DNA of 64,000 bases from Acidobacteriota bacterium. GTDB lineage: Bacteria; Acidobacteriota; Terriglobia; Bryobacterales; Bryobacteraceae. The position numbers and the translations under genes were made by a program. Below are positions 1 to 64,000 of the stretch, piece by piece. Below the pieces are notes generated by a model, which saw nothing but the letters and a program-made list of their open reading frames with translations, ran no database searches and had not been told where the DNA came from. The stretch lies in the NCBI GenBank assembly GCA_016185425.1, contig JACPNQ010000016.1, forward strand, positions 1 through 64,000. The letters run 5' to 3'. Within the stretch, counting starts at the first letter, position 1. Each line of letters opens with the position of its first letter.

Positions 1-81
1 AAAGAATTTCGCGATTACGCCGAGGCTGATGTAGTCGGTGACGCGGCTCCCGGCGGGCAAAGATGCAACGGTACGGGCCAT
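1..81 (-). mobile_element. IS4-type transposase, N-terminal fragment (cut by window edge)
   Basis: The reverse strand opens with an ATG at 81 and reads MARTVASLPAGSRVTDYISL, continuing GVIAKFF to the window edge. This matches my memory of the N-terminal domain of a common IS4-family transposase group (TxxLPxGxRxTDYIxLGV). A GGCCCCAGGA stretch just upstream could hold the ribosome binding site. Only 27 codons are inside the window, so completeness cannot be judged. The noncoding strip 82-144 between it and uppP would contain one IS end, but the other end lies outside the window and the terminal repeat cannot be defined. Confidence 0.6.
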
Positions 82-144
82 TCCTGGGGCCTCCCGCCCC
101 AAACAGAATAGCACAAAAATGTTATTAAGTGAACAGTATTGGGC

Positions 145-966
145 TTAGACCGCGCCCAACGATGCCTTCATCAGTACGAAAACGCCGAAGGCGATCCGGT
201 AGAAGACGAAGGGCAGGACGGAGTTTGTTCTCAGGTATTTCAGCAGCATGCTGATTACGAAGCAGCCGGTGATCGCGGTGACCACAATACCGATTGCGAC
301 TGGCATCAGATTAGTATCCATTGCGCCGTGCTTGCGGAGGTCCAGGACGCCTTTCAGCGCCGCCGCGGCGACTACGGGCGTTGAGAGCAGGAAGGAGAAG
401 CGCGCCGCGGTGGCGCGATCCAGGTTGCGGAAGAGGCCGGCGGTCATCGTGATTCCGCTGCGAGACGTGCCTGGGACCAGCGCCAGTGCCTGCGCGCCGC
501 CAATGGTGAGACAGTCAGTGAGACTCATCTGATCCATCGTCCGCTCGTGCTTCGCCACGCGCTCGGCGAGCCACATCACTAATCCCACGATGACCAGCAT
601 GGAGCCCATCACGAAGGGGGAGCGCAGCGTCGTTTCGATTTTGTCCTTGAAGAGCAGGCCGGCGACCCCGGCGGGGATTGTCGCGGCGACCAGGTACCAG
701 AGCATCTTGGGGTTGCGGTCGAGCGTGGGATCGACGGAAGAGAGCGCGAGGCCGAAACCGTTGGCGATGATGCGAAGCCAATCCTTATAGAAATAGAGCA
801 GCACCGAAAAGAGCGTGCCGACGTGGAGGGCGATATCGAACTCAAGGCCCTGGTCCTGCCAGCCGAATAGCCATGGGGTCAGCGCGAGGTGAGCGGAACT
901 GGATATGGGAAGGAACTCGGTGATGCCCTGCACGATTGCGAGGACGATGACTTGGACTAATGGCAT
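145..966 (-). CDS. uppP: undecaprenyl-diphosphatase UppP (BacA family)
   Basis: Integral membrane phosphatase that converts undecaprenyl diphosphate to the monophosphate, recycling the lipid carrier for peptidoglycan and other surface polymers. The 273-residue length is normal. The first family motif is near residues 13-28 (QGITEFLPISSSAHL, containing the conserved Glu and Ser residues) and the second near 164-173 (PGTSRSGITM, with the conserved Arg). The rest is a string of hydrophobic helices. It is divergent from pyk, with only a few bases between the two possible starts. Its stop codon lies close to the neighbouring IS-like end at the left. Confidence 0.95.
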   Translation of the reverse strand: MPLVQVIVLAIVQGITEFLPISSSAHLALTPWLFGWQDQGLEFDIALHVGTLFSVLLYFYKDWLRIIANGFGLALSSVDPTLDRNPKMLWYLVAATIPAGVAGLLFKDKIETTLRSPFVMGSMLVIVGLVMWLAERVAKHERTMDQMSLTDCLTIGGAQALALVPGTSRSGITMTAGLFRNLDRATAARFSFLLSTPVVAAAALKGVLDLRKHGAMDTNLMPVAIGIVVTAITGCFVISMLLKYLRTNSVLPFVFYRIAFGVFVLMKASLGAV

Positions 967-971
967 GATGG

Positions 972-2417
972 GTGAGAGGGTCTATTCAGAGTAGCGTGAG
1001 AACCACAAAAATCGTAGCCACACTTGGGCCCGCCTCCAGCAGCCGCGAAGTCATCGCGAAGCTCCTGGCCGCGGGTGTCAATGTTTTTCGAATGAACATG
1101 TCTCACGGCACCCACGAAGATCACAGTGCCCGAATTCGCCTGGTGCGGGAAGTCTGCCAAGAAGCAGGCTCGATGGCCGGGTTGCTATTGGACTTGCAGG
1201 GGCCGAAAATCCGGCTCGGACTATTTGAAGGAGGGAAGGTAGAGCTTCGCGCCGGCCAACCGTTCGAGATTACGACGGTAGAGACGCTGGGGACCGCGGA
1301 GAAGGCGTCGACGGTATATACGAACCTTGCGCGCGACGTGGCAGCGGGCGATCGTATTCTGCTGGCCGATGGCGCAGTGGAACTGCGCGTGATCGCGACC
1401 GATGGCGTGTCCGCCAAAACCGAGGTAGTCGCGGGCGGCATGATTGGCGACAGGAAGGGAATCAACCTGCCGGGCGTGAATGTTTCGACGCCGTCGTTAA
1501 CGAAGAAGGACATGGCGGATTTGCAGTTTGGATTGAACGAGGGGATCGACTATGTAGCGCTCTCTTTCGTGCGGAAAGCCTCCGATATTATCCGGCTGCG
1601 GCTGTTTATGGAAGAGCGGGATTGCGTGCTGCCGGTGATCGCGAAGATCGAGAAGCCGGAGGCCTGGCAGAATCTGAACGATATCGTCGCCGAATCCGAT
1701 GGCGTGATGGTGGCCCGCGGCGATTTGGGTGTGGAGCTTCCGTGTGAGAAGGTTCCGTTTATCCAGAAGTCGGTGATTGAGCGAGCGCGGCATAACGGAA
1801 AGTTTGTGATCACGGCTACGCAGATGCTGGAGTCGATGATTGAGAACGCAGTGCCGACACGCGCGGAGGTGTCGGACGTTGCCAATGCGATCTACGATGG
1901 AACGGATGCGGTGATGCTGTCGGCGGAGACGTCCGCGGGCGCCTATCCGGTGGAGAGCGTGAAGATGATGGCGCGGATTGCGGAGGAGGCCGAGGTGGCG
2001 ATGCGGCCGCGCGGTTATCAGCCGCCTCCGCAGCGCTCGAATCCTTCGATTGCGGAGATTCTGGCCGATGCGACGTATCATTCGGCGAAGTCGGCGAACG
2101 TGGCGGCGATTGTGGTGTTCACGACGTCGGGTTCGACGGCGCGGCTGGTGGCGCAGTATCGGCCACCGGTGCCGATCTATGCATTCACGCTGAAAGATTC
2201 CGTGGCGCGGGAATTAGCGCTTGTATACGGTATTCATCCGGTGGTGACGCCGTCCGAGATGTCCACCGACGAGATGGTGGCGGTGATGGACCGGACCCTG
2301 CTGGATCGAGGGCTTTGCAAGGCGCGAGACACGGTGATTCTGGTGGCCGGACAGCCGATGTGGCGATCGGGCACGACGAACCTGATGCTACTGCACCGGG
2401 TGGGCGAGACGAGGTGA
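972..2417 (+). CDS. pyk: pyruvate kinase
   Basis: Catalyses phosphoenolpyruvate + ADP to pyruvate + ATP in glycolysis; cytoplasmic. Family blocks are all present: TKIVATLGPAS at the N-terminus, RMNMSHG, the KIEKPE segment with the catalytic Lys, the MVARGDLGVELP metal/phosphate-binding stretch, and AIYDGTDAVMLSAETSAG. The C-terminal allosteric domain is complete, giving about 470-480 residues as usual. The frame opens with GTG at 972, but a second GTG at 996 (VRTTKIVATLG) fits family N-termini better and has a TATTCA hexamer seven bases upstream, so 996 may be the true start. Confidence 0.95.
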   Translation: MRGSIQSSVRTTKIVATLGPASSSREVIAKLLAAGVNVFRMNMSHGTHEDHSARIRLVREVCQEAGSMAGLLLDLQGPKIRLGLFEGGKVELRAGQPFEITTVETLGTAEKASTVYTNLARDVAAGDRILLADGAVELRVIATDGVSAKTEVVAGGMIGDRKGINLPGVNVSTPSLTKKDMADLQFGLNEGIDYVALSFVRKASDIIRLRLFMEERDCVLPVIAKIEKPEAWQNLNDIVAESDGVMVARGDLGVELPCEKVPFIQKSVIERARHNGKFVITATQMLESMIENAVPTRAEVSDVANAIYDGTDAVMLSAETSAGAYPVESVKMMARIAEEAEVAMRPRGYQPPPQRSNPSIAEILADATYHSAKSANVAAIVVFTTSGSTARLVAQYRPPVPIYAFTLKDSVARELALVYGIHPVVTPSEMSTDEMVAVMDRTLLDRGLCKARDTVILVAGQPMWRSGTTNLMLLHRVGETR

Positions 2418-2456
2418 TTGTTGGCGCTATTCGCGCTGTGCCACACTTGAGAAGGA

Positions 2457-3347
2457 ATGAAAGAACAAGCAGGCACCGGCCCGGCCGCGCCGGAGGCTAC
2501 GTCGCACCCCGTGCCGTGGTTGAACGTAGCATGGGTCATTGGGCTCCTGATCCTGGCGTACCTGCCGATCCTTATCCGGATGGCGAGCCAATGGTCCAAC
2601 GATGACGATATGAGTCACGGCTTTTTCGTTCCGGCTGTCGCTGGGTTCATCGCGTGGAGCCGGCGGGCGGAATTGCTGGCGATTACGCCGAAGCCGAGCT
2701 ATCTTGGCCTGGCGATCATGCTGTGGTCGGTTATCCAGATGTCACTCGGCATCTTAGGCGCGGAGTTATTCCTGCAACGTTCCGCGTTTGTCGGGTCCGT
2801 GTGGGGCTCGGTATTGTTTTTGGGCGGATGGCCCTATGTGCGGGCGCTGGCGCTGCCACTGTTGATGCTGCCGTTAATGCTGCCGATTCCGGCAGTTATT
2901 TACAACCGAATCACTTTCCCGCTCCAGTTATTCGCCAGCGCGGTGGCGGAACATGCACTTTCGATTTTGGGCATTCCGGTGCTGCGCGACGGTAATGTGC
3001 TGGAGTTGGCGAACCAAAAGCTGTCGGTGGTGGAGGCATGCAGCGGCATCCGGTCGCTGATGTCTTTGACCTTTTTGGCGCTCGTGTACGGATACTATTC
3101 GGAGCCGAGGTTATGGGTGCGATGGGCGATCTTCCTTGCGTCGATTCCGATTGCCGTCGCGGCGAACTCGTTCCGGGTGTCGGCGACCGGCGTCCTCAGC
3201 GAGTATAGTCCGGAGCTTGCGAGGGGCTTCTTTCACACGCTGGAGGGCGGCGTCTCGTTCGCGTTTGCGTTCGCGCTTATGCTGCTGTTCCACGTGCTGC
3301 TGAAGAAACTGGTTGTAGAAAGGGTAGAACGCCCCGTGGCGGTGTAG
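2457..3347 (+). CDS. exosortase (XrtA-like transpeptidase)
   Basis: Polytopic membrane protein of 296 residues that in this family recognises C-terminal sorting tripartite tags (such as PEP-CTERM) on exported proteins and cleaves or transfers them. The catalytic triad expected of exosortases is visible: Cys195 in VVEACSGIRSL, Arg240 in ANSFRVSATG and His260 in GFFHTLEG, all next to membrane helices. Immediately followed (3 bp gap) by an EpsI-like protein, the usual partner. I saw no obvious PEP-CTERM tail on proteins in this window, so its substrates are probably encoded elsewhere. Confidence 0.9.
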   Translation: MKEQAGTGPAAPEATSHPVPWLNVAWVIGLLILAYLPILIRMASQWSNDDDMSHGFFVPAVAGFIAWSRRAELLAITPKPSYLGLAIMLWSVIQMSLGILGAELFLQRSAFVGSVWGSVLFLGGWPYVRALALPLLMLPLMLPIPAVIYNRITFPLQLFASAVAEHALSILGIPVLRDGNVLELANQKLSVVEACSGIRSLMSLTFLALVYGYYSEPRLWVRWAIFLASIPIAVAANSFRVSATGVLSEYSPELARGFFHTLEGGVSFAFAFALMLLFHVLLKKLVVERVERPVAV

Positions 3348-3350
3348 GTT

Positions 3351-4016
3351 ATGAGTATGTCGCCTTTCCTTCGTTCGCGGAATCTGATTATTTTCACGGC
3401 GCTGGTGGCTGCGCAGGGCGCAACGGCCTACTTCCTGAACGCGCGCCAGGAGTATGTGCCGCCACTACAGGCGCTGTCGTCGTTGAGCCGATCGCTGGAC
3501 GGATGGCAGATGGTAAAGGAGTGGCCGATTGAGCCTGAGGTGCAGACCGTACTAAAGGCCGATGATACGTTATCGAGGCACTACGTTCGCGCCGACGTTC
3601 CGCAAGGGGCGGGTTTGTTTATCGCCTTCTTCCGCACGCAGCGGTCCGGTGTGGCACCGCATTCGCCGAAGAACTGCCTGCCGGGCAATGGGTGGGTGAC
3701 GGAGAAGACCAACATCATTTCTATTCCAGTGCCTGGACGGGCAGAGCCAATTGAGGCCAACTCCTATATCGTGCAGAAGGGTGATAACAGGACCGCCGTT
3801 GTCTACTGGTATCAATCGCACGGGCGAACGGTAGCCGACGAGTATAAGGCGAAGTACTACGTCGTGTCGGACGCGATCCGGTATAACCGCACCGATACGG
3901 CGCTGGTGCGCGTGATGGTTCCGGTTGCCGGCGAAGGGCCGGAGGCGGCGGAACGCGCCGCGCTGGAGTTCGTGAAGACTTCCTACCAGCCGCTTGCCGC
4001 CATTCTTCCGAACTAA
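3351..4016 (+). CDS. EpsI-family exosortase-associated protein
   Basis: 221-residue protein with an N-terminal hydrophobic segment (residues about 9-27) and an extracytoplasmic domain. The central HSPKNCLPGNGW block matches the conserved H-x-P-x-x-C-L-x-G-x-GW motif of the EpsI family, which occurs as the C-terminal domain of some exosortases or as a separate protein beside them. Here it is separate and follows the exosortase by 3 bp, presumably on one mRNA. Its stop lies one base from the convergent aldo/keto reductase gene. The biochemical role of EpsI proteins is not firmly known; association with exopolysaccharide and sorting systems is the established context. Confidence 0.85.
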   Translation: MSMSPFLRSRNLIIFTALVAAQGATAYFLNARQEYVPPLQALSSLSRSLDGWQMVKEWPIEPEVQTVLKADDTLSRHYVRADVPQGAGLFIAFFRTQRSGVAPHSPKNCLPGNGWVTEKTNIISIPVPGRAEPIEANSYIVQKGDNRTAVVYWYQSHGRTVADEYKAKYYVVSDAIRYNRTDTALVRVMVPVAGEGPEAAERAALEFVKTSYQPLAAILPN

Positions 4017-4017
4017 A

Positions 4018-4989
4018 TCACGCGTCGACGTGGCGGCGGAAGTAGCGGTCGAGCGCCTGCTTGTTCTTGCTGGAGAGGGCGAGTGAGAGATCGCGGCGCT
4101 CGGCTTCCGGCAGGGCGCGGAACGCTTTGGCAAGCATCGTGTTCTGCGTAATGAATTCGAGTTTGGGCATGCCGACGACGCAGGCCGAGACCGGCAGGGA
4201 CATGGAGTAATAGAGCAGCTTTTCGAGCGGCGCCTGGCCGACGATGCCGTCCGCGGCGAAGACCTTCATGGCGAGAACGCCCATCTTCTTTTTGAGCGCG
4301 ACGGGGAGGGCGATCGTCTCGAAGCTGGGGATCATTTGCGGGTTGATCTCCATGCCGCCCTTGCCGTTCTTCATGCCGACGAGAGCGGCATTGAGAGCCA
4401 TCTGCGTACAGTCGAAGTCATGGCGTTCGAGGGCGGTTTTGAGCACCGTTGGGTCTGTGTGGCTGGTGACGCCGACAAAGCGGACGTGCTTGCCGTCGCG
4501 CATTTTGAGAAGGCGTTCGAGAACGCCGTCTTTTTTCTCGATGACGGCGAGGTCGTCGGCCGTGGTTAGGGAGTGGATGTGGACGAGGTCAATGCGGTCC
4601 GTTTGGAGGTTTTTGAAGCTTTGTTCGAGCCGGGCCATGGCCTTGTCGGGATCGCGCTCCTGGATCTTGGTGACCAGGAAGACCTCGTTGCGGCGCTTCG
4701 CCATGACCTTACCGACGCGGGTTTCGCTGACACCGTTGCCATACGCCTGCGCGGTGTCGATGTAATGAATGCCGCTGTTGATGGCGGTGTTGAGTGCTTC
4801 GAGGGCTTTGTCCTCGTCTTTGTAGGCGAGGAAGCGGCTGCCGCCGCCGATGCCGAGGACGGTAACCCGGACGCCGGTTTTGCCGAGCAGGCGCGTGGGC
4901 AGCTTGCCTGGTTCGGCGGCGTGTCCGGTGGTGGCGGCGAGGCTCGCCATGGCGGCGGATTCGAGGAATTGCCGGCGGCTGAAAGTCAT
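4018..4989 (-). CDS. exported aldo/keto reductase
   Basis: NAD(P)H-dependent oxidoreductase fold, 323 residues. The N-terminus MTFSRRQFLESAAMASLAATTGHA is a twin-arginine signal, so the enzyme is predicted to be exported folded with cofactor. The AKR tetrad region is recognisable: Asp and Tyr in IDTAQAYGNG, Lys in FLVTKIQ and His in VHIHSL. The substrate is unknown. The gene is divergent from a class V aminotransferase with a 44-bp spacer that must contain both promoters. Confidence 0.88.
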   Translation of the reverse strand: MTFSRRQFLESAAMASLAATTGHAAEPGKLPTRLLGKTGVRVTVLGIGGGSRFLAYKDEDKALEALNTAINSGIHYIDTAQAYGNGVSETRVGKVMAKRRNEVFLVTKIQERDPDKAMARLEQSFKNLQTDRIDLVHIHSLTTADDLAVIEKKDGVLERLLKMRDGKHVRFVGVTSHTDPTVLKTALERHDFDCTQMALNAALVGMKNGKGGMEINPQMIPSFETIALPVALKKKMGVLAMKVFAADGIVGQAPLEKLLYYSMSLPVSACVVGMPKLEFITQNTMLAKAFRALPEAERRDLSLALSSKNKQALDRYFRRHVDA

Positions 4990-5033
4990 ACTGCGCTTAT
5001 GCTACCAGACGGGGGGCGAGTATAGAATAGTTC

Positions 5034-6227
5034 ATGCGACGCCGCTCCTTTTTTACCGGGCTAACGGCCCTGCCCGCCGCCGCGCTGGCCGCGGAGAATC
5101 CAGAGGCTTATTGGAAGCGAATCCGCGACGAACAGTTCTACCTGCCGGCGTGGCGCGCGTTTTTGAATAACGGCAGCCTGGGCGTGGCGCCAAAGCCGGT
5201 AGTGGCCGCAGTGGAGAGATATCTGGAGAAGAGTGCGACACTCGACATGGACGAGTATCCGCGCTGGGGCTACGAGAAGATGGAGGCCCACCGGACGGCG
5301 CTGGCCGAGTATATCGGCTGCCCGGTGGCGGAGCTGGCTTTGACGCACAACGCGACGGAGGCGATGGGGATTGTCGCTTCGGGGCTGGATTTAAAGGCCG
5401 GTGATGAAGTGTTGATGACGGACCAAGAGCACCCGTCGGGCCGCGGAGCGTGGCTGGTGCGCCAGGCACGGCATGGGATCCAAGTGCGGATGGTGCCGCT
5501 GCCGCTGCCGCCGAAGGATCCGGGGCAGATTGCCGATTTGTTGATTGGATCGATCGGGCCGCGGACGCGCGTGCTGAGTTTTAGCGGAATCACGACGACG
5601 ACGGGCATGGTGCTGCCGGTGAAGGAGATTTGCCGGGCGGCGCGGGCGAAGGGTGTGATCACGCTGGTGGACGGCGCGCATATGCATGGGCAGATTCCGT
5701 TCCGCGTGGCCGACATGGAGTGCGACTTCATGGCGGGGAGTCCGCACAAATGGCTGTTCGCGCCGGCGGGTTGCGGGCTGTTGTATGCGAGAAAGGAGAT
5801 GCAGGAGCGGATCTGGCCGTCGATTACGACCGATGGATGGACGAATCAGTCGCTGGAGGGCGCGCGCTTCATGCAGGTGGGGACGAACAACCGCGCGATT
5901 CTGGAGGGGATGGTGGCGGGGCTGGAGTTCGGGAAGGGCATCGGGCCGGACCGGATTTATACGCGCATTCATCAGTTGGCGCGGATGGTGTTCGACCGGG
6001 CGCGGCGGATGCCGGGCGTGAAGATGCTGACGCCGGACGACGACCGGATGTTCGGGTCGTTGGTGACGATGCAGTTGCAGCCGGCGCACGCACAGAAGTT
6101 CGCGGCGTTGTGCAAGGAAAGGCGGATCTGGATTTCGGGCGCGGAGAGGTTCCGGGTGTCCACGCACATTCACACGCGGCCGGAGGATATCGACCTGCTG
6201 CTCCGGACGATGACGGAGTCATTGTAG
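5034..6227 (+). CDS. exported class V aminotransferase (PLP-dependent)
   Basis: 397-residue fold-type I PLP enzyme related to isopenicillin-N-epimerase/cysteine-desulfurase-like proteins. It starts with a twin-arginine-like leader (MRRRSFFTGLTALPAAALAA). The PLP lysine is expected in AGSPHKWLFAP (around residue 239), preceded by the VDGAHMHGQ aspartate that pairs with the pyridine nitrogen. The substrate cannot be deduced. A TATAGAAT sequence at 5021-5028 ends five bases before the ATG, so the message may have almost no leader. The 3' end overlaps the convergent NHL-repeat gene by 9 bp. Confidence 0.88.
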   Translation: MRRRSFFTGLTALPAAALAAENPEAYWKRIRDEQFYLPAWRAFLNNGSLGVAPKPVVAAVERYLEKSATLDMDEYPRWGYEKMEAHRTALAEYIGCPVAELALTHNATEAMGIVASGLDLKAGDEVLMTDQEHPSGRGAWLVRQARHGIQVRMVPLPLPPKDPGQIADLLIGSIGPRTRVLSFSGITTTTGMVLPVKEICRAARAKGVITLVDGAHMHGQIPFRVADMECDFMAGSPHKWLFAPAGCGLLYARKEMQERIWPSITTDGWTNQSLEGARFMQVGTNNRAILEGMVAGLEFGKGIGPDRIYTRIHQLARMVFDRARRMPGVKMLTPDDDRMFGSLVTMQLQPAHAQKFAALCKERRIWISGAERFRVSTHIHTRPEDIDLLLRTMTESL

Positions 6228-8810
6228 GTAGACGGAGAGTCCGGGGGGTGCGGGGATTGCGCCTATCTTAAAACTGACGGGCTGGCCGCCGGGCGGGTAG
6301 AAGCCGGTGGGAAGGCGGAAATTCACCTGCGTGAGGCCGGGGATACCGGGCGCGGGACCGGCCCAGATGAGCTGCGCGGTCATGGCGCCGACGCGGATCT
6401 CGATGGATTCGGTGGGCAGAATACCGGTGCCGGTGGCATAGAGCGAAGAGATGGAGCCGCGGGCGGCGGGATTGAGCGCGCTGTTGACAGAGCCGTTTTC
6501 ATTGACGGCCGCGGCGAAGACACCGGGCACGGCGGCCGCGACGGCGGCGGAGGATTTGGCGCGGAGCGTGCCGCGATGGAAGACTTGAATGTCTGCCGTT
6601 GAGCGGCCGGCGACGCTGGCCGGTATTTGGAGGTTGATCTGTGTGGCAGAGACGTAGAGGAGCGGCGCGGCTTCGCCGTCGACATAGACATCGACATCGG
6701 CGAGGAGTTTGGGCCAGCCTTTGTCAGTCAGCGTGGCGGAAGCGGGTTCGGATGCGCCGAATGCTTCTCCGCGAAGAGTGGCGAGCATTCCGGGTGCGAC
6801 AGTGCCTTCGGCGTTGGAGGCGGCGTTGGCGATGCGGGGGCCTTGCTCGAGTACCGAGATGAGAACGGCTTCCGGGCGGAGTTGGCGCACGCGGCCGTTG
6901 CCGAGGTCGGCGATGGCGAGGTTACCGAGAGAATCGAAGGCGAGTGCCGCGGGGAATTGGAACTGTGCGTCGACGGCGGGGCCGCCATCGCCGCGGAAGC
7001 CGGGCGTACCGTTACCGGCGACTTTGACTGTTATGGAATCGGTCATCATACAAATGCGGTGTTTGCCGGTGTCGGCGACGAAGATGCCGCCGCCGGGGGC
7101 CACGGCGACGGCGCGCGGAGAGGTGAGATCGGCGGTGCCGATGGTGGAGAGGAGACCGGTGAGATCGATGCGGCGGATGCGGTTATTGGCGGAGTCCGCA
7201 ATGTATAGATTGCCGGCGGAATCGAAGGCGAGTCCGCGGGGCTCGTTGAGCTGGGCGAATATGGCGGCCGAGCCTTCATAGGCGACGCCGGGAATGCCCG
7301 AGCCCGCGTAGGTTGTGATGATGCCGGCGCGGCTAAGACGGCGAACGCGGTGGTTGGCGGTGTCGGCGATGAAGATGTCGCCGTTGGAGTCGACGGCCAC
7401 GCCAGAGGGGAAGTTGAGCTGCGCCGCAGTGCCGGGGCCGCCGTCGCCGCGATAGCCGGGGAAGCCGTTGCCGGCCGCGGTGGTGATGGTTCCTGACGGG
7501 GCGATGACGCGAATGGTGTGGTTGCCGGTGTCGGCGACGTAGAGATTGCCAAAAGGATCGAAGGCAAGGGAGCGTGGGACGTTGAGACCGGCTTTGACGG
7601 CGGGGCCGGCGTCACCGGAATAGGCGGCTTTGCCGGTACCGGCGATGGTGGTGATGAGACCGGCGGGGGTGACGCGGCGGATGCGGTGCGCGCGTTCGTC
7701 GGCGATGTAGAGATTGCCGTCGCGGTCATAGGCGAGACCGGCCGGAGCAAGGAGGCGGGCGGTTTCGGCGCCGCCTCCATCGCCGGTCAGCTCCGCGAGC
7801 CCGGCGGCGGTTCCGGCGGCGAGTTGGGATTTGTTGGCGGGGTCGACACGATAGACGGCGGCATTCCAGCAGTAGTAGGCGCCTCCGCGGGGATCGGCGG
7901 CGACGGCGCGGCCGGAGAGCGGAAGCGCGGTAACCTCACCTTGCGGCGCACGTTTCAAGGCGCCGGTAGCGCGGGCGTCGGCGATGTACATGTTGCCGGC
8001 CGGATCGAATGCGACGCCGGTGGGGGAATAGAGAGGATAGTTGCGCAACGCGTCGCCGAGGTATGTAGTGATGATTCCCCGGGCGACGCGGCGCAGCCGT
8101 TGGGCACCGCTTTCGACGATGATGACGCCGCCGAGCGGTTCGAACGCGAGTCCGGCGGGGTTGCGGAGGGCGGAGCGGGTGGCGGTGACGTTGTCGGCGC
8201 CGTAGCCGGGACTGCCGGTGCCGGCGAAGACGGCAAGGATACCGCGGGCATCAACGGAATAGACGCGATGGGCGTCGAAGTCGGAAAAGTAAAAACCGCC
8301 GTTGGGATCGGCGAGGACGTTGCGCGGCGTTTTGAGTTGAAGATCGGTGGCGGTGGTGCCTTCGTTTGCGTCGGACGCGGGAAGAGCGCCGCCGCCGGCG
8401 ACAGTGCGGATAGTGCCGTTGGGGGCGATAACGCGGATGCGGGCGTTGCCGAGGTCGGCGACATAGAGATTGCCCTGGCGGTCGAGGGCGAGACCGTAAG
8501 GGCTGTTGAGATGGGCTTTGAGCGCGAGGCCGCCATCGCCGTCGAAGCCTGGGGAGCCATCGCCGGCTATGGTGCGGATATCGCCTTTGGGGGAGACGGC
8601 ACGGATGCGGTGGTCGGCGGCGTCGGCGATATAGAGGGTGCCGTCGGAATCGACGGCGATGCCTTCGGCCTGCTGAAGAATGGCTTGTGTGGCGAGGCCT
8701 CCGTCACCGGCGAAGCTGGAGCCGGCGATGGTTTGTATACGGAAAGCGGGTTGGGCGAAGGCGAATGCCCCGGACAGAGCCAAGGATATTCCGAGTGAAA
8801 TACGAGGCAT
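6219..8810 (-). CDS. secreted NHL-repeat beta-propeller protein with Solibacter-type C-terminal domain
   Basis: 863-residue exported protein. A signal peptide (MPRISLGISLALSGAFAFAQ) is followed by roughly a dozen NHL repeats, each reading like 'GNLYVADxxNxRIRxI' and many with a GDGGPA insertion, which should form one or two beta-propellers. From about residue 650 the sequence changes to a domain containing ATQINLQIP and a second segment ending in a beta-rich tail, like the TIGR03437 C-terminal domain common in Solibacter. No catalytic residues were recognised; a binding or scaffold role is likely. An AGGGGGA ribosome binding site precedes the ATG. The same C-terminal domain recurs in the genes at 36860 and 38782. 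Confidence 0.88.
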   Translation of the reverse strand: MPRISLGISLALSGAFAFAQPAFRIQTIAGSSFAGDGGLATQAILQQAEGIAVDSDGTLYIADAADHRIRAVSPKGDIRTIAGDGSPGFDGDGGLALKAHLNSPYGLALDRQGNLYVADLGNARIRVIAPNGTIRTVAGGGALPASDANEGTTATDLQLKTPRNVLADPNGGFYFSDFDAHRVYSVDARGILAVFAGTGSPGYGADNVTATRSALRNPAGLAFEPLGGVIIVESGAQRLRRVARGIITTYLGDALRNYPLYSPTGVAFDPAGNMYIADARATGALKRAPQGEVTALPLSGRAVAADPRGGAYYCWNAAVYRVDPANKSQLAAGTAAGLAELTGDGGGAETARLLAPAGLAYDRDGNLYIADERAHRIRRVTPAGLITTIAGTGKAAYSGDAGPAVKAGLNVPRSLAFDPFGNLYVADTGNHTIRVIAPSGTITTAAGNGFPGYRGDGGPGTAAQLNFPSGVAVDSNGDIFIADTANHRVRRLSRAGIITTYAGSGIPGVAYEGSAAIFAQLNEPRGLAFDSAGNLYIADSANNRIRRIDLTGLLSTIGTADLTSPRAVAVAPGGGIFVADTGKHRICMMTDSITVKVAGNGTPGFRGDGGPAVDAQFQFPAALAFDSLGNLAIADLGNGRVRQLRPEAVLISVLEQGPRIANAASNAEGTVAPGMLATLRGEAFGASEPASATLTDKGWPKLLADVDVYVDGEAAPLLYVSATQINLQIPASVAGRSTADIQVFHRGTLRAKSSAAVAAAVPGVFAAAVNENGSVNSALNPAARGSISSLYATGTGILPTESIEIRVGAMTAQLIWAGPAPGIPGLTQVNFRLPTGFYPPGGQPVSFKIGAIPAPPGLSVYLQ

Positions 8811-8873
8811 ACGAGTGTTTCCCCCTTTTATGTAAGTGGGAACAGGGTCGGATTTTTCTCATGCGAACTCGAT

Positions 8874-10994
8874 ATGCGCTGTATGGCAAGAAGATGGGTT
8901 GAGGTTCGCCGGGCGCTGGCGTTTGCAATTCTTTGCAGTTCGATGGTGGCGCTGGGGGAAGTGCACATAAAGAGCCGGGACAGCGGCGTCCGGCTGTTGA
9001 ATCGAACGAGCCGCGGGAAGAGCCGGCAGGCGCCGCGGTCGCATCTGATCCTGGATTTTGCGGAGACGCCGACGGCGGAAACGGCACGAAAACTAACGGC
9101 GCGCGGGATGAGAGTGGTGGCGTATCTGCCGGTGACGGGTGTGATAGTGGGAGTGGAGGGTGAGCCGGATCTGCGCGGGTTGAACGTGAACGGGTTCGAC
9201 GCCATGCAGCCCGAGGACAAGTTGAGCCCGGAGCTGGCAAGGGCGAGTGGGCGCTCGGCGCGGCACTACTTTGTAGTGGAGTTCCACGCCGATGTGCCAT
9301 GGGAGGAGCGTCGAGCGCTCGTGACGGAGACGGGGTTGGCAATTCGGGATCATCAGGACCTAGTGGCGGAACATATGCTGGTGCGGGGTACCTTGGAGCA
9401 GGCGCATGCGCTGGCAGAGTGGGATGAGGTGGCCTATGTGTTTCCGGCGAGTGGAGAATTGGCGACCGGGCTGCCGCTGATTGGATGCGTGGGCGCGGCG
9501 GCCGAGGCAGGCCAGGTGGGGCAGTTGACGCAGCGCATTGGGGAGGGTTGGGACGGACCGGGACTAGGCGCGGCGAGCTTGACCTATTCGCTTCAGGCGT
9601 TGACGGGGAAGATACCGGCCGAGCAGGCACAGCAGGAGATCCAGCGGGCGATGGCGATGTGGTCGCAAGTAGTGAAGGTGAATTTTGCGCGAACGGCGTC
9701 AACGGGCGCGAGCAGGAATATTAACATTCTGTTCGGTGCCCGGGACCACGGCGATAACTACGCCTTTGATGGTCCGGGCAGAGTACTGGCGCATACGTTC
9801 TACCCCGCGCCGCCCAATCCGGAGCCGATTGCGGGGGATCTGCATTTTGATGACGAGGAGAATTGGAATGTGGGCGCGGATGTGGACTTGTTCAGCGTGG
9901 CGCTGCATGAACTGGGCCATGCGTTGGGATTAGGACACTCCGATGTTCCCAATGCGGTGATGTATCCGTATTATCGCCGCGCGACGGCGTTAACGCCGGA
10001 GGATATTGGGGCGATCCGGCTGTTATATGGAGCTATGCCGGATGAGTCCGTGCCTGCGCCGCTCGCCTTGTCGATAACTACGCCTTCGTCCGGATCGACC
10101 ACCTCGGCGGCCACCACTTCAATAACCGGAACAGTGACGGGTGCGAATGGAACGCCGCAAGTGACGTGGTCGAACCCGCGCGGCGGGAGTGGAAGCGCGA
10201 CTGTGACAGAGAACGGCTCGGGCAACTATCTGTGGCAGGTCTCCTCGGTGACGCTGTCCCTGGGCGACAATCAAATTGCGCTGAATGTTGCCGATGGCGC
10301 CAATCGTACAGCCAATGCTGTCGTCGCGGTGCGGCGGATCACCGAAGCGGCGGCGCCGCCTGCCCCGACGCCGATACCTGTGCCGCCACCTCCGCCCGCG
10401 GCCCGCTTGACGCTTGCGGTAACGGCGCCGGCGGAGAATTCCGCTGTGACGAAGAACCCGATCATGGCCTACGGCACTCTCTCTGGCGGAGTGGGCCAGC
10501 TCTCAGTGCGCTGGTCGAGTGACCGAGGCTTCAGCGGGACCGCGACGGTTACCGCGACGAATGACGGCAAGTACCGTTGGGAGGTGAATCCGCTGGCTGT
10601 ACAAGCCGGGACGAACACATTCACGATTACAGCCGCAGACGCCGCTGGAGCGACGAGTTTGCGGTCCTTCGCGGTGGAATATACAGTGCCTTCCGCCGGC
10701 AATAATCCAACCGGCGATAACCGTCCGCCGCAGATCACGCTGCTTGCTCCTACATCGCCATTTCTCATGACGCCTGCCTACGCGATTGCTGTTCGGGGCA
10801 GTGCCACCGACGCTTCCGGGATTGCCGAGGTCCGATGGGAGTGTAGTTGCGGATCACGCGGCGTCGCGCAGGGCACGACGCAGTGGCTGATTCCGTCCAT
10901 CAGCCTGCAGCGTGGATATCACACCATTAAGGTGACCGCCAAGGATACCGCCGGCTTAGAAGGCTCCGCGAGGTTTGCGGTGTTCCGCTACTAA
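8874..10994 (+). CDS. matrixin-like secreted metalloprotease with Ig-like repeats
   Basis: 706-residue exported protein with a signal peptide in the first 28 residues. The zinc site HELGHALGLGHSD begins near residue 345, matching the metzincin HExxHxxGxxH pattern, followed by the MYPYY Met-turn region of matrixins. Upstream is a long propeptide-like domain without recognisable motifs. Downstream (about residues 390-706) are three Ig-like/Big-type beta domains (SITTPSSGSTTSAATTSITG, LTLAVTAPAENSAV, ITLLAPTSPF) joined by a Pro-rich linker. Likely a cell-surface or secreted protease. It is divergent from the NHL-repeat gene, with 63 bp between them. A second ATG three codons in is an alternative start. 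Confidence 0.88.
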   Translation: MRCMARRWVEVRRALAFAILCSSMVALGEVHIKSRDSGVRLLNRTSRGKSRQAPRSHLILDFAETPTAETARKLTARGMRVVAYLPVTGVIVGVEGEPDLRGLNVNGFDAMQPEDKLSPELARASGRSARHYFVVEFHADVPWEERRALVTETGLAIRDHQDLVAEHMLVRGTLEQAHALAEWDEVAYVFPASGELATGLPLIGCVGAAAEAGQVGQLTQRIGEGWDGPGLGAASLTYSLQALTGKIPAEQAQQEIQRAMAMWSQVVKVNFARTASTGASRNINILFGARDHGDNYAFDGPGRVLAHTFYPAPPNPEPIAGDLHFDDEENWNVGADVDLFSVALHELGHALGLGHSDVPNAVMYPYYRRATALTPEDIGAIRLLYGAMPDESVPAPLALSITTPSSGSTTSAATTSITGTVTGANGTPQVTWSNPRGGSGSATVTENGSGNYLWQVSSVTLSLGDNQIALNVADGANRTANAVVAVRRITEAAAPPAPTPIPVPPPPPAARLTLAVTAPAENSAVTKNPIMAYGTLSGGVGQLSVRWSSDRGFSGTATVTATNDGKYRWEVNPLAVQAGTNTFTITAADAAGATSLRSFAVEYTVPSAGNNPTGDNRPPQITLLAPTSPFLMTPAYAIAVRGSATDASGIAEVRWECSCGSRGVAQGTTQWLIPSISLQRGYHTIKVTAKDTAGLEGSARFAVFRY

Positions 10995-11096
10995 GAGTAT
11001 TCGGTTGTCGAGAACATGTTCGATGGTTCGCTCTTTCTTCGTAAACCACCGACATATTCCCTCTTCGACCAGAGGACGAATCTCTTGAATACTCCG

Positions 11097-12896
11097 TTAA
11101 AAAATAAAGGCTAGCCCGCCCCGCACTGTGCGAGGCGAGGGAAGCAGCACAACCCGCCGTTCGTTCGTTCCTTGCAGCGGCAAATAGCCCTGATGCAACA
11201 CATTACGAAGTTCGGCGACGGCTTCCACACGGCCCGCCCAAATCCCGAAGCTGGGAATGGGTTGGCGGACCTGGACATTCAGGCCGAGATCGGGGGATTG
11301 ACGCATCGTCATATACCGGTGCGCGGGAAGCGCGGCGCGGTAATCGGTCATCATATAGGTCGCCGAGAAGCGAGTGCCGGAACCGGGCACGGCACCCGCA
11401 ACGCGGAAGTTGCTCCAACTGCGCTGAGTGTGGCGGAGCGCCCCACGCAGGCTGTCGGGATTTCCGGACTCGATTATTTCCCCCCGGGGCTGCAGCGTGC
11501 CACCAGTCCCGAAGGCCGCCTGCGCAGACCAGTGCTCGCCGAAGCGGCGATCCACGGAGGCCATGGCGCCGCGGCGATGATAGCTGCCGATGTTAAAGAC
11601 ACTGGAGCGGCTGAAAAGGTCGGGGAGCATTTCGCTCGTGGCGTAGTCGGTCGTGTCGCCCATGGCCATGAGGGCGGCATTGGCGACGTCTTCATAATAG
11701 GCGGCGACGGAGATCCTGGTATTCGTGTCCAACTCGTGCGAGATGGAAGCTTCGGCCTGGTTCATACGCTGGACATGGGTTCGTCCGTCGCGCATGGAAA
11801 CGCGGGGGAAGGAGCTGAGCGTGGAGAGATCCTGTTGTAGATCGCCCGAAGCCTGGCGGTTAGCTACATACATCTCTTCGGGCGCAGCGCCGCTCGACCA
11901 GGCAACGCGGACGGCATCTTTTTTGGTGACCTCGATGTCGAGGCGGGCAAAGGGGCTGAGGAGATTGAGCCGATCAAAGAAGGTGACGGATTCCAATTGG
12001 GCGCCGTAGGTGAACTCGATCTGGCCGCCGAGCTTGAAGTGATCGAGGACAAGCCCGGTCATCGCGCCGAGCGCCGGTGAATTAGCGCTGTTCAGCGCGG
12101 CACCGGCGCGCGTGGGAAGGAAGGTCTGGCGGACGGTGAGCTGCACTTCGGGAGAATTGGAAACAGGAAGTCCGTTCGAGATCGAATCGCGGCTGTAGCG
12201 GGTTCGGAAGCTGGCGGCGGGCATGCCCGCGCGCGACACGTAGCCGACGTTTCCGGAAACCTGCACGTTGTTCACGCCGTACAGCGAAGTGGCGACCGCG
12301 AAGGCGGTGCCCAGATCCGGCTGATTGCCTTGAATGGCGCTGCCGCTATCGCCGGCGGAGACGCGAACCAGTGCGCGCGTGTTGCTGAAAATGTTTTCCG
12401 GCCGCGACGTGGAGGGCAGGTAACGAAGGACCGGGCGAGTGGACATCGAACTGCGCAGCACCCACCGCCACTCATCGGATAGTAATCGCGGGGCGTTCGG
12501 GGTAGCGTATACGAACTCGACGGAGCTCAGCACACTGGCCAAGTTGATATTCAGGAAGCTGCGCATTCCCGGTTGCACCAGGATGCCTTCGCGGATGGCC
12601 GGAACGAAGCTGCTCAGCGAGACACGGATGATGTAGGAGTCGGGAACGAGGTTGTCAAAGCCGAACTGGCCGCGCTCATTGGTGACGGCCCTTTGCACCA
12701 GCTTTTCCATCCGGTTGAACAACAACACCGTGGCGCCCATTTGCGCAATTCCGCCAGGGTCCGCCACGACCCCAATAATCGCACCGGCCGACTTTGGGAA
12801 GTCGGCCGCGGAGACGGGACTGCTACTAGCCGATCCCGTAAGAATCAGCCCGGCGAAGAGAACTGCGAATTGGCGCCGGTACGAAGTCATAGGCAT
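11097..12896 (-). CDS. outer-membrane beta-barrel protein with carboxypeptidase-regulatory-like domain
   Basis: 599 residues. A signal peptide (to about residue 30) is followed by a carboxypeptidase-regulatory/CNA-B-like fold (GAIIGVVADPGGIAQMGATV through GQFGFDNLVPDSYIIRV), then a long region rich in alternating aromatic and polar residues typical of TonB-dependent-receptor barrels in Acidobacteria. It is shorter than the usual 1000-residue oar-like receptors, and I see no clear plug domain. The sequence ends VRGGLAFIF, a terminal Phe that fits the BAM insertion signal. Downstream of a convergent-facing 102-bp gap; the GWxTD gene lies 37 bp upstream on the same strand. Confidence 0.75.
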   Translation of the reverse strand: MPMTSYRRQFAVLFAGLILTGSASSSPVSAADFPKSAGAIIGVVADPGGIAQMGATVLLFNRMEKLVQRAVTNERGQFGFDNLVPDSYIIRVSLSSFVPAIREGILVQPGMRSFLNINLASVLSSVEFVYATPNAPRLLSDEWRWVLRSSMSTRPVLRYLPSTSRPENIFSNTRALVRVSAGDSGSAIQGNQPDLGTAFAVATSLYGVNNVQVSGNVGYVSRAGMPAASFRTRYSRDSISNGLPVSNSPEVQLTVRQTFLPTRAGAALNSANSPALGAMTGLVLDHFKLGGQIEFTYGAQLESVTFFDRLNLLSPFARLDIEVTKKDAVRVAWSSGAAPEEMYVANRQASGDLQQDLSTLSSFPRVSMRDGRTHVQRMNQAEASISHELDTNTRISVAAYYEDVANAALMAMGDTTDYATSEMLPDLFSRSSVFNIGSYHRRGAMASVDRRFGEHWSAQAAFGTGGTLQPRGEIIESGNPDSLRGALRHTQRSWSNFRVAGAVPGSGTRFSATYMMTDYRAALPAHRYMTMRQSPDLGLNVQVRQPIPSFGIWAGRVEAVAELRNVLHQGYLPLQGTNERRVVLLPSPRTVRGGLAFIF

Positions 12897-12933
12897 CCAA
12901 CCTTCCGGACAGGACGCGAGTCCCTGCTTTTTA

Positions 12934-14601
12934 CTACGTAACAGTGAACTTCGCGGTTGGGGTTACGGTCTGGTTCCGGATTTTGTCCGTCACTTTCATT
13001 TTCAGTTCGTACTGCCCGGGCGCGAGCGACTTGAGGGGAAGCAACTTCTCAATCGTCACTTCGGTGGGGCTACCTTCTTTGATCTCTTCCGTGAACTCAA
13101 AGATCTTATCCGTGGAACCGACTTTGTTCACCTCATAGACCACCTGGCCCATAGGCTTGTGCGTTTTCTCGTCGGCTTCAAAATTATACAACTTCACGTA
13201 GATGCCCATTTTTTCGTCCCGCGAGAAGGACTCGGTGACGCGCGGACGAACCTTGGTGCTGCCGATGACGAACTGCCCTGCGCCGATCGAGCGCGTGGGC
13301 ACCTTTTCGATCAGGTCGGCGAGCACGACCGTCGAATGCGTGAATACATCGTCCTCCATCCGCGGGACGTTCAGCGCCATTTCGTAGTTGTTCATATTGC
13401 CGCCAAAGACGTCCTTGACGACGACATTCAACCGGTAGGTGCCGGGCGGCAGCGGGATCGCCTTCTGATAAATTGACGCACCTTTCGACGCGGCTTCGAG
13501 CATTTCCGAGGGAACTTCCGTCGTCACCACGTCCTCAAACACGTTCACCACGCGCCGGGACATCGAAGTGATACGGGAGTAGATGTTGACCGCGGCCTTG
13601 GCGACTCCGTCTTTGTTCTGGAATTGGAGATCTTTTTTCTCCATCTGAATGGTGACGTTGGTTTGGATCGAGGAGGCAGTCATACGCATGAAGTCGGCGC
13701 GGACCCGGATGGGAAGCAGGTTGAACTTGACGGTGGAATTAACCGCCGCTTCCAGGTCCTTGAACTTCACTGCGGGCGGCTTCTGCAACCGGGCGAACTG
13801 TTGCAACCGCTCGAACTGGTTCATCTTCATCGGGAGCGGCTGCGTGCCGGTGCCGAGGCGCGTGCCGTCAGTGCGGCTGAAGCGGTCCGCCTTTGACGCG
13901 AGGCCCATCTGTTCCATCAGGGTGAGGCCGGCGTTGGGGACCATCATCAACGCGTCCTTTTCCGAGGGGTCCATCGTCATGCGGTATTCGCCGGTCATTG
14001 TGGGGTCGACGAATTCGATGATGATGTCGGAGCCGATTCCTTCGATCCAGCGATAGCGCCACTTTTCGAACGGATAAGTGGAGGTGGTGCCGCCGCCTTC
14101 TTCGAAGGGACGTTCGTAGGTGCCGCCGGAGGGGTGGGATTCGTTTTCATCGGGCGGGCCGAAGGTGATGTAGATGCGGCCGCGATCAGTCTTCCAACCG
14201 GGGATACCCGAGGCATAACGCTCATTCGCGTAGGCGATGCGGCGGTAGTGCTCTTCTTTAAACTCGTTTTCCTGCGTGTCGGGTGTCGGGTCGCGGCGCA
14301 GCCAGAACTGTTCGATGAACTGTTCCCGCTCTTCGTCGGTCGACATCCGCTTGAATGCGGTTCGTTCCTCATCGGTGATGATGTAGAGCACGTCCTCATT
14401 CAGCCATTTGCGATAGGGTCCTTCCAGCTCCTTGCGGAGCTTCTCTTCGCGGCGTTTGCGTTCCTTTTCCGTCAGGGGTTTGGCGACGGTTTCGCGCGGC
14501 CCTTCGTCCTTACCCTTCTTCTCGGCCGCTTCGGCCGGTAGCGCGAGCAACGAAGATCCGAGAATCACGCCCGGAAGTAACAGATAACGGCGTAGTTTCA
14601 T
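12934..14601 (-). CDS. GWxTD-domain exported protein
   Basis: 555-residue protein with a signal peptide (MKLRRYLLLPGVILGSSLLALPAEA) and a highly charged Lys/Glu-rich stretch at residues 27-62. The family hallmark is GWKTDRGRIYITFGPPDE (about residues 137-154), the GWxTD motif that names this domain in Acidobacteria and Bacteroidetes. The C-terminal half is beta-rich and ends in a transport- or binding-like Ig fold. Function is not established for the family. It precedes the TonB-receptor-like gene with a 37-bp spacer, consistent with cotranscription. Confidence 0.88.
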   Translation of the reverse strand: MKLRRYLLLPGVILGSSLLALPAEAAEKKGKDEGPRETVAKPLTEKERKRREEKLRKELEGPYRKWLNEDVLYIITDEERTAFKRMSTDEEREQFIEQFWLRRDPTPDTQENEFKEEHYRRIAYANERYASGIPGWKTDRGRIYITFGPPDENESHPSGGTYERPFEEGGGTTSTYPFEKWRYRWIEGIGSDIIIEFVDPTMTGEYRMTMDPSEKDALMMVPNAGLTLMEQMGLASKADRFSRTDGTRLGTGTQPLPMKMNQFERLQQFARLQKPPAVKFKDLEAAVNSTVKFNLLPIRVRADFMRMTASSIQTNVTIQMEKKDLQFQNKDGVAKAAVNIYSRITSMSRRVVNVFEDVVTTEVPSEMLEAASKGASIYQKAIPLPPGTYRLNVVVKDVFGGNMNNYEMALNVPRMEDDVFTHSTVVLADLIEKVPTRSIGAGQFVIGSTKVRPRVTESFSRDEKMGIYVKLYNFEADEKTHKPMGQVVYEVNKVGSTDKIFEFTEEIKEGSPTEVTIEKLLPLKSLAPGQYELKMKVTDKIRNQTVTPTAKFTVT

Positions 14602-14748
14602 AGAAGCGTCCCTACCGCGTGGCTGGAGCTTCCCACGCTACCTAAGATTCTACCACCGTCCGCGGCCCCGTCAAGCCACCGGAGAGTAAACATATCTCCC
14701 CTGAAATGTGTAAGTTGTGTGATTTGGCGGCACGCCTGCGCGCGCCAG

Positions 14749-15252
14749 TCACAGTTCCCGGTTCCGCTTGCGAGGCTGGGCGGAGTAGTAGGTGCTGGCG
14801 TAGTAGAGCAGGGGGTCGCCGTCTTCCCATTCGGCATGGAGCACTTCGCCGAGGATGATGGTGTGGTCGCCGGCCGGAATCGTCTGCCGGGTGGCGCACT
14901 CAAACCGGGCTAATGCACCATCGAGCAGCGGCACGCCGGTTTCACCCGTATGCCAGTCGATGCCGACGAACCGGTCGAGGCCCCGCTCGGCGAACCGGAC
15001 CGAAAGCGGTTCCTGCAATTCGGCCAGAACATTGACGCCAAAGTAAGTGGATTGCTCGAAGTGACGGAGGACGTTAGCACGATGGTCGACGCAAATGAGG
15101 ATCATCGGCGGTTCCATGGAAACGCTGGTAAACGAGTTCGCTGTAAACCCGTGGGGAGTACCGTCCGGCGCGAGCGCGGTGGACACGGTGATGCCGGTGG
15201 CAAACCGCGCGCAGGCACGACGAAATTGGGCAGGGTCGAAGGGCTCAGGCAT
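14749..15252 (-). CDS. flavin reductase family protein
   Basis: 167-residue FMN-binding split-barrel protein. The block GFTANSFTSVSMEPPMILICVDHRA (residues about 33-57) is the diagnostic FMN-binding segment of the NAD(P)H:flavin reductase-like family, and HTIILGEVLHAEW near residue 130 is the second conserved block. These proteins supply reduced flavin to two-component monooxygenases; no such partner is nearby, so the substrate system is unknown. Divergent from the HU/IHF gene (67 bp apart). The 147 bp downstream (14602-14748) hold no recognisable gene. Confidence 0.9.
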   Translation of the reverse strand: MPEPFDPAQFRRACARFATGITVSTALAPDGTPHGFTANSFTSVSMEPPMILICVDHRANVLRHFEQSTYFGVNVLAELQEPLSVRFAERGLDRFVGIDWHTGETGVPLLDGALARFECATRQTIPAGDHTIILGEVLHAEWEDGDPLLYYASTYYSAQPRKRNREL

Positions 15253-15319
15253 GGGCTGCTTGACAGAACCGTAAGCCTAATCTTATCATTGGTTTTCAGC
15301 TTTCGCGCAGGAGGCGGGG

Positions 15320-15589
15320 ATGATCAAACTCGACATCATCAATGAAGTCGTCAATCGCACCGGCATTACCAAGACCAAGGCGGAGATGGCGGTAGAGACC
15401 GTCTTCGAAAGTATGAAACAGGCGCTGGCGAAGGGCGACCGGATTGAACTCCGCGGATTTGGCATTTTCAATGTCCGTCCGCGCAAGACCGGTATCGGCC
15501 GCAACCCCCGCACGGGCGCCGAAGTGGCGATTCCGCCGGGCAAGGCTGTCCGATTCAAGCCCGGGAAAGAATTGCAGCAACTGCACTAA
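15320..15589 (+). CDS. HU/IHF-family DNA-bending protein
   Basis: 89-residue histone-like protein that bends DNA in the nucleoid. The sequence IELRGFGIFNVRPRKTGIGRNPRTG carries the family signature, with the conserved Pro in NPRTG at the tip of the DNA-binding arm. Length and layout fit both HU and IHF subunits; the N-terminus (MIKLDIINEVVNRTGITKTKAEMAVE) resembles IhfA/IhfB slightly more. An AGGAGGCGGGG ribosome binding site lies directly in front of the ATG. The stop overlaps the ATG of the site-2 protease gene by one base, so the two are probably cotranscribed. Confidence 0.93.
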   Translation: MIKLDIINEVVNRTGITKTKAEMAVETVFESMKQALAKGDRIELRGFGIFNVRPRKTGIGRNPRTGAEVAIPPGKAVRFKPGKELQQLH

Positions 15590-16521
15590 TGAGCGCGGCC
15601 ATGGACGCTTCGTCATTGCGTCCGCGTTCCCGGCAGCGCTGGTGGCTGCATGGCCTGCTGCTTTTGTTGACGGCGGTGACGACGACAGTCGTCGGCGCAC
15701 GCCTGGCCGCTAATTTCGCGGCGAACCGGCCGGCTTTCGTGATCGACGAAGACTTCGATTTCTTTCTGACCATCTGGCGTACACCCGAACTCTTGCTGGC
15801 TGGTCTGCCATTCTCGTTGACGCTGCTAGTTATCCTGATGGCGCACGAGCTTGGGCATTTCTGGGCATGTAAGTTTCACCGCATTGACGCGTCGCTGCCG
15901 TACTTCCTTCCCGCGCCCACGCTAATCGGCACCTTCGGCGCGTTCATCCGGATTCGAACGCCCATCTTTTCGCGGCGGGAGTTGTTCGATGTCGGCGTCG
16001 CCGGTCCCATTGCGGGATTTGCGTTCTTAATTCCGGCGCTGGGAGTAGGACTCGCATACTCGAAAATTGTGCCCGGTATCGCCGAGCAGGGTGATCTGGT
16101 CTTCGGGTCGCCGCTGTTGTTGTGGCTTGCGGCGAAGCTTGTGTTCCCGGGAGTTTCGGCGACGGATCTTTATTTGCATCCGGTGGCGCGGGCGGCGTGG
16201 GTGGGCCTGCTGGCAACGGCGTTGAACCTGCTGCCGATCGGCCAATTGGACGGCGGGCATATGCTTTACGCTTTTTTCGGGCGGCGGCACCGGCGGCTCT
16301 CGCAGATCTTCGCGGCCGTGCTGGCCGTGGTCGGAGTCCTATTCGGCTGGCTGGGCTGGATACTGTGGGCGGCCTTTTTTCTGTGGACGGGACTGCGTCA
16401 CCCGCCGATTGTGGATGAGAGTCCGGTAGGCGGCGGTCGAACGCGGCTGGCCGCGTTGGCGATTGTGATTCTTGCGTTGTCGTTTACGCCGGTGCCGGTG
16501 CGGGGTTCGGTGTACTTGTGA
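15589..16521 (+). CDS. site-2 protease family membrane metalloprotease
   Basis: 310-residue polytopic membrane protein. The zinc motif is MAHELGHFWACKFH (HExxH near residue 85) and the second metal-ligand motif is NLLPIGQLDGGHMLYA (NxxPxxxLDGG), both required for S2P-type intramembrane proteolysis. The topology (about seven helices) and length match cyanobacterial/plant EGY-like S2P proteins. Such enzymes cleave membrane-bound anti-sigma factors or transcription factors; no candidate substrate is adjacent. It overlaps HU upstream by one base and the glycosyltransferase downstream by four. Confidence 0.9.
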   Translation: MSAAMDASSLRPRSRQRWWLHGLLLLLTAVTTTVVGARLAANFAANRPAFVIDEDFDFFLTIWRTPELLLAGLPFSLTLLVILMAHELGHFWACKFHRIDASLPYFLPAPTLIGTFGAFIRIRTPIFSRRELFDVGVAGPIAGFAFLIPALGVGLAYSKIVPGIAEQGDLVFGSPLLLWLAAKLVFPGVSATDLYLHPVARAAWVGLLATALNLLPIGQLDGGHMLYAFFGRRHRRLSQIFAAVLAVVGVLFGWLGWILWAAFFLWTGLRHPPIVDESPVGGGRTRLAALAIVILALSFTPVPVRGSVYL

Positions 16522-17267
16522 AGATCTCGGCCACCATCATTACTTTCAATGAAGAGCGCAATATCGCCCGCGCGATTGAGAGTCTGCGATGTGCCGACGA
16601 AATCGTAGTCGTGGATAGCGGGTCCAACGACCGCACTGTAGAGATCGCCGAAAAACTGGGCGCGCGCGTACTGGACCGTAACTGGATCGGCTACGCCGAT
16701 CAGAAGAACTGGGCGGCCGATCAGGCGAAGCACGATTGGATACTCTCGCTCGACGCCGACGAAGCGGTAAGCGAAATGCTGGAAGCGGAGATCTGGCAGC
16801 TTAAGAAAAACGAACCTTCCGCGGATGCGTATACGATGCCGAGGCTGGCACAGTATCTGGGCCGCTGGATTCTGCATTCGGGATGGTACCCCGATCGGAA
16901 AGTGCGGCTGTATGACCGGCGCGAGGCGCACTGGGAAGGGAAATTCGTCCACGAAGGTCTGGTGGTGAAGGGCAAGGTTGACGCTTTCGAAGGACCGCTG
17001 CTTCACTTCACCTGCCAATCGCTCTCCGAACATCTCCGTACCATGGACCGCTATACGACGCTGGCCGCGGAGCAACTGGTGGAGCAACGGGCGAGGATTA
17101 CGCTGACGCAGCTATTCGTTAAGCCAATATGGGAGTTCAACCGAACGTACTTCCTGAAGCGTGGTTTCCAGGATGGGGCCGAGGGCCTGGCTATCGCTTG
17201 GATGGGCGCATTATATGTGTTTCTGAAATATGCGAAGGCGCGTTACATGCTTCCGGGCCGCCAGTGA
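16518..17267 (+). CDS. glycosyltransferase family 2 (KdtX/WaaE-like)
   Basis: 249-residue cytoplasmic GT-A glycosyltransferase. N-terminal KISATIITFNEERNIARAIES, the DSGSNDRT nucleotide-binding segment and the metal-binding LDADE motif (near residue 90) are all present. Overall resemblance is to lipopolysaccharide-core beta-1,4-glucosyltransferases of the WaaE/KdtX group. It starts with GTG overlapping the protease stop by 4 bp. The C-terminal part contains one hydrophobic stretch (GLAIAWMGALYVFL) that may anchor it to the membrane. Confidence 0.9.
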   Translation: MKISATIITFNEERNIARAIESLRCADEIVVVDSGSNDRTVEIAEKLGARVLDRNWIGYADQKNWAADQAKHDWILSLDADEAVSEMLEAEIWQLKKNEPSADAYTMPRLAQYLGRWILHSGWYPDRKVRLYDRREAHWEGKFVHEGLVVKGKVDAFEGPLLHFTCQSLSEHLRTMDRYTTLAAEQLVEQRARITLTQLFVKPIWEFNRTYFLKRGFQDGAEGLAIAWMGALYVFLKYAKARYMLPGRQ

Positions 17268-17284
17268 TAGCATAGGCAAAGTCT

Positions 17285-18133
17285 ATGCAGACCCGTCGTA
17301 TTTTTCTCTCCGCCGCAACAGGAGCGGCGCTCTCGGCTACTGTCAAGCCGGACAAGAATTTCAAAGGCGTCATTATCGGCGCGCAGACGTACAGCCTCCG
17401 GGATCGGGACGTCAATCAGTGCCTGGCGGCGCTGAATGAATTGAAGATCAACTCAGTGGAGATGTTCAGCGGCCACGCGGAAGTATTCCCCCGCGGTACG
17501 CCCCGTGAGGAGGTCCGCAAGTGGCGCGAGACGGTGCCGTTGACCCACTTCACCGGCATCCGCAAGAAGTATAACGACGCAGGCGTGACGATCTACGCCT
17601 ATAACTACAGCTTCCGCGACGACTACAGCGACAAAGAGATTGCGCGCGGATTCGAATTCGCCAATGCCCTGGGCGCGAAAGTCATTACCGCGTCGTCGAA
17701 TGTTTCGACGGCGAGGAAGGTGGATCCATTTGCCAGGAAAGCGAAGATCCGCGTCGGCATGCATAACCACTCGAAAATCGTCGCCAACGAATTCGCGCGT
17801 CCTGAGGATTTTCTGGCGGCGATGAAGGGTATGAGCAAGTACATTTGCATCAACCTCGACATCGGCCATTTCACCGCCGCGAATTTCAATCCCACCCAGT
17901 TCCTCGCGGAATGGTATCCGCGCATCGTCACGTTGCATATCAAGGACCGGAAGAAGAATCAGGGTGACAATGTGCCGTTCGGCCAGGGCGACACACCGAT
18001 TAAGGACGTGCTGACCTGGTTGAAGACGAACCGCATCGCGATTCCGGCGAACATCGAGTACGAGTATAAGGGCGCCGACACTGTCGCCGAAATCCGCAAG
18101 TGTGTGGAGTACTGCCGGAATATTGTCGCCTGA
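17285..18133 (+). CDS. sugar phosphate isomerase/epimerase-like TIM-barrel protein
   Basis: 282 residues of the xylose-isomerase-like (AP endonuclease 2) TIM-barrel family. The leader MQTRRIFLSAATGAALSATV is twin-arginine-like, so export is predicted. Metal-site style segments are visible: NSVEMFSGH, GMHNHSK, CINLDIGHF, TLHIKDRK and ANIEYE. Exported members are frequent in Acidobacteria and Planctomycetes and act on sugars or inositol-like compounds; the substrate here is unknown. It begins a long same-strand run of mostly exported proteins, separated from the next gene by 27 bp that include a perfect 7-bp hairpin. Confidence 0.85.
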   Translation: MQTRRIFLSAATGAALSATVKPDKNFKGVIIGAQTYSLRDRDVNQCLAALNELKINSVEMFSGHAEVFPRGTPREEVRKWRETVPLTHFTGIRKKYNDAGVTIYAYNYSFRDDYSDKEIARGFEFANALGAKVITASSNVSTARKVDPFARKAKIRVGMHNHSKIVANEFARPEDFLAAMKGMSKYICINLDIGHFTAANFNPTQFLAEWYPRIVTLHIKDRKKNQGDNVPFGQGDTPIKDVLTWLKTNRIAIPANIEYEYKGADTVAEIRKCVEYCRNIVA

Positions 18134-18138
18134 TTCTC

Positions 18139-18157
18139 GGCTACTATCGAAGTAGCC
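18139..18157. repeat. 7-bp inverted repeat between genes
   Basis: GGCTACT and AGTAGCC form a perfect 7-bp stem with a 5-base loop (ATCGA), ending three bases before the GTG start of the metallophosphoesterase. No T-run follows, so it is not a standard terminator. A TACTAT hexamer lies inside it and could be a -10 element, in which case the repeat could be an operator. Confidence 0.5.
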
Positions 18158-18160
18158 CCG

Positions 18161-18994
18161 GTGAATCGAAGAGTATTTTTGTTTGGCCTGCCGGCGGCGG
18201 CGTTGTCCGCCTTCGGCTATGTGCGGTTTCTGGAACCTCGCTGGTTGGAGGAGACACAGAAAACGGTGGCGACCGGACGCGGTCTGCGCCGGCCGTTGCG
18301 CGTGGCGCATATCTCGGACTTTCACGCCTCGGCGCTGATCCCGATTTCGTTTTTGGAAGAGGCATTCCGCCGGACGCTTGCGATGCATCCGGACCTGATC
18401 TGCATCACCGGTGACTTCGTCACCACGGACAACGATTTCGATACCGCCAAGTACGAAACCATCCTGCAGATGCTCTCGGCGAAGGTGCCGACATTTGCCG
18501 TCGCCGGTAACCATGACGGCGGCAGTTGGGCGCGGCGAGCCGGGTGGTTGCCGACGAGCCGCTTTATCCGTGAAATGGTAGCGCGCGGCGGTGTACGGGT
18601 TCTTCATAACGATGCCGCACAGGTGGAAATTAACGGGCAGCGGGTGCATGTGGTTGGAGTGGGCGACTGGTGGTCGGATGAATTGAACCCCGGGCAGGCG
18701 TTTGCGCAGATTCCAAAAGATTCCGCGCCTATCCTGGTGATGAACCATAACCCGGATGGGAAGGAAGACTGCCGTTTGTACCCTTGGGATCTCATGCTCT
18801 GCGGCCATACCCATGGCGGACAGGTGATCGTTCCTTTTTACGGGCCGCCGATCGTGCCCGTAATCGACACACGCTATGCGGTGGGCCTGAATCAGTATCA
18901 GAATCGCTGGATTCACACGACACGGGGCGTAGGAAACATTGTAGGTGTCCGCGCCAACTGCCGGCCCGAAATCAGTTTACTGCTGGTTTCCTAA
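18161..18994 (+). CDS. metallophosphoesterase with twin-arginine-like leader
   Basis: 277-residue calcineurin-like phosphoesterase of the YaeI/YkuE type. All metal-binding blocks are present: AHISDFHAS, ITGDFVTTDND, AGNHDGG and CGHTHGGQ. The N-terminus MNRRVFLFGLPAAALSAFGYV is an export or anchor signal. Relatives act on lipid phosphates (UDP-diacylglucosamine hydrolase group), but the true substrate is not evident. It starts with GTG. Its TAA stop shares its final A with the ATG of the next gene. Confidence 0.88.
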   Translation: MNRRVFLFGLPAAALSAFGYVRFLEPRWLEETQKTVATGRGLRRPLRVAHISDFHASALIPISFLEEAFRRTLAMHPDLICITGDFVTTDNDFDTAKYETILQMLSAKVPTFAVAGNHDGGSWARRAGWLPTSRFIREMVARGGVRVLHNDAAQVEINGQRVHVVGVGDWWSDELNPGQAFAQIPKDSAPILVMNHNPDGKEDCRLYPWDLMLCGHTHGGQVIVPFYGPPIVPVIDTRYAVGLNQYQNRWIHTTRGVGNIVGVRANCRPEISLLLVS

Positions 18995-20856
18995 TGCGCC
19001 GCTACGCCACCGCCTTCGCCGCACTTGTGGCTGCGTTTGCCGGCTGGACGTATTTTCGGGCGACGCGGGCGGAGCGCGAGGCTCTCCAGGCCGTGAGGAG
19101 CGAAAGCGAAATCCGCTTTGAGCAGCAGACATTGAGCGATCCTCCGCCCGCCGGTTGGGAAACGATCGCGAGCCCCGCGGATTTTCGGGATGCGGTTGTC
19201 TGGAATGGAGAGTTGTATGTTGCCGGCGCCAACGCACTGTTTCGCTATCGCGTGGACGGAACGCTTCTGCAGACATGGCGCGCGGGGATGGAACTGCCGC
19301 CGGCGCCGCTGATGGCGTTGGCGGCCGGAGAGGAGTTGTGGGTGGCGACGGAAGGCGAAGGCGCGTTGTCGTTCGATGGCGCGCGCATTCGGCGCATCTT
19401 GCCTCCGGCGAGGAAAGTGAACGCGGTGCTACCGCTTTCAACCGGGGCTGTGCTATTCGGAACGGTGTCGCAAGGTGTGCTGCGGTACGATGGCACGCAT
19501 TTACGGCCGGCACATCCGTCGCTGGCATCGCTGGCCGTGACGGCGATAGCGGGCGCGGAGGACGACCTATGGGTCGGTACGCGGGATGCCGGTGTAGTAC
19601 ATCTGCGCGCCGGGCATGCGGAACGATTTTCCGAGGCCGAGGGCTTGCCGGACAAAGCCGTGCATTCCATCGCCGTCGATGGGGATCGGGCGTGGGTGGG
19701 GACCTCGACCGGCATCGCCGCCTTACAGGACGGCAAGCTGCAGCGCGTGATCGGTAAGGGACTGTTAGCCAAATCGCTGGCCGCACGCGGAAACGAATTG
19801 CTTGCGGGCACTCTTTCCGACGGCTGGCTGCGGATACCGCTGGAGGGGCGGGCGCCGCGGCCGGCCGCGGCCGGCGTGTCGCAGGGCGGGGAAGTACGGC
19901 GTGTCTTTTCTGTGGGCGAGGATGTGTACATTCTGCGGCCGGAGTCGCTCGATGTGCTGCGTGCCGGGCGGATCTCGAAAGCATTGAACGGGCAATCGGC
20001 GTTGCTGACGCATGGGAATGTCAGCGCGCTGGAGATGGATGCGAGCGGGCGGCTATGGGTGGGATATTTTGACCGCGGACTCGACATTGTTGAAATGAAT
20101 CGCCGCAGGATTACGCCTGTAGAGGATGAGCGGATATTCTGCGTGAACCGGATAAGGCGGTCGGAAGATGGACAGCGGGTGGCTGTGGCCACGGCGAACG
20201 GGCTGGTCTTTTTCGACGGCGGCCTGCGGCAGCGCCAGGTGATGACTCGCGCCGATGGCCTGATCGCTTCCCACGTGACCGACATTGTGCCGCGCGGACG
20301 CGGCTGGGTGGCGGCAACCCCGGCGGGATTGACCTTTTTGGACGGTGGGACACGGAGCGTCTATGCATTCCACGGGCTGGTGAATAACCATGTGTACGCC
20401 GCGGCGGCGGAAGGCGAGACCGTTCTGGCAGGCACGCTGGGAGGGTTGTCGGCGATGCGCGGAGAAACGGTGAAAACGAGCTATACGACCGCGAATTCCG
20501 CTTTGAAGACCAACTGGATTACCGCGCTGGCGCGATCCGGTACCGATTGGTTCGCGGGGACCTACGGAGGTGGCGTGCAGCGACTCGACTCCGCCGGTGT
20601 CTGGCACACCTTCGACAGCATGCCGGCAAATGTTGTGGTGAACCCGAATGCGATGACGGCAACGCCGCGCGGCGTCTACGCCGGCACGCTGGAACATGGA
20701 CTGCTGGTGTGGGATTTTCAACGGCAGGCTTGGCGGTCCATTCGAAAGGGATTACCTTCCGCCAACGTTACGGCGATCCTTTATCATGACAACAAGCTCT
20801 ACCTGGGCACCGGCAATGGATTGGCCGTCGTGCCGGAGAGCCTATTGGGGCTTTGA
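18994..20856 (+). CDS. membrane-anchored beta-propeller protein (two-component-regulator-propeller-like repeats)
   Basis: 620 residues. A single N-terminal membrane segment (MRRYATAFAALVAAFAGWTYF) is followed by repeats of the type 'ELWVATEGEGALSFDGARIRRI' and 'DLWVGTRDAGVVHLRAGHA', about a dozen in all, characteristic of Reg_prop/YVTN-like propellers. Unlike hybrid histidine kinases that carry these repeats, it has no kinase, PAS or receiver domain and ends with the propeller. It is probably an extracytoplasmic binding or sensing protein. The ATG at 18994 overlaps the upstream stop and is preferred over in-frame starts inside the previous gene. It overlaps the VIT/VWA gene by 1 bp. Confidence 0.82.
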   Translation: MRRYATAFAALVAAFAGWTYFRATRAEREALQAVRSESEIRFEQQTLSDPPPAGWETIASPADFRDAVVWNGELYVAGANALFRYRVDGTLLQTWRAGMELPPAPLMALAAGEELWVATEGEGALSFDGARIRRILPPARKVNAVLPLSTGAVLFGTVSQGVLRYDGTHLRPAHPSLASLAVTAIAGAEDDLWVGTRDAGVVHLRAGHAERFSEAEGLPDKAVHSIAVDGDRAWVGTSTGIAALQDGKLQRVIGKGLLAKSLAARGNELLAGTLSDGWLRIPLEGRAPRPAAAGVSQGGEVRRVFSVGEDVYILRPESLDVLRAGRISKALNGQSALLTHGNVSALEMDASGRLWVGYFDRGLDIVEMNRRRITPVEDERIFCVNRIRRSEDGQRVAVATANGLVFFDGGLRQRQVMTRADGLIASHVTDIVPRGRGWVAATPAGLTFLDGGTRSVYAFHGLVNNHVYAAAAEGETVLAGTLGGLSAMRGETVKTSYTTANSALKTNWITALARSGTDWFAGTYGGGVQRLDSAGVWHTFDSMPANVVVNPNAMTATPRGVYAGTLEHGLLVWDFQRQAWRSIRKGLPSANVTAILYHDNKLYLGTGNGLAVVPESLLGL

Positions 20857-23114
20857 TGCGACTTAGACTTTCGCTCTTGGTGCTGTGCGCAGGCGGTATG
20901 TTCGCGGATGTGGGGTCGTTGATTCCAACGTCCAAACAGGCGCCGGATCCTACGATTCTCTCGATGGAAGAGATGGCGATCGATATCCATATCGACGGCA
21001 GCAACGCCCGCGTCAACATGCGGCAGATTTTCGCCAGCCACGCACCGGCGATATCGGAAGGGAATTACGTTTTCGCGTTGCCGGGCGGCGCGCTGGTGTC
21101 TGACTTCGCCGTTTGGGACGGCCCGGTTCGCATTCCGGGTGTGATCCTGGAGCGGAAGCGCGCCGAGGAGTTGTACGAAAATATCCGCCTCCAGGCCATC
21201 GATCCGGGCTTACTGCAAATGGGAGAGAGCGATTCCGACGCCGGCCGGCGGACCACGGTCTTCAGCGCCAAAGTAGTGCCCATCCCGCCATTCGGCACCA
21301 AACGCCTTGAGATCGAGTATCACCAGCGCCTGCCGCTGGAAAACCTCATATCTTATCTCGCCATTCCGCTGAAGCCGGAGGCCTATCGGCAGCAGACCGT
21401 CGGCCGGTTGTGGATCACGCTCGAAGCGCAATCGGTTCATCCGATCGAGGCATTTGAGGTGGCGGGCAAGTCGTACCCGCTGCAAATTCAGGAGAAGACT
21501 GCGAATAACGTGCGCGCCGCGCTGGAGGTGCGCAATTTCATCCTGACCGAAGACTTCGCGGTGACGCTTCGCCGTGCGGCGCCGGGCGGGCCGGCGTTGA
21601 TGGTTGCGGCGCAGCGCGAGGTCGCGCCGGAACCGGGATACTTTGAGGCTTCTCTCCTGCTGCCGCGCGAGGCGCCGGCTGCGTCCGGCCCCCCGCGCCG
21701 CGTGACAGCGCTATTCGACGCTTCGCTCTCGATGCAGTGGGACAAACTGGAGCGTTCCTACGCGGCTCTGGCGAAACTCTTAACGAGCTTACGCCCGGAA
21801 GACAAGTTCGATTTGTTTGCTTTCAATTCGGCTGTGTCTCGCTATAGCGCGTCGCCATCTCCGGGCGGGACTGCGGAAGCGGAGAAGGCGCTGGCGTGGC
21901 TAAAGGAGCAGCCTCTTCGCGGCTCGACTAATTTAAACGCCGCGCTCGAAGCCGGCTTGGGCGCCGTGGATACCGGCAACGCTGCGCTCGTGCTATTCAG
22001 CGACGGCGGTGCGTCCGAAGGTGAGATCCGGAGCGGGAAGGTCGCCGACGCCTATGCAAGGAAATGGTCCGCATCGAAGAAGCCGCGGACCTTTGTTTTC
22101 GCGGTTGGCGATGATGCCAACGTGAACCTGTTGCGCGCGCTGGCGCGTAACGATGGCGTACTGGAAACCATCAATTCCACCGAGACGCCGGACTTCAAAC
22201 TGAACGCATTCCTGTCCAAGTTGCAGCGACGCCCTGTGGCCGGCTTGGCGCTGGCGGCGGACGCGAACCTGGCTGACGTCTATCCGCTGCAGGAGCAGAC
22301 GTACGGCGGGTCTGAGGCGGCGTGGGTGGGCCGGTACAAGCAGCCCGCTCGGACTACCTTCCGCGCCGGCGGCACTCAATTAGCCGTTGCACTGCCCGCG
22401 CAGGAATCCGCGCATCCGCAACTTCCCCGTATGTGGGCGAAGGCTCGCGTCGATGCGCTGCTTGAAAAGATTGAACGCGACGGCGAGGACAAAGCGACGA
22501 TCGATGAGATCATCCGCCTGTCCCGCAAGTACAAATTCGTCACTCCCTATACGTCTTTCCTCGCCGCGCCGCGCGCATTGTTACGGCCTCGTCTGATCCG
22601 CCCCGGCGACCCCGTGTTGCGAGTCCGCACCGACAAGCTGATCAGCTCCGTCGTCGCCGTGTTCCCGTTCGGACTCGTGAAACCGCTGCGGTTCCTGCCG
22701 GGCGAGGAGATCTGGCAGACACGCTTCCTGGCTCCTGTTGACATGCCCGATGGCACGCACAACGTCAATCTCGTCCTGCGTGATCGCAATGGCAACACTT
22801 ATAAGGAATCGCGCACATTCGTCATCGCAAGCAAGCCACCCGTTGTCCGGTCCCGGCTGGACAAAAAAACTTATCGCGCCGGTGAAAGCGTCATTGTCCG
22901 TGCCTCCGCTTCGGCTTCTACGCGAACCGTCACCGCGCGCATGTACGGCGTCGCTCCGGTCGCGCTCCGCTGGGATACAAAATCGCTGACCAACGCGGGC
23001 CAGTTTACAATTCCTCGCGACATCGCGCCCGGCCGCTACACCCTCACGGTGACAGCCGAAGACATGGCGCACAACATCGGTTCCGAGGAGGTGTCGCTTG
23101 ACGTTCTCCCGTAA
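20856..23114 (+). CDS. exported VIT/VWA domain protein
   Basis: 752 residues with a signal peptide (MRLRLSLLVLCAGGMFADVG). Residues about 30-200 form a VIT (vault protein inter-alpha-trypsin) domain (VRMRQIFASH-like segment, GNYVFALPGGALVSDFAVW, FGTKRLEIEYHQRLPLE). A von Willebrand A domain follows, with MIDAS-like FDASLSM, the STNLNAAL threonine region and LFSDGGASEG. The C-terminus contains an Ig-like beta region (VIVRASASASTRTVTARMYG). This architecture resembles marine proteobacterial sortase-associated and inter-alpha-trypsin-like proteins, but no sortase tail is seen. It overlaps the upstream gene by one base and the giant TPR gene by 17 bp, implying one mRNA. Confidence 0.85.
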   Translation: MRLRLSLLVLCAGGMFADVGSLIPTSKQAPDPTILSMEEMAIDIHIDGSNARVNMRQIFASHAPAISEGNYVFALPGGALVSDFAVWDGPVRIPGVILERKRAEELYENIRLQAIDPGLLQMGESDSDAGRRTTVFSAKVVPIPPFGTKRLEIEYHQRLPLENLISYLAIPLKPEAYRQQTVGRLWITLEAQSVHPIEAFEVAGKSYPLQIQEKTANNVRAALEVRNFILTEDFAVTLRRAAPGGPALMVAAQREVAPEPGYFEASLLLPREAPAASGPPRRVTALFDASLSMQWDKLERSYAALAKLLTSLRPEDKFDLFAFNSAVSRYSASPSPGGTAEAEKALAWLKEQPLRGSTNLNAALEAGLGAVDTGNAALVLFSDGGASEGEIRSGKVADAYARKWSASKKPRTFVFAVGDDANVNLLRALARNDGVLETINSTETPDFKLNAFLSKLQRRPVAGLALAADANLADVYPLQEQTYGGSEAAWVGRYKQPARTTFRAGGTQLAVALPAQESAHPQLPRMWAKARVDALLEKIERDGEDKATIDEIIRLSRKYKFVTPYTSFLAAPRALLRPRLIRPGDPVLRVRTDKLISSVVAVFPFGLVKPLRFLPGEEIWQTRFLAPVDMPDGTHNVNLVLRDRNGNTYKESRTFVIASKPPVVRSRLDKKTYRAGESVIVRASASASTRTVTARMYGVAPVALRWDTKSLTNAGQFTIPRDIAPGRYTLTVTAEDMAHNIGSEEVSLDVLP

Positions 23115-26100
23115 GGTTCTGCTCGCCGCGGGCTTCGCCTTTACGCTCGCGGCCGACCTCCCGGAATGGATCTCAACGATTGAGGTCCGCCATAAGCTCG
23201 AAGACGTTTTCTATCGCCCGGTCACGTTCGGTATCAATGTGCTTTCCTGGCGCAAAGCGCCGAAGGAAACACGCCCCGCATTGACACAACAGATTCAACA
23301 GACGCCCGCCGATGCGCAACTCTACTATCTGCGCGCCCGTGAAGCGGAGGCGCAGCTAGACTTCGCCGCGGCTGAGGCGGACTGGGCCAAATACGTGCAG
23401 ATCGCCCCAGCGCGAGCACAGGCGTGGCAGGATAAGGCGGCGTTTCATCAGAGGCGCGGGGAGCCGGAAAAGGAGTTGGCGTCGCTGCTGGAAGCGGCGA
23501 AGTTGCCGGCGACGGGCGCGGAAATCTACCGGCCTATTCGGCAGCAGGAATCGTGGCTCGTGCTGGACCGCGCGGCGAAACTGGTTCCCGAACATCTGCT
23601 GTCCGATGACCGCGCGATAGACGTGTTCCGTGCGCGCGAAACTCGATTTCCAAACGAAATGGGGGCGTACACCAGCTTTGCCGATTGGCTGATTGCCAGG
23701 AAGCGCTGGACCGATATCGAAACGCTGATTCCCCGCTACCAAAAAGCCTTTCCTGAAAGTACGGTATGGCCCGTACAGACGCGCGCCAAGATGGAACGCG
23801 GCCGCAACGGCCTCAACGCCGCCATTGCCGTCTATGAGCAAAACATGAGCGGCGGCATGATGGACTTCTTCTTCAGCGACTATGTCCGCCTGCTGGACGA
23901 AGCCGGCAGGCGGCGGCAATTTGTGGCCACACTACGCCAGCGGCAGGCTGCCGATCCGTCGGCGTTCGAGCCGGCCATCATGCTCTATCACAACTACCGT
24001 GCCTCGAACGATATGCCGGGCGCCCAGCGCGTTCTTTATGAGTTGAGCAAGGCCAGAAATGGACGCTGGACCCCAGCCGAAAACGTAGCAATGGGTGGTC
24101 ATTACGCGTCGACTGAAAACATGGATGAGGCCATGCGCCGCTACTATGCTGCCTACCAGTCGAACGACGCCACGGCCAGCGAACAGGGACTCTCCGCGCT
24201 CATCAACCTGTTGATCCACCACAGCAACCAGCCTTTCCGCTTCGGCGGCGGAGACCTCTCTTTCTACCGCGACATAGCCACGCTCGACACAACGCCAGGG
24301 TTCTTGAATGGCATCGTGTCCCTGATTCTTAATGGCCAGACGCCCTCTTCCGAGCTGGGCGAGCAGGAGGGCAAGGCGATCCCTTATTTCCATCGCGCCG
24401 CCGCGGCAGAGCTGCTGCGCGTGTTCGATGCAAAGTTTCCGCAGTCGCAGTCCCGTGCCGGGCATCATGCCCAGCTAATTAGCGCGGCTTCTCTTCATGC
24501 CGAATCGGATCGCGTCGCACGCCTTGGCGCCGGCTATTTGGCGGCGTTCCCGGACGGCGCGCAGCGCACGGAGATTGCGCTCTTAACAGCGGACGCCCAT
24601 GCACGGCTGAACCAGACACAAGCCGAATTCGCGCTTTACGACACTCTGCTCAACGAGCTCGCGCAGAAGGCCGGACGTGTGCCGATCGGTGAGAATGCCG
24701 CCTCCGCCCGCGCGCCCGAGTATCCGCGTGTGCTCGATCGCTACATTGCTCGCCTCGTCGCCATGCGCCAGCCTGCTCCCGCGCTCGCCTTGTACCGGCG
24801 CGAAATTGACCGTAACCCCAATGATCCCGGGCTCTATGAGCGCCTCGCCGCGTTCCTCGAACAGAACAAAATGACCGGCGAAATTGAAGCCACCTATCGC
24901 CGCGCCATGCAACAGTTCCCGGACAAAAGCTGGTCGCACAAACTCGCGCGCTACTTCCTGCGCCAGAAAATGAACACGCAGTACGACCAGTTCACTCGCG
25001 AAGTGGCCGTGGCGTTTTCCGGCACGGAACTGCAGGCGTATCTTACGGCTTCGTCCTCGCAGGGCGCGCTCGATCCCGTGCTCTATCGCCAGGTGAATCT
25101 CTACGCCTTTCGCCGCTTCCCGCATCACCTGCCGTTCGTGAAGAATCTGCTATCGGTTTACGAAAACCGGGCCACCGCGGATCCCGCCGAATGGGAACGG
25201 TTGATGCGAGCGAACTGGATCTATGACGAGTCCCTCCGCACGCGCTTCTTCCAATATCTGTCGAGCAACCGCAAACTCGACACGGAGCTCGCCGCGCTGC
25301 AATCGCAGGTGAATGCGAGTCCCGCCGCCGCGCTCTGGGTGGGAGAAGCCGAGGCGTGGAAGAGCCACTTCGAGGCCGCTGCGCCGTTGCTGAAAACCGT
25401 CGCGGCGGACTTTCCCGCCGACAACGCCCTCGTCGCGCGTACCGCGGCGATGTACCGCTCGCTTGGCGCCTGGGACACAAAGCACATCGAGACCGCGATT
25501 CAAATGGAGGAGTCTTTATCGAAAGCGCACCCAACGGACGCCGCGATCCTCACCCGTCTCGGTGAGATGCAAGCGGAGCAGGAGCGCTTCGATCGCGCGG
25601 GCGCATATTGGAACCGCATTCTTGCCATCGCGCCTGGCCGCGCCGCGTACTACCTGGAGGCGGCGACTCTACATTGGGACTATTACCGTTACGACGACGC
25701 GCTAGCCCGCATCGACGACGGCCGCAAACGACTGAACGACCCGCGTCTATTCGCTTTTGAAGCCGGCGCCATTCATGAGAATCAAGGCAACCTCGCCGCA
25801 GCCGCGCGCGAGTATGTTGCGGGTGCGATGGAGCAAGCCGAACAGTCCAACGCTCGCCAGCGGCTGATCAAAGTTGCGACGCGCGCCGCCTGGCGACAGC
25901 CGCTCGATACCGCGCTCAATAACGCCGGCAACGGCGCGAACACTCTAGCCCTGCGCGTGGCGCTGCTCGAATCGCAATCCCGCAAGCAGGATATCGAGAA
26001 TCTGCTCACACAGGCCATCCAGAACGCGGACACGGAGCTACTCGCCGATATCCGTCAGCACGCGCAGCGGTCCGGATTGACGAATGTCGAGCGCCGCGTG

Positions 26101-29100
26101 CTCGACCGCGAATATGCTCTCGCCGATCAACCCGCGGCCAAGATGGCGGTACTCGCCGACCGCATTCGATTCGAGGAAGCCGCAAATTCATTGCCCGCGG
26201 CCTCGCAAGCTGCCGAAACGCTGCTACGCGAAAACCCGCGCTCCGTCGGCGCGGTACGCACCGCGGTGAACTTCTTCTGGCGCGCAGGGCAGAAGGGACG
26301 CGCCGCCGAAATTCTGCTGGCCACGGCGCCGAATGCCTATCCCGAACTGCAACGGCAGTTCCGATTGGAGGCGATTCGCAAGCTCGCCGATTCGGGCGAC
26401 TACGCACGCGCCCATCGCGAAGCCGCGCCGCTACTCAACGCCGATCCGCTTGACGAAGCCGTCGTCACTTTGAAGGCCGACGCCTACGCGATGGCGAAGG
26501 ACGACAGGGCATTGACCGTCTTCTATCGCGATACGCTTGCGGCACTCCAGAAATTGGCACTACCCTCCAAGGCCTATCGCACCGCCACTATCCGCCGCGC
26601 CTGGATCCCTGCGCTCATCCGCCTCAATGACTCCACGGGCGCCGCCGACCAGTACATCGAGCTCCTGAAACAGTTCCCCGAAGACGAGAATCTCCAACGC
26701 GAAGCCGCCCGTTTTGCGAGCCCCACTGGACAACGCGACCGAATCACTAGCTATTTCGCTAAGGCCGAGAGCGACTCTCCGCGCGACGCACGCTGGCCCA
26801 TCGTCCGCGCCCGCCTGGAGAACGAATTCGGCGATTACAACGCCGCCCTCGCCGCCTGGGGCCGTGCCGTCGCGCTACGCCCGGAACGTGTCGATCTGCT
26901 CAGCAATCGTGCGCATTTGGAAGAGCGCCTGTCACAGTTGGATAAGTCCATCGCCTCGTATCGCAAGCTCTATGACATCAGTTTTAAGAACCCGCAGTGG
27001 CTGGAGGAAGGCGCCCGTGTTCTTGCCCGCCAGGGCAAAACCAACGACTGCGTACAGTGGCTGCGGGAAGCGTTTGTCGACAACCGGCCGGCGTCGGCCA
27101 ACAACAACTTGAGTGTCGCCTCACGCCTGCTGGACTGGGGTATGAACGCCGCCGCACTCACCGAAGTGCGCGCCGCTCTTGCCGCCGCGAACGCAACCAC
27201 CGATCTCGATCTCGCCGGTGCTCTTTACGCCCGCGCGGCCACACGTTTGCGCCAGTTCGACACTATCGCGACGACTTTGAATACTAAGGCGGCCGGGATG
27301 ACTCAGGAGCGCGCCGCCGTCTATCGCCAGCGCTGGATCTCTTCCGCCGCCCTAGCCGCGAAATCGCTATATACCCCCGAGGAGAGAGTTCGCTTCGGCG
27401 CATGGATGGAAGGGCAGCGCGATACGATCAACCCGCGAGTACTCGCCGCCGCTGCGATGGAAGCCGGCCTCGCCGATACCGCCGCGCGCATCTACGCGCA
27501 GGCATTGATGGCAGCACCGGGCGGGCAGCAATCGGGCGAGTACCTATCCGAGCTCATGCGCCTCCAGCGGAGTCGCCAGCAATTTGGCGAACTCGGCAAG
27601 CAGATCGAAGCCTACCATCGCGTGTTCCCGAACAAGGATGAAAAGCTCGGCCTGCTCCGCATGGCACGAAACGCTTACTACGCCGCGGGCGACGATGCCG
27701 GCGAGTTGCGCATGTTGTCGGGACTGCAGGCCGCTAATTCCATTGGCGACGACGAGCTCGACCGCTACTTTGAGCTCAATACCCGCCGAACGCCGGCGAG
27801 CATCACCGCTCGCCAGGCACAGAGCGCCGCCTTTATGGACTCGTTGGCGAACTACGCGCTCCGCACCGCAAAGGCTCCCGTTGTCAACCAGGCCATCGTC
27901 AGCCGCCGCACACCGCTCTGGCAGAATGCAACTCGCGCGATTACCGGCCTCTACCTCGGCGAAAACACGCCCATCGTCCGCAAGGCATTTCTCGATTCTC
28001 TTGGCCCTGAACGCATCGGCGACAAATTGGCGCTTGCCGGCAACCGGGATATCACGCTCGCCGGCGATCTGTGGTTCTACTACGCCGGCCGCTATGGTGC
28101 GTGGCTCCAGCTTGCCCAGGACACGAACTCTCCCCATTACCTCGCCGCGCTCATCGAGCGCCGCTCCAACAGTGCCAACGCATATATCGCCTTCGGTGAA
28201 GAGTCCGGCGGCGACTCGGCCGAACAAGCTTTCCGCACGGCGCTGATCCTCGATGAACACCAGCCGATTGCATATGCCCGCCTCGCCGCTCTCGCTACCG
28301 CGAAAGGCGACAAATCGGCCGCCTCTGAACTCTACAAAAAGACCATCGCCGAGCTCCGCTGGTGGCAGGACAACCGCCGCATTCAGGAGTGGTATTGGGT
28401 AGAGGCGGCGCGTGCCATGCGCGAAGGAGGCGCGGCAGGGTTCCGCAACGAACTGCGCGACCCCGTCGACACGATGATCCGAGGCTACGTCAAACGCAAC
28501 GGCGCCTACCGTGTCCGTGAACTGTTGGAAGGCGCGTTGGCGTTGTCGGGCGATCCCGCGGCCGGCGTCCAATGGATCGCCCAGATCGCACGCTCGGCTG
28601 CTAATCCCGCCGCCTTCCTCTCGCAGATTAACAGTGAAAACTGGCTCCCCGAGGCCGGCCGTGAATCACTGCTCAAATTGCAGATGGACTTCGCGATCGA
28701 TGCCTTCAATAAGGCTGCTGGCGAGGAGCGTGCTATGACTCGCGATGCCGCCGGCAATGCACGCATTCGCTACGCCGGCTATCTCCTCCATCACAATCGC
28801 GCCGCCGCCGCGCGGCCCATCGTCGACGCGTTGCTTGCCAATTCCGAGCTGCGCCACCGCCAGGATGTCTCCGAACTCCGCCTCTTGCTCGCCGTCGCAG
28901 AAAGGCGCGTCGACGCCGTTCTCGCCGATCTTCCCAAGGAAGCCGAAACGTTGCGTAATCTCGGCAACAGTCTTCGCCGCGCCGGCTACGCGGCCGAGGC
29001 GCGCACGGTCCTCTTCGCCTCCTACGAACTCGATCTTAATAAGGGCAACGTCGATTCGGCCATTCCCGGTCTCGCCGCTCTGCACATCGAAGCCGGCACA

Positions 29101-29919
29101 CCGGAAAGGGCCATTCCGCTGCTCGATGTCTACGTCATGCAGGCCGGTGTCCCCTTCGCCCGCCACCAGGCAACGGGCGCTCTCCTTCTACGTAATAAGC
29201 GCAAGGCCGATGCCGTTCGCTACCTGGAACCGCTTGTAGCGGCCGAACCCTGGAATCACGCCGCGCGGACACTCCTCGCCGAAGCGCGAGACGACGAAGC
29301 CGCAATGAGCGCCATTGCAGCCACCCCCGCCGCCTCCTATGATGACCGCGTCAGCGCGGCGCTCTGGCTCGGGGCCAACAGACCGAAGACGATTCAATCC
29401 GGCTCGGGCGAGATTGATTACCTCGCCGTCAACAACAGCACACCCGAAACCGCCGAACAGCCGCTCTGGGCCGATGCGCGGCGTATTGCCGCCAACGCGG
29501 CGAAGGACAGTTTGACGAAGATCCGGCTCTATCGCGCCGTTCTCGCCATCGATCCCGGCGACGATGCCTCTGTTTTGAAACTCTTCCGCGTTCTGCTGCA
29601 GTCCGGCCGCCCGCGTGAAGCGAGCTCCGCCATTGAGGACCGTGTCCACATTGTCAGTGACCTGGAAGACCGCGCCCGCTTGGCCGATGCCTACGTCCGC
29701 ATCAATCAACTCCAACGCGCCATCAATCAGTTCGACCAGATCTTCGACATAGGTCCGCCCGAGCGAACCAGCCGCTGGCAGGGCGCCTCCGCTACTGTCC
29801 GCGCACAGGCTGCCCGCGACGAACAGAATCAGCGCCGCCGTCCGGTCATCGCCGAGGAGCTCGAGCAATCCAATATCGTTAAACCACGACTCATTCCGCC
29901 CCAGGGAGGTGCCCGATGA
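23098..29919 (+). CDS. giant exported tetratricopeptide-repeat protein
   Basis: 2273 residues, by far the largest gene in the window. A signal peptide (MTFSRKVLLAAGFAFTLAADL) is followed by near-continuous helical repeats: TPR-like units such as DFAAAEADWAKYVQIAPARAQAW, RFDRAGAYWNRILAIAPGRAAYY, YNAALAAWGRAVALRPERVDLL and REASSAIEDRVHIVSDLEDRARL. No enzymatic domain was recognised, so it is probably a very large extracytoplasmic scaffold. It starts with TTG inside the end of the VIT/VWA gene (17-bp overlap) and overlaps the next gene by 4 bp. Codon usage is C-ending throughout, unlike genes left of 20 kb, reflecting the regional strand bias. Confidence 0.85.
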   Translation: MTFSRKVLLAAGFAFTLAADLPEWISTIEVRHKLEDVFYRPVTFGINVLSWRKAPKETRPALTQQIQQTPADAQLYYLRAREAEAQLDFAAAEADWAKYVQIAPARAQAWQDKAAFHQRRGEPEKELASLLEAAKLPATGAEIYRPIRQQESWLVLDRAAKLVPEHLLSDDRAIDVFRARETRFPNEMGAYTSFADWLIARKRWTDIETLIPRYQKAFPESTVWPVQTRAKMERGRNGLNAAIAVYEQNMSGGMMDFFFSDYVRLLDEAGRRRQFVATLRQRQAADPSAFEPAIMLYHNYRASNDMPGAQRVLYELSKARNGRWTPAENVAMGGHYASTENMDEAMRRYYAAYQSNDATASEQGLSALINLLIHHSNQPFRFGGGDLSFYRDIATLDTTPGFLNGIVSLILNGQTPSSELGEQEGKAIPYFHRAAAAELLRVFDAKFPQSQSRAGHHAQLISAASLHAESDRVARLGAGYLAAFPDGAQRTEIALLTADAHARLNQTQAEFALYDTLLNELAQKAGRVPIGENAASARAPEYPRVLDRYIARLVAMRQPAPALALYRREIDRNPNDPGLYERLAAFLEQNKMTGEIEATYRRAMQQFPDKSWSHKLARYFLRQKMNTQYDQFTREVAVAFSGTELQAYLTASSSQGALDPVLYRQVNLYAFRRFPHHLPFVKNLLSVYENRATADPAEWERLMRANWIYDESLRTRFFQYLSSNRKLDTELAALQSQVNASPAAALWVGEAEAWKSHFEAAAPLLKTVAADFPADNALVARTAAMYRSLGAWDTKHIETAIQMEESLSKAHPTDAAILTRLGEMQAEQERFDRAGAYWNRILAIAPGRAAYYLEAATLHWDYYRYDDALARIDDGRKRLNDPRLFAFEAGAIHENQGNLAAAAREYVAGAMEQAEQSNARQRLIKVATRAAWRQPLDTALNNAGNGANTLALRVALLESQSRKQDIENLLTQAIQNADTELLADIRQHAQRSGLTNVERRVLDREYALADQPAAKMAVLADRIRFEEAANSLPAASQAAETLLRENPRSVGAVRTAVNFFWRAGQKGRAAEILLATAPNAYPELQRQFRLEAIRKLADSGDYARAHREAAPLLNADPLDEAVVTLKADAYAMAKDDRALTVFYRDTLAALQKLALPSKAYRTATIRRAWIPALIRLNDSTGAADQYIELLKQFPEDENLQREAARFASPTGQRDRITSYFAKAESDSPRDARWPIVRARLENEFGDYNAALAAWGRAVALRPERVDLLSNRAHLEERLSQLDKSIASYRKLYDISFKNPQWLEEGARVLARQGKTNDCVQWLREAFVDNRPASANNNLSVASRLLDWGMNAAALTEVRAALAAANATTDLDLAGALYARAATRLRQFDTIATTLNTKAAGMTQERAAVYRQRWISSAALAAKSLYTPEERVRFGAWMEGQRDTINPRVLAAAAMEAGLADTAARIYAQALMAAPGGQQSGEYLSELMRLQRSRQQFGELGKQIEAYHRVFPNKDEKLGLLRMARNAYYAAGDDAGELRMLSGLQAANSIGDDELDRYFELNTRRTPASITARQAQSAAFMDSLANYALRTAKAPVVNQAIVSRRTPLWQNATRAITGLYLGENTPIVRKAFLDSLGPERIGDKLALAGNRDITLAGDLWFYYAGRYGAWLQLAQDTNSPHYLAALIERRSNSANAYIAFGEESGGDSAEQAFRTALILDEHQPIAYARLAALATAKGDKSAASELYKKTIAELRWWQDNRRIQEWYWVEAARAMREGGAAGFRNELRDPVDTMIRGYVKRNGAYRVRELLEGALALSGDPAAGVQWIAQIARSAANPAAFLSQINSENWLPEAGRESLLKLQMDFAIDAFNKAAGEERAMTRDAAGNARIRYAGYLLHHNRAAAARPIVDALLANSELRHRQDVSELRLLLAVAERRVDAVLADLPKEAETLRNLGNSLRRAGYAAEARTVLFASYELDLNKGNVDSAIPGLAALHIEAGTPERAIPLLDVYVMQAGVPFARHQATGALLLRNKRKADAVRYLEPLVAAEPWNHAARTLLAEARDDEAAMSAIAATPAASYDDRVSAALWLGANRPKTIQSGSGEIDYLAVNNSTPETAEQPLWADARRIAANAAKDSLTKIRLYRAVLAIDPGDDASVLKLFRVLLQSGRPREASSAIEDRVHIVSDLEDRARLADAYVRINQLQRAINQFDQIFDIGPPERTSRWQGASATVRAQAARDEQNQRRRPVIAEELEQSNIVKPRLIPPQGGAR

Positions 29920-31526
29920 AACGCCGCTTGTTGTGGCTGCTCCCCTTGGTCGGCGCCGCAGTCTGGATGGTCGCGCAGAACGCCGCGCCCGCCCCGTCGC
30001 AGTTGCCGTACTTCCCGCCCGGCGCAATGCTCGCGCTCGACGCACGCGACTTCGGCCAGCTTCTCCGTGAATGGAATGGATCGCAGGCCAAACGCGACTG
30101 GCTCGCCAGCGATGCCTACCGCCAGTTCGCCGTTTCTCGGCTGTCGCAGCGTCTGCGGGAAGCCCAGCAGGAATTTGCCGATGCGGCCAGCGCCTCCGTC
30201 GATATGGACCTCGTTGAGCAACTCGCGGGCGATCGCACTTCCCTCGCGCTCTACAACCCCGGCGACCTCGAATTCCTCCTCGTCACCCGCATGCCGGAGG
30301 CCCGTTTCGCTGGTTCACTATTAGGCCGCAAGCGCGCGGCGCTTTCTCCCCGCAATGCGGCTGGTACGCCCTACTTCGTTGCCACAACGGCCGGTTCGCG
30401 CCGCGCCGTCGCGTTCTCCATAAGAGGGGAATGGCTCATCGCCGGCACCAGCGAAATGCTGGTTGCGCAGTGCCTGCAACGCATGGCCGCCAACAGCAAT
30501 AGCGGCCTCACCGCGGAAGAATGGTACGCCCGCGCCGCGCAGGCCGCCGGCGCGCCCGGCGAACTTCGTATGGCAGCGAACATTGACGCGCTCTACAACT
30601 CGCCTCATTTCCGCAGCTATTGGATCCACCGCAATCGCGCCGAGCTCCTGCCTTACCTCTCCACGATCAGCGACCTCGACCGCCAGTCCGCCGCCTGGAC
30701 CGAACGGCGCGTCCTGGTCCGCAAACAGGCCGTCTCCGTGAACTCCGTCAACGCCGCCAACTGGCCGCCACTCCTCCGTGCCGTCCCTGCCAGTGCCGGG
30801 CTCTATCGCGCATGGTTGCAGCCCGACGCCAATTACGCCGCCGCTCTGTTGGTGCAGAAATTCTTTGATCCGATGCCCGGAAGCCGCGCTGTTACCGAAT
30901 TGGCTCCCGGCGCGGTCAGCATCGGCGAAGCGGGTGAAGAAAACGCCTGGGACGACCGCATCGACGAAGCGCCGTTCGTTCCCGGCGACACGCGTCCCGA
31001 TGGCACACGCCTCGCGCAGTGGCTGGCCAACCAGCAATTGACCGGCCTCGTCCATATTCAGGGCACGCGCGACTCCGTGGACAATGTCTGGATTCACCAG
31101 GACACCGGCCTCGTCTTCACGCGAAATGGAAATTGGAATGCGGCCGAAGTGCAGTCGCAGCTCGCGCCGCTGGGCGCCGCTCCGGTTCAAACTGCGGTGG
31201 ATGGCAACCGCCTGCTGCTCGCCAACACGGCCGCGCTGCTCACCGCCATGCGTGCCGATTCCGCGAATCCGGCGCCCGCCGCCAATGTCCGTTTCACGGG
31301 GGTATTCCGTCATGGCAGTGAGCGCACCCGATTCACGCGCTGGATGGCACGCATCGGCCAGCCTACATACACGCCTCCTGCCCAAGGTCAGCAGCGCGAA
31401 CCGCAGTTCCTCGGCGACGTAATCGGCAGCCTGTCGCAGACACTTCGCAACGTGCGCGAACAATCGGTCACAGCCGCCGATACGGGTGACCGCCTCACGC
31501 AGACCATCGTCTATCGAATGCAGTGA
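29916..31526 (+). CDS. membrane-anchored or exported protein of unknown function
   Basis: 536 residues with an N-terminal signal/anchor (MKRRLLWLLPLVGAAVWMVAQ). The rest is soluble, with segments such as PPGAMLALDARDFGQLLREW and AGDRTSLALYNPGDLEFLLVTRMP, loosely reminiscent of DUF3352-type bacterial surface proteins. I do not recognise a catalytic motif. It sits between the giant TPR gene (4-bp overlap) and the miniature transpeptidase gene (1-bp overlap), so a role in the same envelope process is likely by context only. Confidence 0.75.
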   Translation: MKRRLLWLLPLVGAAVWMVAQNAAPAPSQLPYFPPGAMLALDARDFGQLLREWNGSQAKRDWLASDAYRQFAVSRLSQRLREAQQEFADAASASVDMDLVEQLAGDRTSLALYNPGDLEFLLVTRMPEARFAGSLLGRKRAALSPRNAAGTPYFVATTAGSRRAVAFSIRGEWLIAGTSEMLVAQCLQRMAANSNSGLTAEEWYARAAQAAGAPGELRMAANIDALYNSPHFRSYWIHRNRAELLPYLSTISDLDRQSAAWTERRVLVRKQAVSVNSVNAANWPPLLRAVPASAGLYRAWLQPDANYAAALLVQKFFDPMPGSRAVTELAPGAVSIGEAGEENAWDDRIDEAPFVPGDTRPDGTRLAQWLANQQLTGLVHIQGTRDSVDNVWIHQDTGLVFTRNGNWNAAEVQSQLAPLGAAPVQTAVDGNRLLLANTAALLTAMRADSANPAPAANVRFTGVFRHGSERTRFTRWMARIGQPTYTPPAQGQQREPQFLGDVIGSLSQTLRNVREQSVTAADTGDRLTQTIVYRMQ

Positions 31527-32203
31527 TGCTCTCCCGCCGTTCGCTCCTCGCCGCCGCAGCCTGGCCGAATCAACCGCCGGCCGAGCGAATTGTGCTCCGC
31601 CTCCCTGGCCTGCAAATCGTGCGTACCGATTGGAGCGAAAGGATCGACTCACCCGCACAGCCGGCGAGCCTCTGGAAGCCCTTCCTTGCCGCCGCCCACA
31701 CCGGCCCCCCGCCGCGCTACTACTGCGATGGCAGCCAGTGCTGGCTGGGCCGAAGACATGGCTGGCTCGACTTGCCCGCCGCTCTCTCGCAGTCGTGCAA
31801 TCAGTGGTTCCATCAACTGTTCGTCACGCTTCCGCGGCCGCTGCCAACGCTGCAAATGTTCGGGCTGCCTCCGCAATCGGATGCCGATTGGACCCAATGG
31901 GCCTGTCCCCCATCCACTCTGGCGCATGCCTTTGCGGAATTGATCGCGCGCCGGATGGATCATCCGCTCGTTATCGCTGGGCTCCGTCAGGGCGCGGAGC
32001 GGGGAACTGCGAAATCTCTCGGCCGCGGCTACCTTGCGAAAACCGGCACAGGCCCGTCGAAGTTCCACAGCGGCGACGGCTGGGTGGTCGCCGCCCATCC
32101 TGTCGATACGCCCACTTGCCTCGTGCTATATCGCCAACGCGGCATCACCGGAGCGCAAGCCGCCGCCGCTCTCGCGGCCGAATGGAAGAAGGAGCGCTAT
32201 TGA
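31526..32203 (+). CDS. miniature penicillin-binding-protein-like transpeptidase
   Basis: 225 residues with a short leader (MLSRRSLLAAAA). The three active-site motifs of penicillin-interacting transpeptidases are present in order: SxxK as ASLWKPF (near residue 48), SxN as SQSCNQWFHQL (near 89) and KTG as YLAKTGTG (near 170). The context of each (SxxKP; SCNxxFxQL) resembles class B PBPs such as FtsI/PBP2, but the whole domain is about half the normal length and has no pedestal or membrane-spanning stem. The ATG overlaps the upstream stop; the next gene, SpoIID-like, begins directly after its stop. Activity against peptidoglycan is inferred, not shown. A GTG three bases earlier is an alternative start. 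Confidence 0.7.
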   Translation: MLSRRSLLAAAAWPNQPPAERIVLRLPGLQIVRTDWSERIDSPAQPASLWKPFLAAAHTGPPPRYYCDGSQCWLGRRHGWLDLPAALSQSCNQWFHQLFVTLPRPLPTLQMFGLPPQSDADWTQWACPPSTLAHAFAELIARRMDHPLVIAGLRQGAERGTAKSLGRGYLAKTGTGPSKFHSGDGWVVAAHPVDTPTCLVLYRQRGITGAQAAAALAAEWKKERY

Positions 32204-33079
32204 ATGTTCCTCGTCAAAGTCGCCCTTCTCACTCTCCTCCACCCGCAGCAAGTCGTTGTCAACGGCACGCGCATTGTACGCCAGGGCGCGAAGCTGGAAG
32301 TGTCCGGAAACCTCCACAACAAGCTCACCTTCACTGGCAAACTCCTCGTCGCCGTCAACCAGGAATTCCGCCGCCATTATGTCGGCGAACTCGAGGTCAC
32401 ATCGAAAAATGACGAGCTCCAGCTTCTCCTCAAAACGAACAGCGAAGATCTTGTAGCCGCCATCGTTAGTGCTGAAAGTCCGCCCGGCGCGCCCCCCGCC
32501 GCTCTGGAAGCGCAAGCTATTCTTGCGCGCTCCTGGATCGCGGCTTCGCGGGGCCGCCATGGCCAGTTCGACCTCTGTGACACCACTCACTGCCAACATT
32601 TCAAGGAGCCAGCGCCCGCTGGTGTCAGGGCGGCCAGGAACACGGCGGGCCTCCATCTGGTGTGGCAAGGGAGACCGTTCGCGCCCGCCTATTCGGCTAG
32701 CTGCGGCGGTCGTACCAAAACCGCTGAAGCCATCGGTTGGGACGATCAAGGCAAGTACCCATATTTCGCCGTCGACTGCCCCATCTGCGTCCGCGACGAA
32801 CCGCGGTGGACCCGCCGCTTTGACGACGCTGACCTTACCGAAATCCGCGTCCATCCGCACCAGGAGAGGTTCCGCCTGGCCATCGGCCGCAGGCTTGGGT
32901 GGTCCGCGCTCCCCGGCAACAACTATGAAATCGACGGCAGCGAGGTTGTGGGAAAAGGGCAAGGTCACGGCCTCGGCTACTGTCAGCGCGGCGGCGCGGG
33001 CATGGCGAAACAGGGCGCTTCCGTCGCCGCCATCCTCAACCACTACTTCCCGGGCACGGCTATCATCAGTAGTCGATGA
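32204..33079 (+). CDS. SpoIID/LytB domain protein (glycan-strand lytic transglycosylase-like)
   Basis: 291 residues. Family landmarks: the catalytic-Glu region VSAESPPGAPPAALEAQAILARSW (near residues 88-111), the DTTHCQHF segment, YSASCGGRTKTAEA, and the C-terminal KGQGHGLGYCQRGGAGMAKQG followed by ILNHYFPG. SpoIID in Bacillus cleaves glycan strands stripped of stem peptides; homologues in non-sporulating bacteria act in envelope remodelling or division. Beginning immediately after a transpeptidase-like gene, it suggests a peptidoglycan-modifying pair. The ATG directly follows the upstream TGA and the 3' end overlaps the next gene by 4 bp. The leader is short and only weakly signal-like. Confidence 0.88.
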   Translation: MFLVKVALLTLLHPQQVVVNGTRIVRQGAKLEVSGNLHNKLTFTGKLLVAVNQEFRRHYVGELEVTSKNDELQLLLKTNSEDLVAAIVSAESPPGAPPAALEAQAILARSWIAASRGRHGQFDLCDTTHCQHFKEPAPAGVRAARNTAGLHLVWQGRPFAPAYSASCGGRTKTAEAIGWDDQGKYPYFAVDCPICVRDEPRWTRRFDDADLTEIRVHPHQERFRLAIGRRLGWSALPGNNYEIDGSEVVGKGQGHGLGYCQRGGAGMAKQGASVAAILNHYFPGTAIISSR

Positions 33080-35166
33080 TTCTGTCGACGCTCCTCCTCG
33101 CCGCCGCTCTGCCTGGCACCGAAGCGCTCACTCGCGAAGGCGATCTCGCCCTGCAAATGGTCGATGGCATTGACCGCTACCTCGCCCGTCGTATCCAAAA
33201 CGACCGGCCCTCCGCACCTCCCGGCCGCGACCGTTTCCGCCGCATCATCGGCCTCGCCGACGCCCGTCTGCCCAATATCGAACTTACGCGCCGCGCCCAA
33301 CTCGCCTCCACCCGCGCTTATGACATCCACGCCGTCCGCTGGTCCGTCTTTGAAAACGTCGATGCCGATGGCCTTCTTATCGAACCCAAAGAGCAAGCCA
33401 CTTGCCTCGCCGTCGCCATTCCGGACGCGGATCAGACACCCGAAGCAGTCGCTCAGTTCTACGCGGTGCGCCTGGCTGAGAACGGTTGCCGCACGCTTAT
33501 TCCTACGCTCATCGACCGCCACGACGAATGGTCCGGCAATCCAGCCATTCGCATGACCAACCAGCCGCACCGCGAATACATCTATCGAATGGCTTATCAG
33601 GCCGGCCGCCACATCATCGGCTACGAGGTGCAAAAGGTACTCGCCGCCGTCGACTGGCTCAAAGCCGCCCACCCCCAACTCCCTGTCCTTGTCTCGGGCT
33701 ACGGCGAAGGCGGACTCATCGCCTTCTACTCCGCCGCCGTCGATGAGCGTATCCAAACCACAGTCGTCAGCGGCTACTTTCGCAATCGCCGGACTATCCA
33801 TAACGAGCCCATCTACCGCAACGTGTGGTCGCTTCTCCCCAACTATGGCGACGCCGAAATCGCCCGCCTCATCGCACCGCGCAAGCTCATCATCGAGGCC
33901 CAGCGTCATCCCAACGTGCAAGGCCCTCCGGCCGCGCGCGCGGGCCGCCTTGGCGCCGCTCCCGGTAGCATCACCACTCCCGCTATCGAAGAAGTCCGGG
34001 CGGAGATCCAGCGCGCCAACGCCGCCAACATCACCCTCATCGAAAAGCCCGGCGAAGCGACGCTCCAAGCATTCCTGGGCCGCGATCCGAAACCGCCGGG
34101 CACTCCACCAACGCTTCCCAAGACCGATCGAATGGAGCGCCAGTTCCGTCAACTTGTGGAGTTCACCCAGCGCACTGTCCGCAATGCGGAGCGCGCTCGC
34201 AAACAATACTGGTCCAAAGCCGATCTGACCTCTCCCTCCGCCTGGGCCAACACGCGCGGGTACTACGAGGAACAGTTCCAGACCGAGATCATCGGCCGCC
34301 TGCCGAAGCCCGCCGGCGCGCCGAAACCGGAAACGCGCCCGATCTATGATTCACATCTCTTCGAAGGCTACGAAGTCTACCTCCCCGTTTACGACGAAGT
34401 GTTCGCCTACGGTGTGCTGCTGATCCCGAAAGGCATGAAGCCCGGCGAACGGCGTCCACTCGTCATTGCGCAGCACGGGCTGGAGGGCCGCCCGCAGGAA
34501 ATCATCCAACCCACCATTCCTGGCGAAATGCGCACCTACCAGCGCTTCGCTGCCCGGCTCGCCGAGCGCGGCTTCATTGTCTTCGCCCCGCAGAATCCCT
34601 ATATCCATGGCGAGAAATTCCGGCAGCTTTGCCGCAAGGGTGACCCACTGCAAATAGGCCTCTTCGCCTTCATTGGCGCTCAATACTCCCGCGCCATCGA
34701 CTGGCTGGAAACTCTGCCCTTCGTCGACAAAGACCGCATCGGCTTCTATGGGCTCAGCTACGGCGGTGCTACCGCCGTTCGCGTCCCTGCGATGGAGCCG
34801 CGTATTAAGGCAGTTATCTGTTCCGGCAATTTCAATGAATGGTCCTGGAAGATCACCACCGAAGAGCATCCCTTCACCTACCAATTCACGCGCGAGTACG
34901 AGATCTACGAGTTCAACCAGACCAATACCTTCGGTCATGCGGAAATGGCAACGCTCATCGCCCCGCGTCCGTTCTTTGTCGAGCGAGGCCACTCCGATGG
35001 CGTCGGCATCGACGAGTGGGTTTCCTATGAATACGCGAAAGTGCGCCGCCTCTACGCGCAATGGCAAATTGGCGATCGCACCGGCATCGAGTTCTTCAAC
35101 GGAGTGCATCAGATCTGGGGCCACGGCGCATTTGAGTTTCTGCACCGGCACCTCCAGTGGCCTTAG
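33076..35166 (+). CDS. exported tandem alpha/beta-hydrolase (acetyl-xylan-esterase-like), first domain degenerate
   Basis: 696 residues with a cleavable-looking leader (MILSTLLLAAALPGTEA). Two hydrolase-fold halves are visible. The first has its nucleophile elbow as VLVSGYGEGGLIAF, where the consensus GxSxG Ser is replaced by Gly, so it is probably inactive. The second has a normal elbow GFYGLSYGGATAV (GLSYG) and a late region ending HQIWGHGAFEFL that can supply the His. It resembles secreted dienelactone-hydrolase/acetyl-xylan-esterase-like proteins of Acidobacteria. It is the last member of the overlapping gene run (4-bp overlap with the SpoIID-like gene) and stops 6 bp from the convergent HEAT-like gene. 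Confidence 0.82.
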   Translation: MILSTLLLAAALPGTEALTREGDLALQMVDGIDRYLARRIQNDRPSAPPGRDRFRRIIGLADARLPNIELTRRAQLASTRAYDIHAVRWSVFENVDADGLLIEPKEQATCLAVAIPDADQTPEAVAQFYAVRLAENGCRTLIPTLIDRHDEWSGNPAIRMTNQPHREYIYRMAYQAGRHIIGYEVQKVLAAVDWLKAAHPQLPVLVSGYGEGGLIAFYSAAVDERIQTTVVSGYFRNRRTIHNEPIYRNVWSLLPNYGDAEIARLIAPRKLIIEAQRHPNVQGPPAARAGRLGAAPGSITTPAIEEVRAEIQRANAANITLIEKPGEATLQAFLGRDPKPPGTPPTLPKTDRMERQFRQLVEFTQRTVRNAERARKQYWSKADLTSPSAWANTRGYYEEQFQTEIIGRLPKPAGAPKPETRPIYDSHLFEGYEVYLPVYDEVFAYGVLLIPKGMKPGERRPLVIAQHGLEGRPQEIIQPTIPGEMRTYQRFAARLAERGFIVFAPQNPYIHGEKFRQLCRKGDPLQIGLFAFIGAQYSRAIDWLETLPFVDKDRIGFYGLSYGGATAVRVPAMEPRIKAVICSGNFNEWSWKITTEEHPFTYQFTREYEIYEFNQTNTFGHAEMATLIAPRPFFVERGHSDGVGIDEWVSYEYAKVRRLYAQWQIGDRTGIEFFNGVHQIWGHGAFEFLHRHLQWP

Positions 35167-35172
35167 CCCCGC

Positions 35173-35862
35173 CTACGCCGCGCCCGGGTAGCGCCGCCGT
35201 ATCCGGAGCATGCTCCGTTCAGCGTGTACTCGTACTTTCTCGGTCTTGTCCCGGCCCAGATCGCGAAGGAACACGGCTCCTTCCCGCCAGCAGACCCGCC
35301 CGATTACCCACGCTGCCGTGGCTCGAAAGTTTGAGTCGTCGTGTTGGGCTATGCGCTCGATGATCTCCTTCGCCATCGGGTCGTTCAGCACGAACAGTCC
35401 CACCAGTCCATTCCCCGCTACACGGTTCCGTTCCTGCCGTGCCGCTTTCAAAAAGATCTCACGCAGCAAGTTGCTGGGATTGGCACGCCATAGCGCCTCA
35501 ACGACGTTCGCCGCGACGCGCGCGTCCGCATCTTCCACCTGCTCCATCGCCCAACGCAGATCGGCGCTCGCCGCCGCGTATAGCTTCCACGCTTTGGATC
35601 GCACTCGCGTACTCGAAGACGGCATAATCCGGTCTAGCAGCGGTAGCAGCCGCTCCGGGCGCGCAATTCGCGGCAACAACTCCAACATCCGCTCCGCTCG
35701 TCCCGTGTCCGGCGGCGGCTCCCCTTGCAGCGCCAGCGCCAACCGCTCAGGAATCCGCTGCCCCTCCGCCATCATTCGCAGCGCCAATTCCTCCGCTTCC
35801 GCAATCGCGTATCGGCCAGGGTCGACTATGTCGGCAAATGAGGGAGGCTGCATCGGCACCAT
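35173..35862 (-). CDS. HEAT-repeat-like protein
   Basis: 229 residues, mostly amphipathic helices in pairs (RPERLLPLLDRIMPSSSTRVRSKAWKL, ADARVAANVVEALWRANPSNLL, EIIERIAQHDDSNFRATAAWVIGR), typical of HEAT/armadillo-type scaffolds. The frame is open back to 36084, but that part overlaps the divergent TSUP permease. The ATG at 35862 has a GGAG eight bases upstream and is preferred; ATG 35889 is an alternative without a binding site. No signal is seen with this start. Function unknown. Confidence 0.65.
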   Translation of the reverse strand: MVPMQPPSFADIVDPGRYAIAEAEELALRMMAEGQRIPERLALALQGEPPPDTGRAERMLELLPRIARPERLLPLLDRIMPSSSTRVRSKAWKLYAAASADLRWAMEQVEDADARVAANVVEALWRANPSNLLREIFLKAARQERNRVAGNGLVGLFVLNDPMAKEIIERIAQHDDSNFRATAAWVIGRVCWREGAVFLRDLGRDKTEKVRVHAERSMLRIRRRYPGAA

Positions 35863-35935
35863 TCCTTTCTCTCCATCTCTCTTCGGCATGCCGGAGAGGG
35901 GTTTTAATCGAACCTTTGTTACTCTTGCAGTTTGT

Positions 35936-36703
35936 ATGTCTGATCCAATCTGGAGTTGGGCGTTCCTCTGTTTGGCCGCCTTCGCCGCCGGAGCCGTCAA
36001 CGCAGCCGCCGGTGGCGGAACCCTCCTCACCTTTCCCAGCCTTCTCGCCATCATCAATCCCGTAGCCGCGAATGCCACCAGCACGTTCGCGCTCTTTCCC
36101 GGCTCCCTCGCCTCCGGGTTGGGCTACCGGAAGGAGCTCGAACTTTGCAGGCCGCACCTCATTCGCCTCCTGCCCCCCAGCCTCATCGGCGGTCTCATCG
36201 GCTCTCTGCTCGTCACTCGCCTGCCCGAGCGCGTCTTCGCCTCCGCCGTCCCTTGGCTGCTCGTCACGGCGTCGGTTCTCTTGCTTCTCCAGCGCCCCAT
36301 TGCCCGCTACTTCGGCACACACACCCATGAAGCGCCAACCGCGAAAACCGTCGCCGCCATTGTCTTCTTCCAGTTCCTGGTCGGCGTCTACGGCGGCTAC
36401 TTTGGCGCGGGAATCGGCATCCTTATGCTCAGCTCGCTCGCCTTTATGGGCATCCCCGATATTCATCAGATGAACGCCGTCAAAAGCATTCTGGCCGCGG
36501 CGATGAACGGCATCACGATTCTCATCTTCATCCTCTCCGGCGCCATCGTATGGAAATACGCGGTCATCATGGGTATCGCTGGCACGCTCGGCGGGTACAC
36601 CGGCGCCCGGGTGGCGCGCCGCATGAGGCCGGACTTCATCCGTGTGTTCGTCGTTTGTATCGGCTTCGCTGTAGCGCTTTATTCCTGGTTTGGCAAGAAG
36701 TAA
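35936..36703 (+). CDS. TSUP-family (TauE/SafE) membrane permease
   Basis: 255-residue integral membrane protein with about eight helices. The N-terminal AAFAAGAVNAAAGGGTLLTFPSLL and the second-half GVYGGYFGAGIGILMLSSLAFMG are the paired glycine-rich signatures of the sulfite/organosulfonate exporter (TSUP) family. The substrate is unknown. ATG 35936 starts directly at the first helix, which is why earlier in-frame codons overlapping the HEAT-like gene are rejected. The 157 bp after it hold nothing recognisable before the CotH gene. Confidence 0.88.
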   Translation: MSDPIWSWAFLCLAAFAAGAVNAAAGGGTLLTFPSLLAIINPVAANATSTFALFPGSLASGLGYRKELELCRPHLIRLLPPSLIGGLIGSLLVTRLPERVFASAVPWLLVTASVLLLLQRPIARYFGTHTHEAPTAKTVAAIVFFQFLVGVYGGYFGAGIGILMLSSLAFMGIPDIHQMNAVKSILAAAMNGITILIFILSGAIVWKYAVIMGIAGTLGGYTGARVARRMRPDFIRVFVVCIGFAVALYSWFGKK

Positions 36704-36859
36704 ACGAAGTAGTAACCGGAGTAACAAAGCACTGGATAAGTAACAACGCGCCGCGGCCTCGCCGTCACTAGATGTGAACCACCGGGCTGCTTAGCACGTG
36801 GTCACCGGCGACGCCCTCATCGCCCCCTCATCCAACTGACTGCCCGAGTTATTGCGGAG

Positions 36860-38758
36860 GTGTGCTTGCTCCCGCGAACAGCCCTTTTCTGTCCGTTCGC
36901 CGTCCTTCTTCTCCTCGCCTCACCGGCATCCGTCGCCCAAACCAGCTCCGGCTTTTTTGATGACACCAGGCTCCAGGACATAAAACTCACCGTCGCTCCA
37001 TCCGATTGGGAAGCCCTCAAAGCCCACTATCTCGACAACACTTACTACCCCGCCACGTTCAACTGGAACGACATCACGCTGCAGATCGGCATTCGCTCCC
37101 GCGGCCGCGGCAGCCGCAGCGGCATCAAGCCGAACCTGTACCTGAACTTCGACAAAGTCGTCAAAAAACAGCGATTTCTGGGCTTGGAAGCCGCTGTTCT
37201 CAATGGGAATAACCAGGACGCCACTCATCTCCATAACCTCCTCTCTTTCAAGCTCTTCGCGCACATGGGCCTGCCTGCGCCGCGCCTCGCTCTCTCTCGC
37301 CTCTTCATCAACGGCGAGTACTTCGGCCTCTATAGCCTCGTCGAAAACCTCGACGAAAAATTCCTCGACCGCAACTTCGGGGAAAGCGGCGGGTTTTTGT
37401 ACGAGTACAAGCCGAACCAGGTCTACAACTTCGAATGGCTCGGCGCGGACCCCGCTGCGTATTCGCCAAATCTTTTTGCACCGCAGACACACGAGGACGA
37501 CCCCGACCCGCGGCCGATCGTCGACATGGTGTCCGCCATTAACTTCTCCTCCAATGCGGACTTTGTCGATTCCGTCTCCGCTTACATCAATCCCGAGTTA
37601 TATCTTACTCACGCCGCTATCGAAAATGTCCTAACGGAAATCGATGGCATCGTCGGCGGTGTGTACGGGATGAATAACTTCGACTTATACCGCTTTGACG
37701 GCAGTAAGTTGTCGCAGCTGCTTGTGTGGGACAAGGACCTTACATTCGGCCAGCCGCAGCGTGAAATTCTCATGGGTACCCAGGAGAACGTGTTCACGCG
37801 CCGCCTCCTCGCCATCCCCAAATACCGTAGCGTCTACGTCAACGCGCTCGTTACGGCCGCCCTCACTCTCGGCTCCAAAGGCGGCTGGGGCGACCAGGAG
37901 GTTGACCGCGCCTACGCGCTCATTCGCGAAGCCGCGACCACGGACCCCCACAAACAGTGCATCAACAGCGGCACGATCTATTCCTGCGGACCGGCCGAAT
38001 TCGAACGCGGCATTCAGGACATGCACACCTTCATCGCCTCTCGTGCCAGCTTCGTGCTCAGCTCCGTCGTAGCGCTTCCGCCCCTTGATTCCATCAGCGT
38101 TCCCACACTCAAAGAGGTCCGTTCCTCTGCTCCCTACGCGAGTTCGTCCGCTCTTGCGCCGGGCTCGCTCGCCAGCGTCTGGGGCTCCGGACTCGCTACG
38201 TCGCAGCATGTCGCCGAAGGCTCTCTCCCTCGCGTAATCGACGACGTCTTCGTATCCATCAACGGCACTCGTGTTCCGCTCCTGATGATCTCGCCGGAAC
38301 AGATCAATTTTCAGGTCCCCTGGGAGACACAACCCGGAATGTCTTCCCTCACAGTCTCGGTCAATGGGCAACTGAGCGACGCGGCCGATGTGTTGATCGC
38401 CTCCGCCGCTCCTGCCATTTTTAACGTCTCCCACACCGGGGGCTCGCTTGTCGATGCATCCTCCCCAGCCGCACCCGGAGAGGCGCTCACCATTTGGGCC
38501 ACCGGATTGGGACCCGTCCAAAACCCGATCCCCAGCGGCGAGCCGGCACCATCGGTGAAATCCACAACCATCGATACGCCATTAATTTCCCTTAAAGGCA
38601 CGCCCTGCACGGTCGCATATTCCGGCCTGGCTCCCGGCTGGATCGGCTTGTATCAATTGGACTTCGTCCTCGCGGGCGACGCTCCGGCCGGTTCCGTTGC
38701 TCCGCTCGAGCTCACCATGTCAGGCCAGACCGCAAAAATTGATTTGTCTATCCGGTAA
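36860..38758 (+). CDS. secreted CotH-kinase-family protein with Solibacter-type C-terminal domain
   Basis: 632 residues. The signal peptide ends near ASPASVAQ. The CotH domain spans about residues 35-400: SRGRGSRSGIKPNLYLNFDK, LSRLFINGEYFGLYSLVENLDEKFL and LVWDKDLTFG, the last carrying the Asp pair expected for metal/ATP in this atypical kinase family. From about residue 430 a TIGR03437-like domain follows (APGSLASVWGSGLA, SPEQINFQVPWE, ATGLGP). CotH proteins phosphorylate spore-coat proteins in Bacillus; outside spores their targets are unknown. The GTG at 36860 overlaps a GGAGG sequence, so TTG at 36866, spaced 5 bases from it, may be the real start. Confidence 0.87.
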   Translation: MCLLPRTALFCPFAVLLLLASPASVAQTSSGFFDDTRLQDIKLTVAPSDWEALKAHYLDNTYYPATFNWNDITLQIGIRSRGRGSRSGIKPNLYLNFDKVVKKQRFLGLEAAVLNGNNQDATHLHNLLSFKLFAHMGLPAPRLALSRLFINGEYFGLYSLVENLDEKFLDRNFGESGGFLYEYKPNQVYNFEWLGADPAAYSPNLFAPQTHEDDPDPRPIVDMVSAINFSSNADFVDSVSAYINPELYLTHAAIENVLTEIDGIVGGVYGMNNFDLYRFDGSKLSQLLVWDKDLTFGQPQREILMGTQENVFTRRLLAIPKYRSVYVNALVTAALTLGSKGGWGDQEVDRAYALIREAATTDPHKQCINSGTIYSCGPAEFERGIQDMHTFIASRASFVLSSVVALPPLDSISVPTLKEVRSSAPYASSSALAPGSLASVWGSGLATSQHVAEGSLPRVIDDVFVSINGTRVPLLMISPEQINFQVPWETQPGMSSLTVSVNGQLSDAADVLIASAAPAIFNVSHTGGSLVDASSPAAPGEALTIWATGLGPVQNPIPSGEPAPSVKSTTIDTPLISLKGTPCTVAYSGLAPGWIGLYQLDFVLAGDAPAGSVAPLELTMSGQTAKIDLSIR

Positions 38759-38781
38759 CCTGCGCGCTATCGTCAGGAAAA

Positions 38782-40533
38782 ATGCAATCTGACCGGCGCG
38801 AGGTACTCAAAGCCCTCGCGTTACTCGCCGCACCCGGATGGGCGGGGTCCAATTCATTACTGCGGCTGCCGTACCTGCAGTGTGTGCAGACGGATCGCGC
38901 CTCGGTGCTTTGGACCACCGCGAGCCCAGGTACCGGTGTGGTCACCGTCAACGGTGACTCGGGCGCCGTAAAGACGGTCAAGGCATCCATGCGCGCCTTC
39001 AGCCCGGCCGAAACCAATCAGTCTTCCCCCTTCTATCAATTTCGCGCCGACATTACCGGCCTCCAACCCGGTACAACGTACACGTACCGCGTCGCCATGG
39101 ACGGATTCGACGCGGCGATGGTCAACGCCGGCCAATACCGTTTCCGCACGGCCGCCAACGGCAAATTCTCCTTTCTCGCCTTCGGTGACACCGGCGAAAA
39201 CTCGGAGCCGCAGCGCCAGATCATGACCGCCATGAATGCCGAGCCGAACGTCGCCATGGCCATCCACACAGGCGATCTCGCCTATCCCCTCGGTTCGTTC
39301 AGCAATTACGAATCCGCCTATTTCGGCATGAACGCGTCGCGGATGGCTAGCCTTGTGCTCTTCCCGACGCCCGGTAATCACGACTATGTCGGCGACAGCG
39401 GCGCCGCTTATCTATCCAGTCATGCCCCTCCCGACTGCAACACGCCTGCCGAAGACGAAGGCCGCTACTACTCTTACGATTGGGGCGACGCCCACTTCGT
39501 CTCGCTCGATTCGAATCTCCTCCCCTACGAGGATGCCGCCGGCCGCATGCTCGCATGGCTCCGCCGCGACCTCGCTGCCACGACGAAATACTGGAAGATC
39601 GTCTACTTTCACCATCCGCCCTATCCTACCGGCCACCATCGGAACGATCCATTTTCCGCGATAGCGCGAGAGCGGGTACTATCGATTCTCGAGCGCGCCG
39701 GCGTGCAGCTCGTCATCGGCGGCCACGAGCACGGGTACGAACGCACCCGCCCGCTCCGTTCCGGCGAAATAGTCGACGACGGCCCGTCAACGACCTATGT
39801 CATCACCGGCGGCGGCGGAGCGGGCCTGCAGGATCTCGGTTTTCTCCCGCAGACTGCGATCGCCATTGCACAGCATCACTACATGCGCGTTGACGTCGAG
39901 GGCGCCAAACTCACCGGCCGTGCCATCGACGCCACAGGCGTCGAACTGGATCGGTTCCAACTCTCTCCGCTCCCCGAGATCTTGCCCAATGGCGTCGTCA
40001 ACGGCGGCGACTTTACTCCGTCGATTGCCCCCGGCTCCCTCGCGACGATCTTCGGCCATAACTTTGCTCTCCGCGAACAGTCCGCCGGTGACAGCGATCC
40101 GGTCGAACTCGCCGGCATCACGCTCCGAATCGCCGGTATTCTTTCGCCGCTGTTCTTCGCATCGCCGTCACAAATCAACTTTCAGGTTCCGGACTCCGTA
40201 TCCGGCGCGATCGAGGTCGAACTCACCACCACCAATGGCGTCGCCAAGGCCAAACTGAACCTTGCCGGCTGCGCCCCGGCGATTGTCTCCATCCGTCCCC
40301 GCGACGCGCAAAGCGTCACGGCATTTGTCACCGGCCTCGGCGCATATGCCTCCGAGCTTAGCGTCTGGCTAGGCGACGACTTAGTCCCCGAGCGTCGATT
40401 CCAAACCACCGCCATCGGCCGCGGAATTTACCGCATCGAAATCGGTCCCCTCGACCTCCCCGCCGGAACCTACTCCCTCCGTGTCGCCGCCCGCAACTCC
40501 CTAAGCCGCCCCGTCACCTTTGCGATCGGCTGA
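38782..40533 (+). CDS. secreted purple-acid-phosphatase-like protein with Solibacter-type C-terminal domain
   Basis: 583 residues. An N-terminal leader with an RRE start is followed by a fibronectin-III-like domain (TDRASVLWTTASPGTGVV ... ITGLQPGTTYTYRV). A calcineurin-like phosphatase domain follows with FGDTGEN, HTGDLAYP, PGNHDYVGD, YFHHPPYPTGHH and GGHEHGYERT. After about residue 400 comes a TIGR03437-like domain (APGSLATIFGHNFA, SPSQINFQVPDS). The layout matches purple acid phosphatases, which hydrolyse phosphate monoesters outside the cytoplasm. An AGGAAAA sequence precedes the ATG. It follows the CotH gene by 23 bp, so the two are probably cotranscribed. Confidence 0.87.
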   Translation: MQSDRREVLKALALLAAPGWAGSNSLLRLPYLQCVQTDRASVLWTTASPGTGVVTVNGDSGAVKTVKASMRAFSPAETNQSSPFYQFRADITGLQPGTTYTYRVAMDGFDAAMVNAGQYRFRTAANGKFSFLAFGDTGENSEPQRQIMTAMNAEPNVAMAIHTGDLAYPLGSFSNYESAYFGMNASRMASLVLFPTPGNHDYVGDSGAAYLSSHAPPDCNTPAEDEGRYYSYDWGDAHFVSLDSNLLPYEDAAGRMLAWLRRDLAATTKYWKIVYFHHPPYPTGHHRNDPFSAIARERVLSILERAGVQLVIGGHEHGYERTRPLRSGEIVDDGPSTTYVITGGGGAGLQDLGFLPQTAIAIAQHHYMRVDVEGAKLTGRAIDATGVELDRFQLSPLPEILPNGVVNGGDFTPSIAPGSLATIFGHNFALREQSAGDSDPVELAGITLRIAGILSPLFFASPSQINFQVPDSVSGAIEVELTTTNGVAKAKLNLAGCAPAIVSIRPRDAQSVTAFVTGLGAYASELSVWLGDDLVPERRFQTTAIGRGIYRIEIGPLDLPAGTYSLRVAARNSLSRPVTFAIG

Positions 40534-40561
40534 GATTGGACGCGCCCAATGACCGGATAAT

Positions 40562-40753
40562 TTGACTGTTTCGGCCGCGGCTCTTGGCCAGAAAGCCGAT
40601 TTGCTGACGGGGATGGAGCGATTCGAAGAGGCCCTCCAGGCTGCCGAACTGGCGCGCCAATCGTTTCGCGAGCAATTCAACCAGGCGGCGCATCCTCCAT
40701 TTGGCCTTTTGCGCCGTATACGTGCTATCGAGGCCCGGCTTCCGCCGCCATGA
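40562..40753 (+). pseudogene. TPR-like gene remnant or small protein
   Basis: Within the 304-bp stretch between the phosphatase and secA, one frame encodes ALGQKADLLTGMERFEEALQ followed by AAELARQSFREQFNQ and an Arg-rich end. The helical pattern resembles the last repeat of a TPR protein. A stop lies just upstream, and the only start codons are a TTG at 40562 and an ATG at about 40613 with a weak GACGGGG in front. It is most likely the surviving 3' end of a deleted gene, but a short expressed protein is possible. Nothing else is recognisable in 40534-40837. Confidence 0.35.
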
Positions 40754-40837
40754 GGGGCAACCCTCTCCCCATCCACCGCGTCCAAAATCTAGCCCTCCCC
40801 CCGCCTACGCTAAACTGGTAGTAGGCGTTTCCTGTCT

Positions 40838-43741
40838 ATGTTTCCTAATGTACTCGCGAAAATCTTCGGTACCAAAGCGGACCGTGAGATCAAGGCCCTG
40901 CAGCCGCTCAAAGAAGCCATCAACGCTCGCGAGCCCGACTACAAGTCCCTTTCTGACGCTGAACTTGCCGCAAAAACTGCCGAATTCAAGCTCAAACTCG
41001 AACAGGGTGCCGTTATCGATGACATCCTCGTCGACGCCTTTGCCACCGTCCGTGAAACCGGACGCCGCATCCTGAACATGCGCCACTATGACGTCCAGCT
41101 CATCGGTGGCATGGAACTGCATAAAGGCCGCATCGCCGAAATGAAGACCGGCGAAGGCAAAACTCTCGTCGCCACGCTCCCCGTCTACCTCAACGCTCTC
41201 GCCGGCAAAGGCGTCCATGTCGTCACCGTCAACGACTACCTCGCCAAACGCGACGCCGAATGGATGGGCCGCATCTACAAGTTCCTTGGCCTCCATGTCG
41301 GCTGCATCACCCACGACATCAGCGACCGTGACCGGCGCGCCGCCTACCAGTCCGACATCACCTACGGCACCAACAACGAATTCGGCTTCGATTACCTCCG
41401 CGACAACATGAAGTTCCGCCTGGAGGATTGCGTCCAGCGCAGCCACTTCTACGGCATTGTCGACGAAGTCGACTCTATCCTGATCGACGAAGCCCGCACC
41501 CCGCTCATCATCTCCGGCCCCAGCGAAGAGTCCACCGACAAGTACTATCGCATCAACAAAATCATCCCGCGCCTGGTCCGCGGCGAGGTCATCGAAGGCA
41601 AAGAGCCCGGCGAAAAGTACTTCACCGGCGACTACACTGTCGACGAAAAACATCGCACCGTCGCCCTCACCGAGGAGGGTGTCCTCAAGGTCGAACGCCT
41701 CCTCGGTCTCGGCAACCTCTACGAAGCGCAGAACATCGAGTTCAACCATCACGTCCAGCAGGCCCTCAAAGCCCACGTGATGTACATCCGCGATAAAGAC
41801 TATGTCGTCCGCCCCGGCGAGGAAGGCGAGCTCGAAGTCATCATCGTCGATGAATTCACCGGCCGCTTAATGCCCGGCCGCCGCTGGTCCGACGGTCTCC
41901 ATCAGGCCATCGAAGCAAAGGAAAACGTCAAGATCCAGCGCGAGAACCAAACCCTCGCGACGATCACCTTTCAGAACTATTTCCGTATGTACAAAAAGCT
42001 GGCCGGCATGACCGGTACCGCCGATACGGAAGCCGCTGAATTCGCGAAGACCTACAAGCTCGACGTTACGCCGATCCCTCCCAACCGCGTCGCCAAGCGC
42101 GAGGACTCCAACGACATCGTCTACCGCACCGAAGAGGAAAAGTTCCGCAACGCCGCCAAGGAAATCAAGGAACGCAACGCCAACGGCCAGCCCGTCCTGG
42201 TCGGCACAATCTCGGTGACCAAAAGCGAAAAACTCTCGTCGATCCTCGGCAAAATGGGCGTCAAACACGAAGTGCTGAACGCCAAGAATCACGAACGCGA
42301 AGCCTACATCATTGCCCAGGCCGGTCGTCACGGCGCCGTCACCGTGTCCACCAATATGGCCGGCCGCGGTACCGACATTCTTCTCGGCGGAAATCCCGAT
42401 TTCCTCTCCCAGGAAGAATCGATCAAAAAGGCGATCGCTGAGTCCGTCAGCGAGCAGGAAGCCGGTTTCGTCGCCGACGAGCGCTACTACTACTTCCAAC
42501 GCGGCGATAACAATTACCGCGTCCCGATCGAAGCCTGGCGGGAAATGCACGCGCGCCACAAAGCCGCCTGCGATATCGATCGCGAAAAGGTCGTCGCCGC
42601 CGGCGGCCTCTGTATCGTCGGCACCGAGCGTCACGAGTCCCGCCGCATCGACAATCAGCTTCGCGGCCGTTCCGGCCGCCAGGGCGATCCCGGCTCGTCC
42701 CGCTTCTTCCTCTCGCTCCAGGACGACCTCCTCCGCATCTTCGGCGGCGAACGCATGCAGAATCTCATGCTCCGCCTTGGCATGGAGGAAGATGTACCGA
42801 TCGATTCGGGCCTCATCACCAAGCGCATTGCCGCCGCTCAAAAAGCCGTCGAAGCCCAGAACTTCGCCAGCCGCAAACACGTCCTCGAATACGACGACGT
42901 CATGAACAAACAGCGCGGCGCTGTCTACTCCATGCGCCGCAATCTCCTCGAAGGGACCGACCAGAAGGAGCGTATTTATGAGATGGCGAAAGGCATCATC
43001 GCCACCGTCGTATCGGAGCGTATCCCCGAACGCGGCAGCTCCGGCGATTGGGATCTCAACGGACTCGAAAGCGACATTCTGACCCGCTTCGGCGCGCAAA
43101 CGCGCCTTCACGATCTGCGCGGTGCTTCTCTCGATGAAATCGAAGACACCATCTTCGATCATGTCAAGCAGAAGTACGAGGACAAAGAAGCCCTCATCGG
43201 CGCGGAATATCTCCGCGAAGCCGAACGCGTCATCATGCTCAACGTCATCGACAACCAGTGGAAAGACCACCTGCTGTCGATGGACCACCTCAAGGAAGGA
43301 ATCGGCCTCCGCGGTTATGGCCAGAAGGATCCGCTCCTCGAGTATAAGAAGGAGTCCTTCACGCTCTTCCAGGACATGATGGACCGCATCGAAGACGAGA
43401 CGATCCGCTACCTCTTCTTCATGCAGATCGCCGACGACAACCGCCCCAACGTTCCCTTCGAGGCCGACTACGGCGACGACGAAAACTCCGGCGGCGTGGC
43501 CATCGCAACCGAGCCCGAGGCCGCTCCGGCCGACCGCAACGCCGCTCGCGCCTCCATCGACGACTTCACTCGTAACATCCAGAAGAAAAAAGAGCGCGAA
43601 TTAGCCGACTTGCAGTTCCTCGGCGGCGAGCCCGCGGCACCAAAAGGCCCTGTGTTGGCGTCTAAGAAACCAGGCCGCAATGATCCATGCTGGTGTGGGA
43701 GCGGCAAAAAGTACAAGAAATGCCACGGTGCCAACGAGTAA
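40838..43741 (+). CDS. secA: preprotein translocase ATPase SecA
   Basis: 967-residue motor of the Sec pathway that pushes unfolded preproteins through SecYEG at the inner membrane. Visible: Walker A in [12 protein letters not shown], the [16 protein letters not shown] motif II/DEAD-type region, [16 protein letters not shown] and the helicase motif VI region [18 protein letters not shown]. The C-terminus ends in a zinc-binding SEC-C tail ([14 protein letters not shown]) that contacts SecB or phospholipid. Length is slightly above the E. coli protein. The next gene starts inside the last 22 bases of secA. Confidence 0.98.
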
Positions 43742-44661
43742 TCTTCGTCCTCTTCGCCCTTAGCCTTCCGGCCGCTATCCTGCCGGAAGGCATCGAGTTG
43801 CACTCCCGGAAAACTGTCACGGCGCTAAAGCCGGAACCGGCCGCCGTGTGGAGTGAATACGGCCTCCAGGAGGCCGAAAGCGCGGAATACTCGGGGCTCA
43901 AGGGCAGTTTTTTCGTCTCCGTTTGGCGCCTGCCGGACGCCACCAACGCACAAGCCGCCCTGCAGCTTCTACGCGCCGCCCGTCCTGCCGGCTCACTCCA
44001 GCAGCGCGGCAACTACGTTCTCGAATTCTCCGGCTTCAAACCCGAAGAGGAGACGATCAACCAGTTGATTCTCCACATGCCGCGGTATGACAGCTCTTCC
44101 CTCCCGGCTCTCACTGGGTTCCTGCCGGCTCCCAACCGCCACGGGAACAGCGAACGCTACATCGTCGGTCCGGCCTCCCTGGAAGCCTTCCTCCCCGGTA
44201 TGTCGCCCTCCCTCGTCGCCTTCCACTTCGGCACGGAAGGCCAGCTCGCCCGCTACAGGGACAAGGACGGCGATGTGACCCTCGTCCTCTTCAACTACCC
44301 CAATCCCCAAATAGCCAAGGAACGCCTTGCCGCCTTCCAGGAGCACAAACAGTACGTCGCCCGCCGCTCCGGTCCCCTCCTCGCCGTTGTCACCCAGTCC
44401 CCCACACCCGATGCCGCCGAGCGCATGCTCTCCCAAGTCCGCTGGGAGGTCAACGTAACCCTCAATCAGCAATTGCCGGACCCCAAAGGCGACAATATCG
44501 GCGTCCTCTTCCTCAACGTATCCAAATTCTCGGGGCTGATGATCGTCTTCGCCGTCTTCGCCGGTGGGGCTTTCGCCGGTTTCCGGATGCTCGGCAGAAA
44601 ATTTTCTGGCCAAAAGCCCGGAGAAGACGCGACGGTCATCGCCCTCCATATCGACGAGTAA
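43720..44661 (+). CDS. exported acidobacterial protein of unknown function (DUF6599-like)
   Basis: 313 residues: signal peptide ([21 protein letters not shown]), an extracytoplasmic domain ([16 protein letters not shown] ... [20 protein letters not shown]) and one transmembrane helix near the C-terminus ([16 protein letters not shown]) with a short cytoplasmic tail. It recalls a family of unknown function frequent downstream of secA or in envelope clusters of Acidobacteria, but that recognition is from memory only. ATG 43720, overlapping the end of secA by 22 bp, gives the best signal peptide; an in-frame ATG at 43687 is a less likely start. A hairpin-T-run terminator follows at 44696. Confidence 0.75.
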
Positions 44662-44695
44662 ACTGCTCAGATTCTTGGACTTGCCGCCATTCCCG

Positions 44696-44714
44696 GCCGG
44701 GAGACCGGCTTTTT
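44696..44714 (+). terminator. rho-independent terminator after secA and its downstream gene
   Basis: GCCGG and CCGGC form a 5-bp GC-only stem closed by a GAGA tetraloop and are followed at once by TTTTT. It lies 35 bp after the stop of the preceding gene. Confidence 0.7.
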
Positions 44715-44779
44715 CTATTTTTCATAACTGTCTTGTTTTCAATGGGTTGAGCCTAGGGTGATAATCTGCATCTTTGCTC

Positions 44780-44808
44780 TTGACGAAAATCGCTAGAGGC
44801 CATAACAT
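44780..44808 (+). promoter_or_regulatory. candidate sigma-70-type promoter for the ABC exporter gene
   Basis: TTGACG and TAACAT are separated by exactly 17 bp, downstream of the terminator and 105 bp upstream of the exporter ATG. A second -10-like hexamer, TATACT, occurs at 44902-44907 six bases before the ATG, so two start sites are possible. Confidence 0.4.
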
Positions 44809-44874
44809 CACAATCACATACAGGAATCGAAGGCGACCGTAGCCCAGAGACCTGATTCTCCCAAAACATCGACC

Positions 44875-44892
44875 GGCGGGCCTTGGCCCGCC
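44875..44892 (+). repeat. strong GC hairpin in the leader of the ABC exporter gene
   Basis: GGCGGGCC and GGCCCGCC form an 8-bp stem around a TT. Flanking ACATC (left) and GATGT (right) could extend it with a small bulge. It ends 21 bases before the ATG at 44914 and is not followed by a T-run, so a regulatory leader structure is more likely than a terminator. Confidence 0.55.
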
Positions 44893-44913
44893 GATGTCGT
44901 CTATACTCCAGAA

Positions 44914-46743
44914 ATGAACCCGCACGTACCGAAAGCCGATCCCCCGGCTGGGTGGCGGGATCGGCTGCAGGCGTTACGCAATCTGCCGCCCCTTCTCCGG
45001 ATGGTCTGGGAGACCAGTCCCTCCCTCACCATTGTCTCCCTCATCAGTCGCCTCCTCTGGGCGCTCGTCCCGGTGGGGATGCTTTGGGTCGCCAAGCTTA
45101 TCGTCGACCTCGTAGCCGCCGCTACAATTGCAAAAACCGGTGTTCCTTCGGACCTCTGGCCCTTGGTAGGTACCGAATTCGCCCTCGCCATCGCAGGCGA
45201 TCTCCTCATGCGCGCCGCTGGCCTCGCCGAAAGCCTCCTGGGTGACCGTTTCACTCACCACATCGGCGTTCGCCTCATGCGCCACGCCTCCACGCTCGAT
45301 CTTGCCAGCTTCGAAGACCCGGTCTTCTACGACAAACTCGAACGCGCCCGCCGCCAATCCGCCGCCCGCCTCGGCATGCTCTCCCAGATCGCAGGGCTTC
45401 TTCAGACGATTCTATCTTTACTTTCAGTATCTATCGTAATTGTCTCATTCTCCTGGTGGTTCCTGCCCGTCTTGGTCCTCGCTCTTCTTCCCGTCTTCTG
45501 GGGAGAAACACGGTTTGCGATGCTCGCCTATTCACTCCTCTACCGCTGGACCCCCGAGCGCCGCGAGCTCGACTACCTCCGCCTGCTCGGCGCCAGCATC
45601 TCCACGGCTAAGGAAGTCAAGCTATTCGGCCTTGGCGACTTCTTAATCAATCGCACCGAGGCGCTCTTCGATCGTTACTTTCAGGAAAACCGTAAACTTG
45701 CTGTCCAGAAAGCGGTTACCAACGCGGCCCTGAACATTCTTCCACTCGCCGGCTACTACGGAGCCTACGCCGTCATCCTCTACCGCACCGCCACCGGCGA
45801 ACTCTCGCTCGGCGATCTCACCTTCCTCGCCGGTGCCTTCCAGCGTTCTCGGAATGCGCTCGAAAACGTGTTCAGCACACTCTCTAATGTCTCCGAACAG
45901 GCACTCTTCGTACGCGACCTGTTCGAGTTTTTCGACTCCAAGCCCACCATCGAAACCCCGGGAAACCTCCTCCCCGCACCCCGTCCAATCCGGCAGGGCT
46001 TCGAATTTCAAAACGTCTCCTTCGCCTATGCCAACTCCGATAAGCCCGTGCTAGTCAACGTGAGCTTCCGTCTCGAAACGGAAGAAAGATTAGCACTTAT
46101 CGGGGAGAACGGTGCTGGCAAGACGACGCTCATCAAGCTGATCAGCCGACTCTATGATCCTACCGCCGGCCGCATCCTTCTCGACGGCGTCGACCTCCGC
46201 GAATACTCCCCCTCCGACCTCCGTAAAGAGATCGGTGTCATCTTCCAGGATTACGTGAAGTACGACATGCTGGTGAAAGAGAATATTGGCGTCGGCCGCA
46301 TCGAGAACGTCACCGATCAAGACCGCATCGAATCCGCTGCCCGTAAGTCCTTGGCCTCCGACGTAGTCGCTACTCTCGCCGGCGGCTACACCCACATGCT
46401 TGGCCGCCGCTTCGAAGGCGGTGCCGATCTATCTATGGGTCAGTGGCAAAAGATCGCCCTCGCCCGTGCCTATATGCGCGATGCCCAACTCCTCGTCCTC
46501 GACGAGCCCACCTCCTCCCTCGACGCCCGCGCCGAGTTCGAAGTCTTCCAGCGTTTCGCCGAACTCACCAAAGGCAAAATGGCGATCTTGATTTCCCACA
46601 GGTTTTCCACAGTGCGTATGGCCGATCGAATCCTTGTCCTCGGCGGCGGACGAATCGAGGAACAAGGCACCCACGCGGCCCTCGTCGCCAATGGCGGACG
46701 GTACGCCGAATTGTTCGAACTACAAGCCGCCGGATATCGCTAA
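44914..46743 (+). CDS. ABC transporter, fused permease and ATPase (exporter type)
   Basis: 609-residue half-transporter that should work as a homodimer in the inner membrane. The N-terminal two-thirds (to about residue 340) contains six transmembrane helices; the ATPase domain follows with Walker A IGENGAGKTTLIKL, signature DLSMGQWQKIALARA, Walker B LLVLDEPTSSLDA and the switch His in ISHRFST. The signature is LSMGQ rather than LSGGQ, a mild substitution. Substrate unknown. It lies downstream of a terminator and a structured leader, so it is probably an independent transcription unit. Confidence 0.93.
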   Translation: MNPHVPKADPPAGWRDRLQALRNLPPLLRMVWETSPSLTIVSLISRLLWALVPVGMLWVAKLIVDLVAAATIAKTGVPSDLWPLVGTEFALAIAGDLLMRAAGLAESLLGDRFTHHIGVRLMRHASTLDLASFEDPVFYDKLERARRQSAARLGMLSQIAGLLQTILSLLSVSIVIVSFSWWFLPVLVLALLPVFWGETRFAMLAYSLLYRWTPERRELDYLRLLGASISTAKEVKLFGLGDFLINRTEALFDRYFQENRKLAVQKAVTNAALNILPLAGYYGAYAVILYRTATGELSLGDLTFLAGAFQRSRNALENVFSTLSNVSEQALFVRDLFEFFDSKPTIETPGNLLPAPRPIRQGFEFQNVSFAYANSDKPVLVNVSFRLETEERLALIGENGAGKTTLIKLISRLYDPTAGRILLDGVDLREYSPSDLRKEIGVIFQDYVKYDMLVKENIGVGRIENVTDQDRIESAARKSLASDVVATLAGGYTHMLGRRFEGGADLSMGQWQKIALARAYMRDAQLLVLDEPTSSLDARAEFEVFQRFAELTKGKMAILISHRFSTVRMADRILVLGGGRIEEQGTHAALVANGGRYAELFELQAAGYR

Positions 46744-46772
46744 CCCATCGACGATTGGGATACACTCTCGGG

Positions 46773-47918
46773 ATGCAAATTCCCCGTCGCATCGCATTCG
46801 CCGCTATCGTCGGCGCTTGTCTATCCGCCCAGCAACAGCCGCAGCAGATCCAGGTAGTCTCGCCCGAGGTCTCGGCGGACCGCAAAATCACCATTCGACT
46901 CTTAGCCCCAAACGCGGAGAGCGTCAAGGCAACAGGCGGCGACATACCGGGCAACGGCGGCCAGGGAACTGCCATGACGAAAGGAGCGAATGGCGTCTGG
47001 GAGGTCACTCTCGGCCCGGTTCCCGCGGGCGCATACCGCTATCGCTTCAACGCCGGCGGCCTCTCTGTTGTCGATCCGCGCAATCCGTCGAACAGCGAAT
47101 CGAATAACGACGTTTGGAGCATGGTCACGGTCCCCGGCGCTGACTTCCTCGACACTCGCCAAGTCCCTCATGGAGCGGTTGCGGCAGTCACCTACTACTC
47201 CACCGAACTGAAGCGGTTCCGCCGCATGCACGTCTACACTCCTCCCGGCTATGAGTCCGGCAAGGACAAATACCCCGTCTTCTATCTGCTCCACGGAGCC
47301 TCCGACAGCGACGCGTCGTGGAGCACGGTCGGCCGCGCCGGTTTCATCCTCGACAACCTGATCGCTGACAAGAAAGCCAAACCGATGATCATGGTGATGC
47401 CTGCCGGCCACACCAGCTCCGGCGGCTTCCGCGTCCCCGGCGAACGCGATGAGTTCGCTCGCGACTTTCTCAATGACATCATGCCTTACGTCGACAAGCA
47501 CTACCGTGTCATGAACGGTCGCGCTCATCGCGCCATAGCGGGTCTTTCCATGGGCGGCAATCAGACCCTCTCCATCGGCATTCCCCACATGGATCAATTC
47601 GCCTATCTTGGCGTCTTCAGCTCCGGACTGATCGGCCAGTTTGGAGCCGTCAGGCCCGGCGCTCCCGCTCCTCCGCCCGGCCCGAGCTTCGAAGAGACGA
47701 ACAAGGCCGCGCTCGACAACCCCGCATGGAAAAAGGGTCTCAAACTCTTCTGGTTCGCCACTGGCAAGGAAGATTTCCTGCTCAAAACGACCGAAGGCAC
47801 CGTCGGCATGTTGAAGAAACACGGGTTCGACGTGATCTACAAGGAAACCGCGGGCGGCCACACCTGGCTCAACTGGCGCGACTATTTGAACGAGTTCGCT
47901 CCCAAGCTCTTCCAATAA
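46773..47918 (+). CDS. exported esterase (feruloyl/enterochelin-esterase-like) with N-terminal CBM48-like domain
   Basis: 381 residues. A signal peptide (MQIPRRIAFAAIVGACLSAQ) is followed by a beta-sandwich resembling a glycogen-binding CBM48 domain (GVWEVTLGPVPAGAYRYRFNAGG), then an alpha/beta-hydrolase of the esterase D family. The nucleophile elbow is AIAGLSMGGNQTL and the catalytic His lies in AGGHTWLNW near the C-terminus. Probable substrates are acyl groups on polysaccharides. The ATG is preceded by TACACT with a 6-base spacer and no obvious ribosome binding site, consistent with a leaderless mRNA. Confidence 0.88.
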   Translation: MQIPRRIAFAAIVGACLSAQQQPQQIQVVSPEVSADRKITIRLLAPNAESVKATGGDIPGNGGQGTAMTKGANGVWEVTLGPVPAGAYRYRFNAGGLSVVDPRNPSNSESNNDVWSMVTVPGADFLDTRQVPHGAVAAVTYYSTELKRFRRMHVYTPPGYESGKDKYPVFYLLHGASDSDASWSTVGRAGFILDNLIADKKAKPMIMVMPAGHTSSGGFRVPGERDEFARDFLNDIMPYVDKHYRVMNGRAHRAIAGLSMGGNQTLSIGIPHMDQFAYLGVFSSGLIGQFGAVRPGAPAPPPGPSFEETNKAALDNPAWKKGLKLFWFATGKEDFLLKTTEGTVGMLKKHGFDVIYKETAGGHTWLNWRDYLNEFAPKLFQ

Positions 47919-47921
47919 GAA

Positions 47922-48413
47922 ATGCAGCCGGTGCCGCCGCACATAGCCGCGATCACTCGACCGGTCGACCGGCTCATGACCTATTACACGTTGACCGCGA
48001 TGGCGACGCTATTCGGCTTTCCCATCACAATCCTCGTGCTCTACTTCCGCTACCACACCATGCGGTACGAGTTCGGCGCCGAGGGACTGCGCATGAGTTG
48101 GGGCATTCTCTTCCGTCATGAAGTGCTCCTCAACTATGCGCGCATCCAGGATATTCATCTCCGTTCGAACGCGATTGAGCGCCTTCTCGGCTTGGCGCGG
48201 ATCGAGATCCAGACCGCAAGCGGCGCGGGAAGCTCCGTGATGACACTGGAAGGACTTACCGATCACGAGCGGATGCGCGATTTTCTGTATTCGCGCATGC
48301 GCGGCGCGGCCGATGCAAAGCATGGCGCGGCGCCGGACGCCGGGTTGACGGCGGTGCTCCATGAAGTCGCGGCCGAACTCCGCGCCGTGCGTGCGGCGTT
48401 GGAGAAACGGTAA
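47922..48413 (+). CDS. bacterial PH-domain (YdbS/YdbT-like) membrane protein
   Basis: 163 residues. One or two transmembrane helices near residues 22-42 (LTAMATLFGFPITILVLYFRY) precede a bPH2-type domain (YEFGAEGLRMSWGILFRHEVLLNYARIQDIHL, ERLLGLARIEIQTASG), ending in a helical tail. Paired genes of this type (YdbS with YdbT in Bacillus) occur together. The partner here is the following gene, which starts at the last base of this stop codon but is split by a transposon. Role unknown; membrane or lipid-associated scaffolding is proposed for the family. Confidence 0.85.
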   Translation: MQPVPPHIAAITRPVDRLMTYYTLTAMATLFGFPITILVLYFRYHTMRYEFGAEGLRMSWGILFRHEVLLNYARIQDIHLRSNAIERLLGLARIEIQTASGAGSSVMTLEGLTDHERMRDFLYSRMRGAADAKHGAAPDAGLTAVLHEVAAELRAVRAALEKR

Positions 48414-48531
48414 TGAAGGAAACGCTCCTCCGCCTGCTGCGCGTGCCGCCGGAACCCTCGCCGCCGGACGGTTCACCGGAGTCGATCAGGATCTTCCGCG
48501 CCGGCAGGAATTACTATCGCTGGCGCCTGCT
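48413..48531 (+). pseudogene. 5' part of a second PH-domain protein gene, interrupted by the transposon
   Basis: The ATG shares its A with the preceding TAA. The fragment encodes MKETLLRLLRVPPEPSPPDG followed by a segment ending NYYRWRLL, where the left end of the transposon begins. The last seven bases (GCCTGCT) are repeated at 55083-55089. Joining this fragment to 55090-55672 gives one open frame of 233 codons, so the gene was intact before insertion. Confidence 0.93.
48525..48531. repeat. target-site duplication, left copy
   Basis: GCCTGCT, repeated exactly at 55083-55089 immediately outside the other transposon end. No other duplication length fits these ends. Confidence 0.9.
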
Positions 48532-48578
48532 TGTCACTCTCAGAATTAATTGGCGCACTTCCGTCAACATTATTTGGC
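48532..48578. repeat. left terminal inverted repeat of the transposon
   Basis: 47 bp, 43 identical to the right end (mismatches at positions 8, 19, 20 and 25 from the tip). It begins TGTCACTCTCAGAATTAA. The inner end supplies the final codons and the stop of the serine recombinase gene. A second GTCA-type motif (CGTCAACATT) about 30 bp in suggests paired transposase binding sites. Confidence 0.92.
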
Positions 48579-49154
48579 ATGTTTAGCCTTCCTTGCTGAC
48601 GGGAGCGCCCGGGCAAGAAGCCTACTGACAGTGGCGGGATGGATCTTGAACAGCCGCGCGGCGTCAGCGGCCGTCTTGTCGCCCTTCGATACCATCTTGC
48701 GGATTTCAACTTGCTGTTGAGGCGTCAGCTTCGGACGGCGTCCACCGATGCGTCCCTCTTCTCGGGCGGCATCCAACCCGGCCTTGGTCCGTTCCTTGAG
48801 CATAGCCCTCTCGAACTCCGCGAACGCCCCGACCATCTGCATCATCATCCGGCCTGCCGGTGTGGTCGTATCGATGGCCTCGGTCAAGCTGCGGAATCCC
48901 GCTCCAGCTTCCCCGAGCCGCTCCATAATCGTGAGTACGTCGCGGAGCGACCGAGACAACCGGTCGAGTTTCCAGACCACGAGCACATCACCCTTGCGAA
49001 GTTGGTCAAGCAATCGGTGAAGTTCAGGCCGATCCCAACGTCCACCGGACGCCTTCTCCCGATAGATCCGCTCACACCCAGCGGTCTTGAGCGCTGCCAC
49101 TTGGACAGCGGTGTCTTGATCGTCGGTCGAGACTCTGGCGTAGCCGATGTGCAT
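48570..49154 (-). CDS. serine recombinase (resolvase/invertase family)
   Basis: 194 residues. N-terminal catalytic domain: IGYARVSTDDQD with the nucleophilic Ser, KASGGRWDRPEL, VVWKLDRLSRSLRD and FAEFERAMLKERT. A helix-turn-helix tail ends it (TAADAARLFKIHPATVSRLLA). Size and layout match Tn3-type resolvases and TniR, which resolve cointegrates at a res site. The stop codon lies within the transposon's terminal repeat. The 249-bp region upstream (49155-49403) is the natural place for its recombination site and contains short inverted repeats, CCAAT/ATTGG and AAACC/GGTTT, but no res site could be defined. Confidence 0.93.
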   Translation of the reverse strand: MHIGYARVSTDDQDTAVQVAALKTAGCERIYREKASGGRWDRPELHRLLDQLRKGDVLVVWKLDRLSRSLRDVLTIMERLGEAGAGFRSLTEAIDTTTPAGRMMMQMVGAFAEFERAMLKERTKAGLDAAREEGRIGGRRPKLTPQQQVEIRKMVSKGDKTAADAARLFKIHPATVSRLLARALPSARKAKHAK

Positions 49155-49364
49155 TGCTCAAATGTATCGCCAATCAAATTGGTAACGCAATACCTTTTTG
49201 CAACGCAAGAGGCCCAGCAAATTAACTTCTATCGGATTGTTGCGAAACCGGAGGTTTACGCACCTTCGATAGTACGGTGGAAGCGCTGGTACCGCTTTGA
49301 GAAACGCTACGCGACAAGTCAGGGAAGGCCTGGTAGGCGTGAGTGCGAGCGTGTGTTCGTGCGA

Positions 49365-49400
49365 GTAGACGGTCTACACAATCGATGGTAGACTGTCTAC
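49365..49400 (+). promoter_or_regulatory. tandem palindromic operators overlapping the padR promoter
   Basis: Two 13-bp palindromes of the form GTAGAC-N-GTCTAC lie at 49365-49377 and 49388-49400, 23 bp apart start to start. The hexamers TAGACG (49366-49371) and TAGACT (49389-49394) sit inside them at a 17-bp spacing and could be the -35 and -10 boxes. The second palindrome ends three bases before the padR ATG, and no ribosome binding site is visible. The likely reading is autorepression by PadR. Confidence 0.6.
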
Positions 49401-49403
49401 AGA

Positions 49404-49760
49404 ATGAGTTCAAAGCAGCCAACTCGTGTGGAACTTCTTCAGGGCACTTTGGATCTGCTGATCCTTCGAACACTGTTGGCGGGTCCAAGTCATGGCCATT
49501 CCATCGCCAAACATATTCAGCGGACCTCAGAAGACCTACTGCAGGTCGAGACTGGCTCCTTGTATCCGGCGCTTCATCGCTTAGAAGCAAAGGGCTGGAT
49601 TGGCGCATCTTGGGCGCTTTCTGACAAAGGCAAACGCGCCAAGTACTATCGACTGACACAGGTTGGGCGAAAGTATCTGATTGCCGAACAATCCAAGTGG
49701 GACGCATTTTCGCGCGCTATGAGCCTGATCTTGAAGCCCTCGGAGGAGGAGGCACAATGA
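49404..49760 (+). CDS. PadR-family transcriptional regulator (acidobacterial permease-linked type)
   Basis: 118-residue winged-helix repressor. The sequence VELLQGTLDLLILRTL ... GPSHGHSIAKHIQ ... VETGSLYPALHRLEAKGWI ... KYYRLTQVGRKYL is the PadR fold and matches the subgroup found beside orphan permeases in Acidobacteria. It overlaps the permease start by 4 bp (ATGA), so the two are cotranscribed. Palindromes directly upstream are probable binding sites. It is carried inside the transposon, so regulator and operator move together. Confidence 0.93.
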   Translation: MSSKQPTRVELLQGTLDLLILRTLLAGPSHGHSIAKHIQRTSEDLLQVETGSLYPALHRLEAKGWIGASWALSDKGKRAKYYRLTQVGRKYLIAEQSKWDAFSRAMSLILKPSEEEAQ

Positions 49761-52525
49761 AGCTGTTCCTTCACAAGTTGCGTTCGCTTTCACAGCGCCG
49801 CCGCAAGGAGCAGGAACTGCGCGAAGAGCTTGAATTCCATCTCGATGAGGAGGCTGAACAGCATCAAGCGGACGGATTAGCAGCAGCTCAAGCCAGAGAG
49901 GCTGCCCGACGGGACTTGGGAAACCTTACGATCACTCAGGAAAATACTCGCGCGATGTGGACCTGGACCATCCTGGAACAGCTCGTTCAGGATCTTCGAT
50001 TTGCGCTGCGGACCATGGCAAAAAACCGCGGATTCACGGCGCTTGCCGTTCTTTCGATGGCGCTCGGCATCGGAGCCAATACGGCGATCTATAGCTGCAT
50101 GGACTCGATTCTGCTGCGTTCCCTGCCGGTCGACGATCCTGAATCCCTCGTGGTGCTGAACTGGCACAGCAAGGTTCCGCGCCAAACGCGGACCAGCCAA
50201 CGTGCCGTTCACGTTATGCATTCGATGGACGGCAGCACTTACGACGATCCCAGAAAGGGAATGATCGCTGGGATTTTCCCCTACGCGGCCTTCGAACTGA
50301 TCGGCAGAACGGACTCTGTTTTCTCGCACGTCTTCGCCCACTATCCTTCGGGAAACCGCACGGTGCAGATCAAAGGACAGGCCGATAGGGCCGGCGGCGC
50401 GTTTGTTTCCGGAGATTACTTTCGGGGATTGGGTGTCGTCCCCGCGGCCGGCCGCCTGATCGCTGCCGAGGACGATCGAGTGGGAGCCCCTCCCGTTGCC
50501 GTACTGAGTTTCGCTTTGAGCAATAGACGATTCGGAGGGCCGGCAAATGCGACCGGACAGTCGATTCTCATCGACAATGTGCCCTTCACGGTGGCTGGCG
50601 TGGCACCGCCTGAGTTCTTCGGAGTCGACCCCGCATTGTCTCCGGATTTCTATCTTCCGCTGCGCACTAACCTCGTCGTGGGCGGAGAATTCACGCCCAA
50701 TTACATCGATCAGAACTACTACTGGCTTGAAATTATGGGTCGCTTGCGTCCGGGGGTCAGCCTTTCGCAAGCCCAGGCCGTGCTAGCTCCGGCTTTCCAG
50801 AATTGGGTCGCCAGCACAGCGGCCAATGCCGAAGAGCAGGCAAATCTTCCCGCCCTCGTGCTCAAGCAGGGGGCAGGCGGACTGGATAGCTTGCGCCGTC
50901 AGTTCTCAAAGCCGTTGAATGTGTTGCTCGTGCTCGTGGGACTTATCCTGGCGCTGGCCTGCGCGAATACGGCGAATTTGCTGCTGGCCCGGGCCACGGC
51001 GCGACGCCGGGAGTTGGCGCTGCGTCGCAGCCTGGGCGCAGGGCGGCTCCGAATCATCAGGCAACTCCTGACAGAAGGTGTCCTCTTGTCGACCCTGGGT
51101 GGCGCCATTGGAGTTCTAGTTGCGGTTTGGGGCATCCGGTTCCTGACTCTTTTGCTTGCCAATGGAAACGAAAGCTTCGCTTTGCGCGCGGATTTGAATT
51201 GGCAGGTATTGGGGTTCACCGTAGCTCTTTCGTTGCTGAGTGGCGTATTGTTTGGCCTCGCCCCGGCAATCCAAGCGACGCGCACAGATGCCATGCCGGC
51301 CTTAAAAGAAACTCGTGGAAGCGTGCCAGGCATGTCCGCGCACCGGGCCTTTTTTCGGATCAACCTGAGTCAAATCCTGGTGGCTGCGCAGATCGCGATG
51401 TTCCTGCTGATCCTTGTCGCCGCAGGACTTTTCGCGCGAACCCTGGCGAATCTGCAGTCGGTGCAATTGGGCTTCATGGGTGAAGGCGTTCTGCTCTTTC
51501 AACTGAACGCGAGGCAGGCGGGACACCAGGATCCGGAGATCGTGACTTTCTATTCCGATCTGAGGGACCGATTCGAGGCCATTCCGGGTGTGCGGAACGC
51601 GAGTCTCTCGCACGCTTCTCTACTCAAGGCAGGCAGACAACATCCGGTCAGTGTCGCTGGTGTCCCCGCCCCTGGCACAAGGTTTCTTTACACGGGACCG
51701 GGATTCCTGACGACGATGCAGATTCCACTTTTGCGTGGCCGCGAAATCGACCGGCGTGACCAACCGGGGTCGCCGGCGGTGGCGGTGGTGAACGAATTGT
51801 TCGCCAAGTCCAACTTCGGCACGCGGGACCCATTGGGCCAACACCTCAAGATCGGTGGCACCGGGGCGCGCGAGGTGGAAATTATCGGTGTTTGTGCGAA
51901 TACCCGGTACGGCGGACTCAAGCGTGACATGCCGCCGGTGGTGTTTCTGGCTTATAACCAGGTCTTGCAGTTCTCACGCGTGGGTCAACAGATGACCTAT
52001 GCGCTTCGCATCACCGGCGACCCCGCTTCCTACGTGAAGGCAATCCGCGAAATCGTGACCCACGCCGACGCCCGGATCCCGGTCACGGACATCATCACCC
52101 AAACGGCCGAAATCGACCAGACGATCAACCAGGAGATCGTCTTCGCGAAGCTCTCCATGGGTTTCGCCATTCTCGCGCTGGTGATCGCCTGCGTCGGCTT
52201 GTATGGAACGGTCTCTTACAATGTTGCCCGCCGAACGAGCGAGATCGGCATACGTATGGCGCTAGGGGCCGCGCGCGCAGACGTCGTTTGGATGGTGCTG
52301 CGTGATGTGCTGGTTGCGGCAAGCATCGGCTTGGCGGTCGGTCTACCGGTTACGTTAGGCACCTCCAGGTATGTCGAATCTTTCCTTTTTAAGATGAATG
52401 CCAATGATCCGTTGTCGCTCAGTCTCGCGGTGATCGTTCTTCTGTGTGCCGTCCTCGTGGCTGGTTTCGTACCTGCGCGGAAAGCGACGCGAATTGATCC
52501 AACGGTGGCGTTGCGCCAGGAGTAG
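49757..52525 (+). CDS. MacB-like orphan ABC permease (ADOP family)
   Basis: 922-residue permease without its own ATPase. An N-terminal charged helix (RRRKEQELREELEFHLDEEAEQH) typical of ADOP proteins precedes a MacB periplasmic core domain and FtsX domains: an N-terminal helix (FTALAVLSMALGIGANTAIYS), paired helices near residues 390-530 (LVLVGLILALACANTANLLLA) and a second FtsX unit near the end (GFAILALVIACVGLYGTV, ending IDPTVALRQE). Family members are abundant and duplicated in Acidobacteria; function is unknown. A GGAGGAGG ribosome binding site sits in front of the ATG. It is the main cargo of the transposon. Confidence 0.92.
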   Translation: MKLFLHKLRSLSQRRRKEQELREELEFHLDEEAEQHQADGLAAAQAREAARRDLGNLTITQENTRAMWTWTILEQLVQDLRFALRTMAKNRGFTALAVLSMALGIGANTAIYSCMDSILLRSLPVDDPESLVVLNWHSKVPRQTRTSQRAVHVMHSMDGSTYDDPRKGMIAGIFPYAAFELIGRTDSVFSHVFAHYPSGNRTVQIKGQADRAGGAFVSGDYFRGLGVVPAAGRLIAAEDDRVGAPPVAVLSFALSNRRFGGPANATGQSILIDNVPFTVAGVAPPEFFGVDPALSPDFYLPLRTNLVVGGEFTPNYIDQNYYWLEIMGRLRPGVSLSQAQAVLAPAFQNWVASTAANAEEQANLPALVLKQGAGGLDSLRRQFSKPLNVLLVLVGLILALACANTANLLLARATARRRELALRRSLGAGRLRIIRQLLTEGVLLSTLGGAIGVLVAVWGIRFLTLLLANGNESFALRADLNWQVLGFTVALSLLSGVLFGLAPAIQATRTDAMPALKETRGSVPGMSAHRAFFRINLSQILVAAQIAMFLLILVAAGLFARTLANLQSVQLGFMGEGVLLFQLNARQAGHQDPEIVTFYSDLRDRFEAIPGVRNASLSHASLLKAGRQHPVSVAGVPAPGTRFLYTGPGFLTTMQIPLLRGREIDRRDQPGSPAVAVVNELFAKSNFGTRDPLGQHLKIGGTGAREVEIIGVCANTRYGGLKRDMPPVVFLAYNQVLQFSRVGQQMTYALRITGDPASYVKAIREIVTHADARIPVTDIITQTAEIDQTINQEIVFAKLSMGFAILALVIACVGLYGTVSYNVARRTSEIGIRMALGAARADVVWMVLRDVLVAASIGLAVGLPVTLGTSRYVESFLFKMNANDPLSLSLAVIVLLCAVLVAGFVPARKATRIDPTVALRQE

Positions 52526-52612
52526 GAATCCAAATCGATTGCCCGGCGGGCGAATCGGACATCGAAGTTGCTTCGGTTGATCAACTCGCCATAAACGCGT
52601 AGCGTAGAGTTT

Positions 52613-53623
52613 CTAGGACTGCCCGATGACAAGATTCTCGCGTGCCGCCTCAACCACCTCTTTGGTCACTGACGGCAGGGCGTTGATTTCGAGAATCCGT
52701 TCGACTTGCGTCAGGAGGCGATTCAGCAGCCGGAAGTTGCCGCCGGTGATTCGGATGATCGAAGCGGCGGCGACCGTATCAATGGCGTCACCCGGAAGTT
52801 TAACGCCCGGCGGTGTCCAGTGACGCTCCAGCAGTTGCCGAATCTCGCTTGTCGACAGCGGACGAAATTCGTGAACAAAACCAATGCGGGAGTACAACTG
52901 CGGATAGCGAGCCAAGCGCTTTTCAATGCCTGGCATACCGATCAGAATCATTCCGATCCCGCCCCGATCAAAAATGCTCCGTGCCTGCTCCAGTCCGGCG
53001 ATCTTGAGCCGGTCGGCTTCGTCAATGACCAACAGCGCGGTCGGATCGGGGACCAATCTTTCTAATCCCATCGTGCGATGCCGTTGTTTGAGGAAGGCGT
53101 CTTCAGCATCCTCAGTCTCCTGGCTGCGATATCCATCGGGGTTCTTTAGACGATCACGAAGGTCGTCGAGAATACAAAGGAGCCTGCGCATCTCCGCATT
53201 CTCAACCTGACGCCGCACATCAATGGCAGCACTACGCAGCCGGTCTCGGAGCTTCCCGATCTGTCTCTCAATAACGCTCGGAGCGCCGACCACCGGGGCG
53301 GTGTAAAAGACAGTGGAACTGGCAGCGATCTCCTCAACTGTTGCTGCGTCATGGCCAGGATAATTCCAGAAGTCCTGCATCCTTTCCCAGTTGGCATAAT
53401 GACGTGCTGACACCGTCTTGCCGACGCCTGGAGGGCCGTAGCAAAGGCCGATGTATTTGTAGCGCTTACACGCGTCACAGAACTCAGCGAATCGGCGGTG
53501 TTCGAGGGTTTCGACTATGGCGGCGCTGGGCGTGGTGCTACTCGTTCTTGTATCGCTTGAGCCGGGGGACGGCTGCGGGCGGCTTTGCAGGCTCTTCTGC
53601 GGAGCCGCTTTCCTGTTGGGCAT
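52613..53623 (-). CDS. AAA ATPase of the TniB/MuB/TnsC type
   Basis: 336 residues. Walker A is CYGPPGVGKTVSARHYA (near residue 62) and Walker B is ALLVIDEADRLK (near 196), followed by a sensor-like ILIGMPGIEKRLARYPQ and RITGGNFRLLNRLL near the C-terminus. In related transposons this ATPase binds target DNA and activates the transposase. The start at 53623 lies 86 bp inside the 3' end of the transposase gene in another frame. A later non-ATG start cannot be excluded, because the first 40 residues are low-complexity Ser/Thr/Pro. Confidence 0.85.
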   Translation of the reverse strand: MPNRKAAPQKSLQSRPQPSPGSSDTRTSSTTPSAAIVETLEHRRFAEFCDACKRYKYIGLCYGPPGVGKTVSARHYANWERMQDFWNYPGHDAATVEEIAASSTVFYTAPVVGAPSVIERQIGKLRDRLRSAAIDVRRQVENAEMRRLLCILDDLRDRLKNPDGYRSQETEDAEDAFLKQRHRTMGLERLVPDPTALLVIDEADRLKIAGLEQARSIFDRGGIGMILIGMPGIEKRLARYPQLYSRIGFVHEFRPLSTSEIRQLLERHWTPPGVKLPGDAIDTVAAASIIRITGGNFRLLNRLLTQVERILEINALPSVTKEVVEAARENLVIGQS

Positions 53624-55022
53624 GTTCTTTCTCCGTGATTCCTCCGCGCTTCAAATCGAGCAGAGTATTCACGGCGCTTTCGCGATCCCGCAGGATGCCG
53701 CGCAGTTCCCGCCGCCGCCGATTCCGAGCGCGGAGAATCTCGCGAAGCGGCACGGTCTCACCGGCGAGTTCAGCGCAGAGGGCACGGCACAAGAACTTGT
53801 CTTCGTGGAAGACGCGGATCTCTGCCATGTCCCTCGGATCGAATCGCAGCGTGACCGTTTCCCCAACGTACGCCGCCAGTGTTGTCGAGATGTAACGGAG
53901 GTTCTGGAAGTGAATCCCATCGGCCCGCACCTGGCGCGCCTTGACCACTCGAATCAGCAGTAGATCCAGATGTTCCAGCGAGTCCGGCATTCGCGGCAGA
54001 AATCCGTTGGCCTCCCAGCGCTCGACGGGCGGTGTCTTTGTTTCTGCATTCGCTCGGCGGTGGTAGATGTCGAGAAGAAAGGCGCGGAATAGCGTATCGA
54101 ACTCTGCCAGCGTCAGCGTTGGCTTCCCACGCACAGCGCCGCCAGCCGGAGCATAGCCGTCCAACTCGCACAAGAACATCTCGTTCACGGTCGAGAAGAA
54201 ACGCTCGATGCGTCCACGGCCCCTCGGCTTACCGGGAATGGAGAAGACCAGGCGGATCTTCAGATCCGCGCCCACTTGTTCCAAATGATTGGATGTGAAG
54301 TCGCTGCCGTTGTCCGTGTAGAGAACATCGGGGATGCCGCACACGACCCAGCGGGCGTCCTCTTTGCGCCAAATTGCCTGACGCAACGCCAAGGACGTGT
54401 GCAACGCGGAGGGGTCTTGGAACGAGAGAAAATATCCGGCAACAGCCCGACTGTAATCGTCGATCACGGTACTGAGCCACGGTTTGGCTGTCTCGCCGTC
54501 CGGACGGATCAAGAGAATGTCGAGCGGCGTGTGGTCGGCCTGCCAGATCGCATTCGGCCCCGCAGCTTCTCTCCGGTGAACCAACTCAAATGTGTTACTG
54601 TATGCCTCCGTGCCTTCGTGGGCGAGCGTTACGAGGTCCGCGCCCAAATTGCGGACGATGCTGAAGACGGTACCGTAGCTGGGAGCCTTCTCGCCCAAGT
54701 CCTTGGACAATCGCTGTACCTGCCGGAATAGGGCCGCGAGCGGCAGTGGCGGCTTTTGCAGAGCAAGGCCTTCAATGACTTCCTTGAGCTTCGCCGAAAC
54801 GACCCTGCGCTCACCGCGATCCTCGCGTCTCTTGCGCGCCAGGGCCGCCAAACCGAACAGCCGGTATTGAGCAACCCAGCGTTGCGCGGTTCGATACGGA
54901 ACGCCTGCCGCACGCGCCACGGACTGCAATGACTGATTCTGTTCAAGATGAGGCTGGATCAGCCGGAACCGCTCAATGGCGAGTTTCCTGATCTCTTCGG
55001 TGAGTCCCGCCAGTTGGTCCAT
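53538..55022 (-). CDS. DDE transposase with integrase core (TniA/Mu-like)
   Basis: 494 residues. An N-terminal helix-turn-helix (SLQSVARAAGVPYRTAQRWVAQYR) is followed by the rve catalytic core: first Asp in AIWQADHTPLDI, DDYSRAVAGYFLSF, second Asp in LYTDNGSDFTS, and the Glu in RGRIERFFSTVNE. A Mu-type C-terminal domain (YVGETVTLRFDPRDMAEIRVFHEDKFLC) and a charged tail follow. The ATG at 55022 is chosen; a TTG at 55040 would start within the terminal repeat. It is transcribed inward from the right end and overlaps the ATPase gene by 86 bp, suggesting translational coupling. Confidence 0.93.
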   Translation of the reverse strand: MDQLAGLTEEIRKLAIERFRLIQPHLEQNQSLQSVARAAGVPYRTAQRWVAQYRLFGLAALARKRREDRGERRVVSAKLKEVIEGLALQKPPLPLAALFRQVQRLSKDLGEKAPSYGTVFSIVRNLGADLVTLAHEGTEAYSNTFELVHRREAAGPNAIWQADHTPLDILLIRPDGETAKPWLSTVIDDYSRAVAGYFLSFQDPSALHTSLALRQAIWRKEDARWVVCGIPDVLYTDNGSDFTSNHLEQVGADLKIRLVFSIPGKPRGRGRIERFFSTVNEMFLCELDGYAPAGGAVRGKPTLTLAEFDTLFRAFLLDIYHRRANAETKTPPVERWEANGFLPRMPDSLEHLDLLLIRVVKARQVRADGIHFQNLRYISTTLAAYVGETVTLRFDPRDMAEIRVFHEDKFLCRALCAELAGETVPLREILRARNRRRRELRGILRDRESAVNTLLDLKRGGITEKEHAQQESGSAEEPAKPPAAVPRLKRYKNE

Positions 55023-55035
55023 ACTTGAAGAGTAC

Positions 55036-55082
55036 GCCAAATAATGTTGACGGAAGTACGCCGCTTAATTCTGAAAGTGACA
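55036..55082. repeat. right terminal inverted repeat of the transposon
   Basis: 47 bp ending AGTGACA, the inverse of the left end with four mismatches. A GGCGTACT direct repeat occurs at both its middle and its inner boundary when read inward, again suggesting multiple transposase sites. Confidence 0.92.
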
Positions 55083-55089
55083 GCCTGCT
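55083..55089. repeat. target-site duplication, right copy
   Basis: GCCTGCT, identical to 48525-48531. Confidence 0.9.
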
Positions 55090-55672
55090 CATCTGGGGCT
55101 TCTCCCGCTTCGCGGCGCTGTCGGTGATCCTGATCGGCATCTTCTCGCTGATGATGGCATCGCGAAAGGCGCCACCGCAGGCACAAATCGTGCTGCAGTC
55201 GATCGAATACACCGCACTCTTTGCCGTCGTCGCCACGCTTCCGTTCTCGTTTTTTCTTCAAAGACTCGACTACGAGATGCGCTGGTACATCGTCACCGAC
55301 CGCAGCCTCCGCATTCGCGACGGCATCTGGAACGTCGAAGAACTGACGATGACCTTCGCCAATATTCAGGACCTGCGCATCACGGCCGGTCCTATCCAAG
55401 GCTGGCTTGGCCTTGCCGATCTCGAGGTCAGCAGCGCAGGCGGAGGTGGCGGCGGCGGCGCTAAGCACGGCGTTCGCGACGGCTCCCATATCGCTCGCTT
55501 CGCCGGTGTCGACAACGCGGTAGAGATCCGCGACCTCATCCAGGACCGTCTCCGCCGCTACCGGGATGCGGGCCTCGGCGACCCCGGCTCGCCCCAGGCA
55601 CCGGCCAGCACGGAAGAAGCCGCCGCCGAGTTACTCGCCGAAGCGAAAGCCTTACGCGCGGCAGTAAGTTAA
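55090..55672 (+). pseudogene. 3' part of the interrupted PH-domain protein gene
   Basis: Encodes IWGFSRFAALSVILIGIFSL, a second hydrophobic helix, and a bPH2 domain (YEMRWYIVTDRSLRIRDGIW, TMTFANIQDLRITAGP, GLADLEVSSAGG) ending in an Ala/Glu-rich helix. It has lost its start and the first 40 codons to the other side of the transposon. The fragment could be expressed only from an in-transposon start such as that at 55025. Its TAA overlaps the stop of the convergent SDR gene. Confidence 0.93.
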
Positions 55673-56451
55673 ATAGTGGCCGCTGTCGAGCCGCCATCGA
55701 CGGCCAGCGTCTGCCCGGTTACATAGTTCGACGCATCGCTCGCCAGAAACACAGCGACGCCCTTTAACTCGCCGTCCCGCCCCGGCCGTCCGAGCGGCAC
55801 GTTCTGTTTCAAGTCCTCCGTCAATCCTGGCAGCACGCCCTCCGTCATCCGCGTCGGGAAGAATCCCGGCGCAATCGCGTTCACGCGGATGTTGTATTGG
55901 GCCCATTTGCACGCTAATTCCCGCGTCAACGCTATCAGTCCGCCCTTCGCCGCCACATAGCCCGAACAGTGAATGCCGCGTGGCAGCGAGCCCCGCATTC
56001 CGGCAATCGACGCGACGTTGATAATCCGCCCAAAGCGCCGCGCAATCATGCCATGCGCGCATTCCTGGCTAAATAGGAACGCGCCCGTTAAGTTAGTTGC
56101 AATCACCGACTCCCACTTGTCGAGCGGCATATCTTCCGCTGGCGCGCCCCATGTAGCCCCAGCGTTGTTCACTAAGATATCCACCGGCCCGAATGTCTCG
56201 GCCGCTAACCGCACACTCTCCTTCACACTCGCCGGATCCGACACGTCGCACACCGAGCCCGCGCATTTCGCTCCCGCCGCTTGCAGCGATTCGATTGCCG
56301 GCGTCAGCCATTTCTCGCGCCGGGCCACGATGTAGACGCTTGCTCCGGCCTCCGCCATTCCGTGCGCGATCTCCTCGCCGAGTCCCCGCGACCCGCCCGT
56401 CACCAATGCCGTGCGCCCATCGAGCCGGAACAAGTTCGTCACCGTTTGCAT
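55669..56451 (-). CDS. short-chain dehydrogenase/reductase (gluconate 5-dehydrogenase-like)
   Basis: 260-residue classical SDR. The Rossmann motif is [11 protein letters not shown] (TGxxxGxG), followed by [10 protein letters not shown], the catalytic Ser near [14 protein letters not shown] (YxxxK) and a C-terminal [12 protein letters not shown]. The best relatives by eye are gluconate 5-dehydrogenases/2-deoxy-D-gluconate dehydrogenases, but the substrate is not certain. The start at 56451 ([20 protein letters not shown]) gives the normal distance to the Rossmann motif; longer in-frame starts overlap the divergent moaB gene. It ends convergently, overlapping the split PH-domain gene by the stop codons. 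Confidence 0.9.
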
Positions 56452-56485
56452 GAGTGCTTGGCAGTATATCGCGTACGCTGGAGGA

Positions 56486-57007
56486 ATGAACACCGGTTCA
56501 CAAAGCACCAATGAACATCGCGAAATAGCGAAATCGCTCGGCGTCATCGGCATCGCGATCATCACCGTTAGTGATACCCGTACCCCCGAGACGGATGTGA
56601 ACGCAAAATGGCTGCGCGAGCAAATCGCGGCCGCCGGCCATGAAGTCACCGCCTATCGCCTGATCAAAGACGAGCCGGATCAAGTAGCCGCTGTGCTCGA
56701 CGAGCTGGCGTCAACGAGCGCGCGCATTCTATTGTGGAACGGCGGAACTGGCATCGCCCCGCGTGACACGACGTACGACGTGCTGAGCAGGAAGATCGAA
56801 AAGGCGCTCCCCGGTTTCGGCGAGATCTTCCGCATGTTGAGCTTCGAAGTAGTGGGCGCCGCCGCAATGCTCTCCCGCGCAACCGCGGGCGTCTACCGCG
56901 GAAAGCTGGTCGTCTCCACCCCCGGCTCCCCCAACGCGGTGCAGCTTGCCTGGAATCGCCTCCTCGCTCCCGAATTAGAGCATCTCGCATGGGAAGTGAT
57001 TCGGTAA
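56486..57007 (+). CDS. moaB: molybdenum cofactor biosynthesis protein MoaB/MogA family
   Basis: 173 residues. [19 protein letters not shown] begins the fold, and [20 protein letters not shown] is the molybdopterin-binding GGTG...RD motif; [12 protein letters not shown] ends it. MogA adenylates molybdopterin during cofactor assembly; MoaB is a close paralogue, and short members cannot be separated by eye. The ATG is preceded by GGAGG with a TATATC hexamer further upstream. It is divergent from the SDR gene (34 bp). The tRNA-Ser gene starts 12 bp downstream. Confidence 0.88.
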
Positions 57008-57019
57008 ACTGGTTCAAGC

Positions 57020-57109
57020 GGAGGAGTGGCCGAGCGGTTTAAGGCAACGGTCTTGAAAACCGTCGTAGGGGAAACTCTACCGTGAGTTCGAATCTCACCT
57101 CCTCCGCCA
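57020..57109 (+). tRNA. tRNA-Ser(UGA) with encoded CCA
   Basis: The 7-bp acceptor stem is GGAGGAG/CTCCTCC with discriminator G and CCA at 57107-57109. The anticodon loop CTTGAAA presents TGA. A long variable arm (TAGGGGAAACTCTA) and the T-arm GTGAG-TTCGAAT-CTCAC are typical of class II tRNA-Ser. The 3' end (from 57083) is duplicated at 59183, marking it as an integration site. Confidence 0.97.
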
Positions 57110-57110
57110 A
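57083..57110. repeat. attachment-site repeat, tRNA side
   Basis: 28 bp of the tRNA-Ser 3' end plus one base, starting TGAGTTCGAATCTCACCTCC, repeated identically at 59183-59210. The spacing is exactly 2100 bp. Confidence 0.88.
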
Positions 57111-57430
57111 GATTCAAGTCTGCAATGGAATGAAAATAAAGGACAACATCCGAAAGTGGCCCTTTTTCATGGCCGAAATGGCAAGGAATAGCAAGCGACC
57201 AAAATATCTTGCGGATGGAGCCGGATAGTCTCAGGCGGCTGGCGGTTTTCTGACAGCATAAAAAAATAGGGATAGACCGTCAGAAAACTAATCCGCTGCG
57301 ACTTTGGGAAATTTTCCCAAAGGTTCATGCCGGCCTTCAACTCGGCAAATTTTGCCAATTTGAATTTTGATCCATCCGCCCTCTATTTGCTCGCAACACG
57401 GGCCGACGGTGCCGCCGTCCCACTAACGCG
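57111..57430. other. gene-free palindrome cluster at the tRNA end of the island
   Basis: I see no supported gene in these 320 bp. Three perfect inverted repeats are present: GTTTTCTGAC at 57245-57254 paired with GTCAGAAAAC at 57279-57288; a 21-bp palindrome with CTTTGGGAAA arms at 57302-57322; and GGCAAA-T-TTTGCC at 57344-57356. The last two are centred 38 bp apart. The stretch is AT-rich compared with its surroundings and may be a control or recombination region of the integrated element. Confidence 0.6.
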
Positions 57431-57643
57431 CTAGCTTCGCCCGCCGCTCACACAGTCCGCATAATCTCGGCGCCGTGGGCTGACTCCTCGGAAGTGCTGC
57501 CAGTCTTGATGACCGCATCCGCAGGTCACAAGGATTCTGTTGACCCGCCGCGGGTCGGCGATCGCTGCGTCCACTTCCGCTTTTATCTTGGCCGTCCGTT
57601 CTTTGTTATCCGTTTTGCCACGCCTCCCATGGTAGGCGAACAA
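57431..57643 (-). CDS. possible small protein in the tRNA island
   Basis: 70-codon frame with a TTG start (LFAYHGRRGKTDNKERTAKI ...). A CGCGHQDWQHFRG segment resembles a zinc-binding or HNH-type fragment. There is no clear ribosome binding site, so it may be a decayed gene end. Confidence 0.25.
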   Translation of the reverse strand: MFAYHGRRGKTDNKERTAKIKAEVDAAIADPRRVNRILVTCGCGHQDWQHFRGVSPRRRDYADCVSGGRS

Positions 57644-57681
57644 AAAACGAATATCAGGGGATGCTGCTGACTCTCACTCGA

Positions 57682-57906
57682 TCACGATCTTAGTCGGTAG
57701 TGTATGTGAGTCATAGAGTGAATCTCCGGATTTGGCTCAATATCGTTGGTCACTTCCTGAATAACGCTAATATCGACGGGATCGGATCCGATGCGCCATT
57801 GCGGCACAAATACGCCGGATTTGACTCCGGACCGTTCTAGCGGCATCGTCAACGCTCGCCCAGCGCGCATCATTTCAAGAAGTTGTGTTGCGGTAATCTG
57901 TGGCAT
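57682..57906 (-). CDS. small hypothetical protein in the tRNA island
   Basis: 74 residues starting MPQITATQLLEMMRAGRALT and ending HSMTHIHYRLRS. No family was recognised. Composition is normal for a folded small protein, and the ATG has no obvious ribosome binding site. It lies divergent from hicA, about 160 bp away. Confidence 0.35.
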   Translation of the reverse strand: MPQITATQLLEMMRAGRALTMPLERSGVKSGVFVPQWRIGSDPVDISVIQEVTNDIEPNPEIHSMTHIHYRLRS

Positions 57907-58027
57907 TCTCAACTAGGATTACACGTCTAAATTGCAGTCAGCTGCGTTCTTGCATTTAGTAGTGCCGAGCTGATGCCTGGAGCCATGAATCGGCAGAATC
58001 GATTCTTTTGCAGATTTGATTTATTGC

Positions 58028-58056
58028 TTGACAGTCGTACAGAAGTGTACGATACT
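58028..58056 (+). promoter_or_regulatory. hicAB promoter with inverted-repeat operator in the spacer
   Basis: TTGACA (58028-58033) and GATACT (58051-58056) are spaced 17 bp. The inverted repeat TCGTAC-N6-GTACGA occupies 58035-58052, between the two boxes. The -10 box ends six bases before the hicA GTG, so transcription would begin at the start codon. Confidence 0.6.
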
Positions 58057-58062
58057 GAGAAG

Positions 58063-58281
58063 GTGAAGGCCGGTGAGTTCCTCAAGAAAGTTAGGCGCTA
58101 TGCGAAAGAGAACAACCTTAACTACCGCTGGGTTGCCGCGCATGGAAAGGGGAGTCATGGAACCTTGTTCATTGGCCGAGAGGGCCGTACCACCGTTAAA
58201 GACCTCAAGAAGGAGCTCGGCATTGGCGCGGTTCGAGCTATGTGCAAGCAGCTCTTTATCGACCCGAAGGAGATAGTATGA
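58063..58281 (+). CDS. hicA: HicA-family mRNA interferase toxin
   Basis: 72 residues starting at GTG: KAGEFLKKVRRYAKENNLNY, then AAHGKGSHGTLFIGREGRTTV and a C-terminal helix RAMCKQLFI. The GSH with its catalytic His in a double-stranded-RNA-binding fold is the HicA signature. HicA toxins cleave mRNA unless bound by HicB. The frame is open 30 codons further upstream, but that part would lie inside the promoter, so the GTG is preferred. It overlaps hicB by 4 bp. It sits within the tRNA-Ser island. Confidence 0.85.
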   Translation: MKAGEFLKKVRRYAKENNLNYRWVAAHGKGSHGTLFIGREGRTTVKDLKKELGIGAVRAMCKQLFIDPKEIV

Positions 58282-58706
58282 ACATGTTTTTGTACCCGGC
58301 AACGATCACCCGCGATGAGGGTTCGTTCATTGTGCGTTTCCGGGACTTTCCAGAGGCAATCACCGATGGTAAGACGTTGGCCGAAGCGCTAGTTGAGGCC
58401 GACGATCTTCTGGGCAGCGTGATCGCGCATCGGATTGCAGAAAAAGAACCAGTTCCTCATCCATCGACAGCACACCGTGGCCAGCGCTTGCTTCCAGTGC
58501 CGCTGTGGATTGCAGGCAAACTCGCTGTTTACCAAACGATGCGCGAACAGGGCCTGACAAATGTTGAGCTGGCCCGGAGGCTCGGTGTAACCGAGGCCGT
58601 TGTACGGCGACTGGTCGATCCGGATCACGAAACTAAGGACGAAAAGTTGACCGCCGCGCTGGCGGCGATGGGCCAACGGCTCGTCGTAGGAGTCGAGGCC
58701 GCATAG
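58278..58706 (+). CDS. hicB: HicB-family antitoxin
   Basis: 142 residues. An N-terminal partially degraded RNase H fold (YPATITRDEGSFIVRFRDFPEAITDGKTLAEALVEADDLL) is the HicB toxin-neutralising domain. A C-terminal helix-turn-helix (LTNVELARRLGVTEAVVRRLVD) should bind the hicA promoter repeat. Its last 74 bases overlap the opposite-strand HNH pseudogene. The pair is in toxin-antitoxin order, coupled by ATGA. Confidence 0.9.
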   Translation: MNMFLYPATITRDEGSFIVRFRDFPEAITDGKTLAEALVEADDLLGSVIAHRIAEKEPVPHPSTAHRGQRLLPVPLWIAGKLAVYQTMREQGLTNVELARRLGVTEAVVRRLVDPDHETKDEKLTAALAAMGQRLVVGVEAA

Positions 58707-59086
58707 ACAACTGCCCAACCAGCCTGAAGCGCTGCCACCGGCGCGGAATATCGATACTATGCCGCTCCTGGAACTTCCGCGGCCCCAGTTGGTGGATCAC
58801 CTCCTTGCCCGTCCGGTGATGGCAGGCGCATTACGGGTGCGCCGTTCATCCGGTGCCTTCTGCCGGAGGCCTCGCGCTCCAGTGTGAGCTGCTTCCGATC
58901 CCATCCGGCCGCACACCGCATACGGCAGCGTTTTGATCCATCGCATGTATGCGAAGTTCCGCGGCGGCTTCTTATTCGTCTTCGATCGCGGGGCCAGGCG
59001 CGGCCGGTCCGCTTCAGCGTCGACATGGCCAGCAGCTTCGCCTTCGCCCGCAGTGCTGTCTTTCGCTTGAGAGGCGTTCGCTTCAC
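58633..59086 (-). pseudogene. frameshifted HNH nuclease gene (phage DUF968-like)
   Basis: Three successive frames on the reverse strand together spell one protein. Frame one starts with GTG and MKRTPLKRKTALRAKAKLLA. Frame two reads KKPPRNFAYMRWIKTLPYAV, then CGRMGSEAAHTGARGLRQKA. Frame three reads CHHRTGKEVIHQLGPRKF and ends RHSIDIPRRWQRFRLV. The CxxC-like/AAHTG/HH pattern is that of HNH proteins common in phages and islands. At least two frameshifts are needed to join the parts, so the gene is inactive unless sequencing errors explain them. It lies between hicB and the right attachment repeat. Confidence 0.75.
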
Positions 59087-59182
59087 TCTCGGACTTCCAC
59101 AAAGGCCAGCCGGTGACCTTCGTCATCAGGACCTGGGCCCGCTTCCATCCGAGCCCTGAATTCTTCGGCCGCTGCCCCTGTA

Positions 59183-59210
59183 TGAGTTCGAATCTCACCT
59201 CCTCCGCCAA
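59183..59210. repeat. attachment-site repeat, distal side
   Basis: Exact 28-bp copy of 57083-57110 (tRNA-Ser 3' end), without the rest of the tRNA. It marks the far boundary of the 2.1-kb island. No integrase gene is visible between the copies. Confidence 0.88.
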
Positions 59211-59219
59211 ACCCCTCCG

Positions 59220-60041
59220 TCAAAACTCCCAAGACAGCCCCGGCCCGTTCTGCGTGTAGCTAAAACGCGGAACCATACGGGCTGCACGGTTCACCTTGCT
59301 CCCCGGCAGTTCCGGATTGTGATTCCGCCGATAGGTAAATCGTCCAACCATAAACCCGAGAGCGCTGCCCGCGAAAATGTCGGAAGCCCAGTGCCGGCGC
59401 GCTCCCGCGCGGGAGACCGCGACCAACGATGCCAGCGAATAGCTCGTAATCGGTACGGCGATGTTTTCCCGGTACTCATACGCAAACACCGTTGCCACGG
59501 CGAAGGCGCTCGCGGCATGGCCGGACGGAAACGACGTGCCCCCTCTCCAAAACCCGCCCCGCCCCTCGTGCTCCGTGGGCCGCTCTCGATTCGTCGCCTG
59601 CTTCAGCGCAAAAGCGGCGACCTGCGCGTGACCCAATGCTTCAAGGCTCAAAAGTCCCGCCTCCTTCGCATGATCGTCCCCGGCGAATCGTCCCGCCAGA
59701 TACGACGCCCCGCCTATTCCCCCAAGCGTGTACCACGATCCAATCTGCGATACCCGTCCGCTCCACCGCGATTGGTCGAGCGTGTTCGGCAGCCCGCCGG
59801 CGGTCTTTCTGTCGGTCGCAATCAAGGCAAGCGAAATCGCAGCGAACGGAATGACATATTTCTTGACCGCGTGCGAGCTGTAACTCGATGGCCGGATGGG
59901 GCTGAGCCAGATGTCTTTCTCGTTTGAGAGGAACCTGGCGGGCAGGGTCTTGATGTTCACCTCTTTCGGCTCCTGAGCGCGAATGCCTATTCCATGGAGC
60001 GCGCAAAGCACCGTAAGAAAAATAATCCGATTCATCGGCAT
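59220..60041 (-). CDS. exported PAP2-family phosphatase
   Basis: 273 residues with a signal peptide (MNRIIFLTVLCALHGIGIRAQ; the frame starts two codons earlier at 60041). The three acid-phosphatase motifs are present: KQATNRERP (KxxxxxxRP), SFPSGHAAS (PSGH) and VSRAGARRHWASD (SRxxxxxHxxxD). The substrate may be a lipid phosphate or undecaprenyl diphosphate. Its stop lies 9 bp from the distal attachment repeat, so the island ends precisely beside it. Divergent from the next gene with a 97-bp spacer. Confidence 0.9.
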   Translation of the reverse strand: MPMNRIIFLTVLCALHGIGIRAQEPKEVNIKTLPARFLSNEKDIWLSPIRPSSYSSHAVKKYVIPFAAISLALIATDRKTAGGLPNTLDQSRWSGRVSQIGSWYTLGGIGGASYLAGRFAGDDHAKEAGLLSLEALGHAQVAAFALKQATNRERPTEHEGRGGFWRGGTSFPSGHAASAFAVATVFAYEYRENIAVPITSYSLASLVAVSRAGARRHWASDIFAGSALGFMVGRFTYRRNHNPELPGSKVNRAARMVPRFSYTQNGPGLSWEF

Positions 60042-60138
60042 TCCTCCGAACGGTCACGGACTCTCGAATCGTAAGATGGTAACCCGTTGCCGGCCGTTAC
60101 GATCACCCGTTCAGACGGCCCGATGTCTCGAGGACGCC

Positions 60139-60720
60139 ATGAAGGGTGGTATCTTGTTTGTTTTTAGCGCGCTAGCGCCACTAACCGCCCAGGACTACTC
60201 ACCCCTCACCGGGCCGGAACGCCTCGAGTTCTTCGCAAAACGCAGTTACGGCGTGAAGAGTCTCGCCGTTTCCGGCCCCATCCTCGCCGGTTGGCGGACG
60301 TTAAATAATCATCCCGAAGAGTGGGGTCCGCATTGGGACGGCTTCGGTAAACGCTACGGCGCGCGCCTTGTAAACAACAGTGTCTCCAACGCCGCCGAAA
60401 TCTCGTCTGGGGCCATATGGGGGGAGGACCCGCGTTATTTCCGTCTCGGACAGGGCGGCGTAAAAGCACGGTTGATGCAGGCAGTGAAGCAAACCGCCTA
60501 TAGCCGCTACTCCGATGGCCAATATCACTTCGGCGCGGCGAAGGCCGTTGGCATCACCACCGGTTCGTTCTATCAAAAACTCTGGATGCCGGACAGCGCG
60601 ACATCGAACTCCGATTGCATGGTTCGAATCGGTACAGGCTACCTCGGGCGCTTCATCAGCAACGGTTTCGCTGAATTCGGCCCCGGCCTACTGCGCAAAT
60701 TCAAACGCAAAAAAGAGTAG
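60139..60720 (+). CDS. exported protein of unknown function beside PAP2 phosphatase
   Basis: 193 residues: a signal peptide (MKGGILFVFSALAPLTAQ), then a domain with LVNNSVSNAAEISSGAIWGEDPRYFRLG and RIGTGYLGRFISNGFAEFGP. Similar proteins with the 'GEDPRYF' segment are recalled from Acidobacteria, but no function is known to me. Context with the divergent phosphatase is suggestive only. The ATG at 60139 begins the signal peptide and is preferred over a longer in-frame opening. Confidence 0.7.
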   Translation: MKGGILFVFSALAPLTAQDYSPLTGPERLEFFAKRSYGVKSLAVSGPILAGWRTLNNHPEEWGPHWDGFGKRYGARLVNNSVSNAAEISSGAIWGEDPRYFRLGQGGVKARLMQAVKQTAYSRYSDGQYHFGAAKAVGITTGSFYQKLWMPDSATSNSDCMVRIGTGYLGRFISNGFAEFGPGLLRKFKRKKE

Positions 60721-60776
60721 CGCCGCCCTCCCATCGCTGGATTTCGGTTATATTTGCACCGATAGGGAGGACAGCG

Positions 60777-62303
60777 ATGAAGCGTAAAAACGGAATCGAC
60801 CGCAGGGATATGTTCAGCGCCGCGGCCTTGCTCGCGGGCAGCGGAACGGCGAACGCGGCGGCCACGGCGGCAACGCCGGATGTCTACTCGCGCCTCGGCG
60901 TCCGCCCATTTATCAACACCACGGCCACGCTCACGATCAACGGCGGATCGCGCCTGCTTCCCGAGGTCATCGCCGCCATCGAGCAAGCCTCCCACTTCCA
61001 CGTCAACCTCGACGAGCTCATGGAGAAGGCCTCCGCCCGCCTCGCGGAGCTCCTCAAAGTCGAATCGGGCCTTGTCACCTCCGGCGCCGCGGCGTCGTTG
61101 TCCCACGCCACCGCCGCCTGCATCGTGGGCGCCGACCCGGAAAAGATGCAGCAGCTCCCCGACCTGCGTGGCTTGAAGAACCAGGTCGTCATGCCGCGCG
61201 AATCGCGCAACGTCTATGACCACGCCACCCGCACCCTTGGAGTCGAGATTGTCGAGGTGAATTCCACCGCTGAGCTCGAATCGGCGCTAGGGCCCCGCAC
61301 CGCGATGGTCCAGGTTTTGGGCGAACATTTTGGCGGTTCGAACTTCGGACTTGCGCAGGTTGCGCCCATTGCGAAGAAAGCCGGCGTACCCATCCTCGTC
61401 GATGCGGCCGCCGACTATCTGATCGTTCCAAACCCCTACATCGCGCTCGGCGCGGACCTCGTTGCCTATAGCGGCGGCAAGATACTGCGCGGCCCCTCTA
61501 CGGCTGGCCTCCTTGTCGGCCGCAAAGACCTGATCCGCGCCGCGTGGGCCAACAGCGCGCCGCATCACGCCTTCGGCCGCGCGATGAAGGTCAGCAAGGA
61601 GGAGATCGTCGGCATGGTCGTCGCCGTCGAAACCTTCCTGCAGAAGCGCAATCTGCAGGACGAGTTCCGCGAATGGGAATCGTGGTACGCGCATATCTCT
61701 GAGCGCATCATGCAGGTTCCCGGCGTGAAGGCGCAGGTCCGCGGACCGCAGCGCGGCGGCCCCTTCCCCACCTTGACCGTATCCTGGGACCCCATGCTCA
61801 TCGGCCTCACCGCGGGCGATGTCGGCAAGCAGCTTTCGGACGGCGAACCCCGCATCGCCTCTCATGCGTCGGGCAACGGAAACTCGTTCCTCATCCGTCC
61901 CGTCGCCCTGCGCCCCGGCGATCACAAGATCGTCGCCGAGCGACTCACGCAAATCTTCAAGAGCGCCCCGAAAGGCGTGAAGAAATCTCCGCCCGCGCCC
62001 CCGAGCGTCGCCATCTCCGGCCGCTGGGACGTGAATGTGCAATACATCACCGGCGCCGCCGGCCACAAACTCTTCCTCTCCGCGAACGGCAACAAAATCA
62101 CGGGCACTCATTTCGGCTGGGCGCTCGAAGGCAAACTCTCCGGCGCAATGGACGGTGACAGAGTGGACTTCCGCAGCGTCCTTCCCGTTGGCGGTCAGAC
62201 GCTCACTTACGCATTCACCGGCAAAGTAGATGGCGATACGATGTCCGGTGACATTGACATGGGCGAGTACGGCAAAGCGCGTTGGACGGCGCGGCGCGCC
62301 TGA
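60777..62303 (+). CDS. exported SelA-like PLP enzyme with extra C-terminal domain
   Basis: 508 residues. The leader contains RRDMFSAAALLAGSGTANA (twin-arginine-like). The fold-type I core resembles selenocysteine synthase/D-glucosaminate-6-phosphate ammonia-lyase relatives: INTTATLTINGGSRLLP, GAAASLSHATAACI and the PLP Lys in YSGGKILRGPSTAGL. After about residue 400 an added 90-residue beta-rich domain (ISGRWDVNVQYITGAAGHKL ... SGDIDMGEYGKARW) follows. GGGAGGAC serves as ribosome binding site. The stop overlaps the amidohydrolase start. Cytoplasmic SelA-like enzymes are known beside amidohydrolases of the EF_0837 type; this pair is unusual in both being exported. Confidence 0.85.
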   Translation: MKRKNGIDRRDMFSAAALLAGSGTANAAATAATPDVYSRLGVRPFINTTATLTINGGSRLLPEVIAAIEQASHFHVNLDELMEKASARLAELLKVESGLVTSGAAASLSHATAACIVGADPEKMQQLPDLRGLKNQVVMPRESRNVYDHATRTLGVEIVEVNSTAELESALGPRTAMVQVLGEHFGGSNFGLAQVAPIAKKAGVPILVDAAADYLIVPNPYIALGADLVAYSGGKILRGPSTAGLLVGRKDLIRAAWANSAPHHAFGRAMKVSKEEIVGMVVAVETFLQKRNLQDEFREWESWYAHISERIMQVPGVKAQVRGPQRGGPFPTLTVSWDPMLIGLTAGDVGKQLSDGEPRIASHASGNGNSFLIRPVALRPGDHKIVAERLTQIFKSAPKGVKKSPPAPPSVAISGRWDVNVQYITGAAGHKLFLSANGNKITGTHFGWALEGKLSGAMDGDRVDFRSVLPVGGQTLTYAFTGKVDGDTMSGDIDMGEYGKARWTARRA

Positions 62304-63502
62304 TGCGTTTCCTCTCGTTGTTCACTCTGGCTGCCCTCGCGTGGTCGCAGCCCAGGTACGATCTGCTCCTTAAGCAAGGTCATGTCATCGATCCCGCCAA
62401 TCGCATCGACGCTGTGATGGACGTCGCCGTCGCGGACGGAAAAATCGCCCGCGTCGCGGCCAACATCCCAGCCGCAGAATCGCGCAAGACCATCGACGCG
62501 CAAGGCCTGTATGTCACGCCCGGCCTCATCGATCTCCACGCCCACGTCTTCGGCTACAGTGGCTCCATTCTCCCCGACGACACCGCTCTGCCCGCCGGCA
62601 CCACGACGATCGTCGATGCCGGCGGCGCGGGCTGGCGCACCTTCGATGACATGCTCGAACGAATCATCCGGCAGTCGAAAACCCGCGTCCTCTCACTCAT
62701 CAACATCGTCGGTCACGGCATGACGGGCCAGGCGTTTGAAGACAACGTCGAGGATATGGAGCCGGAAAAAACCGCTGCGAAGATCCGCGAACGCCGCCAG
62801 CACATCGTCGGCATCAAGGTCGCGCACTTCGGCGGCTACGGTTGGGTCGCGCTCGACCGTGCAATCGCGGCCGGCAATCTTGCTTCCGTTCCCGTCATGG
62901 TCGACGACAAAATCTTCACCATCTCCGGGCGCACCAGCAAGGAGAAACTGCTCAGCAAACTGCGTCCCGGCGACCTCCACACGCACGTCTTCAATGACCG
63001 CCAGCTCGAAGTCGTCGATCGCTTCAACGGCAAGCTCCAGCCCTACATCCTCGAAGCCCGCAAGCGTGGTGTGCTGTTCGATCTCGGTCACGGGGGCGGC
63101 AGCTTCCTCTGGCCCGTCGCGTCGAAAGCAATGGCGCAAGGCTTTATGCCGGACACCATCAGTACGGACCTGCACTCGTCCAGCATTATGATGGCCGAGT
63201 CCGACATGCCCAACTGCATCTCGAAAATGTTGAGTCTCGGCATGAAGCTCGATGACGCTATCCTCCGCTCCACCGTCAACCCCGCCAAGGCCATCTCCCG
63301 CTTCCCGGAGATCGGGACACTTGGGGCGGGTAAGGTTGCCGACATCGCCGTCTTCCGCGTGCGCGATGGTGTCTTCGCCTTTAAGGACGCCTGGCAGCAC
63401 AAGTCGATGGGCACGCAGAAGCTGGAAATCATGATGACCGTCCGCGCCGGCGAAACGGTTTACGATCGCGATGGCCTCGGCTATCCGGAGTGGAACAAGT
63501 GA
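62303..63502 (+). CDS. exported amidohydrolase (dihydroorotase/deacetylase-like)
   Basis: 399 residues with a signal peptide (MRFLSLFTLAALAWSQ). The metal-dependent hydrolase core has GLIDLHAHVFG (HxH), KVAHFGGYGW, HTHVFN, FDLGHGGGSF and STDLHSSS with the late Asp. The N-terminal YDLLLKQGHVIDPANRID is the usual amidohydrolase beta-strand. The start overlaps the PLP enzyme stop by one base. The substrate is unknown; an amino-sugar or N-acyl amino acid is plausible from the pairing. Confidence 0.88.
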   Translation: MRFLSLFTLAALAWSQPRYDLLLKQGHVIDPANRIDAVMDVAVADGKIARVAANIPAAESRKTIDAQGLYVTPGLIDLHAHVFGYSGSILPDDTALPAGTTTIVDAGGAGWRTFDDMLERIIRQSKTRVLSLINIVGHGMTGQAFEDNVEDMEPEKTAAKIRERRQHIVGIKVAHFGGYGWVALDRAIAAGNLASVPVMVDDKIFTISGRTSKEKLLSKLRPGDLHTHVFNDRQLEVVDRFNGKLQPYILEARKRGVLFDLGHGGGSFLWPVASKAMAQGFMPDTISTDLHSSSIMMAESDMPNCISKMLSLGMKLDDAILRSTVNPAKAISRFPEIGTLGAGKVADIAVFRVRDGVFAFKDAWQHKSMGTQKLEIMMTVRAGETVYDRDGLGYPEWNK

Positions 63503-64000
63503 CACGCTTTATCCTCCTCGCCATCCTCGCCCCGCTAGCCGCGCAGGACATCTATGACCTGCTCCTCAAGGGCGGCCAGGTTATCGACCCCAGGAACAAA
63601 CGGAACGAACGGCTCGACATCGCCGTCGCCGGCGGTAAGGTTCGCAAGATCGCTCGCGGCATCCCCTCGATGCAGGCTCGCCGCGTCGTCGATCTCAGCG
63701 ACTATATCGTCACGCCGGGTCTCATCGACCTGCAGGCGAACTTCGGTCCCAACGGCGTTAACCCCGACCACAACGAACTCCGCAACGGCGTTACCACTGC
63801 CGTCGACGCCGGCAGCACGGGCGCCAAATCCTTCGAAGCCTTCCGCAAGACGGTCATCGCCGAGTCGAAGACGCGCGTCCTTGCGTTTCTGAATACCGCG
63901 GAAGGGCCGGTTGCCGATATGCAAAAGCGCTACCCGGCAATCATTGCCGGCGCGCAGGGCACCAATGACGCTTTTCACTTTCGCTTTAAGGCAGCCGTTC
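63499..64000 (+). CDS. second exported amidohydrolase, N-terminal part (cut by window end)
   Basis: GTG start overlaps the previous stop by 4 bp. The 167 visible codons read MTRFILLAILAPLAAQ (signal peptide), YDLLLKGGQVIDPRNKRNER and TPGLIDLQANFGPNGVNPDH, then run off the window. The HxH metal motif of the upstream paralogue is replaced by LQANFG here, so a metal site residue may be missing. The gene is the third member of a coupled unit with the PLP enzyme. Confidence 0.8.
   Translation, partial: MTRFILLAILAPLAAQDIYDLLLKGGQVIDPRNKRNERLDIAVAGGKVRKIARGIPSMQARRVVDLSDYIVTPGLIDLQANFGPNGVNPDHNELRNGVTTAVDAGSTGAKSFEAFRKTVIAESKTRVLAFLNTAEGPVADMQKRYPAIIAGAQGTNDAFHFRFKAAV

Follow-up and report, generated by a model that had tools for sequence, protein, structure and literature searches.

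A compact PBP2-related penicillin-binding protein encoded next to SpoIID in Acidobacteriota and its relation to YfaQ

The window analyzed here comprises 64,000 nucleotides of contig JACPNQ010000016.1 of an Acidobacteriota bacterium (assembly GCA_016185425.1). It contains a row of genes that includes those for a short penicillin-binding protein (PBP) and a SpoIID-like protein (Table 1). The order of a β-propeller gene, a VIT-VWA gene, a TPR gene (~2070–2500 aa), a gene for a protein like the 536-aa protein and the short PBP gene was found in 20/20 loci with extended flanks. In the window, the open reading frame of the propeller protein begins upstream of its likelier start, an internal methionine (MRRYATAF...). 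The 536-aa protein gave no match in Pfam or NCBIfam. Its structural model (pLDDT 79) had as its only PDB match Treponema TP0453 (E = 1e-4, with a low TM-score), and an identity as a DUF2138 (YfaA-like) protein received no support in hhalign (E = 0.17). Translation of the short PBP starts at the ATG at 31526, with a GTG one codon upstream as the alternative. Downstream of the spoIID gene, whose stop it overlaps with its start, a gene at 33076-35166 encodes a large protein with α/β-hydrolase (acetyl xylan esterase-like) matches. Relatives do not have this gene conserved beside the module, and it does not belong to the PBP-SpoIID operon unit. No α2-macroglobulin (A2M) was detected in the window with Pfam, and a search of the genome gave no bMG3 match. 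Four ordinary, full-size transpeptidase domains are encoded elsewhere in the genome; therefore, the short PBP is not the housekeeping PBP of this bacterium.

Table 1. Genes and motifs of the operon in the window.
Feature	Position	Strand	Evidence or conservation
β-propeller protein (Reg_prop)	18784..20856	+	conserved operon partner, 20/20 extended loci
VIT-VWA protein, C-terminal Ig-like domain	20853..23114	+	conserved operon partner, 20/20 extended loci
Giant TPR protein, ~2270 aa	23098..29919	+	conserved operon partner
Unannotated 536-aa protein, N-terminal hydrophobic helix	29916..31526	+	conserved upstream neighbor
Short PBP2-like penicillin-binding domain protein, 225 aa	31526..32203	+	motifs, profiles, fold, family alignment
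SxxK motif, S48-L-W-K51	31667..31678	+	S and K invariant in 57/57 direct relatives
SxN motif, S90-C-N92	31793..31801	+	invariant in 57/57 direct relatives
KTG motif, K172-T-G174	32039..32047	+	invariant in 57/57 direct relatives
SpoIID lytic-transglycosylase-like protein, 291 aa	32204..33079	+	PF08486 E = 6e-14, TIGR02669 E = 3.5e-34

An earlier reading of the sequence only had recognized SLWK, SCN and KTG, in this order, in the 225 residues of the short PBP. The family alignment bears this out, as the catalytic S and K, S and N, and K, T and G occupy the same columns in all 57 direct relatives. Also identical in all of them are C67, C72, W73, H78, G160 and T161, the last two being part of a PBP-typical GTA (residues 160–162) that precedes KTG. 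A chance match to the motifs is rejected by this invariance. The catalytic residues are present as well in 20/20 further, mostly more distant members (the KTGS of L127 was read separately, its row being shifted in the 20-member alignment), and are, in total, retained in 77/77 of the Acidobacteriota family members examined. Relatives were found in 42 of 299 genomes of the same class. A scan of GTDB contigs gave 45 short-PBP loci, all but one with acidobacterial titles; the remaining one, L051, has a Betaproteobacteria title, yet a typical acidobacterial operon, and is probably a mislabeled or misbinned MAG. A profile search in 396 Acidobacteriota genomes gave a tally of 375, which is not an orthologue count, and because it includes ordinary PBPs matched over part of their domain, the stronger loci were inspected individually (20 were examined).

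In profile searches, the window protein scored 15 bits against PF00905, where the Pfam cut-off is 22.1, and 54/57 of the family match this profile at E ≤ 0.001. The PBP2 profile of NCBIfam, TIGR03423, was matched over residues 41–98 (E = 1.1e-5, 24.3 bits). It is also matched by 56/57 direct relatives, and PBP2 is the best-matching family. A segment C-G...CW..HG...A..SCN.YF and a GTA-x(n)-KTGT element are typical of PBP2. The former, as C-G...CW..(G)HG...A..SCN.YF, is common to PBP2/MrdA (TIGR03423, PF00905) and the short PBP, which further share the order of SxxK, SxN and KTG, the GTA before KTG, and the predicted fold. In contrast to PBP2, the short PBP has ~75% of the length of the Pfam domain and a motif spacing of 42/82 (see below), lacks a PBP dimerization domain and a clear transmembrane anchor, and is paired or fused with SpoIID. 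Moreover, its score with TIGR03423 is far below the 455 bits of the equivalog criterion, and it does not have the full multidomain length. Judged by its sequence, the protein is to be regarded as a relative of PBP2 and not as PBP2 itself, and the family as a whole is an acyl-serine domain, compact, derived from PBP2 and strongly constrained.

Among the checks proposed in the sequence-only reading were a structure prediction and a search for short family members. The latter returned short relatives that retain the catalytic residues and none lacking them. For the former, an AlphaFold2 model was built with 30 homologues (mean pLDDT 92.2, pTM 0.89). In Foldseek, the model matched 897 PDB chains at E ≤ 0.001, with a probability of 1.00 for all matches listed; TEM-1 (E = 4e-9) and class B PBPs were at the top, the latter mostly with TM-scores of 0.66–0.77 by query length. 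Thus, the predicted fold is that of penicillin-recognizing proteins, both PBPs and β-lactamases, and the geometry of the motifs with S48, S90 and K172 may be inferred from these fold matches. The spacings from SxxK to SxN and from SxN to KTG are 42 and 82 residues in the window protein, as compared with 52/135 in Escherichia coli FtsI, 66/103 in DacA and 48/87 in E. coli YfaQ, and range from 40–48 and 61–113 within the short-PBP family. Hence, the shortening relative to a normal domain lies mainly between SxN and KTG. The domain had been described as half of a normal transpeptidase domain; it is short indeed, but 'half' is somewhat overstated for 225 aa against 299 Pfam positions. Based on the fold match and the motif spacing, the short PBP is a compact member and not a truncated half.

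The spoIID gene begins with the first base past the stop codon of the short PBP gene, so that the direct succession of the two genes, as described from the sequence before, is correct. It is the single spoIID gene found in the genome. Residues E91, H119, C125, H129 and C130 of the protein are invariant in the SpoIID family alignment and match the catalytic glutamate and zinc ligands of Clostridioides difficile SpoIID, i.e., E101, H134, C140, H145 and C146, among which E101, C140 and H145 are needed for activity in vitro (PMC6221140). SpoIID adjoins the short PBP in 42/45 loci of the contig scan, which have shorter flanks, and follows it in 17/20 extended loci; the two sets share some genomes. 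Three exceptions were checked and have one SpoIID each, elsewhere in the genome. Short PBPs without SpoIID beside them were seen in L047/L088, L093, L096, L064 and L072. As the TGA stop codon in the window is followed by an ATG in the same frame, readthrough into a PBP-SpoIID fusion was considered; it was rejected, as same-frame adjacency occurs in only 11/66 loci and shows no consistent link with a missing SpoIID leader. Ordinary translational coupling of the two genes is likelier.

The N-terminal leader of the window PBP (31526-31560) is weak, and it is absent in three relatives of the same genus. SpoIID of the window (32204-32250) has little leader and starts almost at the first conserved strand. 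Clear signal sequences are present on most PBPs of the family and on their SpoIIDs; this, together with the invariant cysteine pair, suggests that the two window proteins are exported as well. Weak or missing signal sequences on the short PBP, SpoIID or both were also observed in L002–L004, L034, L038, L058 and L068.

Among the 20 stronger loci, the short PBP domain and SpoIID are fused in 13 and encoded by separate neighboring genes in seven; in one of these seven, L133, which has a window-type operon, ~800 bases lie between the two genes. Domain fusion in other lineages is classic evidence for joint function. The module occurs in three contexts: the window-type operon, a PBP-SpoIID fusion behind TPR genes, and PBP-SpoIID combined with an HExxH motif. 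The second context is represented by eight loci, with an upstream TPR gene within the fetched stretch in six of them (L117, L118, L120, L121, L122 and L124). In L117 and L118, a gene for a ~510-aa protein separates the fusion from the TPR gene, and that of L118 is distantly similar to the 536-aa protein of the window (E = 9e-6). The HExxH motif is found C-terminally in nine loci, six of which (L125, L126, L127, L128, L129 and L135) adjoin a gene for an A2M with a CxEQ thioester motif, kept in all six; in the other three, no A2M was found within the fetched flanks, where the larger neighbors were scanned.

An A2M is also encoded in the E. coli operon yfaA-yfaT-yfaS-yfaQ-yfaP, where it is YfaS. 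YfaQ of E. coli K-12 (L032:1652-3298; 549 aa) contains S60LWK63, S108CG and K195TW, in the order seen in the short PBPs, a SpoIID segment in the middle (27 bits with Pfam) and HEYLH at the C terminus, a possible metallopeptidase-like site. YfaQ of a Citrobacter (L079:7941-9584) likewise combines a degenerate PBP-like part (SLWK, SCG, KTW), a SpoIID-like part and HEYLH. In profile comparisons, with E-values that are those of single comparisons, the short PBPs matched the pair of YfaQ sequences with E = 2.2e-6 in an alignment running from SxxK to KTG, the SpoIID family matched YfaQ with E = 8e-5, and the negative control YfaA gave no match (E = 0.41). YfaQ has no transpeptidase match in Pfam or NCBIfam, and its detectable similarity on the PBP side is, therefore, to the compact short-PBP family. 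When the fused acidobacterial proteins were compared with YfaQ in hhalign, only the SpoIID part aligned, so that the correspondence of the HExxH sites rests on motif and position. DUF2300 (PF10062), the family of YfaQ, did not match the window protein, and none of the proteins of the 396 Acidobacteriota genomes exceeded its cut-off. Relatives of YfaQ were not found in viral contigs, and plasmids gave only E. coli and one Citrobacter; consequently, YfaQ is represented in the comparison by two sequences. The profile similarity in both parts, the succession of a compact PBP-like and a SpoIID-like domain, and the similar spacing of the motifs offer good support for homology between the PBP-SpoIID module and YfaQ, where the module would be fused and its PBP part decayed with the loss of SxN and KTG. 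YfaQ differs from the window pair in being a single protein with SCG and KTW, whereas the window has two genes with SxN and KTG, and in possessing the C-terminal HEYLH domain, which the pair lacks. Furthermore, the operon in the window is without A2M, whereas such a link exists in other Acidobacteriota, as in the six HExxH loci mentioned above. The A2M of the Citrobacter yfa-type operon is devoid of CxEQ; it is suggestive only, but in the few cases seen the thioester and PBP catalysis were lost together.

We consider the short PBP to be, with fair probability, a catalytically intact, PBP2-derived DD-peptidase that is paired with SpoIID for the processing of peptidoglycan. The module and its homology are well supported; we infer catalysis, the bond that is cut, a location outside the cytoplasm and a biological role. 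Ser48, assisted by Lys51, Ser90 and Lys172, would attack D-Ala-D-Ala or the cross-link end of a stem peptide, which would then be released by hydrolysis, i.e., by DD-carboxypeptidase or endopeptidase action. As SpoIID would cut the glycan strand, the result would be a module acting on two bonds of peptidoglycan. Much like the engulfment pair of SpoIIP and SpoIID, but with a serine peptidase taking the part of SpoIIP, the two enzymes may trim or open the wall at a local site. This might serve a large assembly in the envelope, which the operon itself would build with the propeller, VIT-VWA, giant TPR and 540-aa proteins. SpoIID of Bacillus subtilis and C. difficile needs denuded glycan, which a DD-peptidase alone does not make. 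In C. difficile, SpoIIP, an enzyme with both endopeptidase and amidase activity, acts first and SpoIID second (PMC6221140), whereas peptidoglycan that still bears peptides is also a substrate of Waddlia SpoIID (PMC6635528). The window pair thus resembles the SpoIID-SpoIIM-SpoIIP engulfment complex (SpoIID, PF08486) in the retained catalytic glutamate and zinc ligands of SpoIID and in the logic of pairing one peptide-acting with one glycan-cutting enzyme; it differs in having a penicillin-binding domain, and not SpoIIP, as the enzyme for the peptide, and the sporulation context is absent. By this analogy, a DD-peptidase in the role of SpoIIP, together with SpoIID, would be the most economical model. 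The pairing had been noted only in passing from the sequence; the main point is that the compact PBP and SpoIID constitute a conserved two-enzyme module.

The first reading of the sequence had left the choice between a minimal transpeptidase and an inactive decoy. The minimal penicillin-binding domain stands, given the fold, the motifs and their family-wide conservation, whereas the decoy is disfavored for the window protein because none of the 77 family members has lost a catalytic residue. In a related scenario, which we consider unlikely, the short PBP would be a non-catalytic or slow stem-peptide receptor. By binding D-Ala-D-Ala ends, or by becoming acylated a single time, it would position SpoIID or the operon-encoded complex on peptidoglycan. 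The reduced size of the protein and the nearly constant presence of a glycan-cutting partner are consistent with such a role, and YfaQ, where the fusion persists after loss of SxN and KTG in the PBP part, indicates that the wider family does include a non-catalytic role. However, pure binders usually lose some catalytic residues, and these persist throughout the Acidobacteriota members. Even less probable is a minimal cross-linking transpeptidase, with SpoIID trimming glycan in a unit for repair or local synthesis. PBP2, the closest profile, is itself a transpeptidase, and A2M genes are often paired with the gene for PBP1C, which has been proposed to repair damage (PMC4498604), but the stretch from SxN to KTG is far shorter (82 residues vs. 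135 in FtsI), the operon provides a degradative SpoIID and no partner glycosyltransferase, and the four full-size transpeptidase domains are available elsewhere in the genome. A β-lactamase or β-lactam sensor is very improbable: the small fold is similar to that of class A enzymes, and TEM-1 is among the top Foldseek matches, but the sequence family is that of PBP2, the operon and the fusions speak for peptidoglycan, and the protein carries neither a regulator nor a sensor domain. A class A β-lactamase specifically was rejected, as no acidic residue that could serve as the deacylating glutamate of the omega loop is invariant between SxN and KTG in the 57-member alignment. Finally, a decaying pseudogene or chance open reading frame with PBP-like motifs, as its shortness, weak leader and single-sequence score below the Pfam cut-off might suggest, is practically discounted by the absence of internal stop codons, the conserved operon position and the invariant catalytic residues in all relatives.

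The DD-peptidase and SpoIID pair can be placed, tentatively, in a wider scheme that we regard as possible rather than likely. The compact PBP2-derived DD-peptidase with SpoIID, sometimes with an HExxH metallopeptidase, might have been the original enzyme of bacterial A2M operons, in which A2M would sense or trap an attacking protease and the module would remodel or repair the wall at that site. The thioester and PBP catalysis would then have decayed together in E. coli and relatives (type II A2M, YfaQ), whereas Terriglobia would have re-deployed the module with an envelope complex of giant TPR and VIT-VWA proteins. Many Gram-negative bacteria have type II A2M operons, such as yfa and mag. In the Mag operon of Pseudomonas aeruginosa (magABCDEF; type II A2M), MagE would occupy the position of YfaQ, as compared by gene order only; in the window operon, VIT-VWA, TPR and propeller proteins take the place of A2M. 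The mag operon protects against VgrG3 and Tae1, which are peptidoglycan-attacking T6SS effectors (PMC12663445). This protection would fit a wall-related role of A2M operons.

In the open-access literature, no description of a PBP-SpoIID module was found, which is not proof of novelty, nor any paper on DUF2300, and the combination of macroglobulin and SpoIID gave only unrelated cyanobacterial proteome work. As a decayed PBP-SpoIID-HExxH protein, YfaQ would link the A2M operons yfa and mag to cell-wall chemistry. This would be the first plausible biochemistry for YfaQ, and its recognition through intact relatives such as the window pair would make the role of these operons directly testable. The short PBP, with its catalytic set complete, also ranks among the more compact penicillin-binding domains and may, therefore, be used to probe the minimal fold needed. 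A still smaller relative than the window protein, of only 200 aa, was seen in L005; it has 61 residues between SxN and KTG and keeps all catalytic residues.

Follow-up and report, generated by a model that had tools for sequence, protein, structure and literature searches.

Analysis of one 64-kb stretch of acidobacterial DNA (Acidobacteriota bacterium GCA_016185425.1, contig JACPNQ010000016.1, positions 1 to 64,000; hereafter the window) and of all ADOP loci in the same genome revealed that PadR-ADOP pairs are a recurrent transposon cargo in this bacterium. What is new here is the screen of all 55 ADOP loci, by which exactly three were located inside bounded elements, no two of which share the same PadR-ADOP pair. 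ADOP permeases have multiplied strongly in soil acidobacteria of this kind, and the presence of such genes in three carriers of two kinds is a direct sign that ADOPs move, as defined units consisting of operator, PadR, and ADOP. Since the other 52 loci carried no trace of such ends, transposition is one dispersal route and not a full account of the number of ADOPs.

Boundaries and insertion site of the element

The transposon in the window spans positions 48532 to 55082 (6,551 bp) and ends in 47-bp inverted repeats that match at 43/47 positions, one on the resolvase side (48532 to 48578, plus strand) and one on the transposase side (55036 to 55082, minus strand). Both ends contain two similar, TTGGC-terminated blocks spaced 24 bp apart (TTGGC/TTTGGC at the block ends on the resolvase side), which are probably transposase sites. 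A model of the 47-bp end scored 63.8 bits at both ends, whereas the best score in a shuffled sequence of 64 kb was about -7; thus, these ends are not due to chance. The element is flanked by a target-site duplication, GCCTGCT (left copy, 48525 to 48531; right copy, 55083 to 55089), and interrupts a PH-domain gene whose 5' part (48413 to 48531, plus strand) and 3' part (55090 to 55672, plus strand) join in frame, so that the flanks with a single GCCTGCT form an open frame of 233 codons starting at 48413. Pfam bPH_2 was matched by the 3' part of the interrupted gene and by the adjacent upstream gene.

The first-pass annotation, which was made from the letters alone, had used the ends, the duplication, and the rebuilt host gene to propose a mobile insertion with PadR-ADOP cargo, and had suggested that relatives be searched for the empty site; the insertion was confirmed and the empty site was found. 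In 12 other genomes of the same genus, the PH gene is whole (∼51 to 60% identity), without stops and continuous across the insertion point, and in most of them the same upstream PH gene adjoins the uninterrupted homologue. These homologues represent the empty site at the level of related species. The intact frames and the clean reconstruction of the host gene are compatible with a recent insertion, and it is very probable that a complete Tn552-like transposon jumped into the PH-domain gene. No second copy of the whole element was found in this genome, where partial similarities comprised ADOP similarity, a lone end with a res-like remnant (C42:1798), and a tniA fragment (C8:118878).

Transposition genes and sister elements

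The backbone genes are arranged in the order tniA-tniB-cargo-res-tniR, with all three protein-coding genes on the minus strand. TniA (53538 to 55040; 500 amino acids [aa]) is a predicted DDE transposase with rve and Mu-transpos_C domains, a TTG start at 55040 (alternatively, ATG at 55022), and residues D169, D243, and E279 aligned with the DDE residues of its relatives. TniB (52613 to 53623; 336 aa) is an AAA ATPase with Walker A (GPPGVGKT) and Walker B (LLVIDEAD) motifs, and TniR (48570 to 49154; 194 aa) is a serine resolvase with an intact catalytic-serine motif, YARVS. Using the Tn552 sequence of the Staphylococcus epidermidis plasmid NZ_CP065660 as the reference, we found that TniA shared 43% identity with p480 (in L158) over 438 columns, TniB shared 41% identity with p271 over 308 columns, and TniR shared 40% identity with Bin. 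No TniQ was found among the proteins of the element by Pfam search.

Transposase homologues were collected from two genome collections, and the 47-bp end model scored ∼50 to 76 bits beside nearly every close homologue. As the earlier reading had predicted, the same ends recurred in many genomes with other flanks, and sister elements carried other cargo. Both ends and a duplication were recovered in L045 (3,993 bp, GGTTCGGG), L057 (AACAAGG), L087 (CAAATGGC), L056 (GGTATTGG), and L054 (CCTGGC), so the sister duplications span 6 to 8 bp, compared with 7 bp in the window element. No duplication was found at six related elements with both ends (L044, L052, L055, L058, L059, and L065), as would be expected if they had arisen by intramolecular insertion or had been rearranged later. 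The hosts of this Tn552-like branch belong to Acidobacteriota, Nitrospirota, and Armatimonadota, and more remote transposase homologues occur in Chloroflexota, Melainabacteria, and Actinomycetota. In the nearest relative, L050, TniA is 92% identical and the catalytic glutamate is replaced by a stop. In the transposase tree, Tn552 and the Tn402-like protein lie on long branches, and no exact sisterhood is claimed from it.

Alignment of the window element with L052, L054, L059, and L065 revealed a common block of ∼110 bp next to tniR (49155 to 49264 in the window, minus strand, upstream of tniR), which holds TTGC...GCAA dyads and is likely the res site. L052 is a cargo-free sister in which the tniB stop is followed by 3 bp, res, and tniR, and the cargo slot of the sisters runs from the tniB stop to the outer edge of res. 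The passengers in this slot are mutually unrelated, including an alpha/beta hydrolase (L054), a TIG/FG-GAP protein (L059), DUF1254, DUF4410, and TetR genes (L065), a peptidase S51 and a GNAT/TacA pair (L044), and a DUF1648 protein (L045). Among the Tn552-like sisters with known cargo, only the window element carries an ADOP.

The PadR-ADOP cargo

The passenger in the window is a self-contained unit composed of a tandem operator, PadR, and ADOP. The PadR regulator (TIGR03433; 49404 to 49760, plus strand; 118 aa) and the putative ADOP permease (TIGR03434; 49757 to 52525, plus strand; 922 aa) both scored above the curated NCBIfam cutoffs, with 844.7 bits versus a cutoff of 622.3 for the latter. 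Upstream of them (49365 to 49400, plus strand), two perfect palindromes, GTAGACGGTCTAC at 49365 and GTAGACTGTCTAC at 49388, are spaced by 23 bp, the second ending 3 bp before the PadR start; this tandem arrangement is probably the PadR operator. The palindrome motif occurred only one further time within the 1.15 Mb of this genome that was searched. In the element, a further 100 bp separates res from the operator, and another 87 bp follows ADOP.

The nearest copies of this pair lie on the chromosomes of other genera within the family, with mostly 75 to 83% identity for PadR and 62 to 65% for ADOP. No transposon ends were found at the nearest ADOPs of the same genus (55 to 59% identity) or of the family (62 to 65%), and plasmid ADOPs were limited to four records with <40% identity. 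DNA similarity to most of the nearest chromosomal units starts sharply at 49364/49365 and stops at the ADOP stop codon, and no inverted or direct repeats bounding 49365 to 52525 were found.

ADOP loci and their carriers across the genome

The 6.6-Mb genome encodes 54 full-length ADOPs above the NCBIfam cutoff and one just below it. All 55 loci were screened up to 8 kb on each side for an inverted repeat of at least 20/25 together with a duplication of 5 to 9 bp, with mirrored sequences as the control. Results revealed that three loci were positive (the window element and those on C33 and C30) and none in the mirrored control, with no such ends found within 8 kb of the other 52; lowering the repeat threshold to 18/25 yielded mostly noise.

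The carrier on C33 (179775 to 188960) is a Tn7-like element with a 5-bp duplication (CGCAT), arrayed end repeats, and 23/25 matching ends (TGTGACTTAAAnCATAnCTTTGCCG, at 179775 and 188960). Its module consists of a TnsA-TnsB fusion, TnsC, and TniQ, of which TniQ was above the Pfam cutoff and the rve and TnsA-like matches were significant but below it, and its sole cargo is another PadR-ADOP pair. The carrier on C30 (24092 to 32846) is a decayed Tn7-like element (duplication, CAGGT) containing a third PadR-ADOP pair, a beta-lactamase-fold gene, and a radical-SAM gene. TniQ was matched only twice in the genome, on C33 and on C30, and the genome has three rve genes (in the window, on C33, and an IS21-like one on C22). 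As the ADOPs on C33 and C30 share only 31% and 37% identity with that of the window, the three carriers represent three separate captures.

A comparison with elements elsewhere showed that 3/3 Tn7-superfamily elements with defined ends in this genome carry an ADOP versus 0/15 sisters in other genomes (11 Tn552-like and 4 Tn7-like), with ADOPs close to, but outside, L059, L081, and L074 left out of the cargo count. A Fisher estimate, made post hoc, gave a P value of ∼0.001, so chance alone is an unlikely source of this difference according to a rough calculation performed after the data had been seen. A more far-reaching reading, which we consider somewhat less likely than not, is that the PadR-ADOP unit, ∼3.2 kb of operator, regulator, and permease, is a preferred self-contained cargo that has been repeatedly and independently captured and kept by different Tn7-superfamily transposons in Acidobacteriota because the permease benefits a new host or the element, and that it constitutes a real route of spread between genomes and sites.

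An alternative is that three ADOP-bearing elements in one genome are a coincidence, in which transposons picked up nearby DNA and ADOPs were simply common in it. The 54 copies in 6.6 Mb and the unrelated cargo of the sister elements are in line with such a view, but ADOPs make up an estimated ∼1% of genes, which fits poorly with the 3/3 versus 0/15 distribution; on balance, we consider a coincidence unlikely. Much less credit can be given to the idea that the ADOPs of Acidobacteriota expanded mainly through PadR-ADOP transposition on elements of this type. The first-pass annotation had offered mobility of the cassette as the mechanism of that expansion, and the part concerning mobility was upheld by the recurrence of the cargo in three bounded transposons of two kinds in a genome with so many ADOPs. 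As the main cause of expansion, it is improbable, considering that 52/55 loci lack such ends, that TniQ and rve genes are so few, that the other mobile ADOPs are distant from that of the window, that no sister element carries one, and that the most similar ADOP copies noticed (C13/C44, 89% DNA identity) also lack such ends. Earlier work on Solibacter found the majority of paralogues to be old and divergent, with mobile elements close to some of them (PMC3174227). Finally, although the sharp limits of chromosomal homology in several genera and the entry of such units into three different transposons might suggest that the PadR-ADOP unit is itself mobile and hopped into the transposon instead of being captured in the ordinary way, this is very improbable because the unit has neither bounding repeats nor a recombinase and because sharp edges are likewise expected if selection acts on the genes and operator only.

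Proposed mechanism

An element of this type may transpose as follows. At each end, TniA would bind the pair of blocks, and TniB would select and activate the target, with both ends then joined to target strands ∼7 to 8 bp apart. By analogy with Tn552, a replicative route is most likely, in which TniR would resolve the cointegrate at res, and this route agrees with the duplication-less sisters if these stem from intramolecular events. Passenger DNA would enter through the single slot described above, from the tniB stop to the outer res edge, the passenger in this case being one whole unit of tandem PadR operator, PadR, and ADOP. The probable source of the cargo is a chromosome from within the family; PadR-ADOP units of this lineage are present there without transposon ends. 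Two Tn7-like transposons in this genome have independently taken up other PadR-ADOP pairs, suggesting that PadR-ADOP is a favored or well-retained cargo in this lineage.

Comparison with known transposons

Judged from its proteins, the element is Tn552-like and so related to a penicillin-resistance transposon of staphylococci, and its own ends and gene order mark it as a variant rather than Tn552 itself. Tn552 has two transposition genes, bin, 6-bp duplications, and ends of ∼120 bp (PMC3276174), and arrays of transposase sites have been described in the ends of Tn7, Tn5090, Tn5053, and Tn552 (PMC8649781). Both elements combine a DDE transposase, an AAA ATPase, and a serine resolvase without TniQ, both carry a regulator plus an effector as cargo (blaI-blaR1-blaZ in Tn552 of Staphylococcus), and both have short target duplications and repeated transposase sites in their ends. 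In contrast, protein identity is 40 to 43%, the ends are 47 bp here rather than ∼120 bp, the published duplication of 6 bp (PMC3276174) compares with 7 bp here and 6 to 8 bp in the sisters, the order bla-bin-p480-p271 is replaced by tniA-tniB-cargo-res-tniR, and the cargo is PadR-ADOP.

The Tn402/Tn5053 family (tniA, tniB, tniQ, and tniR) shares the tniA-tniB order, the position of cargo beside the res/resolvase module, and the transposase superfamily. Its target duplications are 5 bp, whereas that of the window element is 7 bp. Membership in Tn402 was rejected based on the absence of TniQ and the low TniA identity (∼24%, over part of the protein only). Tn7-like elements (TnsAB, TnsC, and TniQ) belong to the same superfamily, and the two in this genome, on C33 and C30, likewise carry PadR-ADOP; they are separate elements, differing in their 5-bp duplications, TnsA domain, TniQ, and lack of a resolvase. 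Nearly all other copies of the TIGR03434/TIGR03433 families in this genome are chromosomal and without ends. No description of ADOP as transposon cargo was found in the literature searched, which is limited evidence of novelty. The first-pass annotation had offered no described precedent for the combination of a DDE transposase, a TniB/MuB-like ATPase, a serine recombinase, and PadR-ADOP cargo; for the first three, this is wrong, as they make up the known Tn552 set, and it is the cargo and the arrangement alone that are new.

PadR-ADOP cargo on Tn7-like elements

Within the genome that holds the window, PadR-ADOP pairs (a PadR regulator, TIGR03433, with a duplicated permease, TIGR03434) were also carried by Tn7-like elements on two contigs. 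An intact-looking 9.2-kb transposon on contig C33 (C33:179775-188960; stretches L049, L214, and L315) encoded a TnsAB fusion, TnsC, TniQ, and a DUF6788-like ORF, was flanked by a 5-bp duplication (CGCAT), and had a PadR-ADOP pair as its sole cargo. The element on contig C30 (C30:24092-32846; L156 and L316; duplication CAGGT) was decayed, with TnsB mostly gone; besides PadR-ADOP, its cargo comprised one gene with a beta-lactamase fold and another resembling a radical-SAM activase. Two ADOP copies, on contigs C13 (L012 3918-6621) and C44 (L013 1-2704), shared 89% DNA identity, indicating a fairly recent duplication or conversion; no transposon ends were detected at either copy, the C44 sequence starting within the ADOP gene.

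Relatives and remnants of the Tn552-like transposon

At the right junction of the window's Tn552-like transposon, an open frame (55025-55672) with a TTG start inside the transposon end runs into the PH domain, so that, judging from the sequence, translation of the truncated domain might still start at the edge of the transposon. On contig C42 (L217 1798-1950), a single Tn552-like end followed by a remnant resembling the probable resolution site, res (GCAATACCGTTTTGCAACGC), is a vestige of an older copy. Related ends occurred in several nested or tandem copies in a Fimbriimonas MAG (L056 685-12444), a region that also has two tniA-tniB (transposase-ATPase) modules. The outer element there spans L056 1346-12444 (duplication GGTATTGG), and the contents include ankyrin-repeat genes and a tyrosine recombinase. 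In another genome, G570 (L074; L212 3606-7397), PadR-ADOP, next to ABC-transporter genes, adjoined a tniA broken at residue 182 and 89% identical to that of the window, and a second, different tniA piece lay on a separate contig. This arrangement possibly reflects insertion into, or deletion of, a transposon of the Tn552-like kind.
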